Positions 1 through 31,389 of a stretch of DNA of 31,389 nucleotides are shown here, one piece after another (positions within the stretch are counted from its first letter, which is position 1; each line of letters opens with the position of its first letter). This DNA comes from a virus. The DNA is taken from the IMG/VR virus record IMGVR_UViG_3300045977_000211, positions 1 through 31,389 of that record. One strand, given 5' to 3'. Made by a program: the position numbers and the translations under genes. The notes below the pieces were generated by a model. That model ran no database searches and was not told where the DNA came from. It saw nothing but the letters and a program-made list of their open reading frames with translations.

Positions 1-641
1 GCATCGAGGTCAGCGGGGTCGACCGCCCAGAGGCGGCCCTTCCACTCGGTGATGTTCGTCAGCCGCGGCGGGGCACTACCCAGGTCGTCAGGGGCGGGCA
101 GCGTGCCCAGCGCCTCGTCCGACGTGTCGCTCGAATACGTCGTCGTGCTGTTGTCGTCCAAGTCGAACCACGGGAAGTACTCGGTCCCGGGGCCGTCCGA
201 CGTCCGGTAGACGCGGCGACAGTTGACCGCCGAGTCGCCGGCAATCGGGATGTTGGTGACGTCGATGAATTGATTCGTCACCGACACCTCGGCGCTCTCG
301 GGCCCGAGGGTCGTCTCCATGAGGATGTTCCCCACGGCGTCTTTGACGGCAAACGCGACCTTGACCTTGAAGGTCCCCGTCAGGCTTCCGGCGGCGCCGG
401 CGGCGAGGAATACGACGTGCGACGGCGGCGCGAGGCTGAGGGGATACAACAGGCCGTCTGCGTCCAACCACACGGGCCGCGTGGTGCAGTTGACGATCAC
501 AACGTTGCGGTTCATCACGGCGCCCCGCAGCCGCGTGCCCGACAGCACCGTCACCCCGGTCGGGAGCGTCAGCGTCTGGATCGACCCGTCGGTGAACAGC
601 AGCTGCAGGCTCGTGCCGGCCGCGACGACAGAGAACGGCAT
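1..641 (-). CDS. Virion-region protein, propeller-like, partial (3' end off window)
   Basis: This gene is open from an ATG at 641 to the window edge, giving at least 213 residues with no stop. It starts three bases after the stop of the upstream gene, with a GGAG ribosome site (TTGGAGCC) about 10 nt before the ATG. The N-terminal half is beta-rich. Around residues 140-213 it carries the pattern RRVYRTSDG, YFPWFDLDDN, TTTYSSDT and KGRLWAVDP, which recurs in large phage structural proteins that lead into beta-propeller repeats. I infer a tail- or stabilisation-type virion protein. Exact role and length are unknown because the gene is truncated. Confidence 0.65.
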   Translation of the reverse strand, partial: MPFSVVAAGTSLQLLFTDGSIQTLTLPTGVTVLSGTRLRGAVMNRNVVIVNCTTRPVWLDADGLLYPLSLAPPSHVVFLAAGAAGSLTGTFKVKVAFAVKDAVGNILMETTLGPESAEVSVTNQFIDVTNIPIAGDSAVNCRRVYRTSDGPGTEYFPWFDLDDNSTTTYSSDTSDEALGTLPAPDDLGSAPPRLTNITEWKGRLWAVDPADLD

Positions 642-644
642 GAG

Positions 645-1883
645 TCAGATGGCTCCAATCAGGCCGATGGCCCCCACGGTGTCGATGTTGTCGAGGCTCG
701 ACCACACCCCGGCGGTGGTGCGTTCGAGGCCGTACAGCACATTACTGCCGTCGAGCGTGACGAGGTAGAGCCGGTTGGCGGCGACGACGTAGCCGCGCAC
801 GCGCACCTGGGCGGGTGCGAGCGCCGCGAGGTCCTTGTCGACACTCCAGCTGGAGCCATCGAACTTGTAGACATCGAGCACGCCAGCGGTCGAATTGGTG
901 TACACCGCGTAGAGCTCGCTGTTGAACACGAACAGGGCGTCGAAGAAGTTAGCGTTGGCCGAGGACGTGCCGGTCAGCGAGGTCGTGACGGTCCCGTCCG
1001 GCGTGCGCTTTTGAATGAGCGCGGCGGTCCCGGCCGGCGCGGCCGTCGCCGCGTAGAGGCTTCCCTGGAAGGCGCACAGCGACGTGTAGCTGCTCTGACT
1101 GGCGGCGGCCGTCTGTCCGACCGTATAGGCGCTATCACTCAGCTTGGCCCGGTGGAGCCGGGCGCTGCTGCCGCCTGACCGCGTAGAGCCGATCCACAGC
1201 TCCCCCAGCCACCAGCAGCCACAGATCAGATTCTCGGTCGCCGCGACGAACGAGCTGCCGATGCACAGCGTCGTGTAGTCGCCGGTGACGGGATCGACAC
1301 GATAGACGTAGTTGGACAGCCCGCCGGTGCCCGTCACGCAGCAGAAGATCGCGTCGTCGCCGGTGAAGATCCATTCGATGGCGCCGGCCGAGAGAAATTG
1401 CGTGACGCGATAGGCGGTGGTGCCGTCGAAGGCGTAGAGTCCGCCGCGCGGACTGTCAGCAGGGAAGTAAATCCGACCCTTGTAGCTGAGCGCGGCGCGC
1501 ACGAGCGGGACCGCGGTCGTCAACGTCTGATGCGTGTTCTGGACGTCGACGCCGCCGGGAATCGAGTCGCCGGCGTCAAATGCGGCGTCCGCTACCAGTT
1601 TCGAGAACCACGCGGTCGGGGGATTCGTGTGGCCCGCGACCCAGAGCCGGCGGGCGTTGGGGGCGGCCAACGGCACCGCCATGAAGCCGCCCACGGTACC
1701 GGCCAGGGCGGAGCCGTTGAGGCGCTGCAAGCCGAAGCGCTTGCGGATACCGAGGCGGCCCTCCTCGCGAAAGGCCTCCCAGTTCTGGGCCCGCGCAAAC
1801 TCGCCATCGGTGTGCTTGAGCGGATTCTTCGTCAGGTTGACGCCGAATGCGCCGAGCTGGTCGAGATTCCGCAACTCGCCCAT
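645..1883 (-). CDS. Propeller-like phage structural protein
   Basis: A protein of 412 aa that begins with MGELRNLDQLGAFGVN, followed by NPLKHTDGEFARAQNWE and RLGIRKRFG. Such an opening is common in phage virion proteins that then run into repeated blade-like segments. Blades visible here include RIYFPADSPRGGLYAFDG, YVYRVDPVTGDYTTL, GSLYAATAAP and SELYAVYTN. I chose ATG 1883 over a longer frame opening because it overlaps the upstream stop as TGATG and fits translational coupling. Probably a tail or head-to-tail stabilisation component made together with the partial gene at 1-641. The exact family was not recognised. Confidence 0.7.
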   Translation of the reverse strand: MGELRNLDQLGAFGVNLTKNPLKHTDGEFARAQNWEAFREEGRLGIRKRFGLQRLNGSALAGTVGGFMAVPLAAPNARRLWVAGHTNPPTAWFSKLVADAAFDAGDSIPGGVDVQNTHQTLTTAVPLVRAALSYKGRIYFPADSPRGGLYAFDGTTAYRVTQFLSAGAIEWIFTGDDAIFCCVTGTGGLSNYVYRVDPVTGDYTTLCIGSSFVAATENLICGCWWLGELWIGSTRSGGSSARLHRAKLSDSAYTVGQTAAASQSSYTSLCAFQGSLYAATAAPAGTAALIQKRTPDGTVTTSLTGTSSANANFFDALFVFNSELYAVYTNSTAGVLDVYKFDGSSWSVDKDLAALAPAQVRVRGYVVAANRLYLVTLDGSNVLYGLERTTAGVWSSLDNIDTVGAIGLIGAI

Positions 1884-2596
1884 CAGTCGTCGTCCCAGTT
1901 CTCGAACATCCCCATTGCGATTTCCGGGTCCTGGAGAGAGCGCGGTGTCGCCCCGGTGATGATGTTCTCGGCCTCCGTGGCGTAGATCTGCAGCCACGTC
2001 GGGTCCGGCTGCTGGTCCTCCCGCTGCTTCGCGAGACAGAACGCCGTGGCGTAGGCGATGAGCGCCTGGTCGGACTCACCGGGAATCGGGTTGTCCTGGG
2101 CGGAGGTTTGACTGCCGATGGTGGGCACGTAGCCCAGCTCGAGGAGGATCTCGGCGTTGACTTGCGGCGCGGCCTTGATCGTCGGCGCCGCGACGGGTCC
2201 CCCGGCGCCCACGAGGTCGTAGAAGATAATCCCGATCTGCGTGGCTTCTTGCGCTGTGACCGCGAGCGCCGCCTCGAACTCATCGCTCGCGTAGTCCTTG
2301 CGCACGAACCGCAGGTTGGGATAGCTGCTCGGCACCCGCGCCCGAATGTGCGTGACGTCGTGGACATCCACCGGGACGCCGCTGAGCGCGTTGCTGCTCG
2401 CCGCCAGCGACACGTTCGTGATGTCGATGGTGTAGTGGTGTTTCTGGTACGTGTCCTTCAGCTTGCGCCAGAGGTCTTTCGCGCCGAGGTTGATCAAACG
2501 AATGATCTCGGCCGACGTCCAGAACTGATCCGTGGCGGCGGGCGCGACGAGATTGTCGCGCACCGCCGTCTCCAGCGCTGACAGCAGGGTCGCCAT
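1883..2596 (-). CDS. Phage head-tail adaptor (SU10-adaptor-like)
   Basis: A 237-aa protein. The start (VRDNL, FWTSAEIIRLINLGAKDLWRKL, residues about 12-47) is the typical helical opening of podovirus adaptor or head-to-tail joining proteins. It is followed by a beta-rich middle with PVDVHDVTHIRA and a C-terminal helix-rich part with ALIAYATAFCLAKQREDQ. Such proteins attach below the portal ring and connect it to the tail. The stop overlaps the start of the next structural gene by one base. The family assignment comes from the motif pattern and position among structural genes; a head-completion protein of another family is the main alternative. Confidence 0.6.
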   Translation of the reverse strand: MATLLSALETAVRDNLVAPAATDQFWTSAEIIRLINLGAKDLWRKLKDTYQKHHYTIDITNVSLAASSNALSGVPVDVHDVTHIRARVPSSYPNLRFVRKDYASDEFEAALAVTAQEATQIGIIFYDLVGAGGPVAAPTIKAAPQVNAEILLELGYVPTIGSQTSAQDNPIPGESDQALIAYATAFCLAKQREDQQPDPTWLQIYATEAENIITGATPRSLQDPEIAMGMFENWDDD

Positions 2597-2600
2597 CGCC

Positions 2601-3041
2601 CTACGTCAGATACTCACCGCCGACCGAGAACGTCGCGGCGTCGTTTGCGACCGTCGCCACGACGCGCCACGTGAGCCCGAGGTGATCGGACTCTTTCACG
2701 TTGGCAACTTCCTCCACGCCCGGGTACAGCGTGAGCGTCGTGCACGCGACCAAGGCGAGCGCGGCCGTAGCCGCGCCCGCGACGTCGACCCAGGTCCCGG
2801 ACACTGGGTCCTTGACCTGGATCTTGACCGTCACCGTCGCCCCGCCGCCGCCGGCGCCGAGGACGGTGATGTTGACGAACAACCGCACGCCCGCGTGCTG
2901 GTAGTTCTTCATCTCCGCGCTGTTGTGCGCCGCGGCCGCACGGCTCTCGGACGGCAAGAGCGTGCCGATGACGTGCGATTTGGAGGCGGCTTCACCCACC
3001 GCCAGGGCGGCGAGCGGCGTTTCGACTGGCGTGTTGTTCAT
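2601..3041 (-). CDS. Conserved virion-region protein, function unknown
   Basis: 146 aa. ATG at 3041 is preceded by a GAGAGAGG ribosome site and is preferred to an in-frame opening 102 nt upstream, which would run into the preceding gene. The N-terminal part (ETPLAALAVGEAASKSHVIGT) is followed by a beta-sandwich-like pattern with alternating hydrophobics: VRLFVNITVLG, TVTVKIQVKDPVSGTWVD, GLTWRVVATVAN. Phages with this gene order often carry small beta-sandwich decoration or tail proteins here. The ending close to the adaptor start (5 bp gap) places it in the late operon. No specific family is claimed. Confidence 0.6.
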   Translation of the reverse strand: MNNTPVETPLAALAVGEAASKSHVIGTLLPSESRAAAAHNSAEMKNYQHAGVRLFVNITVLGAGGGGATVTVKIQVKDPVSGTWVDVAGAATAALALVACTTLTLYPGVEEVANVKESDHLGLTWRVVATVANDAATFSVGGEYLT

Positions 3042-3073
3042 ATGAGGCCTCTCTCTCGCGTAGGAGACGTGGC

Positions 3074-4087
3074 CTACGCCGGCTGGCCGACCTCGCGGTT
3101 TGTGCCGACGCCCGCCGCCGTCGCGTCGATCGAGGTGTTCCACCAGACATCCGTCGCGGAGCCCACGACGTCCGGCGTGTTGAAGTTCGCCGTCGCGGTC
3201 TGGAAGAAGTTGTAGATGATGAAGTTGCCCGCCCCGCCGCCGTTCGCCATGTTGCAGACGACGGTGGTGTTCGGCGTGCCCCCATCCGTGAACAGGTTGT
3301 TCTGCACGCGGCAGCGGAAGCCGGCGATCTTGATGCCGTTGGTGAACTCCAAGAACTCGTTATCGACGATGGTCCACTCCAACTGGCCAACGCCGATGTT
3401 GCCGACGCCGAGGATACAGAAGGCCGTGACGGCTCCGAACTTACAGTTGCGCACGACGACGTTGAAGCAGCCGCCGGTGTCGGAGATCCCATCCTGCCCG
3501 GACGCGAACCGGCAGTTGATGAACTCCGCGTGCGAGGCGTCCTTCTCGTCGTCGCCGCTGTCGGCCGTTCGATGGAGCTGGACGCACGCGGCGTCACTCG
3601 GGCCGGCAAAGAGCACGTTGACCACACGCCAGCCCTGCTGCTGCAGCTTCAGGAGAGGGGTGGCGGCCGTGGGGCTCGCCGGCGTCGTCCAGGTGTTCGC
3701 CGCTTCCTGACCACCATCGGGCGTGTCGTCCGCATGGCGCGGCCGATTGCCGGCGCCGATGATTGTGACGTCGAAAATCTGCGCCGGAGCGGTGAGCTGC
3801 TCGCGGATCTTGCCCCGGAACACGATCGTGTCCCCGCTGTCGAGCACCGCAAATGCGGCCGCCATCGTCAGGAACGCGGTCCCCCACGAGCGCCCGTCGT
3901 AACTGTCCGACCCGAGATTGGCGTCGACGTAGTAGACGGCCCCGTTCGGCTCGAGCCCGCCGAGCGGGATGAGATTCCCGCCGACATTGAGGAGCGCCTG
4001 ACTCCCGAGGACGCCGATGCCAGCCGCGGACGGCATGTCGCGGATATCGCCGGCGCGGGAGAACTTCTGGAGGTATTGCGTGGCCAT
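3074..4087 (-). CDS. Parallel beta-helix (pectate-lyase-like) virion protein
   Basis: 337 aa. After a 40-residue lead comes AVYYVDANLGSDSYDGRSWG with FLTMAAAFAVLDSGDTIVF (about residues 50-90), the usual entry into right-handed beta-helix proteins. It is followed by stacked coils such as VVNVLFAG, AEFINCRFASG, VVVRNCKFGAV, TIVDNEFLEFTNG and CRVQNNLFTD. The repeated N-C-x-F and N-N-x-F turns are diagnostic of the fold. In phages such proteins act as tailspikes, glycan-binding fibres or decoration proteins. Its place between the capsid gene and the adaptor fits a virion protein. Whether it has enzymatic activity cannot be seen. SD AAAGGGG lies upstream of ATG 4087. Confidence 0.75.
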   Translation of the reverse strand: MATQYLQKFSRAGDIRDMPSAAGIGVLGSQALLNVGGNLIPLGGLEPNGAVYYVDANLGSDSYDGRSWGTAFLTMAAAFAVLDSGDTIVFRGKIREQLTAPAQIFDVTIIGAGNRPRHADDTPDGGQEAANTWTTPASPTAATPLLKLQQQGWRVVNVLFAGPSDAACVQLHRTADSGDDEKDASHAEFINCRFASGQDGISDTGGCFNVVVRNCKFGAVTAFCILGVGNIGVGQLEWTIVDNEFLEFTNGIKIAGFRCRVQNNLFTDGGTPNTTVVCNMANGGGAGNFIIYNFFQTATANFNTPDVVGSATDVWWNTSIDATAAGVGTNREVGQPA

Positions 4088-4115
4088 CGAGGAACCCCTT
4101 TCTAGGACAGAAAGC

Positions 4116-4139
4116 GGGGTGGAGCCTCGGCCCCACCCC
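4116..4139 (-). terminator. Hairpin between two late genes (weak terminator or processing site)
   Basis: Read on the minus strand, GGGGTGG and CCACCCC form a 7-bp stem extended by a G-T and G-C/C-G pairs around a small loop. It is followed by GCTTTCT, so the T tract is short. A second small dyad (CTTTCT/AGAAAG) follows directly, before the ribosome site of the beta-helix gene. It could attenuate transcription or stabilise the downstream transcript. Confidence 0.4.
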
Positions 4140-4165
4140 TAATTGTGGACGAACAGAACGCGAGT

Positions 4166-4177
4166 GGAGCCGGCTCC
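4166..4177. repeat. Dispersed palindrome GGAGCCGGCTCC, copy 1
   Basis: Perfect 12-bp palindrome in the non-coding gap directly after the stop of the 4177-4644 gene. Related copies occur at 8568-8579, 12986-12999 (one base different), 21364-21377, 27030-27043 (one base different) and 29731-29748. See findings for a possible protein-binding role. Confidence 0.5.
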
Positions 4178-4644
4178 TATGCGGAGCCGACAATCGCGAA
4201 GCCGACCGGCGCGTCCGCCGCGTCGCTCTTGGTGGTGCCCGACGACGTGGTGTGGCAGTCGAGCGTGAGGCCCGTGCCGAACATCAGGCCCGCGGGATAG
4301 CACTGGCAGGCCTCCTGGCCGCCGCCGCCCGTCCCGAGGAACATGATGCCCAGCTCCGCGTTGGCGCCCTGGGCGGACGCGTGGTCGGAGCCTTTGACGT
4401 ACGCGGTCGTCGCCGAGCTCGTCGGCTTGCGCAGAAACAGCGCGTAGAGCCGGCAGGCGACGTCGGCCACTACGACGTCGGCCGAGTCGAGGCCGCTGAC
4501 GGGCACGAACTGCAGCTCGATGCCGGGCTTATGTTGCGAGAGATACGAGAACAGCGTGCGCAGTTGCGCTTGCGATGCGGCTGCTCGTGTGGTTTCCAGC
4601 GCCTTCTGTCGGACGCTGAGTTGGCTCGCCAAGGTCAAAGCCAT
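4177..4644 (-). CDS. Virion-region protein, function unknown
   Basis: 155 aa, ATG with a strong GGAGG ribosome site nine bases upstream. The N-terminal 35 residues are helical and charged (LSVRQKALETTRAAASQAQLRTLFSYLSQ). The rest is beta-rich with VVVADVACRLYALFLRK and a glycine-rich loop (GTGGGGQEACQCYPAGLMFGTG). I do not recognise the family. Its position two genes after the capsid protein makes a head-decoration or other minor virion role plausible, as inference only. A perfect GGAGCCGGCTCC palindrome overlaps the last base of its stop codon. Confidence 0.6.
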   Translation of the reverse strand: MALTLASQLSVRQKALETTRAAASQAQLRTLFSYLSQHKPGIELQFVPVSGLDSADVVVADVACRLYALFLRKPTSSATTAYVKGSDHASAQGANAELGIMFLGTGGGGQEACQCYPAGLMFGTGLTLDCHTTSSGTTKSDAADAPVGFAIVGSA

Positions 4645-4671
4645 GTGCGATTACCTCCGTGCCGAGCGGTC

Positions 4672-5211
4672 CTAGGACGTCTCGGCCCTTTGCGTGGATG
4701 GAATGACGTTCGAGGCCGGGGGTTGATAGCCCTGGACGAACGTCGTGGACCCGGTGCGGACCTGTTTCCCGAACCATGCCGAGGAGCCACGTTGGTCCGC
4801 TTCGTCATTCGTGGCCGCGTCGAGCCGAGCGGCGCGTTCGGCGTCGAGCCGCTCGATGTGGTCAGCGAACTTATCATCGCCGCCCATGCGCCATTTGTCC
4901 ATTTTCCGCAGGTCCTCGATGAGCGCGAGGTTCCAGACCGTGTGAAACGGCTGGATGCCCGTGACGCCCAGGAGGCGATGTTCCCAGCAGAACCGAAGGT
5001 CGGGATGGCGTTCCGGACTCGCGAGTCGCAGAATCCCCGGGCTGCGCGTCACGCGGCGCGCGAGGATATAGGCCGGCTCCTGCATGGATGGGAACACCAC
5101 GAGCTGATCGTCGAATTGCTGCAGCAGGAGCAGCCACGACTCCGGCGGCTTGGCGAGGCCGAACGGATTCGTCGTGTCGAGCCAGTTGTGCCCGGTGTAG
5201 CCGTCGAGCAT
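4672..5211 (-). CDS. Late-operon protein, function unknown
   Basis: 179 aa, not recognised. The N-terminal 120 residues look globular (GHNWLDTTNPFG, WLLLLQQFDDQLVVFPSMQ, AYILARRVTRSPGILRL, GIQPFHTVWNLALIEDLRKMDKW). The C-terminal 60 are charged, then low-complexity (HIERLDAERAARLDAATNDEADQ, then a Ser/Thr/Gly-rich tail). It starts five bases after the preceding gene's stop. Its ribosome site (AAGTAGG) is weak, so translation is probably coupled to the upstream gene. Proteins at this position after the capsid gene are often minor virion or assembly proteins, but nothing in the sequence proves that. Confidence 0.6.
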   Translation of the reverse strand: MLDGYTGHNWLDTTNPFGLAKPPESWLLLLQQFDDQLVVFPSMQEPAYILARRVTRSPGILRLASPERHPDLRFCWEHRLLGVTGIQPFHTVWNLALIEDLRKMDKWRMGGDDKFADHIERLDAERAARLDAATNDEADQRGSSAWFGKQVRTGSTTFVQGYQPPASNVIPSTQRAETS

Positions 5212-5215
5212 CGGC

Positions 5216-5635
5216 CTACTTGTCGGCCATGACGCCGGCGAAGCCCGCGTCCTCGGTCAGCGGGTTCCTGCCCGCCAGCCGATTCAGCTCCGCGTCCCAG
5301 CCCTGCCGCTCGAGGAAGGCGTGCTGCCGATCGGGCGGCAGCTTCGAGCGGTCGATCGCTTCCGGGTTGGCCGTCTGCTCGATCGGCGTGCAGGGGAACT
5401 GCTCGGGATATTCCTTGATCCCGATCAGCGACTGGTGCTGGTGCTCGAACGCCGGATCGTAGGTGCCCATCACCGGCAGCCGCCGGAACCCCATCTGCGC
5501 GTAGACGAGATTCATCGGCTTTTCCTGATGGGGGTCGAGCGCAAAGCTCTGCCCGTTGAACTCCCAGGACACCCGCCGGGAGCTGCGGTTGACGACGGTG
5601 ACGACCTCGCCCGGGTTGAACTCGTAATCAGCCAT
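5216..5635 (-). CDS. Late-operon protein, function unknown
   Basis: 139 aa. I prefer ATG 5635 to the in-frame TTG at 5650 because GGAG lies nine bases upstream of the ATG. The first 60 residues are a small beta domain (YEFNPGEVVTVVNRSSRRVSWEFNGQSFAL, then HQEKPMNLVYAQMGFRRLP). The rest is extended and charged, ending GFAGVMADK. It is the first gene after the capsid terminator, so it is either expressed by read-through or from an unseen promoter. No family recognised. Confidence 0.6.
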   Translation of the reverse strand: MADYEFNPGEVVTVVNRSSRRVSWEFNGQSFALDPHQEKPMNLVYAQMGFRRLPVMGTYDPAFEHQHQSLIGIKEYPEQFPCTPIEQTANPEAIDRSKLPPDRQHAFLERQGWDAELNRLAGRNPLTEDAGFAGVMADK

Positions 5636-5648
5636 TGAAGTCGGCTCC

Positions 5649-5690
5649 AAAAGTGACGCCGGCTGGGGGTATGCGCCCCCGGCCGGCGTC
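5649..5690 (-). terminator. Strong Rho-independent terminator after the capsid gene
   Basis: On the minus strand GACGCCGGC and GCCGGCGTC (9 perfect pairs) enclose a wobble and a GGGGG/CCCCC extension, giving a stem of about 15 bp with a 6-nt loop. It is followed by ACTTTT. It lies between the stop of the major capsid gene and the next late gene. A terminator directly after the capsid gene is a known way for phages to boost capsid mRNA relative to distal genes. Confidence 0.8.
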
Positions 5691-5734
5691 CCGCTTCAGA
5701 GGTTATCTGGCGCGTGTGTGCTTGCGTTCGTGAC

Positions 5735-7138
5735 CTACTCCGCGCGGACGACGATCAGGGACTGGCCCGTCACGGAGTCGAGCCGGGCGTTGTAGCCCGG
5801 GTAGCGGCAGTGGTTCTGGTAACGCTTGCGGTACCAGCCCTCGAAGCTATCGCGGCCCGAGCTGCCCGTGCCGACGCGCACGAGAATCGAGCCGTCCTCC
5901 TGCACCCACTCACCGGGCGAGGCCTGATAGCGGACCCAGCCGCTGTTCTCCTCGTCAATGAGCATCATCACGTCGAGCGGGAAATCCCGAATCGGCGTGA
6001 CGGGCACTTCGCCGGCCGTGACGTCCATCTGCTTGAACGCCTTGGTCAGCACGTCGGGATTGCTCAGCGTGGCCTGGACGCTGTAGCGGCGGTCGGGCTG
6101 GGCCAGCTTGAGGTAAAGCCGCCGTGTCGAGTGATGCGCCAGGATGCGCGTGATGCGCGATCCGAGCTTCTGGTCGAGCACGTCCGACACCTGCTGGAGT
6201 AGATCCTCGGAGAGGCTGCCGGTGCCCGCCTTCACGTAGGACTGATACGCCCCGTAGATCGAGCGGTCCACGTTGAAGTAGTTGTTGCGGATGGTCCCGT
6301 CGTCGACGAGCGCCATCATGCCCCACGCGGCCTTCTCCCACGACGTGTCCACGACGTCCGTGACGGAGCTGTTCGCCGCCTGGACGATGTAGTCGTTGTC
6401 GGCCACGGTGCCGCCGGGCGCGGCGTCGAGCGTGATCGAGGCGCCCGAGCTCGCGCACGAGACGACCTTCCGGATACCGGAGCGCAGCACGCCGGTCGCC
6501 GGATTCACGAAGCCCACGAACATGCCGGGGCGAATAAAGCGGTTGCCGAAGTTCGACTGCGTGAGGCCGCCGGGGTTGTCGATGGCGATCGTGGCGGAGC
6601 CGGGGGCGCCGTTCACGTAGGCGAGCACGCCGCGCCCGTCAAGGGTGAGCGCCGCCTCCTCCATCCGCGCGATGTCCTTGATCAGCTTGTTCATCTCGTT
6701 GGTGCGCGCGGCCTTGAATGCGCCCTTCGAGCTGCGGCTGTCGTGGATCGCTTCCGACGTCAGGCGCACGCGCGCCATGAGCTTTCGCTGGCCGATGCGC
6801 ACCTGCACGTTGCCCTGGGCGCCGGCGTCCGCGAACGCGCCGTCCTCACCGACCCACATGGGGGAGGTGTTGCGGGTGACGTCCGCGGTGTAGACGACTT
6901 CCCGGCCGGCGAACTCGACGGTTTCGGGCTTGAGCAGATCGCTCAGCGGATTGCGGTTGTTGGTCTGGTCCGCGACGAAATCTTCGTAGTAGTCCTTGTA
7001 GATGCCGTCGATGGACTGGGTGTCGGCGCCGGCCATGCCGATGACGACGGGAACGGAGAGGGCCGCCGGGAGCAAGCCCAACGCCCAGAGCGTCAGGGTG
7101 ATGCCGGCGAGCCAGTAACGGAGACGGGTGCTGTTCAC
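5735..7138 (-). CDS. Major capsid protein (HK97-fold type)
   Basis: 467 aa. The portal-scaffold-capsid order and sequence support the call: an N-terminal arm with SIDGIYKDYYE and NNRNPLSDLL (residues 42-69), RKLMARVRLTSEAIHDSRSS, a long central body, and PLDVMMLIDEENSGWVRYQ plus YNARLDSVTGQSLIVVRAE at the end. It forms the icosahedral shell. The start is GTG 7138, because an AGGAGG ribosome site that overlaps the scaffold stop lies 10 nt upstream; ATG 7036 has no such site. With this start the protein opens with a hydrophobic stretch (residues 8-34, LAGITLTLWALGLLPAALS) resembling a signal or membrane segment, unusual for a capsid protein. Confidence 0.85.
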   Translation of the reverse strand: MNSTRLRYWLAGITLTLWALGLLPAALSVPVVIGMAGADTQSIDGIYKDYYEDFVADQTNNRNPLSDLLKPETVEFAGREVVYTADVTRNTSPMWVGEDGAFADAGAQGNVQVRIGQRKLMARVRLTSEAIHDSRSSKGAFKAARTNEMNKLIKDIARMEEAALTLDGRGVLAYVNGAPGSATIAIDNPGGLTQSNFGNRFIRPGMFVGFVNPATGVLRSGIRKVVSCASSGASITLDAAPGGTVADNDYIVQAANSSVTDVVDTSWEKAAWGMMALVDDGTIRNNYFNVDRSIYGAYQSYVKAGTGSLSEDLLQQVSDVLDQKLGSRITRILAHHSTRRLYLKLAQPDRRYSVQATLSNPDVLTKAFKQMDVTAGEVPVTPIRDFPLDVMMLIDEENSGWVRYQASPGEWVQEDGSILVRVGTGSSGRDSFEGWYRKRYQNHCRYPGYNARLDSVTGQSLIVVRAE

Positions 7139-7152
7139 GGGCGACGAACCTC

Positions 7153-8121
7153 CTAGCCGCGCGCGGCGAAGTAAGCATCCGCCGCGGCCTCGTGGACCTC
7201 GGCGGCATTCGCTCGGTTCGGCTGTTGGGGCTGCTGGCCGACGACCGTGGAGCCGGGGCCACCGCGGGGAAGGCGCGGCGGGCCGGCGGGCTGCGGTCGA
7301 CGGGGTGGCAACCCGTTGTTGTTGGGGACAGGACGGTTGGCCGGCACGATCACGCCCGTGCGGAACATGTTGACGAACTCATCGACCACGGTGACGTCGC
7401 CGGCGCGGTAGCGCGCCGAGGCGTTCTTGTCCGTCTCGAGAAACGTGACGAACGCCGTGTCGAGCATCTTCTTGGCGCTGTCGTGCAGCGCTTGGCCCTG
7501 CTGCAGGTTGTACAGCTTGGCGATGCCCTTGTCGAACGCGGACCACATCCGCTCGGCGGTGTCCTGCCAGCGCGCGGCGCTCTCGGATTGGAACCCCTGC
7601 ACGGCATCGGGCAGGCCGAGGAGCTTGTCCGCCTGGTCCAGCAGCGGCCGCAGCTTCGGAAACAGCTTGTACATCGCCGCCATGGCTTTGCGGTCGATGT
7701 CGGTGAGCTGCGCCTCAGCGGGGTCCTGCGGCGGCGGTTGCACCCCGGTCAACGCGCCGATCTGGCGCATCAACAGGGCGTTCTGCGCCTGCAGTTGCTG
7801 GAACTGTTGGGTCTGCGTGGTGAGTTGCGTCTGCAGCGTCGTGTAGCGCTGCTCGTGCTGTTCCGGCGTGAAGGCCGTCTGCCTCGGGTCCTGTCCAGCA
7901 ACAGCGGGCGTCCGCCGCGAGGGCTGCTGAACGGGGGCGGGGGGCGTCCCGCCCGTCTGCTGGCGATCCGGGTCATCGGCTGCCAGCGCCGCGTCATCGA
8001 CGTCGTAGTCGGGGTGCGCGGACGGATCGATCGGAGGATCATCTCCGCCGCCGCCGCCTCCGCCATCTGGCGGAGCGAGTAGTTCAAAGTGGCACCCCCA
8101 CGAACGCCAAAGTCGAAACAT
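7153..8121 (-). CDS. Capsid scaffolding protein
   Basis: 322 aa between portal and capsid genes, the classic scaffold position. The first 85 residues are disordered, with a glycine run and acidic and proline-rich stretches. Residues about 88-124 form a Gln-rich coiled coil (HEQRYTTLQTQLTTQTQQFQQ region, then NALLMRQIGAL). A helical middle follows (AMAAMYKLFPKLRPLLDQADKLL, WQDTAERMWSAFDKGIAKLY), then a Pro/Gly/Asn-rich tail ending ADAYFAARG. The ATG at 8121 has GGGAGG just upstream and is preferred to the TTG one codon earlier. Scaffolds direct shell assembly and leave or are degraded. No protease gene is visible here. Confidence 0.75.
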   Translation of the reverse strand: MFRLWRSWGCHFELLAPPDGGGGGGGDDPPIDPSAHPDYDVDDAALAADDPDRQQTGGTPPAPVQQPSRRTPAVAGQDPRQTAFTPEQHEQRYTTLQTQLTTQTQQFQQLQAQNALLMRQIGALTGVQPPPQDPAEAQLTDIDRKAMAAMYKLFPKLRPLLDQADKLLGLPDAVQGFQSESAARWQDTAERMWSAFDKGIAKLYNLQQGQALHDSAKKMLDTAFVTFLETDKNASARYRAGDVTVVDEFVNMFRTGVIVPANRPVPNNNGLPPRRPQPAGPPRLPRGGPGSTVVGQQPQQPNRANAAEVHEAAADAYFAARG

Positions 8122-8188
8122 CAATCCTCCCTACGAATTACCAAGGTGGCTCGGCCAGAGATCACCACAGCCGCGCGCTTCCCGTCAA

Positions 8189-10645
8189 TCACCGGGGCGC
8201 GCCTTGGGGGCTCGCCGCCGGCACGGCGCCGGCGTTCTGATTGCTGTTTGCCATCGCCATGCCAGCGCCCTGCGGCGCCATCGGCGCGGCCGCGAACATC
8301 GCCATCTCCATCTGTGCCCGGGCCCAGGCCTCCATGTGCGCCCGCCGGTGAAGTGTCCACAGCTCATCAAGTTCCGGGTAGCGCAGGGCCAGCTCCCGAT
8401 ACTCGTCTGACTGGCAGTAGATGTCGTGTTTGGCGATGTGCAGCTGGTGCTTATCCCACTCCTTGACCTTGAGCGGGTTGCCTGGGAACAGCAGCTCGAT
8501 CTGCTGCGCGGCCGGCGGGGCGACCATCTGCACCTGCGGGCCGGCCGGGGCGGCGCCGGCGTCGTCTGGAGCCGGCTCCGGAGCCGGCACGGGGACCGGC
8601 TGCGGCTGGACGGCGAGGCGCGCGGCGGGGTTGACGAGCGGCATCGGCTGGCCGGTCGTCGGGTCTGGCATTGGCTCTGGAAGGGTCGCGACCCAGCGCG
8701 CAAACTCGGACTGCTCGCGCAGCGCGTTCTGCGTCGAGGCCTCGATGGACGGGCTCAGCTCCACGATGCCGATCTTCCGCATGATCTCAAACTGCTGTTC
8801 GGGGTCCTGCGGGTTGAGCACGCCCAGCTTCTGCCCGTGTTCGATCGCGGCGCGCATGCCGAGGCTCGTCTTGGGCAGTTGGGAGCCGTCCTCGACGAGG
8901 ATCTCGACCGCGCCCATCAGGTCGGCCTTCTGGAACGTCTGGAAGGACCAGGATCGATTCGGGCGCATCGTCGCGCGCACGCGCGTCTCGGGCCCGAACT
9001 GACGTTCGATTTCGAGCGCCAGCTGATACCACTGGCGATGTCCCTCGCCGCGCGCCTGGAGCGCCGGGCCGTAGTAGGACTGCGAGCGTTCCACGAGGAG
9101 GTTGATCGCCGCGAAGGAGTCGACGCCCGAGGGCTTGATGCCCTGCAGCGCGTCAGTGGTGCCGGTGAGTTTCTCGACGTCAGCCACGAGCATCGCGCGG
9201 CGCTCAAAGAGCGACGAGGGGATGTTCTGCCCCGCGATGCGCTCGGGCTTCGCGTTGCCGCCGGCGACGGCGGGGTTGTATTTGACGACGAGCCCGGGCT
9301 CGCCCGTGAAGCTCTTGACCTCGGCGCCCTTGGGTTCGAGCCAGACAGGGTTGGCCATGCGCTGCTCGCAGAGCTGGGCCATCGAGTCGAGCTGGTTGAT
9401 CTGGTCCTGCTTCTGCATGACGACATCGACGGCGCCGCGCCCGTTCAGGCGGCCGCCCATATCCTCGTAAACGTAGTGCACGAACGGAAAGAGCGCCTCG
9501 CCCTTGGCTGTGCGGTACGGCAAGGGGCCCGGCAGACTCTCCTCCTCGCTCTGCAGGAGCACGCCCTCGCTTTCGCCGAGCATGCGGGCGACCAGGCCGT
9601 GCGGATACTGCTTACAGGGCCGATGCCACAGCTCGTACTCGGTCGCGCCTTCGCTCTGCCCGTCGTCCCCGGTGTAGGTGATGGGCGTGGAGGTGACGTC
9701 CGACTGCGAGGCAATCGCGCGGAGCAGCTGCAGCGAGCGTTCGGCGGGCATCTTGCCCCACCGCATCGCGCGCATCTGCGCCTCGGGATAGTGATCGACG
9801 CAATACGCCTTCGAGCGCCAGCGCATCCGGAGCACGAACGGGGAGTCCTCGAGCCGCGTGTAGTTCTGCGGGATCGCCCACTCGAACGGTGAGAGGCTAT
9901 CGGTGCAGCCGGCGCCGTGAAACTTCTCGTCGCCCACGGGGTAGCCGTACTCGTCCTGGGCCTCGTGGAAGTCGCCCCCACCGCACTGCTCGCACATCGG
10001 TGCCTCGGGGTCGAGCTCCTCGGCGCGATATTGCGACGTGCACCCCGCGCACTCCAGCCAGGGCGTCAGCACCGACTTCGCGTAGGGGTTCCACCAGACG
10101 TGTTCCATCGCGTTGCCCGTAACGATGAACCAAAAGTCGGACTCGCGCTGCACGCGCGTGCGCTTGTGTTCCTCCGCGATCGCCGGTTCGAGCCGGTCGG
10201 CCGTGGCGGCCGTGGCTACCGCTTCATCGGAGGTGTTCAGCGGCCGCACGATGGTCGAGATCTGCACCGCCTGAAACACGGATTTGATGATGTTGACGCT
10301 GTTAGCGATGACGTTGGTGACGGGGCGCGGAATCCACTTCGCCATGCGCTTGTCGAGCCACTGGCCGCGCTTCCGGTCGTAGTAGACCCACTGCCGCCCG
10401 AGCAGGTAGAGCACATTCCGCCACCAGACGCGCTCATAGACCCAGCGGTTCTCCAGCGCCTCCTTTTTCCGGTCCTCGACGAACTGCTTGATGGCGTCGA
10501 AGTTGTGGTAGGGGTCCGGCGGCGGCGCGGCCGCGTCGGAGCCGCCTCCAAAGAGCTGGCCGATGCGGGCCATGAGGCCGCTCGGGGGTTGCTGCCCGCC
10601 CACTTCGGGCGGATTCACGACGTTCCCGGGCGATGGTGGATACAT
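8189..10645 (-). CDS. Portal protein with zinc-ribbon insertion
   Basis: 818 aa, the size of large P22-type podovirus portals, which form the dodecameric DNA channel. The N-terminal part has YERVWWRNVLYLLGRQW and WIPRPVTNVIANSVNIIKSVFQ (residues 69-125). The core has GRGAVDVVMQKQDQINQLDSM and a helical stem region (VERSQSYYGPALQARGEG). The C-terminal 150 residues hold a Pro/Ala linker, a helical section (KHDIYCQSDEYRELALRYPELDEL) and a low-complexity tail. Unusual feature: residues 199-221 contain two CxxC pairs (C199/C202, C218/C221) like a zinc ribbon inserted before the wing region. ATG 10645 has GAGGA upstream. Confidence 0.85.
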   Translation of the reverse strand: MYPPSPGNVVNPPEVGGQQPPSGLMARIGQLFGGGSDAAAPPPDPYHNFDAIKQFVEDRKKEALENRWVYERVWWRNVLYLLGRQWVYYDRKRGQWLDKRMAKWIPRPVTNVIANSVNIIKSVFQAVQISTIVRPLNTSDEAVATAATADRLEPAIAEEHKRTRVQRESDFWFIVTGNAMEHVWWNPYAKSVLTPWLECAGCTSQYRAEELDPEAPMCEQCGGGDFHEAQDEYGYPVGDEKFHGAGCTDSLSPFEWAIPQNYTRLEDSPFVLRMRWRSKAYCVDHYPEAQMRAMRWGKMPAERSLQLLRAIASQSDVTSTPITYTGDDGQSEGATEYELWHRPCKQYPHGLVARMLGESEGVLLQSEEESLPGPLPYRTAKGEALFPFVHYVYEDMGGRLNGRGAVDVVMQKQDQINQLDSMAQLCEQRMANPVWLEPKGAEVKSFTGEPGLVVKYNPAVAGGNAKPERIAGQNIPSSLFERRAMLVADVEKLTGTTDALQGIKPSGVDSFAAINLLVERSQSYYGPALQARGEGHRQWYQLALEIERQFGPETRVRATMRPNRSWSFQTFQKADLMGAVEILVEDGSQLPKTSLGMRAAIEHGQKLGVLNPQDPEQQFEIMRKIGIVELSPSIEASTQNALREQSEFARWVATLPEPMPDPTTGQPMPLVNPAARLAVQPQPVPVPAPEPAPDDAGAAPAGPQVQMVAPPAAQQIELLFPGNPLKVKEWDKHQLHIAKHDIYCQSDEYRELALRYPELDELWTLHRRAHMEAWARAQMEMAMFAAAPMAPQGAGMAMANSNQNAGAVPAASPQGAPR
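8568..8579. repeat. Dispersed palindrome GGAGCCGGCTCC, copy 2
   Basis: Perfect 12-bp palindrome inside the portal gene. It falls in the part encoding the flexible Pro/Ala linker, where sequence constraint is low. A partial further copy (GGAGCCGGC) follows immediately. Confidence 0.45.
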
Positions 10646-10654
10646 GCGTCCTCG

Positions 10655-11086
10655 CTACTTGTAGGCGACAGATCCGTCGTCTGCGTGAGTGATGCCCAGT
10701 CGTTCCGCTTCTGCGTCTCCGACGTCGCCGAACCCGCCGGCCATGCCGGTGTAGTTCTCGAGCGCCTTGTCGAGGTCGTCCTCCTCGAGAACGGCCTTCT
10801 GGAGCCCTGCCGGCGCGGCCGCGCGCTGCTCGGCCGCGGCGATCACGTCCTGGGGCGTCTGGAGCGTGCCTTCGAGTTGCGGCGCCGGCAGCGGCGTGCC
10901 GAACTTCATGGCACTGATCGCGGCCCGGTCGTTCGCGCTTTGGTTGTAGAGCAACCGCAGCCACTCGACGTTGGCCTGGGATTGGGCGAGCGCGCGTTCG
11001 AGCGCGATCACTTTCTGGCGTTCCAGCTCCAGGGCGTGTTGGGTGGCGGCGAGCTCCTTCCGGAGTACGTGTCCGGCCGTAAACAT
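10655..11086 (-). CDS. Small coiled-coil protein upstream of portal
   Basis: 143 aa. ATG 11086 is set by a strong AAAGGAGG ribosome site. Residues about 8-50 form a long amphipathic helix (LRKELAATQHALELERQKVI, ALERALAQSQANVEWLRLLY) that should coil. The rest is Ala/Gln/Gly-rich with an acidic patch (EEDDLDKALENYTGMAGGFGDV). No family was recognised. It lies between the zinc-ribbon micro-proteins and the portal. A packaging or head-assembly accessory role is only inference. Confidence 0.6.
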   Translation of the reverse strand: MFTAGHVLRKELAATQHALELERQKVIALERALAQSQANVEWLRLLYNQSANDRAAISAMKFGTPLPAPQLEGTLQTPQDVIAAAEQRAAAPAGLQKAVLEEDDLDKALENYTGMAGGFGDVGDAEAERLGITHADDGSVAYK

Positions 11087-11088
11087 GG

Positions 11089-11358
11089 TCAGCCTCCTTT
11101 GCGTTCCGCGCGAAGTAGTCGGCGGAGAAATTGGCGTTTGCCGCGCAGCACGCGGCGGGTGGGTCCGATGGGGGCAATCACGACGCCCGGATGGCGTCCG
11201 CCCTTCTCGCACCGCCGGTGCATCACGCGCCAGTTATACCCGTGGGCCGCGAAGGTCTGCCCGGGATACATTGCCTGTAGGGCGGCCGGGAGGTCCGCTT
11301 CCGCCTGCGGCAGCCGGCGGGCGGCGCGCCGCCGGAACCATCGTTCGAGCACGTTCAT
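11089..11358 (-). CDS. Small basic protein, function unknown
   Basis: 89 aa, very basic: RWFRRRAARRLPQAEADLPAALQ at the start and RRVLRGKRQFLRRLLRAERKGG at the end, with a short middle GQTFAAHGYNWRVMHRRCEKGG. The ATG overlaps the stop of the preceding gene as ATGA, with AAAGGA upstream. The charge suggests nucleic-acid binding, but no domain was recognised. A larger frame opening upstream was rejected because it would overlap two clear genes. Confidence 0.55.
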   Translation of the reverse strand: MNVLERWFRRRAARRLPQAEADLPAALQAMYPGQTFAAHGYNWRVMHRRCEKGGRHPGVVIAPIGPTRRVLRGKRQFLRRLLRAERKGG

Positions 11359-11507
11359 CCGAAGATCCTTTGGAGGAGCCCCACGAGGAGCCCGCCCACG
11401 AAGATGCCCCAGGCGCCGATCTTTTGGCAGCTCGGGCAGAGGGGTTGCCAGTTGCGATTGACGAGATCCTCGCAGTTCATGCAGCGGCGATACGTGCGGA
11501 GCGTCAC
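11355..11507 (-). CDS. 50-aa zinc-ribbon plus membrane-helix micro-protein
   Basis: 50 aa, starting with GTG that overlaps the previous stop as GTGA. The sequence reads as a four-cysteine zinc ribbon (RRCMNCEDL and PLCPSCQKIG, two CxxC pairs spaced by about 13 residues) joined directly to one hydrophobic helix (WGIFVGGLLVGLLQRIF). The helix would anchor the protein in the inner membrane with the ribbon on one face. It lies between the terminase and portal genes. Function unknown. The pairing of both stop/start overlaps with its neighbours supports it being a real gene despite its size. Confidence 0.6.
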   Translation of the reverse strand: MTLRTYRRCMNCEDLVNRNWQPLCPSCQKIGAWGIFVGGLLVGLLQRIFG

Positions 11508-11668
11508 GCGGCGCCCCCACCGGGCACGTCCGTGCCGACATCCTTGTGCGAGGGCGGCGGCGTCTGATTCACCAGCCGTCGCCCGCACATGAGGCAAATC
11601 TGGACGCGCACATCCTCCGACGAGGCGGTGGTGATTTTCCCGCCGCATTCGCAGCGTCGGTCAGGCAT
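11504..11668 (-). CDS. 54-aa zinc-ribbon micro-protein
   Basis: 54 aa: MPDRRCECGGKI, then VRVQICLMCGRRL and a polar tail. The CxC and CxxC pairs form a likely zinc ribbon. The ATG overlaps the end of the large terminase gene by eight bases and has GGGAGA upstream. Its stop overlaps the GTG of the next micro-gene. It may bind nucleic acid or a packaging protein; this is inferred only from the fold and position. Confidence 0.6.
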   Translation of the reverse strand: MPDRRCECGGKITTASSEDVRVQICLMCGRRLVNQTPPPSHKDVGTDVPGGGAA

Positions 11669-13169
11669 AGAAGTCTCCCATCGGATTGCCTCGCCACTCG
11701 CCGTCCTCCATGCCGGCGTGTAGAAGGGTCATTGGATCGTCGTCACCGAACTCGTTGCTGACCGACAGCGCGGTCCAGTCGAGTCCCGTGTCCCCTTCGC
11801 CCTGCTCGATGCGTCGCAGCCGCTCCCAAGCCCACCGGGCCTCCAGAGGAACCGAGCTGGCCGCCCGCTGCCCCGCGAGTGCCACGGCTTTCGGCAGCTC
11901 GGGGTACAACATGCAGCCGTAGCGGAGGCAATCGGGCAGATCGTCGTCGACTTTGATGACGCGCTCCCGCTTCGCCTCGCCGTCTTTCCCAAAATTCTCG
12001 TCCCAGCGGTAGTTCTGGAGCTGCTCGACCAACTTCGGGACGCGCCGCTTCACGAACCACAGCTGCTTCGCGCGGAGCCAGCTCGACACGCGCTGGATGC
12101 CGGCGACGACGTTGTTCTCGGCCGGAATCACATACAGGCCGTAGTTCGCCAGCTCCAGCGCCGCCTGTTTCTGGCTCCGGTCGTAGCCGCGCCGCTCGAC
12201 CACGAACGGATGCTCCATCCGTTTAATGCCTTCGGCGTGCTCGGCGTAGGTCTTGTTGCGTTCGAGATACTCGTTGACGCACACGAGGCCGTTTTCGGTG
12301 ATGACGACGAGGACGCCGGCGAACGGATGGTCGGCGCCCGGGTCGAGGCACGAAAACGCGGGCCGGGACGGGTCGATGCGGGGCCACTCGGGCAGGACGG
12401 CGCGCACCTGGTCGTCCGTCTCGAGGATTTGATTCGTCAGGAGCTGCCCGTAGACGGCGCCCGTGAACGTGACGAAATCCCCAAGGTATTCCTGCTGGAA
12501 AAACAGCGAATCGGCGCCGCCGTACTCGATCTCCGCTTCCCGGATCTCACTGGCGGTGATGAACGGGTTGTCGATCGTACGGTACTTGGTCGCCCAACGC
12601 CCGGGCACGCCTTGCAGCGCCGGCACATAGAAGCGCTTGTAGCACCAGTCCCAGCCGTTGGGCGACGTCGTGACCCAGGCGACCCCGCCATAGTCCGACA
12701 GCGTGGGCCGCAGGACCTTCCACGCCATCTCCTGGCACTTGCGGCCTTCGTCAATCCAGATCGAGTGCAGCCCGGGGCCGCGGCCTTTCTCGGGATCGTC
12801 CAGAGAGCGGAACGCGATGGTCGATTTGTTCGTGAGGGTGAGCTGATGATGCGCGGCGGACCAATCCGCGATCCAGCCGCGCGGCACGATGCTCAAGACG
12901 GCGGGCAGGACGAAATCGTGGAGGTCCCCGTAGGTCGGCGCGCACGCCCAATGTTTCGTGTTGCTGACGGTCGCTTCCTCGACGGTGGAGACGGCTCCAA
13001 TCCGCGTTTTGCCGCCCCGGCGGCCGCTGAACAGGCCGAACATGCGGAACATGCGCTGGCCGTTGCGATGGCGGGCCCGGCGGGCGCGAAGAAACGCCTG
13101 CTGGTAAGGGTGATTCAGTAGCTCAACGACCCCGGTGTCGTTGGCGACGATGTTCTTATTGCCCGCCAC
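11661..13169 (-). CDS. terL: Terminase large subunit
   Basis: 502 aa from GTG 13169. It pumps DNA into the prohead and cuts concatemers. Walker A is FSGRRGGKTRIG (residues about 47-58), Walker B HSIWIDEG (D140-E141), and the coupling motif is VAWVTTSPNG. The RNase H-like nuclease domain starts at FSCLDPGADHPFAG (D276) and ends with the acidic cluster VDDDLPDCLRYG (about 407-417). I chose GTG 13169, which overlaps the end of the small-subunit gene by 14 bases; a longer upstream frame is a Pro/Arg-rich shadow. No clear ribosome site precedes the GTG, so coupling to terS is likely. Confidence 0.9.
   Translation of the reverse strand: MAGNKNIVANDTGVVELLNHPYQQAFLRARRARHRNGQRMFRMFGLFSGRRGGKTRIGAVSTVEEATVSNTKHWACAPTYGDLHDFVLPAVLSIVPRGWIADWSAAHHQLTLTNKSTIAFRSLDDPEKGRGPGLHSIWIDEGRKCQEMAWKVLRPTLSDYGGVAWVTTSPNGWDWCYKRFYVPALQGVPGRWATKYRTIDNPFITASEIREAEIEYGGADSLFFQQEYLGDFVTFTGAVYGQLLTNQILETDDQVRAVLPEWPRIDPSRPAFSCLDPGADHPFAGVLVVITENGLVCVNEYLERNKTYAEHAEGIKRMEHPFVVERRGYDRSQKQAALELANYGLYVIPAENNVVAGIQRVSSWLRAKQLWFVKRRVPKLVEQLQNYRWDENFGKDGEAKRERVIKVDDDLPDCLRYGCMLYPELPKAVALAGQRAASSVPLEARWAWERLRRIEQGEGDTGLDWTALSVSNEFGDDDPMTLLHAGMEDGEWRGNPMGDFYA
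12986..12999. repeat. Dispersed imperfect palindrome TGGAGACGGCTCCA, copy 3
   Basis: 14-mer inside terL differing from the palindrome TGGAGCCGGCTCCA by one base. The identical 18-mer CGGTGGAGACGGCTCCAA occurs again at about 27027-27044 on the same strand in an unrelated gene. Confidence 0.4.
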
Positions 13170-13782
13170 CGGCCAGATCGTGTGCTTCGCCGTCGACGGA
13201 GGCGGCGGCGGTGGTGTCGAGGGGGGCGGGCGTGCCCACGGCGAGCGCTTTCTTGTCGGCCGACGAGATGATGAACCCGTCCACGATGGTGCCGGCGTCG
13301 ACGGCCCGCGCGCCATCGGACTTGATGTTGATGGTGAGCTGCATCGGGACGTTCGGGCCGCCGGCTTCCTTGGCGCTGTGGGTCCGGAGATGGCCCGCGC
13401 CGTGGAGGATCTTCCGCCCGAGCTCGGCGGCGAACTCGGTGTCGCCTTCGGTGAGGCCTTCCTCCACGCGATCGAGCGCGAGATGGGCCGTCGTAGCCAT
13501 CAGCCGCGCCGCAATCGTGTCGATCTCCGTCCGCGTCTTGGCGCGGTAGGCGGCGACCCAGCCGCGCACGGTGCTGACTTCCACGCGCATGACCTGCGCC
13601 ACGACTTTGTAGTCGCCCGTTTCCGCATAGAGGGCTGCGGCGAGAAGGCCGCGCGCCAGGAGCTTACGTTGACGGTCTTGAACCGTCGCCGTCTGTTCGC
13701 GCACTTCCTCATCGGTCAACGGCTGGCGCTCGGCGGGCGGCGGCGCCGGCTGCTCCGTCGTCCCGCGTGTGATTTTCCCCAT
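13156..13782 (-). CDS. terS: Terminase small subunit
   Basis: 208 aa, directly upstream of and overlapping terL. It recognises the packaging site and loads DNA on the large subunit. Residues about 56-80 (GDYKVVAQVMRVEVSTVRGW) form a helix-turn-helix. A helical oligomerisation region follows (RTEIDTIAARLMATTAHLAL, ELGRKILHGAGHL), then a flexible C-terminal tail that usually contacts TerL. The start codon lies inside a perfect CCCCATC/GATGGGG dyad and there is no obvious Shine-Dalgarno, so initiation may be controlled. Confidence 0.75.
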   Translation of the reverse strand: MGKITRGTTEQPAPPPAERQPLTDEEVREQTATVQDRQRKLLARGLLAAALYAETGDYKVVAQVMRVEVSTVRGWVAAYRAKTRTEIDTIAARLMATTAHLALDRVEEGLTEGDTEFAAELGRKILHGAGHLRTHSAKEAGGPNVPMQLTINIKSDGARAVDAGTIVDGFIISSADKKALAVGTPAPLDTTAAASVDGEAHDLAGGGQ

Positions 13783-13793
13783 CGGTGATGGGG
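13777..13793. promoter_or_regulatory. Dyad covering the terS start codon
   Basis: CCCCATC-GGT-GATGGGG is a perfect 7-bp inverted repeat with a 3-nt centre that includes the terS ATG (read on the minus strand). It could be a protein-binding operator or an mRNA hairpin hiding the start. The half-site CCCCATCG also occurs in the repeated block at 16097-16117 of the central region. Confidence 0.4.
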
Positions 13794-13827
13794 TTCGAGA
13801 TTACGGGAGTCCGCGCGGAGGCGTCAA

Positions 13828-13992
13828 TCAGCGGCGCTTGGCCGGCCGGCGGTATTTGGAGCTGGAGACGCGAGCGGGGAGGCTCTTGCCCTTACTGGCG
13901 CGGTCGAACTCCGCAACGGTTGTCTGGGAGATCTCGCCCCGCGCGGCCATCGCGTGAAACTTCCGACGTTGCGCTTCGGACTTATACGGCAT
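13828..13992 (-). CDS. 54-aa conserved small phage protein
   Basis: 54 aa, too short for many gene finders. It reads MPYKSEAQRRKFHAMAARGE, then ISQTTVAEFDRASKGKSLPARV and a basic tail. I recognise this pattern (QRRKFHA.AARGEIS followed by a KGK.LP motif) as a recurring small phage protein of unknown function, often placed near packaging genes. Basic and probably helical. Its upstream region holds a GGCCCCC/GGGGGCC hairpin and only a weak ribosome site. Confidence 0.65.
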   Translation of the reverse strand: MPYKSEAQRRKFHAMAARGEISQTTVAEFDRASKGKSLPARVSSSKYRRPAKRR

Positions 13993-14005
13993 CGTCGAGA
14001 GCCGA

Positions 14006-14034
14006 GGCCCCCACCGACTGGAGCGGCGGGGGCC
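14006..14034 (-). other. Hairpin in the 105-bp gap upstream of the 54-aa gene
   Basis: GGCCCCC and GGGGGCC form a 7-bp stem, with CCG/CGG continuing after one mismatch and a 7-nt loop. There is no T tract, so it is not a convincing terminator. It lies just upstream of the ATG at 13992 and may affect translation or mRNA stability. Nothing else was recognised in 13993-14097. Confidence 0.3.
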
Positions 14035-14097
14035 CCCCGAGGAGACGGGAGCGCGCGGCGAAACGCGACGGCAGCGCTGACTGTATCACGGGGCGGC

Positions 14098-14445
14098 TCA
14101 GCGGCCCAACGCCTTCCAGGCGGCGATCTCCCGCCGTTCCATATCGAGCGCCATCGCGCGCAGCTCCTCGGCGGCGACGTCGAGGAAGTTGGGTGAGGGC
14201 GGCTGGCGTGACCGTTCGAGCAGTTCGGCGGAGATCCGCACCCGGGCCATGAGGTAGCGCATCGGCACCACGACCTGCGTCCAGTCGAGCGTGGGACACG
14301 CGGGGGTAACGCCGACGAAGGCGGGCAGCGGCGGGGCGGCCAGGGCGACGCCGGCGGCCGCGAGGCCGAAGAAGAAGCGCCGGCGGGACGCGCGGACGGC
14401 GCAGGCTCGACAGCCAATGATGGGCACGTCATGCGCGCAGCTCAT
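14098..14445 (-). CDS. Small protein with twin-arginine-like signal and N-terminal Cys/His cluster
   Basis: 115 aa, ATG overlapping the previous stop (ATGA) with GGGAGG nine bases upstream. The N-terminus MSCAHDVPIIGCRAC has C3, H5, C12 and C15, a possible small metal site. It is followed by SRRRFFFGLAAAGVALAAPP (residues 20-39), a match to the Tat signal pattern S-R-R-x-F-hydrophobic, then PLPAF. The mature part has two helices (WTQVVVPMRYLMARVRISAELL and DVAAEELRAMALDMERREIAAW). The Cys/His cluster before the twin arginines is odd for a true export signal. Function unknown. It pairs with the next gene upstream, which carries a similar signal. Confidence 0.6.
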   Translation of the reverse strand: MSCAHDVPIIGCRACAVRASRRRFFFGLAAAGVALAAPPLPAFVGVTPACPTLDWTQVVVPMRYLMARVRISAELLERSRQPPSPNFLDVAAEELRAMALDMERREIAAWKALGR

Positions 14446-14810
14446 TCGCAGCCGCCTCCCAGAAACGCGGCGTTGACGCCAAGACGCCAAACGGCGCGCG
14501 GCGGCTGTTCCGGCGGCGGCTCGGCGGCCCAGTCCGCGGCGATGAACAACGAGAGGCTGTTTCGGTTGTTGCACATCTCCACAACCACGGGCTCGTAATA
14601 CTCCTTGAGGATCTGGTCAATCGAGGGGCCCGTCATCAGGCGGTCGACGTCGGCCGCCGTGAACGTCACGTCGGCAATCTCCTGCAGCGTCGGGGCGACG
14701 ATGAGGCCGGCGGCGGCCGTGGCGCCGAGAAAGAGAAAGCGGCGGCGCGACAGGCGCGGGGGCGGCTCCTCCTCCTCGCTCGGGAGCCAACGACGGAGGC
14801 GAATCAGCAT
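14442..14810 (-). CDS. Tat-like signal fused to a capsid-arm-like segment
   Basis: 122 aa. After an acidic/proline lead comes LSRRRFLFLGATAAAGLIVA (residues 20-39), a good twin-arginine-type signal. Residues 63-90 (SIDQILKEYYE, NNRNSLSLFI) align without gaps to residues 42-69 of this phage's major capsid protein, 15 of 28 identical by my count. The C-terminus (RAVWRLGVNAAFLGGGCE) is short, so the rest of a capsid protein is missing. It could be a partial capsid paralogue, a minor head protein or an assembly modulator. ATG 14810 lacks a visible ribosome site. The stop overlaps the next gene. Confidence 0.65.
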   Translation of the reverse strand: MLIRLRRWLPSEEEEPPPRLSRRRFLFLGATAAAGLIVAPTLQEIADVTFTAADVDRLMTGPSIDQILKEYYEPVVVEMCNNRNSLSLFIAADWAAEPPPEQPPRAVWRLGVNAAFLGGGCE

Positions 14811-14821
14811 CGCAAATACTG

Positions 14822-14888
14822 GCGCGGGGGCTGCAGTGACGTGTCGCGGCCGCGTGAGCGACGACCCTTGGCTGCTTGTCCCCCGCGC
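14822..14888. other. Long-range inverted repeat in an 85-bp gap
   Basis: GCGCGGGGG (14822-14830) and CCCCCGCGC (14880-14888) are perfect 9-bp complements enclosing 49 nt. The gap 14811-14895 between two late genes contains nothing else recognisable. It may fold upstream of the Tat-signal/capsid-arm gene, which has no clear ribosome site. Confidence 0.3.
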
Positions 14889-14895
14889 GCAGGCC

Positions 14896-15444
14896 TCAGC
14901 TCTCCGGGGTGGGGTCCGGATTCGAGTCGGCCAGGGCCTTGGCCGAATCCACGACGCCCTGGACGTTCGCCTGCAGCGTCTCGAGCTCGGTCGAGATGGC
15001 CGCGAGCTGCGCGGCGGTCGCGCCGCCCTCACCCGTGGGAATCGAGTCCTTGATGCGCTGGATGTCCGCCGCGATGTTCTCCAGCGACGGGGCTATCTCT
15101 CCGACCGACGTTTTCAGGGCCGCAATCTGGGCCTGAATCGCCTCAACGGTCATACGAACCTCCGCGAGAATCTCGCTCAGCGTAGCCACCCGGGACAGCA
15201 GGACCCGGAGCATGGCGGCTTCCTGGCCGCCGAACGAGGAGGGGGCGCCATGCTGGAACGCGGCCTCGAAGGCGCGGGCATTCTCCAGCGTATCGAGGAC
15301 GAAAAACGGCCGGTCGGCACCGAGAATGAACATCTCCCGCGCGTCTCGGGGGTCCCGCCGGCGCCCCGGGCCGAACGCGACGATACACTCCGGCCGGACG
15401 AGGATGGACCCCTGCTCGGTGGCGAGTTCGGCAAACCCCTGCAT
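14896..15444 (-). CDS. FlbD-like domain with coiled-coil tail
   Basis: 182 aa. ATG 15444 has GGAGG five bases upstream and is preferred to GTG 15465, which would place a parS-like site inside the gene. Residues 1-65 (QGSILVRPECIVAFGPG, MFILGADRPFFVLDTLENAR) follow the pattern of small phage proteins resembling the FlbD fold: a ligand-like strand, a P-x-x-I-V-A motif, then strand and helix. Residues about 76-135 and 145-170 form coiled coils. Such proteins recur among phage structural genes but their role is not established. A virion or assembly accessory function is inferred. Confidence 0.55.
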   Translation of the reverse strand: MQGFAELATEQGSILVRPECIVAFGPGRRRDPRDAREMFILGADRPFFVLDTLENARAFEAAFQHGAPSSFGGQEAAMLRVLLSRVATLSEILAEVRMTVEAIQAQIAALKTSVGEIAPSLENIAADIQRIKDSIPTGEGGATAAQLAAISTELETLQANVQGVVDSAKALADSNPDPTPES

Positions 15445-15457
15445 CTGGGCCTCCGGG

Positions 15458-15473
15458 TGTTCCACGTGAAACG
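15458..15473. promoter_or_regulatory. parS-like ParB-binding site
   Basis: TGTTCCACGTGAAACG matches the conserved bacterial parS consensus TGTTNCACGTGAAACA at every defined base except the last. It is centred on CACGTG and lies in the 39-bp gap between two minus-strand genes, not in coding sequence when ATG 15444 is used. A ParB-like protein is encoded at 22069-23466. It could load that protein or the host ParB. Confidence 0.6.
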
Positions 15474-15483
15474 GTGGAGTCGG

Positions 15484-15711
15484 CTACACCACCCGCCAGT
15501 CGGTCGCCAGGAGGTCGGTCTGGGACGCGAGCCACGGCACGCGGTCGCCCTGCACCGTCGTGATGTAGATATACGGCAGGGTCATCTTCGAGTGGGTGTC
15601 GGGGACTTGCAGGGTGAGCCGCTGATTGGGGCCGTTCCAGCCGGCCCGCTGCACGGACTGTCCGCCCCGGAGGGCTGTCAACGCTTCGCCGAAATCCATC
15701 GCCGTCTCCAT
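15484..15711 (-). CDS. Tad2-like (DUF2829) Thoeris anti-defence protein
   Basis: 75 aa. MDFGEALTALRGGQ (residues 5-18), RAGWNG (22-27), an internal strand (MTLPYIYITT) and the ending VPWLASQTDLLATDW (58-72) fit the DUF2829 family. Members of that family include Tad2, which binds and sequesters the cyclic ADP-ribose-type signal made by Thoeris TIR proteins. The length is typical. GAGGAG precedes the first ATG (15711). A second in-frame ATG lies at 15699 after a tandem duplication of GAGACGGCGATG, so two starts are possible. It is the first gene of the leftward block. Not all DUF2829 proteins have been shown to be anti-defence. Confidence 0.75.
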   Translation of the reverse strand: METAMDFGEALTALRGGQSVQRAGWNGPNQRLTLQVPDTHSKMTLPYIYITTVQGDRVPWLASQTDLLATDWRVV

Positions 15712-15896
15712 CGCCGTCTCCTCTGCTCCGAAAAAGGGCGCTCCCGAACGTGCCGGTTGGGTTATGAGCCGCCAGCGGAGCCGCGCCCGGGACCCGCCCG
15801 TCGAGGCGTCCCGCCCGGGAGCCCCCGGGTGAAGGCGCGACGATAGCGCAGCGCCTCCCAGGCCGTCAACGGGAAACCCGACCGTGCGCCACTCCG

Positions 15897-15908
15897 GAAC
15901 AGAACCGG
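15897..15908 (+). repeat. Direct repeat GAACAGAACCGG, copy 1
   Basis: Identical 12-mer recurs at 16057-16068. Both copies are followed by a short spacer and GAAC (GCGATCGAAC and ATATTGAAC), extending the similarity to about 21 bp. Confidence 0.5.
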
Positions 15909-15937
15909 GCGATCGAACGGCGATCCTGTCTCACCCC

Positions 15938-15948
15938 GGCACACTCGG
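15938..15948 (+). repeat. Direct repeat GGCACACTCGG, copy 1
   Basis: Recurs at 15979-15989, 41 bp downstream. Both sit in a larger similar unit starting CACCC and containing TAACG with CCGG downstream. Confidence 0.5.
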
Positions 15949-15978
15949 CGCGTGATAACGCCCGGTTTGCTCCACCCA

Positions 15979-15989
15979 GGCACACTCGG
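15979..15989 (+). repeat. Direct repeat GGCACACTCGG, copy 2
   Basis: Second copy of the 11-mer at 15938-15948, roughly four helical turns away, as is usual for cooperative regulator sites. Confidence 0.5.
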
Positions 15990-16056
15990 TAACGGCCGGC
16001 AGAGCAATAGAACGCGCGCGCGGCCGCGCGTGCGATGGAGAACTAGCTGTATCGAA

Positions 16057-16068
16057 GAACAGAACCGG
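16057..16068 (+). repeat. Direct repeat GAACAGAACCGG, copy 2
   Basis: Second copy of the 12-mer at 15897-15908, within an A+T-richer stretch just before the TCCCCCAT repeat block. Confidence 0.5.
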
Positions 16069-16085
16069 ATATTGAACCTGAACCA

Positions 16086-16130
16086 GGGGGATGCTATCCC
16101 CCATCGCTCCCCCATCGTATCCCCCATGCG
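16086..16130. repeat. Phased TCCCCCAT iterons with adjoining dyad
   Basis: GGGGGAT-GCT-ATCCCCC (16086-16102) is a perfect 7-bp inverted repeat. Its right arm begins a run of three direct repeats: TCCCCCATCG at 16097 and 16108 and TCCCCCATGCG at 16120, spaced 11 and 12 bp, about one helical turn. This is the pattern of an operator or initiator-binding iteron array. Confidence 0.55.
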
Positions 16131-16301
16131 ATGCCCCTCCAAACAAAGAGCGCGAGAGACTCAAGTTCCCCACCACCTGCCCCGTCCGAAGGAAACGGGA
16201 CTCCAACCCGACCCGCAGAGCCACCAGACAGCCCGCTCAGCTCGTTGTAACGCCTTCCAGAGCGATTTCCGAGGGCGACGACCCCCCGGCTTCGCCACCC
16301 C

Positions 16302-16327
16302 CGCTGGAACGGGACTCCGTGCCAGCG
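16302..16327. other. Stable stem-loop in the central region
   Basis: CGCTGG and CCAGCG pair, then after one A/G mismatch ACGG and CCGT pair around the loop GACT. The 11-mer AACGGGACTCC within it also occurs at 16194-16204. It may be part of a small RNA, an origin structure or a remnant of a tRNA-like element. Confidence 0.35.
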
Positions 16328-16517
16328 CGGGGTCCCCCGGGGGCGTGCCAACCGGGCCGGCTGGCCAGAGCCGAGGCCGAGGCCGGCGCGCTCGAAAACG
16401 TGCCAACCGCAAGCGATTGAGGCCACAAGATGTAGGGGGCGAAGGGACAACGCACGAGCGCAGGCGAAACAGGGCCAAAACGCAGGGCTTCTCTCGTGGG
16501 TCTGATAATGGGGGTTA

Positions 16518-16528
16518 CGTTTACTCGG
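16518..16528 (+). repeat. Direct repeat CGTTTACTCGG, copy 1
   Basis: Identical 11-mer recurs at 16673-16683. The first copy follows GGGGTTA, and the second lies just after a related GGGTTACACTCG, so the surrounding area is also similar. The bases GATAAT just upstream (16504-16509) could serve as a -10 box, but no good -35 is visible. Confidence 0.4.
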
Positions 16529-16636
16529 CTCCACGTCGCCGGCAGGAGCGCCGAGGCCGAGCGGCGAGGGGGCCAGGGCGGGCCGAGTGTGGACGGGCGG
16601 ACGCGCCGCGCTCCGGATTACAACATTGGGTCTTGT

Positions 16637-16649
16637 GTTAGGGCCTAAC
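16637..16649. promoter_or_regulatory. 13-bp palindrome upstream of the rightward operon
   Basis: GTTAGG-G-CCTAAC has perfect 6-bp arms around one central base, 56 bp before the first rightward start codon. It is a candidate operator for an early repressor or activator. No regulator is identified. Confidence 0.4.
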
Positions 16650-16672
16650 CTTGGGTTACACTCGCCGTCCGG

Positions 16673-16683
16673 CGTTTACTCGG
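16673..16683 (+). repeat. Direct repeat CGTTTACTCGG, copy 2
   Basis: Second copy of the 11-mer at 16518-16528, ending about 20 bp before the first rightward start codon. Confidence 0.4.
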
Positions 16684-16704
16684 TTCATGACTGGAGCGTG
16701 ACGC

Positions 16705-17277
16705 ATGGCAGGCGAATCAATCGACGGGCGGGTGGGACAAGGGTCTGAGACGGGATGCACTGTCAGGCCGGCGGCGTGGCTGGCGGGTGTGGACGGGGCA
16801 GAGCTGGCGGCGTGGCTGGAGATGAAGCTGAGCGAGCGGTGGGAGCTGACCGAGCTGGGCCGCGCGGCGCTGCGCGCCGAGGACAAACCGGGGGGCGCGG
16901 CGGCCGGCCTGGGGGGCGCGTGTGAGCGGTGCGGGCGGGCGCGGGCGGACGTGATGACGGGGCGGCGCGGGTTCGAGGCGGCCGCGCTCTGTGGGCCGTG
17001 CTACGCGCACGCCCTGACCTCTCCCGGGGAACGGTGGGCCGAGCTGCGGGAGGCGCGCGCGTTCGCCCGGCTGCACTTTGGCGGCGCGGCGGCGTTCGTC
17101 CAGCTGTGCGCGGAGTGCGGCCAGCCGGCCGCGTCCCTGCCACTCTGCGAGGCGTGCCGGGCGGCCATCCTCAGCGAGCCGGCGCAGCCGGCGGCCGATG
17201 AGTGCGCCCGGTGCGGCGTGCGGCTCGCGTCCGAGGAGTGGGGCCTCTGCGCGCCCTGCTGGCGGGGGGTGCTCTGA
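16705..17277 (+). CDS. Protein with three tandem zinc ribbons
   Basis: 190 aa, first gene of the rightward block, ATG preceded by GACTGGAGCGTGACG. The N-terminal 60 residues contain a predicted helix pair (ELAAWLEMKLSERWELTELG, GRAALRAED). Three CxxC-CxxC modules follow: C73/C76 with C96/C99, C135/C138 with C148/C151, and C167/C170 with C182/C185. Each should bind one zinc. Zinc-ribbon arrays usually contact nucleic acid or RNA polymerase. As the first early gene it might reprogram host transcription, but that is inference. The stop overlaps the next start as TGATG. Confidence 0.65.
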   Translation: MAGESIDGRVGQGSETGCTVRPAAWLAGVDGAELAAWLEMKLSERWELTELGRAALRAEDKPGGAAAGLGGACERCGRARADVMTGRRGFEAAALCGPCYAHALTSPGERWAELREARAFARLHFGGAAAFVQLCAECGQPAASLPLCEACRAAILSEPAQPAADECARCGVRLASEEWGLCAPCWRGVL

Positions 17278-17498
17278 TGCCTCGCACCAGTTACGAGTCG
17301 CAGCTGCTGGCGGCCGCGCGCCGCGTGGGCCGGCTGGAAGGCCGCGCCCGCCGGCTCCGCGCCGAGGTGAAACAGACGGAGGCCGAGCTGCGGCACGAGC
17401 GCAAGATGCTGCGCGCGCTGGCCGCCAGCACGCCCGACGTCGAGCGCCGGCCCGACGCGCCGCCGCTGCGCATCTTCGGAGAGGAGGCGGCGCGATGA
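17277..17498 (+). CDS. 73-aa coiled-coil protein
   Basis: 73 aa. A continuous charged helix (LLAAARRVGRLEGRARRLRA, EVKQTEAELRHERKMLRAL) makes most of the protein, then a short tail PPLRIFGEEAAR. The ATG overlaps the previous stop (TGATG), and its stop overlaps the next ATG (ATGA), so it is translated within the early operon. Likely an oligomer; function unknown. Confidence 0.6.
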   Translation: MPRTSYESQLLAAARRVGRLEGRARRLRAEVKQTEAELRHERKMLRALAASTPDVERRPDAPPLRIFGEEAAR

Positions 17499-17812
17499 AC
17501 AAGCGGCGACGATTCAAGGCCAAGGCCCGGCGCGCGGCCGCCCCGGTCTACATCAACGCGTACCTCGTGGATCAACAGTTCGGCGGCCGCGAGGAGGGCG
17601 GCTGGTGGTACGACGTGGGCGAGCTGCTCGAATCCGTCCGCGTGCGCACCACGGCCGGCCGGGCGCGCGTGCGGGCGGCGCTGCTCTGCAAGTATGCCGG
17701 GGACGCGGGGTCGCGTTCCCGGTTCTCGACCGGCGGCGGGCCGGATGTCGAGATTTACACCGACGACGCGCCCGGGGCCGACTTCCCCCAGAGGCGGCCG
17801 CACTATGAGTGA
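17495..17812 (+). CDS. Conserved phage protein, function unknown
   Basis: 105 aa. Basic start (NKRRRFKAKARRA), then VYINAYLVDQQFGGREEGGW, WYDVGELLESVRV, a helix (ARVRAALLCKY), VEIYTDDAPG and the ending RRPHYE. I recognise this layout (VYxNxYLVDxxxGGxEEGGWW to PHYE) as a small conserved protein of many high-GC phages with no known function. The ATG overlaps the preceding stop and sits after GGAGGCGGCGCG. Confidence 0.65.
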   Translation: MNKRRRFKAKARRAAAPVYINAYLVDQQFGGREEGGWWYDVGELLESVRVRTTAGRARVRAALLCKYAGDAGSRSRFSTGGGPDVEIYTDDAPGADFPQRRPHYE

Positions 17813-18086
17813 CGCGCGCCGGCTCACGCTGCTGGAGGCGGCCGCCGCGTGCGGCCTGCCTCCCGCCGTCTCGCAGGCCGATCTCGTCGTCCTGGCCGCC
17901 GCGTGCGAGGCGCGGCGGTTGCTCACGAACATGGAGGATGAGCCCGCGTGGATCGCGGCGCGCATGGCCGCGCAGCTCGCCGCGTCCGCGCCGTTTGATT
18001 TGCCCTTCACCTTGACCGGGGGCGATAGCCGACCGCGCCCGCGTCCCGTCCACCAGTCGGCCTTATTCGAGGAGACGGAACCATGA
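17805..18086 (+). CDS. Small helical protein, function unknown
   Basis: 93 aa, starting eight bases before the end of the upstream gene. Mostly Ala/Leu-rich helices (LTLLEAAAACGLPPAVSQAD, LVVLAAACEARRLLTNM, WIAARMAAQLAASAPFDL) and a polar C-terminus (HQSALFEETEP). No family recognised. Its stop overlaps the start of the SpoVG-like gene as ATGA. Confidence 0.55.
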   Translation: MSDARRLTLLEAAAACGLPPAVSQADLVVLAAACEARRLLTNMEDEPAWIAARMAAQLAASAPFDLPFTLTGGDSRPRPRPVHQSALFEETEP

Positions 18087-18463
18087 CGATCAAGATCATC
18101 CCGAACGACACGAGCAACCCGCCCGGGAAGCTGGCCGATGCTGAATTACATTTCGACGTCGGCGCGCTCACCGGCTTGAAGCTGATCGGGTTCGCGATTT
18201 GGGAGCGCCGCACAGGTGGCGGGCGTAACGTGACCTTTCCCGCCCGCCAGTACAGCGTGAACGGAGAGCGCCGCTCGTTTGCCCTGCTGCGGCCCATCAC
18301 GGACGCGAACGCTCAGCACGAGGTGCGCGATCTCATCCTCGCCGCCTATGCGGCGCAGGAGGACGCGACCGCCAGCGCGTGCGGCAATTCGCCGGCGTGC
18401 GCCGCGCAGGGCTGCGCCGATTGCGCCCGGAGCTACGGCCCACAGCAACAGCGCGGCGTGTAA
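18083..18463 (+). CDS. SpoVG-like protein with C-terminal cysteine cluster
   Basis: 126 aa. DAELHFDVGALTGLKLIGFA, IWERRTGGGRNVTFPARQYS and RRSFALLRPITDA with EVRDLILAAYA (about residues 19-90) follow the SpoVG pattern: a strand pair ending in a central motif before an alpha helix. SpoVG proteins bind DNA and RNA and regulate gene expression in bacteria. Unlike the usual form, this one continues into a tail with C100, C106, C111 and C114, which could bind metal. It closes the first early sub-operon, being followed by a terminator-like hairpin. The family call is by pattern only. Confidence 0.5.
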   Translation: MTIKIIPNDTSNPPGKLADAELHFDVGALTGLKLIGFAIWERRTGGGRNVTFPARQYSVNGERRSFALLRPITDANAQHEVRDLILAAYAAQEDATASACGNSPACAAQGCADCARSYGPQQQRGV

Positions 18464-18480
18464 CCCGCAACCGATGCGGG
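18464..18480 (+). other. Small hairpin preceding the terminator
   Basis: CCCGCA-ACCGA-TGCGGG is a perfect 6-bp stem with a 5-nt loop, directly after the SpoVG-like stop. Its last three G bases are also the first bases of the following terminator stem, so the two cannot fully form together. Confidence 0.5.
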
Positions 18481-18519
18481 CCCCGGCCATCGGGCGAACG
18501 GTGGCCGGGCCCTGTTTTT
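18478..18519 (+). terminator. Rho-independent terminator in the early operon
   Basis: GGGCCC(C)GGCCA and TGGCCGGGCCC form an 11-bp GC stem with one bulged C and a 12-nt loop, followed by TGTTTTT. This is the best intrinsic terminator on the plus strand and splits the early genes into two transcription units or acts as an attenuator. Confidence 0.8.
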
Positions 18520-18521
18520 CC

Positions 18522-18542
18522 TCACGACTGGAGTGTGACGAC
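18522..18542 (+). promoter_or_regulatory. Repeated leader with ribosome site
   Basis: TCACGACTGGAGTGTGACG before this start codon nearly repeats TCATGACTGGAGCGTGACG before the first rightward gene (16685-16703), with 17 of 19 bases identical. It contains the TGGAG ribosome site. Its use only at the start of each early unit suggests a shared leader. Confidence 0.45.
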
Positions 18543-19040
18543 ATGGAAAACCCCGACCGCAAGACGAACGGCAGCGACCGCGAATATCTCCGCGCGCTGC
18601 GGCGGCGCGTGCGCGAGGCCATCAACGCCGCGTACAAGCGCCTTGCCGACGAGAGCCACCGGCAGCACGGCACCCCACACGACGAACATAGCCGCGCGAT
18701 CCGCGATTACGTCGAGAACATGGGGATGATCGACCGCTTTGAGGATCTGGAAACGCGCGAGGGTCAGAGCGAACGAAAACACCGAGGCTGGGGGCCGGAG
18801 TGGGCGAAGTATCACCGGCACGTCAGCGTGCCCCATTGCGCGCTGCTCATCATCCTCAACAACATTGGGGACGGCGCGCGGCTGGAGGCGGAACCGTCCG
18901 CCACGACGTTTGTAAGCATGCGCACGACGGCGGCCGAGGCGGAGCTGCTCGGCTATCTGGCGCGCGTGGAGCTGCTCGCGGATGCCGGCCTCGTGGAGGC
19001 GCTGCAACAGCTCGACTACGCGGCGGTGGTGTCGCGATGA
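18543..19040 (+). CDS. Early protein, function unknown
   Basis: 165 aa, starting after the terminator with TGGAG upstream. The first half is helical and charged (REYLRALRRRVREAINAAYK, HDEHSRAIRDYVENMGMIDR). The middle holds KYHRHVSVPHCALLIILNNI and a C-terminal helical pair (AEAELLGYLARVELLADAGL). No family recognised. Larger in-frame openings upstream run through the terminator and were rejected. Its stop overlaps the next ATG. Confidence 0.6.
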   Translation: MENPDRKTNGSDREYLRALRRRVREAINAAYKRLADESHRQHGTPHDEHSRAIRDYVENMGMIDRFEDLETREGQSERKHRGWGPEWAKYHRHVSVPHCALLIILNNIGDGARLEAEPSATTFVSMRTTAAEAELLGYLARVELLADAGLVEALQQLDYAAVVSR

Positions 19041-19354
19041 GTTGGACGAATTGCCAGCAGTGCGGGCGCGAGTTCCGCACGAGCGAGACTCCCGCTCTTG
19101 CGCACCATCGCACGCAACTTGGAGGCGGCGCGATGAGGCCGGCCACCGTAACCCCGGCCCGCCTGCGGCCGCTGCGCGAGCTACTCAGCGAGGACACCCG
19201 CGAGCTACTCGCGCAGCTCGACGCGACCGGGTGTATGGCGGCGCTGCCGTGGGCGCGCACGCCGTGCCCGAACACCGCCACGCAATCAGACGGCTACTGT
19301 GATGAATGCCGCGAGGCGTTGAACGAACGCGGCGAGGAGGACGACGAATGGTAG
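19037..19354 (+). CDS. Small zinc-motif protein, possible dual start
   Basis: 105 aa from the ATG overlapping the previous stop (ATGA). The start NCQQCGREFRTSETPALAHH has a C-x2-C-x13-H-H zinc-finger pattern. After an internal ATG at 19133, which has its own TTGGAGG ribosome site, a second unit follows with four cysteines: one in ATGCMA, one in ARTPCPN and the CDEC pair. The gene may therefore yield both a 105-aa and a 73-aa product. No known family. Confidence 0.55.
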   Translation: MSWTNCQQCGREFRTSETPALAHHRTQLGGGAMRPATVTPARLRPLRELLSEDTRELLAQLDATGCMAALPWARTPCPNTATQSDGYCDECREALNERGEEDDEW

Positions 19355-19566
19355 ACAACCCCCAGGCCGCGCGGGCCAAGCGCCGCGCGGCTGAACTGCG
19401 CGAGATGATCGAAGCCGGCCCGACGCGGCGCGGCGAGTGCGACGACTGCCACGGCACCGCCGACCTCTACGACGATCCCTGCGACCCTGACGCCGGCTGG
19501 GGCTATTGCCGGCGCTGCGCGGGCGACCGCATCGCACGCGCCGAGGCGCGCGGGGGGGCGCGATGA
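19348..19566 (+). CDS. 72-aa zinc-ribbon protein
   Basis: 72 aa. A helical basic start (ARAKRRAAELREMIEAGPTR) precedes a four-cysteine ribbon: CDDC (31/34) and CRRC (54/57), with an acidic loop between (LYDDPCDPDAGWGY). Overlaps its neighbours by several bases at both ends. The GGCGAGGAGG upstream serves as the ribosome site. Function unknown. Confidence 0.6.
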   Translation: MVDNPQAARAKRRAAELREMIEAGPTRRGECDDCHGTADLYDDPCDPDAGWGYCRRCAGDRIARAEARGGAR

Positions 19567-19793
19567 GCGACGAGTGCCCGACCTGTCCCCAGTGCGGCCA
19601 CCCGATCGACATCGCGCGGGCAAGTGAAGGCGCGTGCATCGAAGTCCCGCACGCCATGCGCGACGGCAGCGTGAAACAGATCGCGCGCCTCGCGTCCTTT
19701 TGGTTCTGCTCGTACTGCGAATGGTGCGAGGAAGTCACGGCGCGGCGGCCGCTGCCGGCGGCGAGCTTTCGCCCGGGAACGGTGGTGCATTGA
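19563..19793 (+). CDS. 76-aa cysteine-rich protein
   Basis: 76 aa, ATG overlapping the previous stop. Cysteines at 5, 8 and 11 (CPTCPQCG), 25, and 49, 52 and 55 (CSYCEWC) give enough ligands for a zinc ribbon with spare cysteines. The middle is helical (IEVPHAMRDGSVKQIARLAS). Function unknown; one of a run of small Cys-pair proteins in the early region. Confidence 0.55.
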   Translation: MSDECPTCPQCGHPIDIARASEGACIEVPHAMRDGSVKQIARLASFWFCSYCEWCEEVTARRPLPAASFRPGTVVH

Positions 19794-20113
19794 TGAGCGA
19801 GCGACACGACACGGGACATAGCCTCTGGCAGCTCCTGGCCGACCGATCCGCCGAGTGGATCGGCGGCCAGCTCACCGACCACGACGCGCCCGACGCGACA
19901 ACCCGCATCGCGGGCATCGCGTTCGACGGCCGCCGACTCTCGATCATTGGCGACGACTTCACCTGGGCGTGCGACCGCCAGTACTTGGTCGTCGCGCCCG
20001 CGCGCGGCGGCGACGGCTTGGAGCTGTCGGGCCTGTCGGGCGTCTTTGCGTGCACGATTCGGAAACCCACAACCCCACTAGGAGGCAGTGATGGCTCAGA
20101 TTGCGAAGTGTGA
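19793..20113 (+). CDS. Small early protein, function unknown
   Basis: 106 aa, start overlapping the upstream stop (TGATG). An N-terminal helix (HSLWQLLADRSAEWIGGQL) is followed by a small beta domain (TRIAGIAFDGRRLSIIGDDF, QYLVVAPARG, GVFACTIRKP). Its last 23 bases run into the next gene, which has its own strong ribosome site. No family recognised. Confidence 0.55.
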   Translation: MSERHDTGHSLWQLLADRSAEWIGGQLTDHDAPDATTRIAGIAFDGRRLSIIGDDFTWACDRQYLVVAPARGGDGLELSGLSGVFACTIRKPTTPLGGSDGSDCEV

Positions 20114-20420
20114 CAACTGCGGCACGGAAACCCCGGGACACCGCACCCCGTACGGCGTGGAGCTGCCCGAGGGCTGGATCACGCTGACCACCAGGCACGA
20201 GAAGGAGCTGGATGAGAAGCTCGAGGTGTGCTCGTGGGAGTGCGCCCACGAGCACGCGCAGCAGCTGCTCATCGCCGCGCACGAGGACCGGCAAGCGCAG
20301 GCCCGGCAGGACGCCATCGAGCTCGACACCATCGGGAGCGCGCCCGAGCGGCTCGGCGGCGGGCTCTCCACGTTCGCCCAGGAGACGGGGATTCCGCTCG
20401 ACAAGGACGAGGTGTTCTGA
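20091..20420 (+). CDS. Small zinc-motif phage protein (CxxC/CSWEC type)
   Basis: 109 aa. ATG 20091 has AGGAGG five bases upstream, better than GTG 20088. CDNC (residues 7/10) and CSWEC (47/51) flank a strand region (YGVELPEGWITLTTRHEKEL). Similar small phage proteins with CDxCG, PxGW and CSWEC are frequent in actinobacterial and metagenomic phages, function unknown. A helical C-terminus follows. Confidence 0.6.
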   Translation: MAQIAKCDNCGTETPGHRTPYGVELPEGWITLTTRHEKELDEKLEVCSWECAHEHAQQLLIAAHEDRQAQARQDAIELDTIGSAPERLGGGLSTFAQETGIPLDKDEVF

Positions 20421-21157
20421 TGCGCACTGCCTACACGCGCGGCTTTGTCGCCGGCTGCCTCTACGTCACGAAGTTGATCGACGCGGACGTGCTCCGCGAC
20501 GTCGCCGCGATGGCGGCCAGCGGGCGCACGATCACGGGCGAGGAGCTGCCCACCGACACGCCGGCCGAGTGGACCGCCGAGGAGCTGCGCGCCGAACGCG
20601 CGCGGCTCACCGAGTTTCTCGACGGCGCCGACTACTTCGAGAGCAAACACACGCCGGACAGTCCCGAGGCGCGCGAGGCGGCCGCCCTGGCCCGCGTGCC
20701 GGCGCACTTGCGCGAGGGGCTGCTCCGCTACCTCGACGAGCACATCCAGCCGGGGAGCTTTCTCACCTGCGTCTTGCAGAACGATCTGCGCGGCGCGATG
20801 GAGCGCGCGGACGCCGGCAGTCGCGCCGGCCTCTACGACGTCGTGTTCTTTCTCTACAACCACGCGCCGGTCGGGGCGTGGGGCGACAAGAAGGCCGTGG
20901 AACGGTGGTGCACCCCCGCCATCCCCTTGCTCTCGCCGCCGACGCTGGGCGAGGAGCTGGGCCACGCGGAGGACGGCACGGTGATGTGCCCGGGCTGCGG
21001 CGGCCGACATCCGCTCCACGGCGTGGTGTGGGACTGCTGCCTGCCGCCGGCGTACGGCGGCCTGGGGAACACCAAGACGAAGCACACCGTGCTCTACGTG
21101 TGGTGCGGGCGCACGCGGTTGATCCCGCTGGCGATTGACGGAAAGGAGCTGCCCTGA
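20420..21157 (+). CDS. Multi-part early protein with conserved phage module and zinc motif
   Basis: 245 aa, ATG overlapping the preceding stop. Residues about 97-154 (LRRYLDEHIQ-like helix, PGSFLTCVLQNDLRGAMERAD, YDVVFFLYNHAP) match a module I know as a stand-alone small protein in many phages. The first 90 residues are a separate helical section. The C-terminal 60 residues contain CPGC (190/193), CC (206/207) and a final C229 in a probable metal-binding domain. It appears to be a fusion. Function unknown. Confidence 0.55.
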   Translation: MRTAYTRGFVAGCLYVTKLIDADVLRDVAAMAASGRTITGEELPTDTPAEWTAEELRAERARLTEFLDGADYFESKHTPDSPEAREAAALARVPAHLREGLLRYLDEHIQPGSFLTCVLQNDLRGAMERADAGSRAGLYDVVFFLYNHAPVGAWGDKKAVERWCTPAIPLLSPPTLGEELGHAEDGTVMCPGCGGRHPLHGVVWDCCLPPAYGGLGNTKTKHTVLYVWCGRTRLIPLAIDGKELP

Positions 21158-21357
21158 TGGCCCGGGTGCGCATCGAGTTTCATCACCCGACGCGCGCCGC
21201 GATCTATCTCGATCACGTCCGCGCCGTGCACGATGACCTCGTGCACGGCCGCGTGACGTTCGAGCATCGCGGCGGCGCGACGAGCTACGACGGCGACGAG
21301 CTGGCCGGCTGGGGCATCGAGGACGACGAGGAGGACGAGGAGGGGACCGATGGCTGA
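21157..21357 (+). CDS. 66-aa protein, function unknown
   Basis: 66 aa, start overlapping the previous stop (TGATG). A compact beta pattern (VRIEFHHPTRAAIYLDHVRA, RVTFEHRGGATSYDG) ends in a strongly acidic tail (IEDDEEDEEGTDG). No family recognised. Confidence 0.5.
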   Translation: MARVRIEFHHPTRAAIYLDHVRAVHDDLVHGRVTFEHRGGATSYDGDELAGWGIEDDEEDEEGTDG

Positions 21358-21664
21358 GACAACTGGAGCCGGCTCCACCGCGCCGCGCGCCTCCTACGCC
21401 GGGCGCGTCACGCGCCACGTCGAGCATGTGCTCGTGGTGGACGTCGAGGCCGCCGGCTACACCGTGCGGTTCGTCCGCGAGCTGGAATGGGAGGTTGATC
21501 CGACCGCTTACGTCGAGCGGCCCGTGGGCGGCCTCGACTACTTCGATGAAGTGGACGGGTGGCGGCCCATCGGGACGCTGCCCATGCAGCAGGAGTCGGC
21601 GGCGCGCACCGCCGTGCGGCGGTGGTGCGCAGCGCACCCCTTGGATTTGCGCGACTTTTCGTAG
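21350..21664 (+). CDS. Small early protein, function unknown
   Basis: 104 aa, starting eight bases before the previous stop. A beta-rich core (YAGRVTRHVEHVLVVDVEAA, YTVRFVRELEWEVDPTAYVE) precedes a helical end (SAARTAVRRWCAAHPLDLRD). The palindrome TGGAGCCGGCTCCA lies within its first codons. Last gene before an internal promoter. Confidence 0.55.
   Translation: MAETTGAGSTAPRASYAGRVTRHVEHVLVVDVEAAGYTVRFVRELEWEVDPTAYVERPVGGLDYFDEVDGWRPIGTLPMQQESAARTAVRRWCAAHPLDLRDFS
21364..21377. repeat. Dispersed palindrome TGGAGCCGGCTCCA, copy 4
   Basis: Perfect 14-bp palindrome encoding the polar N-terminal residues TGAGST of the 21350 gene, a low-constraint position. Confidence 0.5.
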
Positions 21665-21680
21665 GTCCGGAGGTTAGGTC

Positions 21681-21711
21681 TTGACACGTCGTTATAACGC
21701 GAGAGTAAGAT
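21681..21711 (+). promoter_or_regulatory. Sigma-70-like promoter with internal operator dyad
   Basis: TTGACA (21681-21686) and TAAGAT (21706-21711) are spaced 19 bp. Between them CGTTATAACG (21690-21699) is a perfect palindrome. The region lies in the 77-bp gap before the 21742 and parB-like genes. A regulator bound to the dyad would block or realign polymerase. The spacing is longer than the optimal 17 bp. Confidence 0.5.
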
Positions 21712-21741
21712 GCGGGCTCCGGTTCAGCCAGAAAGGACACT

Positions 21742-22041
21742 GTGGAGGACAAACCCAAGGGAAACGAGCTGCTTGCGGAGGAACTGCCCCGCAAGATTCG
21801 GCTCATGGTGCAGACCCGTCGCAAAGGACGCGGCCAGCATTACACGTTCGTCGCCGGCTACTCGACCACGGTGGAGATCCGCAGCGTCGAGGAGGCCGAA
21901 CGGCTCTGGCAGGGGGTGCGGAAGCTGATCGACTCGGGGGTGTGGCATGAGCGCGGCCGCCGCGTGGCTCGTGGCGGGCACGCTGCTGCTCCTGCTGACC
22001 ATCCTCAGCCGCCCGCGCCGGTAGGTTCGACGGCGGAATAG
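21742..22041 (+). CDS. Small early protein, function unknown
   Basis: 99 aa with a GTG start, AAAGGA upstream and the promoter just before. A beta-alpha core (KIRLMVQTRRKGRGQHYTFV, STTVEIRSVEEAERLWQGVR) ends around residue 70. The last 30 residues are Arg/Ala/Pro-rich and overlap a possible small membrane ORF in another frame. Lies directly upstream of the ParB-like gene and might be co-regulated with it. Confidence 0.55.
   Translation: MEDKPKGNELLAEELPRKIRLMVQTRRKGRGQHYTFVAGYSTTVEIRSVEEAERLWQGVRKLIDSGVWHERGRRVARGGHAAAPADHPQPPAPVGSTAE
21947..22024 (+). CDS. Possible 25-aa membrane micro-protein (embedded)
   Basis: An ORF in a different frame inside the 3' end of the 21742 gene encodes MSAAAAWLVAGTLLLLLTIL plus SRPRR: one hydrophobic helix with a basic end, as in membrane micro-proteins. 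No clear ribosome site (GGGGGTGTGGC upstream is weak), so it may be chance. Confidence 0.25.
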   Translation: MSAAAAWLVAGTLLLLLTILSRPRR

Positions 22042-22068
22042 CCCGCCCCATTCACGGAGGGACAGAGA

Positions 22069-23466
22069 ATGCAGCTACAGCAGATCGACCTGACGGAGTT
22101 GAAGCCGTCGCCGTTCAATCCGCGCACGTTCATGGACGAGGCGAAGTTCCAAGACCTCGTGCGCAGCGTCGAGCAGGGGCTCATCGAGCCCATCATCGCG
22201 CGCAAGGTGGACGGGCACTTCGAGATCGTCGCCGGGGAGCGCCGCTATCGCGCGGCGAAGAAGGCGAAGCTCGGGAAGGTGCCGGTCATCGTCAAGGACC
22301 TCTCCGACGCGGCCGCGATGGAGATGCAGCTGATCGAGAACATCCAGCGCGAGGACATGAACCCGGTGGACGAGGCGGCGGGGTTCGAGCGCCTGATGAA
22401 GCTCGACCCCAAGACCTACACCGCCGAAACCCTGGCCACGAAGATCGGTTTGTCGGCGGCCAGCGTCTACCTCAAGCTCCAAGTGAACAAGCTCACCGAC
22501 GCCGGGAAGGCGCTGCTGCGCGAAGGGAAGATCGACACCGCGCACGGCGCCGCCATCGGCCGGCTCAGCGAGGCCGACCAGAGCGCCGCGCTCAAGTGGA
22601 TGGCCCAGGAGGCGAAGTATCACGACGGCACGTTCCCGAACGTGAAGCGCCTCCGCGAGTGGATCAAGCAGAACGTGCGGCTCGACCTGTTCGGCCCCGA
22701 GCTGGCGACGACACAGCCCAAGGTCCATGCGAAGCTCGCGAAGCTCCAGGCCGAGGGCATCACCCCCGTGCAGATCTCCGGCCACTGGCAGAGCAAGGAC
22801 GGCGTGCTCGGGACCGACAGCTACAAGGAGGCCGGGAAGCAGAAGTGCAAGAGCACCGAGGTTGCGTTCTTGGTCTACGGCGATGAGGTCGAGGTCGTGG
22901 AGATCTGCCGGGACAAGAAGGCGTGCAAGACCCACTACAAGTGGGAAGTGGAGCAGGCGACGGCGCGGCGGCGGCAGCTCGGGCGCGACAAGGAGACGCC
23001 CGAGAAGAAGAAGCGGCGGCTGGCGGCTGAGGCCAAGGTGAAGGCGGCCAACGCGGTCTACAAGGACGTCGTGCAGCGTGCGCTGCGCGCGGCCATCAAG
23101 CGAACGAAGAAGGTCACGCCGGCGATGCTCACGCGCCTCGTGCTGAATACGCTCGACCGCTACAACTTCGATGAGGACACCGATCAGCTGCTGGCGGACC
23201 TGAAGATTCCGCAGAAGGCGCTCGGCCTCAGCTACGACATGCTGCGCAAGGGCGACCTCCCGCGGCTCTCCGAGCAGCAGCTCGCCGCCCTGGTCATCCT
23301 GGCCGAGGGCGATGCGATGGAGTTCCCGAACAACGCGCCCGACCTCGACGCGTTCTGCAAGCGGCACAAGCTCGATCTGAAGAAGCTGAAAGCCGACGCC
23401 CTGGCGGCCGCCGCGAAGGCGAAGGAGTCCGAACCGCAGAAGCTGACCGCGCCCAAGAAGAAGTAG
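22069..23466 (+). CDS. ParB-like DNA-binding protein
   Basis: 465 aa with GGAGG eight bases before ATG 22069. Residues 5-110 are a ParB/Srx N-terminal domain: QIDLTELKPSPFNPR, FEIVAGERRYRAAKK (CTP-binding GERR box, 56-59) and LIENIQREDMNPVDEA (90-102). A helix-turn-helix follows (TAETLATKIGLSAASVYLKL, 118-137). The C-terminal half is unlike standard ParB: a middle with five cysteines (CKST, EICRDKKACKTHY and others), basic helices, and a Lys-rich tail. ParB proteins load on parS and spread as CTP-fuelled clamps. No ParA is seen in this window. Possible roles are plasmid-like segregation or gene regulation. Confidence 0.75.
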   Translation: MQLQQIDLTELKPSPFNPRTFMDEAKFQDLVRSVEQGLIEPIIARKVDGHFEIVAGERRYRAAKKAKLGKVPVIVKDLSDAAAMEMQLIENIQREDMNPVDEAAGFERLMKLDPKTYTAETLATKIGLSAASVYLKLQVNKLTDAGKALLREGKIDTAHGAAIGRLSEADQSAALKWMAQEAKYHDGTFPNVKRLREWIKQNVRLDLFGPELATTQPKVHAKLAKLQAEGITPVQISGHWQSKDGVLGTDSYKEAGKQKCKSTEVAFLVYGDEVEVVEICRDKKACKTHYKWEVEQATARRRQLGRDKETPEKKKRRLAAEAKVKAANAVYKDVVQRALRAAIKRTKKVTPAMLTRLVLNTLDRYNFDEDTDQLLADLKIPQKALGLSYDMLRKGDLPRLSEQQLAALVILAEGDAMEFPNNAPDLDAFCKRHKLDLKKLKADALAAAAKAKESEPQKLTAPKKK

Positions 23467-23474
23467 GCGCATCC

Positions 23475-23527
23475 CTCGGAGGAGGAGGACGACGGGGGCC
23501 GGGATTGCCGGTCCCCGTTCCGCGTTT
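23475..23527 (+). promoter_or_regulatory. Ribosome site separated from its start by a hairpin
   Basis: CTCGGAGGAGGAGG (23475-23488) is a strong ribosome site 39 nt from ATG 23528. Between them 23492-23518 folds into an 11-bp stem (ACGGGGGCCGG with CCGGTCCCCGT, one wobble) and 5-nt loop. Folding leaves about 12 unpaired nt between the site and the ATG. It could instead be a weak terminator after the ParB-like gene, since only a TTT tract follows. Confidence 0.45.
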
Positions 23528-23893
23528 ATGGACGACACGAGGCCGCTGCGCTGGAACCGGGTGTATCTCTACTGCTTCGTCATCGACGGCGTGCGGCCGA
23601 AGAAGCGCGGGCAGCGCCATCAACGCGGCGGGAATTGGCGGAAAGTGTGGAGCCTGACCTTGGACGGGTGGTCGCCCGCCGAGGCCCACCGATATGTCGC
23701 GGGCACGTTCAGGCGCGCGGCCGCGACGGAGCAACAGGAGACGACCGATGGACGACCGGAACTGCTACAAAGATCGCGACGCACAGAAGGAACAGGAGGC
23801 GAGGATGGAACTGAAGGCGGAACTGGCGCAGGCGAGCCTCAACCGTGGATCGAGCCCGGGCCCCCATGTGTTGGAGAACCCATACCGTGGTGA
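23528..23893 (+). CDS. Small early protein, overlapping the next gene
   Basis: 121 aa. The first 70 residues look real (RWNRVYLYCFVIDGVRPKKRG, NWRKVWSLTLDGWSPAEAHR, YVAGTFRRAA). The last 49 residues (Gly/Glu/Pro-rich) overlap the next gene in another frame for 146 bases and have a biased composition. Either the overlap is genuine or a frameshift/early stop is missing. The unusual ribosome site is described separately. Function unknown. Confidence 0.45.
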   Translation: MDDTRPLRWNRVYLYCFVIDGVRPKKRGQRHQRGGNWRKVWSLTLDGWSPAEAHRYVAGTFRRAAATEQQETTDGRPELLQRSRRTEGTGGEDGTEGGTGAGEPQPWIEPGPPCVGEPIPW

Positions 23894-24062
23894 GCAGGCA
23901 ATAACGCGCGCCTCTGCGCGCGAGTTGCTCCTCCAGCGCGCCGCGATGCTCCAGCACCGGGCGAACACCTTCAAGGCCCTAGCCGATGCCTTGCCGGCGG
24001 GAGGGCTGTCGCCGGCGGCCGACGACGCGCTGTTCTCCCTCATCATGGAAGCCGGCCACTAA
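23748..24062 (+). CDS. Small early protein, function unknown
   Basis: 104 aa, ATG 23748 preceded by AGGAG. N-terminal helix (CYKDRDAQKEQEARMELKAE), a linker, then LLLQRAAMLQHRANTFKALA with ALPAGGLSPAADDALFSLIM, a pattern seen in many small phage proteins (a coiled segment followed by a short DALP/ADxAL motif). Function unknown. Confidence 0.6.
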   Translation: MDDRNCYKDRDAQKEQEARMELKAELAQASLNRGSSPGPHVLENPYRGEQAITRASARELLLQRAAMLQHRANTFKALADALPAGGLSPAADDALFSLIMEAGH

Positions 24063-24092
24063 CCCACGCAGGCAAGAGCGAAGGAGCGCCAC

Positions 24093-24476
24093 ATGAGTGA
24101 CATCGAAGCCAAGCCCGCCTACGCCGGCCCGATTCCGGCGGTCGGGCGCATCGTCCACTACTACGACCGCGAGGAGATCGTGAGCGCCGTCCATCAGAAG
24201 CGGCCGCCCGAACCGTTCCCGGCCATCATCGCGCGCGTGTTCAAAGACACCGAAGGCGTGGTCATTCCCGACGTCGCCACCCTGACGGTATTCGACCCGG
24301 AGATCGGCGGCGCCATCGTCGTGCGCGAGTGCAAGCTCGGGCTGCTGCCGGCGCCGCGCGTGTGGCTGTGGCCGCCGATTCCGCCTGCGGCTCGCCAGCC
24401 GGCGCCGCCGCCGGCCCCGAGCGATGCGCCGGGCCCGAGCGTGCCGGTGCCGGGCGTCACCCCCGCCACCGTCTAA
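24093..24476 (+). CDS. Conserved phage protein, function unknown
   Basis: 127 aa with AAGGAG upstream. PAVGRIVHYYDR, PFPAIIARVF, VATLTVFDPE and PRVWLWPPIPP recur in that order in a family of small phage proteins of unknown function, with an SH3-like beta domain. The last 30 residues are Pro/Ala-rich and disordered. Confidence 0.65.
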   Translation: MSDIEAKPAYAGPIPAVGRIVHYYDREEIVSAVHQKRPPEPFPAIIARVFKDTEGVVIPDVATLTVFDPEIGGAIVVRECKLGLLPAPRVWLWPPIPPAARQPAPPPAPSDAPGPSVPVPGVTPATV

Positions 24477-24484
24477 CATCAATC

Positions 24485-24518
24485 GCGCCTCGACGTCCGG
24501 TGATGGAGGTCGAGGCGC
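24485..24518 (+). other. 10-bp stem-loop between early genes
   Basis: GCGCCTCGAC and GTCGAGGCGC pair perfectly around a 14-nt loop directly after the stop of the 24093 gene. No T tract follows. Instead CTCGGAGGAGGAGG, the same 14-mer as at 23475, provides the ribosome site of the next gene. Likely an mRNA-stability or weak termination element. Confidence 0.5.
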
Positions 24519-24538
24519 CTCTCGGAGGAGGAGGGCGC

Positions 24539-24952
24539 ATGGGCCTTGTGACGCGCGACAACGTGAACGACGTATTCACCTATCACCCGCCCAAGGGCGA
24601 CTGGCAGATCGAGCGGTATCACCTGCTGCGGCAGGCCGCCAAGGAGTGCGTCCTTGTGATCCTGGACGATCCGGACCCGGATGCGCGCAAGAACGCCATC
24701 GGGAAGTTCTCGCGCGTGCTGGAGGCAAACACCGGCGATTGTCGCGATCGCGCGGAGGCGCTCGGCTGTCTCGCCGCCGGGACGGCGTTTGTCGGCGCGG
24801 CCGCGCTGGCGTCGGCCGACGAGCGCAGCGATGTCGAGGGCCGTCTCGTGCAGGCGACCGCGCAAGAGGAGGCCACCCAGGCCATCGTGGCGGCCGTCCG
24901 CGCGGCGCTCATGTGGGCCAACGCGAGCATCGCGCTCGGCGCGCAGATTTAG
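24539..24952 (+). CDS. Acb2/Tad1-like nucleotide-sponge protein with insertion
   Basis: 137 aa with GGAGGAGGAGG upstream of ATG 24539. FTYHPPKGDWQIERYHLLRQ (residues 13-32) with a following helix (AKECVLVILDD), and MWANASIAL (125-133) at the end, match the small Acb2/Tad1-type hairpin family, whose members bind cyclic oligonucleotides or cyclic ADP-ribose signals of CBASS and Thoeris. In the usual small proteins the YHPP and WANAxIA motifs lie much closer together. Here about 50 extra residues (around 66-115, Ala-rich with two Cys) separate them. Function as a sponge is inferred from family resemblance. Confidence 0.6.
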   Translation: MGLVTRDNVNDVFTYHPPKGDWQIERYHLLRQAAKECVLVILDDPDPDARKNAIGKFSRVLEANTGDCRDRAEALGCLAAGTAFVGAAALASADERSDVEGRLVQATAQEEATQAIVAAVRAALMWANASIALGAQI

Positions 24953-24965
24953 GAGACGAGGAGAC

Positions 24966-25289
24966 ATGGCGACGGTGGCGAAACGGATTTGCGACCTGTG
25001 CGGCAACGCCGTGCAGGACCCGCAGGAGCCGATGGGGTATCTCTACCTGCCCAGCGGCACCCAGGAGCACATCAACGCGCGCGTGCAGGCGGAGCTGCAG
25101 CGGCGCGTGAACGACAACCCGCTGCTCATCGTGAGTGGCCACGCGCAGCGCCTGGGCGAGGAGATCTACCGCGAGCTGTCGGGCCAGCGCTGGGACGTCT
25201 GCAAGCAGTGTGTCGAAGGCCTGACGGCGGTCGCCGGCGCCCGCCTCATGGCCTGGATGGCCGCCGGCTTTTTCAAGAAGCAGGAGTAA
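24966..25289 (+). CDS. Zinc-motif protein, function unknown
   Basis: 107 aa, ATG after GGAGACGAGGAGAC. CDLC (9/12) and CKQC (79/82) form a split zinc ribbon holding a helical insert (INARVQAELQRRVNDN, RLGEEIYREL). A C-terminal hydrophobic helix (VAGARLMAWMAAGFF) follows. Function unknown; lies next to the recombination genes. Confidence 0.6.
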   Translation: MATVAKRICDLCGNAVQDPQEPMGYLYLPSGTQEHINARVQAELQRRVNDNPLLIVSGHAQRLGEEIYRELSGQRWDVCKQCVEGLTAVAGARLMAWMAAGFFKKQE

Positions 25290-25291
25290 CG

Positions 25292-25840
25292 ATGTTCACA
25301 ACCCCAAATGTCCCGGTCTACCTCGACTTCATCGAGCCGGCGACCGGCAAGAACGCGGACGGCGACGAGCTGCACATGGTGATCGCCACCTTCCGCATCC
25401 ACCCCCTCACCCCCGAGCTCGCCGGCGAGATCGACAAGGCCGTGCGCGCCGTGCTGTTCGACACGAAGGGCGAGCTGCTGGCGCGCATCAAGAGCGTGGG
25501 CTTCGACCTCACCATCCTTCCGCAGCAGGTCGAGTTCCGGTCGGCGCCCGACGTCGCGCGCCCGTGGTGCACGTTCCCCTACGCGGAAATCTCCGCCATC
25601 AAGGCGGCCAAGCACAAGGACGTGTCGGGCTTCGCCCTGACGTTCAAGGCGAAGGCCGAGACGCCCGACAAGGACCAGCTCGCGCGCCTGCACAAGAACT
25701 ATTTGAAGCAGACGTTTCTGACGGTCGCGGCGGCCGACCGCGATCTCATCACGGAGATGCAGGGCGCGGAGAAGGCGGCCGAGACGACCCGGCCGAAGAA
25801 CCGCCGGCTCGAGGAGGGCGCCAGCGATGTCACGCATTGA
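25292..25840 (+). CDS. Conserved recombination-cluster protein
   Basis: 182 aa with CAGGAG upstream. Beta-rich N-terminus (VPVYLDFIEP, ELHMVIATFRIHPLTPELAG), then FDLTILPQQVEFRSAPD, WCTFPYAEISAIKAAKHKD and a helical C-terminus. Proteins of this type often sit beside YqaJ nucleases in phages. It may be an accessory to the annealing/exonuclease pair. Overlaps the start of the nuclease gene by 14 bases. No family name claimed. Confidence 0.6.
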   Translation: MFTTPNVPVYLDFIEPATGKNADGDELHMVIATFRIHPLTPELAGEIDKAVRAVLFDTKGELLARIKSVGFDLTILPQQVEFRSAPDVARPWCTFPYAEISAIKAAKHKDVSGFALTFKAKAETPDKDQLARLHKNYLKQTFLTVAAADRDLITEMQGAEKAAETTRPKNRRLEEGASDVTH

Positions 25841-26765
25841 GCAGTTCACGTCGCGGCCCGAGTGGTTGGCGGCGCGGCGCACGGGCATCGGCGCTTCCGA
25901 CGCGGCGGCGCTGTTCGGCGTCAGCCCGTACCATTCGCGGCTCTCGCTCTACTTCGAGAAGCGAGGCCTCGTGGAGATGGGCGAAGCGGAGTCGGAGGCC
26001 ATGTATTGGGGCCGCACCCTGCAGGAGCCCATCGCCGCGCGCTACGCCAAGGAGACGCGGCGGCGGATCGTGCTCGGCGGCGAGTTCGATTTGCGCCGGC
26101 ACGAGGGGGAGCCCTTCATGATCGCCACGCTCGACGCGATGGCCGAGATCGACACGGAGCGGCAGTCGCAGCCGGCGCCGGGGGGCGGGACGGGCCCGGG
26201 CGTGGTCGAGATCAAGAACACCGGGTTCTTCAAGCGTGAGGACTGGACGGACGAGCCGCCGCTGCCGTTCTTGATTCAGGCCAACCACCAGATGTACGTC
26301 GAAGGCACGCAGTGGGCGAGCGTGGCGGCCCTGGTCGGCGGCAACATGTTCTTCTACGCCGACCTGAAGCGCAACGACGCCTTCATCGAGGTCCTCGTCA
26401 AACAGTGCCGCACGTTCTGGGAGGATCACGTCCTGGCCGGCAAGGAACCCGCGCCCGACGCCAGCGAGGCCACCAAGCGGGTGCTGAAAGCGCTGTACCC
26501 GCGCGACACGGGCGAAGCCAAGGCGTTGCCGGCGATGTACGTCGATATCGACGCGGAGCTGGAGAAGGTAAAGGCGGAACAAAAGAAGCTCGACAGCCGC
26601 CGGGACGAGTTGGAAGCCAAGCTCAAACTCGCCATCGGCGCCGCGTCCATCGGCATCATCGGCGACAGCGGGGTCAGCTACACCTACCGCACCGTCGAGG
26701 AAGCCATCGTGCCGAGCTTCACGCGGAAGGCCTACCGGACGCTCCGCCGGCGGGAGCCGAAGTGA
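25827..26765 (+). CDS. YqaJ-type phage exonuclease
   Basis: 312 aa. The pattern of lambda-exonuclease/YqaJ recombinases is clear: WLAARRTGIGASDAAALFG (13-31), MYWGRTLQEPIAARY (59-73, E67), FMIATLDAMAEID (97-109, D103), VVEIKNTG (126-133, E128/K130) and LIQANHQMYVEG (149-160). It should resect double-strand ends 5'-3' to give single strands for RecT. The C-terminal 60 residues are a coiled helix and a short tail. Pairs with recT at 27984. Confidence 0.85.
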   Translation: MSRIEQFTSRPEWLAARRTGIGASDAAALFGVSPYHSRLSLYFEKRGLVEMGEAESEAMYWGRTLQEPIAARYAKETRRRIVLGGEFDLRRHEGEPFMIATLDAMAEIDTERQSQPAPGGGTGPGVVEIKNTGFFKREDWTDEPPLPFLIQANHQMYVEGTQWASVAALVGGNMFFYADLKRNDAFIEVLVKQCRTFWEDHVLAGKEPAPDASEATKRVLKALYPRDTGEAKALPAMYVDIDAELEKVKAEQKKLDSRRDELEAKLKLAIGAASIGIIGDSGVSYTYRTVEEAIVPSFTRKAYRTLRRREPK

Positions 26766-27070
26766 GCGGGTGGGGCATCGGCCGGCGGCGGAACGTGCAG
26801 GAGCTGCAGGCGGTGCAGGGGTTCAATCCGCAGCGCGTGCGCGATCTGACCTCGACCATCGTCGCGCAGCTGCGGCTCAACAGCTGCACGCCGCTGGAGA
26901 TCCTCGGGGTCGCGGATACGACCTTCATGACCATCGCCACGACCCTGCTGGAGGTCGCGGAGCCCGGCCCGAAGCGCGAGGCGGTGCGGAAAGACCTGAC
27001 CGACATTCTGGACCGGATGCGGCGGGCGGTGGAGACGGCTCCAACAAACACGAGTGGTGAGGTGCAGTGA
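26762..27070 (+). CDS. Small early protein, function unknown
   Basis: 102 aa with GTG start overlapping the nuclease stop (GTGA). Helical throughout (NVQELQAVQGFNPQRVRDLT, STIVAQLRLNSCTPLEILGV, FMTIATTLLEVAE, LTDILDRMRRAVE). No family recognised. Lies within the recombination cluster. Confidence 0.5.
   Translation: MSGWGIGRRRNVQELQAVQGFNPQRVRDLTSTIVAQLRLNSCTPLEILGVADTTFMTIATTLLEVAEPGPKREAVRKDLTDILDRMRRAVETAPTNTSGEVQ
27030..27043. repeat. Dispersed imperfect palindrome TGGAGACGGCTCCA, copy 5
   Basis: Same 14-mer as at 12986-12999, here in the C-terminal codons of the 26762 gene. Confidence 0.4.
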
Positions 27071-27303
27071 TGGCGGACAAGCGAACTGAGGAGAAGGGCG
27101 ACGGCAAGAACCCGCTGCTGGAGGAGTCCCAGGGGCCCGACCGGAAGGGGAAGTATCTCGTGCTCGGCGCGCGCCGCCAGGGCGGGCAGATGGCGGTCAT
27201 CGGGTTCGAGACAGAGCTGGCGACGGCGGTGGCGCAGCAGAGCATCCTCACGAAAACCGGGTGGGCGTGCGTCGAGATCTACACGCGAGTGGACAAGGCG
27301 TGA
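27070..27303 (+). CDS. 77-aa early protein, function unknown
   Basis: 77 aa, ATG overlapping the previous stop (TGATG). A polar N-terminal 30 residues, then YLVLGARRQGGQMAVIGFET, a small beta-alpha unit, and WACVEIYTRVDKA. No family recognised. Confidence 0.5.
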   Translation: MADKRTEEKGDGKNPLLEESQGPDRKGKYLVLGARRQGGQMAVIGFETELATAVAQQSILTKTGWACVEIYTRVDKA

Positions 27304-27614
27304 GGCATCCGCTCGAACCGGGTCCAAGCCTCCTCGTGGCCCATCGCTGCGACGATCACCGGGCGATGGCGCCGCTGAACAACGCGGCGGAGGCGCTGAC
27401 GATCTACCCCTTCGAGGGGCGGCCCCACGCGCACATCCTTGGGACGGGCCCCCGAGGAGAAAGGATCACGGCGGAATGCGGCGGCTGCATCGCAGAGGAG
27501 GTCGAGGGCCTGTACCAGACGGTCCTCGACCTGATGGACACCATCGCGGACCAGTTGACCGCACACGCGGAGCTGCGGCGGAAGCTGGAGACGCAGGAAC
27601 GGTTCGGCCTGTGA
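27300..27614 (+). CDS. Small early protein, function unknown
   Basis: 104 aa, GTG start overlapping the previous stop (GTGA). The segment ALTIYPFEGRPHAHILGTGP, ERITAECGGCIAEEVEGLYQ and a C-terminal coil (DTIADQLTAHAELRRKLE) is compact, with one CxxC. No family recognised. Confidence 0.5.
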   Translation: MRHPLEPGPSLLVAHRCDDHRAMAPLNNAAEALTIYPFEGRPHAHILGTGPRGERITAECGGCIAEEVEGLYQTVLDLMDTIADQLTAHAELRRKLETQERFGL

Positions 27615-28003
27615 TGCTGCCGCCGGGCGTCCTGTACGAAGCGACCTACCACGGCGAGGCGTATTACGTGCTCTACGACGGGTCGCGGGCGGTCGAGACG
27701 CGCGCTGCGGCCGCTGAGGTCGCGGAGCAACGCGAGCGGGGGGCCATCGTCAAAGCCGTGCGACAGGTCCTCCGCTCCGCCGCGTTTCACCGGGCCTATT
27801 CGCTGGCCCAGATCCGCGAACGGGCGAGCACGATCATCGGCTACGAGGTCGAGCTGCCGCAGACCAACAACGCCGTCTGGGTGCTGCGCCAGAACGGTGA
27901 AATCGAGTGTGTGGCCAGTCGGAAAGGCGAGACAGGTCACTCCTACGACCCCCATTCCACCTTCTATCGCTGGAAGGAGTCCCATGCAACTACTCCGGAT
28001 TGA
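27614..28003 (+). CDS. Possible winged-helix protein
   Basis: 129 aa, start overlapping the previous stop (TGATG). N-terminal strands (YEATYHGEAYYVLYDG) precede IVKAVRQVLRSAAFHRAYSL, AQIRERASTIIGYEVELPQT and NNAVWVLRQNGEIECVASRK, which reads like a winged helix-turn-helix. It overlaps recT by 20 bases. A regulatory role is only inferred. Confidence 0.5.
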   Translation: MLPPGVLYEATYHGEAYYVLYDGSRAVETRAAAAEVAEQRERGAIVKAVRQVLRSAAFHRAYSLAQIRERASTIIGYEVELPQTNNAVWVLRQNGEIECVASRKGETGHSYDPHSTFYRWKESHATTPD

Positions 28004-28907
28004 CGACCGCGCGAAGCTCATTGCCGATGTGGTCAACGACAAGTGGAACCGGCGCGCGCTCCTGAACTCGGCGCCCGCGCATCTCGCCCTGGCCGCGCGG
28101 GAGCGCCTGCTCTCCGTCGCCCTGTCCAACATCTGCTACGACCCGAAGATGATGGAGGTCGCCCAGACCAAACACGGGCTCGTGTCGATCTTCGCCGGCA
28201 TCCAGGAGGCCTCGCGACTCGGCATCGAGATCGGGGGCTCGATGGGCGAGTGCTGGCTCGTCCCGTTCAACAACAGCAAGATCGGCGCAAAGCTCGCCGT
28301 GTTCATCATCGGCTACAAGGGGATGATCAACATCTGCGAGCGGTCCCGGTGCGACGTGATCGCCTATCCCGTGTTTCAGGGCGACACGTTCAGCTACCAC
28401 TACGGCGACGACCCGCGCATCTTTCACACGCCGGCGGCCGACAACCTGCCGCAGAACAAAGACACGCTGACGCACGCCTACGCGGTCGCCACCCTGCGGA
28501 CCAAGACCAAGAAGCGGCTCGTGTTGACGCGGGCACAGATCGACCGGCACAAGGCCCGGTCCCGAGGCGCCGACAAAGCCGACTCGCCGTGGAATCACCA
28601 GCAGGATTTCATTCCGATGGCGATGAAAACGGCCGTCCGCGCGCTGTTCCCGCAGTTGCCGAAAACGACCGACATGGCCCGGGCGCTCGACTCGGAGATT
28701 CGGGCGGAGCTGGGCGAGCCGACAGCGGTCAATCACGAGGTCTACGACGAGGAGTTCAAGCTCCACCTGCCCCAGGAGCTGCAGGAGCCGGAGGACAAGC
28801 GGAGCGCGCTCGACAAGCTCGCGGAGGCTCAGGGCGCGGAGGGCACGACGACAACCCCGCCGACACCGCCGGTCAGCTTGACCGACGACGACATCAAGTG
28901 GGGGTAG
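27984..28907 (+). CDS. recT: RecT-family single-strand annealing protein
   Basis: 307 aa, ATG with GGAAGGAG upstream. SIFAGIQEASRLGIEIGG (68-85), ECWLVPFNN (89-97), AVFIIGYKGMINICERS (105-121) and AYAVATLRTK with MAMKTAVRALFPQLP are hallmark RecT segments. The C-terminal 50 residues are acidic and disordered, ending in TDDDIKWG, like tails that bind partner proteins. It pairs homologous single strands made by the YqaJ nuclease at 25827. Confidence 0.85.
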   Translation: MQLLRIDDRAKLIADVVNDKWNRRALLNSAPAHLALAARERLLSVALSNICYDPKMMEVAQTKHGLVSIFAGIQEASRLGIEIGGSMGECWLVPFNNSKIGAKLAVFIIGYKGMINICERSRCDVIAYPVFQGDTFSYHYGDDPRIFHTPAADNLPQNKDTLTHAYAVATLRTKTKKRLVLTRAQIDRHKARSRGADKADSPWNHQQDFIPMAMKTAVRALFPQLPKTTDMARALDSEIRAELGEPTAVNHEVYDEEFKLHLPQELQEPEDKRSALDKLAEAQGAEGTTTTPPTPPVSLTDDDIKWG

Positions 28908-28910
28908 GCC

Positions 28911-29240
28911 GTGGACCAGACCGTGAATCCGCCGGTGGCGGACCAGTGCGAGCAATGTGGCAAGCCGCTGCGCCCGGCGTGGCAGCCCCGCGTCGAACAG
29001 GTCGAGGGCCGACTGCAGACGATCAAGGGCCGCGTGCCCCGGTTCTGTCGCGGGAGTCGATGTCGGTCGGCGTGGCATGCCGAGCACAAGCGGCGACACC
29101 TCAGCGAGGTCCTGCGGCACATTGAACAGGCGCTCATCGAGCTGGCCGACCGCCCGGGCTATCCCCGGCCGATCTCGGCCCGCATCGAGTTGCAAGAGGC
29201 CGTCGCGAAACTGACGCCGCTCGTGCGGAAAGCGCCATGA
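28911..29240 (+). CDS. Zinc-motif protein, function unknown
   Basis: 109 aa, GTG start three bases after the recT stop, with GGGGTAGG upstream. CEQC (13/16) and FCRGSRC (46/51) form a possible zinc ribbon that resembles treble-clef or HNH-like ends. A helical C-terminus follows (LSEVLRHIEQALIELADR, RIELQEAVAKL). No nuclease motif was confirmed. Confidence 0.55.
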   Translation: MDQTVNPPVADQCEQCGKPLRPAWQPRVEQVEGRLQTIKGRVPRFCRGSRCRSAWHAEHKRRHLSEVLRHIEQALIELADRPGYPRPISARIELQEAVAKLTPLVRKAP

Positions 29241-30193
29241 GTCGCACCTATTCGATTCTGACGTTCGACCGTTTCACCGGCGGCTCCGGGAAGCGGTGGC
29301 GGCGCGAGATCGAAGGGCGGCCGAAAGGCGACCCGATGCGGGAAGCCTTCAAGGACGCCCAATATCTGGCGGACGTGCTCATCGCGAACCCGCACGCGAA
29401 CATGTACGGGCTCTACTACATCACGCGCGCGACGATGCTGGAGCTGACCGGGCTGCAGCGTGAGGAGCTCGGGGAGGCCCTCCGACTACTGCAACACGAC
29501 AGCTTCGCCTATTGGGACGAAGAAACAGACATGGTGTGGCTGCGGGAGATGGCCCGCATTCAGATGTTCCTGCCGCTGAAGCCCAACGACAAACTCATCA
29601 AACCCGTCAATCAGTGGTATCGCACCTGCCGGCGGAACCCGTTCCTCGGGCCGTTCTTCGATCGCTACGCCGTCGACCTTCATCTGGAGGCGCGGCGTGA
29701 CTTCGCCGGCGAGCGCCTCCAGACCCTGCCGCTGGAGCCGGCTCCAGCGCCGGCGGCCGCGCCGGCGGCGGCGGAACCGTCCCCGATGCATCAGTGGTTC
29801 CTGATGTTCGTGGAAGCCTTCCCGGCCTCGCGGCGCGTGGGCGGCCTCAGCGGCTTTCAGGCGTTCCGCCGCGCCTTCGCCGGCATCGAGGACCGCGAGG
29901 CGCACATGGCGCTCCTGCTCGACGCCCTCTGGTATCAGACCCGCAGTGACGAGTGGCGGCAGGGCATCATCCCGAGCATGGTGAAGTGGCTCGACGAGCA
30001 ACATTGGCTCCGACACCATCGCCGGCCGGCGGGCACGTTCGGCGGCGAGACAGGGATGGGCTGTGAGCACGGCTGCGCCAACGCCGGCGAACACGCCCTG
30101 CGGGTGGAGCTGGATAAGACGTGCCGGCATGAGCCGCGCTGCGCGTCGTTCTTCGACCACTACCAAGCCAGTGCGGCGGCGGTGTCGTCGTGA
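29237..30193 (+). CDS. DnaD-like replication protein
   Basis: 318 aa, ATG overlapping the previous stop (ATGA). N-terminal winged-helix-like region (LYYITRATMLELTGLQREEL, LRLLQHDSFAYWDEETDMVW), then REMARIQMFLPLKPNDKLI and YRTCRRNPFLGPFFDRY, a pattern of phage replisome organisers. A Pro/Ala linker (about 165-180) joins a C-terminal domain (FVEAFPASRRVGGLSGFQAF, ALLLDALWYQTRSDEWRQG) that recurs in phage DnaD/DnaT-like proteins, and a short Cys/His tail (CEHGCA, CRHEPRC). It should load the host helicase at the origin. Family call moderate. Confidence 0.55.
   Translation: MSRTYSILTFDRFTGGSGKRWRREIEGRPKGDPMREAFKDAQYLADVLIANPHANMYGLYYITRATMLELTGLQREELGEALRLLQHDSFAYWDEETDMVWLREMARIQMFLPLKPNDKLIKPVNQWYRTCRRNPFLGPFFDRYAVDLHLEARRDFAGERLQTLPLEPAPAPAAAPAAAEPSPMHQWFLMFVEAFPASRRVGGLSGFQAFRRAFAGIEDREAHMALLLDALWYQTRSDEWRQGIIPSMVKWLDEQHWLRHHRRPAGTFGGETGMGCEHGCANAGEHALRVELDKTCRHEPRCASFFDHYQASAAAVSS
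29731..29748. repeat. Dispersed palindrome GCTGGAGCCGGCTCCAGC, copy 6
   Basis: Longest copy, a perfect 18-bp palindrome, in the stretch encoding the Pro/Ala linker of the DnaD-like protein. Confidence 0.5.
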
Positions 30194-30714
30194 GAGGCCA
30201 GTTCCACAAGTTCAACGCCAAGCCCTATCTCGTCACGCCCGACCTGCAGCTCATCGCCAAGGAGACGGTGCAGCAGATCGCCGTGCAGCGCGGCATCAGT
30301 CTCGAGACGGGCAAGGTCGACAAGAGGCAGCGGCCGATTCCCGTGAGTCTCGTGCGGTTGGGCGAGCTCGTGGGCATCGACGGCGCGTTCTTCGGATCGA
30401 AGCGCGAGGCCTCGCGCTGGGTCGAGTTGAAGCTGGCGGAGCGCGGGGGAAAGGTCCGGAACCTCAAGCGGGCGCCGCGCTATCCGTTGCACGTCGTCAA
30501 CCCGCAGGGGCTGAAGGTGCGGGTGTCGGAATACACGGGCGATTTCGAGTACGACGAGCTGCTGGAGGCCGACGACCAGGCGGTGCGGCTGTTCAACGAG
30601 CCGGTGGGCTGGCAGCACGTCATCGAGGAGAGCAAGGGGTTCCCGACCAAGGATTGGGAGCTGCGGAAGAAGTGGGTGGAAACCGAACACGGCATCGTGA
30701 TTCGGGTGACGTAG
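30190..30714 (+). CDS. DUF1064-type (PD-(D/E)xK-like) nuclease
   Basis: 174 aa, GTG overlapping the previous stop (GTGA). FFGSKREASRWVELKLAERG (67-86), LKRAPRYPLHV, YTGDFEYDEL (115-124, D118) and HVIEESKGF (143-151, E147/K149) match the DUF1064 phage family, thought to be a resolvase/endonuclease of the PD-(D/E)xK type. It may process recombination or replication intermediates made by YqaJ and RecT. Activity is inferred. Confidence 0.65.
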   Translation: MRGQFHKFNAKPYLVTPDLQLIAKETVQQIAVQRGISLETGKVDKRQRPIPVSLVRLGELVGIDGAFFGSKREASRWVELKLAERGGKVRNLKRAPRYPLHVVNPQGLKVRVSEYTGDFEYDELLEADDQAVRLFNEPVGWQHVIEESKGFPTKDWELRKKWVETEHGIVIRVT

Positions 30715-30723
30715 GAGGCAGCA

Positions 30724-30876
30724 ATGGACGACTTGCGCGCCCCGGGCGCACAGGAGGAGTTATGGCAGTTTCTCCATCGCATCGTCAACGTCGTGCTGGC
30801 AGTCTGCGCGGTCATCGCGGGGCTCAGTCTCGTGGTGCTGTTCGCCAAGCTGTGTGTGTGGGCCGTGGGACGGTGA
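30724..30876 (+). CDS. 50-aa single-span membrane protein
   Basis: 50 aa with GGAGG five bases upstream. A polar start (DDLRAPGAQEELWQFLHRIV) leads into one hydrophobic helix (VLAVCAVIAGLSLVVLFAKL) and a short end. Could be a holin-like or anchoring protein, but it lies in the early region, so lysis is unlikely to be its role. Not in most gene predictions because of its size. Confidence 0.55.
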   Translation: MDDLRAPGAQEELWQFLHRIVNVVLAVCAVIAGLSLVVLFAKLCVWAVGR

Positions 30877-30883
30877 GGCCGGT

Positions 30884-31389
30884 ATGGACCTTGAGGAAGT
30901 GGCTCGCACTCGTCGCGCAGATCGAGACGCGCGTAAAGCGGCTGGAAGGCCTGTATTCAACGTCGACAAGACGCGCTACATCCAGCGGGAGCTGCTCGGG
31001 TGGGCGTGCTACGCCGGGGCGGTCGACGCCGCGGGTTATTTCCACGGCACGCGCGCTGGTGTCTGCGCTGAGGAAGCTACCGCCGATTCCTGGCTTGACG
31101 GCGGCCGCGTCTACTTCGACCAAAAAGCGGACGAAGGCGGCACGCTCCGCGTCGGCGGCGGGTGGTCGGACCACGACCCCCTCTGGGAAGCCGCGAAGCT
31201 CCACGAGGACGACGAGCGGCTCGCGTATATCCCCCAGCCGGGGTTCGTCTGCAACGGGACGCACAAAGGCGAAGCGTGCGGGGAAGGCTGCTACATCGTG
31301 GCCGCCCGACTACGCCATTTGAAGCAGCGCGTCTTGCCGAGATGGCTGCGGGCGGCGCGGCGGAAACGGCGACGAGGGAAAGAGTGTTA
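30884..31389 (+). CDS. Protein of unknown function, partial (3' end off window)
   Basis: Open from ATG 30884 to the window edge, at least 168 aa. After a basic lead come FNVDKTRYIQRELLGWACYA, TRAGVCAEEATADSWLDGG, VYFDQKADEGGTLRVGGGW, LAYIPQPGFVCNG and EACGEGCYIVAARLRH, then a basic C-terminal stretch. The pattern is compact and Cys-containing. A longer plus-strand open frame (30063-31322) overlaps this region but is Arg-rich and was rejected. No family recognised. Confidence 0.55.
   Translation, partial: MDLEEVARTRRADRDARKAAGRPVFNVDKTRYIQRELLGWACYAGAVDAAGYFHGTRAGVCAEEATADSWLDGGRVYFDQKADEGGTLRVGGGWSDHDPLWEAAKLHEDDERLAYIPQPGFVCNGTHKGEACGEGCYIVAARLRHLKQRVLPRWLRAARRKRRRGKEC

Follow-up and report, generated by a model that had tools for sequence, protein, structure and literature searches.

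Partial capsid protein paralogues behind twin-arginine-type leaders in an uncultivated virus suggest a link between capsid parts and the cell membrane

To our knowledge, HK97-fold shells are for the most part regarded as cytoplasmic assemblies complete in themselves, and we know little of where their assembly starts beyond models such as T4. In these shells the N-arm lies on the P-domain and spine helix of a neighbouring subunit and the E-loop reaches over the neighbour's spine helix. The N-arm helix and the E-loop/spine helix of phi12 capsids are in contact across subunits, and phi12 capsid assembly is redirected by a capsid protein homologue, Ccm of SaPIbov5 (PMC8569155). In T4, the gp20 portal is the initiator of head assembly and gp40 a viral chaperone, according to the part of the T4 account cited here (PMC9958956).

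The window, the whole stretch of DNA analysed here, comprises the 31,389 bases of an uncultivated virus record and encodes its own terminase, portal and major capsid protein (MCP). Its head module lies on the minus strand and runs leftward through small terminase, large terminase, portal, scaffold-like protein and MCP. The MCP matched PHROG 14242 (E 2e-20) and the podovirus major capsid family NF033394 (E 9e-20, under the model cut-off). An AlphaFold model made from 39 relatives reached a pLDDT of 74.6, and Foldseek matched it in the PDB to the HK97-fold capsids of SU10, HK97 and A-1(L). Feature coordinates are collected in Table 1.

ORF1 encodes MLIRLRRWLPSEEEEPPPRLSRRRFLFLGATAAAGLIVA and, further on, SIDQILKEYYEPVVVEMCNNRNSLS; the MCP counterpart reads SIDGIYKDYYEDFVADQTNNRNPLS. 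A preliminary description made from the sequence alone had proposed that ORF1 carries a copy of the capsid arm behind an export or membrane signal, and had counted 15 identities in an ungapped match with the MCP. The count was correct, and BLASTP returned 15/25 identities, 35 bits and a pairwise E of 2e-7. The score of 33.1 bits against the MCP compared with at most 27.7 in 2000 shuffles of the same protein. A profile search against capsid arms had been named as the test of the proposal, which survived it: an N-arm HMM of ~85 MCPs found ORF1 at E 2.8e-5 among 22,915 ORFs. In the MCP model the shared piece falls on the N-arm helix (helix 40-62), and GC by codon position in ORF1 (0.69/0.50/0.85) was coding-like.

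The preliminary description took ORF1 to be solitary and overlooked both the second MCP piece, in ORF2, and the hydrophobic leader of the MCP itself. ORF1 is instead one half of a two-gene cassette, with the ORF2 start inside the ORF1 stop (ATGA overlap). ORF2 was 36% identical to the MCP over 59 aa (E 1e-5), and the spine HMM matched it at E 2.8e-5. Pairwise, the margin over shuffles was small (30.8 bits versus 28.9), and the case for ORF2 therefore rests on profiles and relatives. A predicted model of ORF2, of low overall confidence, ran through two strands to a short and then a long helix, the order of the E-loop strands and spine helix in the MCP. In an all-against-all comparison of the window ORFs, the only cross-matches at E<=1e-3 were ORF1-MCP and ORF2-MCP. 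Both proteins thus share segment homology with the HK97-fold MCP family, and each covers one part of MCP residues 42-169 rather than the complete fold (N-arm, E-loop, P-domain, A-domain); for ORF1, this agrees with the earlier remark that the rest of the fold is absent. Chance similarity was excluded by the 2000 shuffles, the HMM searches over 22,915 ORFs and recurrence in relatives. Judged by sequence, ORF1 and ORF2 are partial MCP paralogues, with strong homology.

Table 1. Positions in the window of the cassette, its capsid protein counterparts and a neighbouring gene
Feature	Position	Strand	Basis or remark
MCP, HK97 fold	5735..7138	-	PHROG 14242, NF033394, AlphaFold model and Foldseek; source family of both pieces
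MCP hydrophobic N-terminal leader, 34 residues	7037..7138	-	GTG start with AGGAGG upstream
MCP residues 42-69	6932..7015	-	Counterpart of ORF1 piece
MCP residues 112-169	6632..6805	-	Counterpart of ORF2 piece; strands 110-127, spine helix 138-165
ORF2	14098..14445	-	115 aa; Tat-type leader and MCP E-loop strand/spine-helix piece
ORF2 leader SRRRFFFGLAAAGVALAA, residues 20-37	14335..14388	-	Sequence; related to ORF1 and G002 leaders
ORF2 residues 57-115, similar to MCP 112-169	14101..14277	-	Pairwise match and spine HMM
ORF1	14442..14810	-	122 aa; Tat-type leader and MCP N-arm piece
ORF1 leader SRRRFLFLGATAAAGLIVA, residues 21-39	14694..14750	-	Sequence
ORF1 residues 63-90, copy of MCP residues 42-69	14541..14624	-	N-arm helix
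Tad2-like, Thoeris anti-defence	15484..15711	-	PF11195, E 3e-23; two genes upstream of cassette

Both leaders show a twin-arginine consensus followed by a hydrophobic stretch (SRRRFLF in ORF1, SRRRFFF in ORF2), with related leaders in the mimic genes of three relatives (G002, G037 and G034). The leaders of ORF1, ORF2 and the G002 gene are mutually related; the ORF1-G002 comparison scored 76 against 37 for the best of 300 shuffles. Of the twin-arginine-like signal claimed for ORF1 the motif held, since SRRRFLFLG fits the Tat consensus by eye, but its TIGR01409 score of 8.3 bits fell short of the curated cut-off of 16.7. ORF2 had no match to this model. Because neither protein passes a Tat model, the Tat nature of both rests on motif and relatedness. 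The pair thus resembles Tat substrates (TIGR01409 / PF10518) in the [S/T]RRxF motif and hydrophobic segment, and the G002 and G037 proteins do pass TIGR01409, but ORF1 and ORF2 differ in scoring below the model cut-offs. We know of no Tat cargo that is a capsid protein.

The podovirus capsid family of NF033394 and PHROG 14242 is the source of both pieces, but ORF1 and ORF2 lack its A-domain and most of its P-domain. As with Ccm, a relative of the capsid protein is encoded besides the main capsid gene, and the N-arm and spine-helix region is central to the Ccm effect (PMC8569155). Ccm is a full-length HK97-fold satellite protein and has no membrane leader, whereas ORF1 and ORF2 are phage-encoded short pieces that carry Tat-type leaders. 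In T4, head assembly starts at the inner membrane with phage-encoded help from the gp20 portal and gp40, a likeness that on the side of the cassette is proposed; compared by description, the cited part of the T4 account mentions neither capsid-derived pieces nor Tat-type leaders (PMC9958956). The preliminary description had held an arm mimic behind an export signal to be undescribed, and our literature searches, with most subscription journals outside their coverage, found no protein of this kind. From sequence, we rate the joining of a Tat-type leader to a capsid piece as an architecture of a new kind, with a putative function.

Between them, ORF1 and ORF2 have both sides of one inter-subunit contact, so that binding to the MCP or to each other is expected. 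Our preferred reading, to which we give a probability of about 0.38, is that the cassette encodes capsid-interface mimics that are targeted to the inner membrane and bind there to MCP or proheads. In its favour count the two MCP-derived pieces behind related leaders in overlapping genes, the recurrence in relatives close to the terminase, the Tat and capsid model matches of relatives' proteins, and the hydrophobic leaders on the MCPs of the window and several relatives. An MCP N-terminal fragment would have become fused behind a Tat-type leader, and gene duplication would have left one copy with the N-arm helix and the other with the E-loop strand and spine helix. This history of duplication and splitting is suggested by the shared leaders and by L074 of one relative, where a single protein has an N-arm piece and a possible spine-like segment (not significant). 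The RR-hydrophobic leader would sit in the inner membrane, the products would attach at the lattice interface to MCP or to one another, and nascent shells may be held or regulated there. ORF1 and ORF2 might then serve as membrane-side factors in the assembly, packaging, capture or regulation of shells. The preliminary description had suggested three roles for ORF1 (tethering of proheads to the membrane, minor capsomer, poisoning of foreign capsid assembly), between which sequence does not discriminate. The cited part of the T4 account offers a precedent in prohead initiation at the inner membrane (PMC9958956). The main difficulty concerns the side of the membrane on which the body would lie: real Tat transport would bring the capsid piece into the periplasm, away from assembling heads. 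The Tat scores below curated cut-offs, a relative with both pieces and no leader (L068), and the many relatives in which no mimic was detected also count against membrane-targeted mimics.

The architecture recurs in relatives. In the record whose MCP is 90% identical to that of the window (G002), one gene joins the SRRRFLFLG leader to an ORF2-type piece; as independent support from NCBIfam models, its product matched NF033394 at E 1.7e-4, below the cut-off of that model, and passed TIGR01409 at threshold (16.8 bits; cut-off 16.7). Presence in close relatives, on which the preliminary description had staked its claim, was therefore borne out in part: G002 lacks the N-arm body, but has a Tat-leader gene with the neighbouring MCP piece. 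A second relative (G037, L083:1803-2072) joins GRRSFLR to an ORF2-type piece (E 6e-10 to its own MCP) and passed TIGR01409 with 18.7 bits. A third (G034, L074:1254-1568) has NRRGFLA ahead of an N-arm piece that matched the MCP of this record at E 3e-7; a separate record (G063) encodes the identical protein. G031 encodes a leaderless protein of ~247 aa upstream of the terminase (L068:2389-3132, +), in which a spine piece (E 0.004) precedes an N-arm piece (E 0.002), both against its own MCP and in swapped order. A weak spine-like piece was seen in G044 (L119, E 0.31). In all the other records the mimics are encoded some 0.6 to 3.3 kb upstream of the large terminase, those of G002, G037 and G034/G063 at 1-3 kb. 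An assembly chimera is unlikely in view of this recurrence, which spans several metagenome assemblies and includes the L074 protein with one and the same sequence in two records. G037 also has a second Tat-like gene (L083:2069-2509, +; MITRRMFVASLGALSAALSIS) with an ATGA overlap with the mimic; a third MCP piece in this gene was considered and rejected (E 0.27 among six sequences, not significant).

Detection was patchy. No mimic was detected in most relatives whose region upstream of the terminase is sequenced. A profile of three ORF2-type proteins run over 50 whole related records matched an MCP-length frame in 49/50, plus the G037 mimic itself. Searches of reference phages and plasmids found no relative of the mimics, and a search of viral contigs with ORF1 found no match. 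A DNA-pattern scan of viral contigs for SRRxFL in one codon choice gave no further Tat plus capsid case among the matches listed, and a genome-contig scan for the host yielded nothing beyond a Verrucomicrobia MAG with a 22% match to the MCP. This patchiness, together with pieces that differ between phages and with fast divergence (ORF2 and its G002 homologue are ~45% identical, their MCPs 90%), would be expected of relics, that is, of MCP fragments captured behind a leader module by recombination and without present function. We consider relics unlikely, if the least unlikely of the rival explanations, since several lineages have mimics at the same site, the frames are open and coding-like in composition, genes overlap in two lineages (ATGA) and the pieces are restricted to interface elements.

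Hydrophobic N-termini are also found on MCPs of this group. The internal ATG start of the window MCP, at MAGADTQ, has no ribosome site, and such an internal start is absent in several leader-bearing MCPs. The window MCP and those of L003 and L004 have hydrophobic leaders of 34-37 residues. Leaders that are hydrophobic or signal-like but unrelated in sequence occur in L068, L083, L093/L094, L262, L263/L264, L285 and L286; those of L071, L076 and L087 are shorter or less hydrophobic. In most relatives the MCP starts directly at M(A)GADTQ or near it, without a leader. By hand count, a mimic was present in 4/8 leader-bearing records versus 1/~37 other records whose sequence extends 2 kb or more upstream of the terminase. 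Mimics may thus be commoner where the MCP has a leader, an association that is suggestive only because the records are related and not independent. These MCP leaders would suit minor virion components, whose MCP pieces would let them join the shell during assembly and whose leader would work within the particle or at DNA entry instead of as an export signal, as would the nature of the pieces as lattice-contact elements and the grouping of their genes with head genes. Such a role appears improbable: the related leaders keep the twin arginine and the following aromatic residue, which is more specific than a hydrophobic tag, and the leader is separable, as the L068 protein, which has none, shows.

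Several other features of head genes were observed in these records. In L041/L043 and L086 a further kind of module, a tag such as MSTWINTKVVIDMATGDILENEGYLYSGPVAEAA, lengthens the MCP at its N-terminus. The MCP N-terminus (AGADKQALDAIFKEV) is encoded by an ORF of its own further upstream in L061 (9257-9397 and 10001 onwards, +), and possibly in L063; the remainder of the L061 MCP resumes ~600 bases later, as if an intron interrupted the capsid gene. Beside the MCP in G002, a gene with a signal-peptide-like start (MRRVLMFVAASLLAVVGIAAVQPACAGA) encodes virion-like repeats (L013:16161-16826, -). L017 encodes an 821-aa large terminase (14963-17428, -) with a long, intein-like insert right after Walker A (SGRRGGK...HNTKGG).

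A tree of the spine segment (~60 residues) grouped three mimics with distant MCPs on long branches and does not settle their origin. In direct comparison, ORF1, ORF2 and the L074 piece were as close to their own MCP as to any, and the L068 and L119 pieces had better scores with MCPs of other phages than with that of their own phage. The mimics are thus not consistently closest to their own MCP, which weakens self-specific and foreign-specific readings alike. The L068 and L119 scores would fit a capsid poison, with fragments that would cap or block the assembly of foreign capsids or, in excess, of the phage's own shell, and Ccm is a known capsid homologue directed against a helper phage (PMC8569155). 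For ORF1, ORF2 and L074, self-poisoning would be expected, and an export leader would take the fragment out of the cytoplasm; we rate poisoning the least probable of the explanations considered.

Thoeris ThsB1/B2, CapRel and Lit are host systems triggered by capsid protein, and membrane-held MCP interface pieces could be decoys that occupy such sensors without activating them. Staphylococcal Thoeris senses hexameric capsid protein, with escape residues at the subunit interface (PMC11312562), and in the cited part of the CapRel account the MCP activates CapRel (PMC9712102). The Tad2-like anti-Thoeris gene near the cassette also points in this direction. Conserved linkage to Tad2 was rejected, as a Tad2-like gene was found in 0/49 related records, other mimic-bearing ones included. 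With this absence, with the cassette adjoining the terminase and not an anti-defence cluster, and with cytoplasmic sensors ill-matched to a membrane or periplasmic location, decoys seem unlikely, ranking just after relics.

Membrane-targeted capsid-interface mimics remain our preferred reading of ORF1 and ORF2. A broader proposal is that head assembly is organised at the host membrane by capsid N-termini in this group, with non-homologous leaders on many MCPs and with Tat-leader proteins that present isolated N-arm and spine-helix surfaces to capture or release shells. We regard this extension as doubtful, below the cassette itself in likelihood and above any of the rivals. If true, membrane-organised head assembly would be a pathway of HK97-fold assembly not previously described. 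The union of a membrane or export leader with shell-holding elements in small proteins would make these products natural assembly handles, inhibitors or immune decoys, and proteins of the ORF1/ORF2 type are small enough for expression, deletion and testing. With hydrophobic leaders also on the MCPs of these phages, the membrane question lends itself to direct testing. Collectively, these data suggest that parts of the capsid are linked to the cell membrane in a way not described before.

Follow-up and report, generated by a model that had tools for sequence, protein, structure and literature searches.

The question raised by the DNA analysed here is who, if anyone, reads a 16-mer resembling parS, the bacterial centromere site, on a phage genome. 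The window, by which the whole analysed stretch is meant, is a 31,389-base IMG/VR virus record without a completeness estimate, and it looks like a fragment. Its gene content is that of a tailed phage: the minus strand encodes the P22-like portal, the major head protein and the terminase, whereas ParB, RecT, a YqaJ/RecE-like exonuclease and a protein with similarity to DnaD are encoded on the plus strand. No tRNA was found in the window. The features needed below are as follows.

5735-7138, minus strand: major head protein (phrog_14242)
8189-10645, minus strand: P22-like portal protein (profile match)
11661-13316, minus strand: terminase large subunit, start uncertain (similarity to the viral contig L002 begins near residue 50)
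14896-15444, minus strand: 182-aa gene, an open reading frame with its start just downstream of the site
15445-15483: 39-bp gap with the site, between the stop of the tad2-like gene and the next start
15450-15454, minus strand: GGAGG ribosome site in the gap, read from the sequence
15458-15473, plus strand: parS-like site TGTTCCACGTGAAACG; the minus strand reads CGTTTCACGTGGAACA
15484-15711, minus strand: tad2-like gene, 75 aa, with a Thoeris anti-defence 2-like domain (PF11195, 3.2e-23)
22069-23466, plus strand: orphan ParB-like protein, 465 aa, with ParB_N at residues 2-93 and HTH_ParB at residues 95-180

The first-pass annotation had reported a 16-mer at 15458-15473 that agrees with 14 of the 15 defined bases of the parS consensus, and it was found exactly as quoted. 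The CACGTG core is intact, and the 14-bp core GTTCCACGTGAAAC has one mismatch compared with a perfect palindrome. When the window was searched with TGTTNCACGTGAAACA and up to three mismatches were allowed, the only match was at these positions, with one mismatch on the plus strand and two on the minus strand. The expected number of matches with at most one mismatch on both strands was 5.9e-4, 7.4e-4 and 2.0e-3 under Markov models of orders 1, 2 and 3 trained on the window. The site is thus rare, as had been claimed, and the chance rate is somewhat lower than the earlier figure of about 0.003, at 0.0006-0.002. Since parS is one of many recognisable motifs, such window-level odds alone are moderate evidence only.

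In the IMG/VR contigs, with the window itself (L001) excluded from the counts, the exact 16-mer is present in at least 119 stretches. The direct control, which has the same bases and the same CACGTG core with permuted arms, is present in 3 stretches, and the four control variants are present in 3, 21, 4 and 5 stretches (complete scans). The exact 16-mer therefore outnumbers the direct control by a factor of at least about 40 and the most frequent control variant by a factor of at least about 6, and by these ratios at most about 3 to 18 percent of its occurrences would be due to chance. Markov models of the viral loci give about equal expectations for parS and both controls, 1.0-1.7 per Gb. The four-variant parS pattern was matched in at least 120 viral stretches, compared with 33 and 12 for two four-variant controls (complete scans); among the listed matches the variants are present in 66, 30, 20 and 6 loci, the full palindrome first. 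Of the 119 exact-variant loci listed, only six are also among the 120 loci listed for the four-variant parS pattern. If both parS scans traverse the collection in identical order, which this estimate assumes, the four-variant scan covered about 1/20 of the ground of the other, and about 2,400 parS stretches or more would be expected.

The 122 exact viral sites form about 101 flank clusters, so the independent cases are fewer than 119. Among the matches listed, locus GC ranges from 30 to 72% and is 60% or more in 32 of 119 loci. The placement of the sites was compared with that of random positions in the same loci. Exact sites are outside ORFs of at least 100 aa in 40 of 122 cases (17.8 expected, p 3e-7), other parS variants in 77 of 154 (29.2 expected, p 4e-18) and control sites in 7 of 33 (4.2 expected, p 0.12). 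Two of the viral contigs (L033:2657-3444 and L087:10535-11462) have five copies of TGTTTCACGTGAAACA within about 1 kb; these arrays are centromere-like, and no close ParB homologue is encoded in either stretch.

Relatives of the window phage are few. Positions 8000-31000 gave no megablast match among 50,697 phage records, searches by ParB and by the 182-aa protein found no relatives, and neither did a terminase alignment used against bacterial genomes; a three-sequence terminase alignment used against viral contigs returned L002 and L003 again and nothing else. L003 starts inside the terminase and does not cover the gap region, and L002, whose terminase is 77% identical, is the nearest informative relative. 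The pair of tad2 and 182-aa genes is absent from L002, which has a different gene set there and no site with at most one mismatch. Conservation in related phages, proposed earlier as the check that could refute a role for the site, thus came out negative in the sole informative relative. A two-mismatch parS-like near-palindrome, TGTTCCACATGGAACA (L002:6247-6262), is inside a small ORF 1.4 kb upstream of the L002 terminase. The L002 record, which may not cover the corresponding region, gave no match to the ParB of the window.

These data bear first on chance, that is, on a 16-mer that resembles parS and has no function. There is one site with one mismatch, it is not conserved in L002, and a rate of about 0.002 per window is not negligible across many windows and recognisable motifs. 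However, chance does not account well for the excess of the exact 16-mer in viral contigs over both the direct control and the commonest control variant, and we regard it as rather unlikely.

Another source of the excess could be chromosomal DNA. The identical 16-mer is present in at least 120 loci of bacterial genome contigs. When loci were searched by phmmer with the window ParB as the query, a ParB ORF was found nearby in 39 of 120 bacterial loci and in 0 of 119 viral loci among the matches listed (Fisher test, 9e-14), with median locus lengths of 8.0 kb and 8.7 kb, respectively; in 81 of the 120 listed bacterial loci there was no ParB nearby. By this measure the viral sites do not resemble stray pieces of chromosomal par regions. 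In 50 whole viral records, a profile search found ParB_N in 5 (3 above the cut-off) and Terminase_6N in 11. None of the five ParB_N records was reached by phmmer with the window ParB, and because this query misses distant ParB-fold proteins, the count of 0 in 119 applies to close homologues alone. In the remaining sets of loci, phmmer detected two ParB-like ORFs, one of them in the parS locus L119 and the other in the control locus L137. Contamination with host DNA as the source of the viral excess is weakened, though not removed, by the comparison of 0 of 119 with 39 of 120 and by the cultured phages described below, and part of the viral excess may come from host or plasmid DNA.

The window phage encodes a possible reader of its own. 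The ParB-like protein that was first noticed for its GERRYRA and ENIQRED motifs is real: GERRYRA and ENIQRE are intact, ParB_N (3.5e-27) and HTH_ParB (1.5e-10) were matched, and TIGR00180 (parB_part) scored 126.4 bits against a curated cut-off of 58.45. The best phage family is phrog_4715. Judged by these matches, it is a true ParB over its first 180 residues, and over its long C-terminal half (window 22700-23466, plus strand) neither Pfam nor NCBIfam gave a separate match. The only match of PADLOC in this protein was a methyltransferase model, through the ParB_N part. An AlphaFold2 model made with no alignment had a mean pLDDT of 42 and was set aside. ParA, sought as AAA_31, had no match in the record, while the same search had matches in all 14 control genomes. 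The earlier statement that there is no ParA thus stands for the record; since the record looks like a fragment, it does not follow that the phage is without ParA.

Eight residues of Caulobacter ParB were reported to contact parS (PMC7383237). The window ParB was aligned with 39 ParB ORFs from bacterial loci carrying the identical 16-mer, of which 37 cover the HTH and were used, the two without an HTH region in the alignment being left out. The contact positions were numbered by alignment to the helix GKSRSHVAN, which we take to be the Caulobacter sequence and from which the Caulobacter residue numbers were assigned. R173, N178, G201 and R204 are kept in 37, 37, 36 and 36 of the 37 bacterial proteins, and the window ParB has A, L, A and A at these positions. 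It keeps 2 of the 8 contact positions (G170 and S172); Q162 is replaced by A and K171 by L. With these contact residues lost, the window ParB is therefore unlikely to read parS, and recognition of the site by the ParB of the same phage appears unlikely. The ParA-binding motif (L/F/I)G(K/R)G(L/F/I), as defined in PMC12704722, had no match in the 465 aa of the window ParB and is present in 39 of 39 bacterial ParB ORFs. Similar proteins are the orphan ParB-CTPases of phages and prophages (PMC12704722), with which it shares a ParB_N fold, no ParA found in the record and no ParA-binding motif; the window ParB differs from them in keeping a canonical HTH domain, with altered contact residues. No convincing site for the window ParB was found among the repeats around parB.

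The phage's own ParB-like CTPase might nevertheless read the site, either in partition or to silence the genes on its flanks, as its ParB_N and HTH_ParB domains and both intact motifs would suggest. However, the site is alone and 6.6 kb from parB, and two defining features of a phage-own ParABS acting on it, the parS-reading HTH residues and the ParA-binding motif, are missing from the protein. Such a use, which the first-pass annotation had raised as one option, is disfavoured by an HTH without the parS-reading residues, and we consider it improbable.

The position of the site raises a different possibility. It is located 14-29 bases upstream of ATG 15444, the start of the 182-aa gene, and upstream of the GGAGG ribosome site; it lies ten bases past the stop of the tad2-like gene. 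GGAGG is five bases upstream of ATG 15444 on the minus strand, and an alternative GTG start at 15465, which lacks such a ribosome site, would give a longer gene that overlaps the parS-like site. The 39-bp intergenic gap described at first reading holds if the 182-aa gene starts at the GGAGG-supported ATG 15444. The 182-aa protein has weak matches only, to PF04513 below the cut-off and to phrog_26164 (4.5e-4), a family without assigned function, and it had no match in NCBIfam. The RNA fold of 15430-15530 was not stronger than that of shuffles (z 1.44). The palindrome could bind a transcription factor, from the phage or from the host, that has nothing to do with ParB, and so serve as an operator for the 182-aa gene just downstream. 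However, a search for sigma-70-type patterns found no promoter-like pair at the gap, and the spectrum of variants in viruses, in which the full TGTTTCACGTGAAACA palindrome is commonest, fits parS. An operator is thus hardly probable.

Several other features of this neighbourhood were observed. The Tad2-like protein of 75 aa is stand-alone, is encoded directly upstream of the parS-like site, and had no match in PADLOC, a defence-system library, or in NCBIfam. An exact 12-bp tandem duplication of TCCATCGCCGTC (window 15695-15718) lies across the start region of the tad2-like gene and gives it two in-frame ATG codons. Two adjacent small ORFs on the minus strand (window 14098-14445 and 14442-14810) each encode an SRRRF stretch followed by a hydrophobic run, which we take to resemble a Tat-type signal, and L002 has an ORF similar to them.

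Two groups of cultured phages were compared as well. The viral locus L200 is identical to Arthrobacter phage Temper16 (Korravirus). The exact 16-mer of this locus falls within the DNA polymerase gene, and only 3 of the first 9 genomes keep it; being coding and kept in so few, it could be incidental. For comparison, 17 genomes were taken from the 105 Korravirus-like records matched. A site that was not a search target, the perfect parS core GTTTCACGTGAAAC, stands just upstream of a purA-like gene in all 17 genomes. In 14 of them its outer base pair is C/G and in the other 3 it is T/A; both sides differ together, and the palindrome is preserved. Of the 3,852 alignment columns that all 17 genomes cover, six runs of at least 14 columns are invariant; the site is one of these and, by the annotated gene positions, the sole one of the six between genes. 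In some genomes an HNH gene is inserted before the purA-like gene, and the site still adjoins the latter. Whole Korravirus genomes have 1-3 GTTYCACGTGRAAC sites each, and the reversed pattern has none (n=17). ParB_N was found in 0 of the 17 genomes by a search that was positive in 10 of 14 control genomes. A second parS core was observed near 23.6-25.2 kb in 16 of the 17 genomes. Examples of both positions are given here.

KU160653.2, 35912-35925 and 25180-25193: Korravirus core examples (genome set L401-L417)

The second cultured group is phi29-like. The locus L043, a match of the four-variant parS pattern, is identical to the phi29-like Bacillus phage Goe1. Four genomes were sampled (L418-L421): the three matched records B103, Chedec 11 and Goe23, and phi29 itself, which was included because of the report on Spo0J. 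Exact parS consensus sites number 4 in phi29, 2 in B103, 3 in Chedec 11 and 4 in Goe23. All four genomes have a site at the end of the connector/portal gene, and three of them have another directly 3' of the packaging ATPase gene. To our knowledge, phi29 is the known case of a phage reported to use host ParB. It has been reported that Spo0J brings about entrapment of the phi29 chromosome in the spore (PMC9437464, citing Meijer et al. 2005).

Taken together, the 16-mer of the window probably works as a parS on the phage genome, at which the chromosomal ParB of the host would nucleate. The bases of this reading are the site, its enrichment in viruses, its separation from close ParB homologues, the conserved parS cores in two groups of cultured phages and, in the window ParB, the missing contact residues. 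Binding by host ParB and every downstream effect are what we infer from them. Recruitment of host ParB or of the segregation machinery, one of the uses suggested at first reading, gains indirect support from the over-representation in viruses, the bias to positions outside ORFs and the 0 of 119 loci with close ParB homologues; the parS cores in cultured phages without ParB_N and the four perfect sites of phi29 support it further, also indirectly. Against it stand the single site with one mismatch, the lack of such a site in L002 and the fact that the phage itself encodes a ParB.

The reading is modelled on the reported use of Spo0J by phi29 in Bacillus subtilis. Through its HTH, host ParB would recognise the palindrome; it would then close into a CTP clamp and slide away onto the adjoining phage DNA. 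The phage genome would then be handled like the origin region of the host, tethered by ParA or SMC or retained close to the nucleoid or the pole, and its DNA might gain positioning, partition, passage through division or dormancy, or regulation of neighbouring genes. The same site and the same host ParB would also serve a decoy that titrates ParB and upsets host segregation during infection, and phi29-like phages have 2-4 perfect sites, but a single imperfect site would titrate ParB only weakly unless the phage copy number is high, and this use is highly improbable.

Known systems resemble the proposed host-read site in part. The chromosomal parS of ParABS is the same 16-bp palindrome, and its bacterial loci include the identical 16-mer (at least 120 loci); the site of the window differs in being on a phage and not beside parAB. 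The phi29 genome likewise carries host-type parS for the Spo0J (ParB) of Bacillus subtilis, whereas the window has one site with one mismatch and a ParB-like gene of its own. Extrachromosomal mycobacterial prophages have partition functions, with their own ParABS and an unrelated parS. They are cases of phage maintenance outside the chromosome (PMC7157519).

A wider reading can be put forward tentatively. Host-type parS may be a general, selected trait of tailed phages, with hundreds to thousands of unrelated phages using host ParB-CTP (and SMC) without a parS-reading ParB of their own; to this the window phage would add an orphan ParB-like CTPase with another DNA specificity, which on phage DNA might modify host ParB or compete with it. 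Among the papers listed by searches of the open-access journal literature, neither a survey of parS in phages nor the pattern of cores without ParB was found. If viruses do carry parS sites widely and under selection, the use of the host centromere would be a common phage trait. It would be testable in cultured phages, such as Korravirus on Arthrobacter and the phi29-like phages on B. subtilis, it would allow phages of ParABS-using hosts to be recognised by a sequence signature, and it would account for conserved palindromes in phage genomes without ParB.

Follow-up and report, generated by a model that had tools for sequence, protein, structure and literature searches.

The closest described relatives of the protein discussed here are Acb2 and Tad1, the two members that give the Acb2/Tad1 hairpin family (PF24729, Acb2_Tad1_hairpin) its name. 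Acb2 (anti-CBASS 2; T4 Vs.4, Pseudomonas phage p26) is encoded by a short phage gene and carries a pocket tyrosine and a C-terminal MWA motif, and these features are shared by the present protein. For T4 Acb2, Y8A is mentioned as a binding-deficient mutant in PMC12657230, and a figure legend of the same article reports lowered binding for T68M. Deletion strains of T4 are described in PMC11722364. Tad1 (Thoeris anti-defense 1) is described in PMC12043709 with a beta-sheet at its N-terminus. Among the papers listed by literature searches, none mentions in its title or abstract that Acb2 or Tad1 carries an insertion.

A homologue of this family with an internal insertion is encoded in a stretch of 31,389 bases of viral DNA, the whole of which is called the window below (IMG/VR record IMGVR_UViG_3300045977_000211). 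The gene (24539-24952, plus strand) begins with ATG and specifies 137 residues, with YHPPKGD at residues 15-21 and MWANASIAL at residues 125-133; its evidence is the open frame, third-position G+C, PF24729 and an in-house family profile. A likely ribosome-binding site, GGAGGAGGAGGG, is found in the sequence 5' of the ATG (24524-24535, plus strand). The G+C content of third codon positions is 0.75-0.95 over the entire gene, insert included, and a simple gene finder that works on codon positions accepts the gene along with the flanking genes. The frame at 24539-24952 is genuinely coding. A frameshift artefact was ruled out, the remaining frames being without a family match: all other window frames of at least 30 residues (512 tested) reach at most 4.1 bits to the family profile.

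The record is that of a tailed phage, and the gene belongs to its early-gene half, in the company of genes for ParB (22069-23466), a YqaJ/RecE-like exonuclease (25827-26765), RecT (27984-28907) and a DnaD-like protein (29237-30193), while the terminase, portal and major head protein genes occupy the opposite strand. The phage is far from known phages: portal and terminase are 21-29% identical to those of known phages among the matches listed, and a megablast of window positions 20001-31389 against phages gave no match. Searches with the neighbouring genes returned one distant relative, without the family gene, and a second search returned none. The product of the next gene (24966-25289) has 107 residues, with CDLCGNA close to the N-terminus and CKQC later; it is possibly a small zinc-binding protein, and no relative of it was found in viral_contigs.

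The earlier note had assigned YHPPKGD and MWANASIAL to the Acb2/Tad1 hairpin family, and homology was indeed found at both ends and in the right order. PF24729 matches residues 14-56 (E 1.7e-4, 22.1 bits) and stays below its curated gathering score of 27, because the domain is split and only the N-terminal stretch is counted. The in-house profile, made from 96 relatives with the window protein left out, scores 39.8 bits over residues 4-44 and 15.5 bits over residues 114-133, in total 61.4 bits, in comparison to 10.7 bits for the best of 2000 shuffles of the 137-residue protein. The C-terminal part on its own reaches 19.7 bits, and 2000 shuffles of the same part do not exceed 11.0 (1640 shuffles of the whole protein and 1987 of the C-terminal part are among the matches listed). 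Since these scores far exceed those of the shuffles, the two motifs are to be regarded as one split domain and not as a coincidence, and with residues 58-120 omitted the in-house profile gives 69.4 bits as a single continuous domain. The conserved N-terminal part (24548-24670, plus strand, residues 4-44) comprises YHPPKGD and helix 1, predicted by AlphaFold2 at residues 21-43; within it YHPP (residues 15-18, 24581-24592, plus strand) places Y15 opposite Tyr8 of T4 Acb2 in the alignment. MWANASIAL (24911-24937, plus strand) forms the end of a predicted helix 99-132, scores 15.5-19.5 bits and is aligned to MWACRAV of T4. All 87 rows of alignment A2, the window protein included, match PF24729 at E <= 0.01. 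PADLOC gave no match for the 137-residue protein, and its NCBIfam matches are far under the cut-off. As a statement of homology the family assignment holds; the protein is filed as a variant, because it departs from an ordinary member in spacing, in the Pfam cut-off and in the pocket threonine.

The profile search also bears out that an internal insertion separates the two halves of the family domain. Its length had been put at about 50 residues and has to be corrected to 62-63, as the phenylalanine before YHPP and the tryptophan of MWAN (F13-W126) stand 113 residues apart in the window protein, against 50 in ordinary relatives. The zone of the approximately 63-residue insertion (24674-24898, plus strand) was delimited by family profile, alignment and AlphaFold2 helices; placement is at residues 46-108 by predicted helices and at 58-120 by sequence alignment, and of the predicted helices, 47-65 and 69-91 fall within the zone, together with the beginning of 99-132. 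Spacing was surveyed in 33,376 frames of at least 40 residues from all collected loci, which yielded 243 family matches (E <= 1e-3), a figure that is not a gene count because loci of one contig were sampled repeatedly. They fall into 153 distinct stretches. Of these, 141 are whole hairpins free of insertions and deletions, 4 have one extra residue, 1 is split and 7 are partial, either because the gene is interrupted (stop, frameshift or Ns) or because the domain is matched only partly. Both ends could be judged in 146 distinct stretches and the window protein is the sole split one among them. The insertion is thus exceptional among the sampled relatives, and this form comes so far from one sequence; with no second protein found to have it, selection on the insertion cannot be shown.

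Relatives of the insert were found neither by protein search of viral_contigs and of the phage and plasmid collections, nor among known families, where nothing recognisable appeared. A DNA pattern for YHPP followed at wide spacing by MWA occurred in 71 stretches, with 1 in-frame read-through that fell within an unrelated 516-residue frame, and a second pattern (YHAP) in 62 stretches, with in-frame reads in 4, all without a match to the family profile; both patterns are blind to relatives with different anchor residues. The relative searches covered the best 80 of 119 confirmed relatives in one search and the best 80 of at least 134 in another, and as their queries were either the pair of motifs or the N-terminal part, insertion forms without these would escape them. 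In genomes of two phyla a family match was seen in 6 of 297 and 9 of 294, respectively, and the insertion in none. Internal duplication of the hairpin was ruled out as a source (the best self-alignment score, 22, is equalled or beaten by 73.5% of 200 shuffles), and a weak second profile stretch of 5.4 bits at residues 52-79 is no evidence for it. Copying of the insert from elsewhere in the window was rejected as well, the protein and DNA matches being short and at chance level, and phrog_31113 (166 positions) was dismissed as a longer form, being matched by all 87 rows and having no match in the window record. The top structural match in BFVD, an uncharacterised 128-residue protein of an uncultured Caudovirales phage (A0A6J5S3V7; E 0.023, probability 1.00, 24% identity), is possibly another insertion form.

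Several relatives deserve a separate remark. Four of them (L017, L213, L276 and L222) have one extra hairpin residue each, in at least three of the four just behind YH.P, and the extra W22 of the window protein stands in the same place. Three genomes (L223, L224, L225) from the phylum of L132, Bryobacterales, encode a nearly identical divergent hairpin, FRYHSP...MMANAAVA, with VPGRVHKA in a C-terminal tail. On one contig (L231 and L235) the hairpin gene is spread over two frames, with FTYHPPKEGQ in one and DSREKALALTKLEEAVMWANAGIARNE in the other, likely through a frameshift. The gene of L181, from 1316, joins a hairpin domain to a C-terminal extension of more than 100 residues and is a possible fusion.

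Pocket-side residues are mostly kept in the alignment. Apart from Y15, residues M125-N128 are aligned to MWAC of T4 Acb2 (T4 protein taken from the T4 record), so that MWANASI stands opposite MWACRAV. The pocket tyrosine is likewise Tyr in the other 86 of 86 alignment rows, and wherever the 87-row alignment has an invariant column, six in all (Y15, P18, Q23, Y27, A127, N128), the window protein keeps the residue. The position of T4 Thr68 is occupied by Ala118. Threonine is not universal at this position, since only 67 of 96 relatives have it; Arg is found in 18 and non-Thr residues in 29, and relatives of the W type have Thr in 57 of 66. Two nearly invariant alanine columns read V38 and G55, the latter reading hinging on gap placement.

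The AlphaFold2 monomer prediction, with 87 input sequences, has a mean pLDDT of 87.5 and a pTM of 0.80, with helices at 9-12, 21-43, 47-65, 69-91 and 99-132; its weakest interior is residues 81-100 (block means 77 and 75). The control, the closest ordinary relative (L134), gave helices at 6-12, 20-43 and 48-73 with a pLDDT of 90.3. The first long helix and the following turn are alike in both models, and in the window model two more helices come before the final helix, at whose end MWANASIA stands. The monomer is thus predicted to be a four-helix bundle, in contrast to the two-helix hairpin of L134. The earlier note had held that a different predicted fold would speak against the family reading, and here the outcome is divided: the predicted bundle is a different monomer fold, but the two-helix hairpin may still sit inside it. 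Where a four-helix bundle runs up and down, its helices 1 and 4 are adjacent and antiparallel, and these two helices of the window protein would presumably be placed as the arms of the Acb2 hairpin are. A four-helix bundle is a common arrangement, uninformative on function, and helical bundles reach middling-to-high structural Z by chance. The best VIA-align 2 rows for the window model were FAT/CCM3/vinculin-type four-helix bundles (1k40: Z 12.1, rmsd 2.2, 108 aligned), which belong to adhesion proteins of eukaryotes. Foldseek against the PDB returned nothing for the window model at E <= 0.001, neither model matched Acb2 or Tad1 at that threshold, and no solved Acb2 or Tad1 was among the matches listed for the window model in the structural search. 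The L134 model scores Z 5.5 against 7uq2 and Z 5.2 against 9ptq, values which unrelated helical chains reach as well. Helical moments of the window protein were uninformative.

An even chance may be given to the explanation that the gene encodes a working phage counter-defence sponge whose head-end pocket survives and whose assembly is changed by the tail-end insert. Such a protein would have descended from the Acb2/Tad1 hairpin family. Its N-terminal YHPPKG loop and the C-terminal end of the MWANASIA helix would meet at the head of the helix pair, the place where family members bind cyclic dinucleotides or cyclic ADP-ribose. The approximately 63 inserted residues would lie at the tail end, forming a second helix pair that packs on the first and closes the four-helix bundle, and because the insertion is at the hairpin end opposite the pocket motifs, a dinucleotide or cADPR pocket could survive. 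This pocket would sequester a nucleotide immune signal, be it a cyclic dinucleotide from CBASS or an isomer of cyclic ADP-ribose from Thoeris. The inserted pair would replace or block subunit contacts and lead to an assembly unlike the Acb2/Tad1 hexamer; the nearly indel-free hairpin of all sampled relatives fits a protein packed tightly in an oligomer. We infer that helices 1 and 4 pack together and that a pocket forms, and likewise the ligand, the mode of assembly and the role in infection. Three consequences of the insertion had been offered by the earlier note, namely an additional pocket, an oligomer interface and an altered ligand choice, and changed assembly seems to fit the predicted bundle best. 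A more specific version, in which the inserted helix pair stands in for a neighbouring hexamer subunit and yields a smaller, self-contained single-chain particle, is doubtful; the dinucleotide or cADPR pocket would then be kept, and the site for trinucleotides, which lies at the trimer interface, given up or re-formed.

The sponge reading has to be weighed against a former sponge that has lost signal binding, the insertion and the missing pocket threonine having produced a stable four-helix bundle with another role or none. This is the less likely course, yet one to be taken seriously: Ala118 at the Thr68 position, V38 and G55 in near-invariant alanine columns and an insertion seen in no relative of a family with otherwise invariant spacing all agree with it. 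Against it, the six invariant columns are all kept though the insertion separates them in sequence, the frame is intact with its codon signature and a likely ribosome-binding site, and position 118 is non-Thr in 29 of 96 relatives too (Arg in 18). A further ligand pocket contributed by the insertion, or an altered choice of ligand, is unlikely. The 62-63 residues could make a helix pair according to AlphaFold2, and another sponge family offers a precedent, Tad2, whose high cGG affinity is ascribed to a long insertion in a review (PMC12043709); the inserted helices, however, are Ala-rich and of no recognisable family, and the insert has no relatives that could show conserved surface residues.

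Neutral lengthening of the hairpin tail, which would leave assembly and ligand unaffected, is more improbable still. T4 Acb2 is also longer than the ordinary clade (68 vs 48 residues, Tyr to Trp), but the model breaks at 44-46, 66-68 and 92-98 and so describes a bundle and not a single long hairpin. An assembly error or chimera in the virus record is highly improbable: although the insertion is present in one record only and G+C is 74.6% over residues 58-120 vs 62.6% over 1-57, the frame is kept at both joins, the family motif is intact at the end, the next gene follows 13 bases on, and residues 121-137 are similarly G+C-rich (72.5%). Hardly any credit can be given to a membrane-tethered form with residues 75-93 as a transmembrane segment; this stretch gives the peak 19-residue Kyte-Doolittle mean (1.72), but it consists mostly of Ala and Gly and is one bundle helix in the AlphaFold2 model.

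A natural homologue in which the long helices are doubled and both pocket motifs kept offers a test of whether signal trapping needs the hexamer, and also of how the sites for dinucleotides, trinucleotides and cADPR can be uncoupled from one another. If the single-chain version is true, phage sponges would have a new means of adjusting which immune signal they trap, and also of escaping decoy-based sensing of the Panoptes kind. If the protein binds nothing, it marks a limit of the family.

Among known systems, the ordinary YHPPKGDQ...M[W/T]ANASIA hairpins (PF24729, phrog_1454), mostly of uncultured phages, have at most 62% N-terminal identity to the window protein among the best 80 of 119, and their spacing is fixed, with no longer insertion in 145 of 145 whole ones and one extra residue in 4. 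The C-terminal helix of Tad1 (SRE..AL...EEA.MW.N) aligns to the family profile with E 0.056-0.092; unlike Tad1, the window protein has no N-terminal beta-sheet in the AlphaFold2 prediction. Judged by sequence, Acb2 homolog 43 (PDB 9ptq; profile A2, E 6.9e-5) comes nearest among the solved relatives; it is a 76-residue chain without the insertion and matches L134 structurally with an rmsd of 3.0 over 59 aligned residues. Its entry is titled 'in complex with 3'cADPR', which puts cADPR signals beside cyclic dinucleotides as candidate ligands. The distance from the pocket tyrosine to the tryptophan is 48 residues in the ordinary clade, 68 in T4 Acb2 (Tyr8-Trp76) and 111 in the window protein, which differs from T4 Acb2 in 43 more residues between the same two positions, in Ala for Thr68 and in a predicted four-helix bundle.
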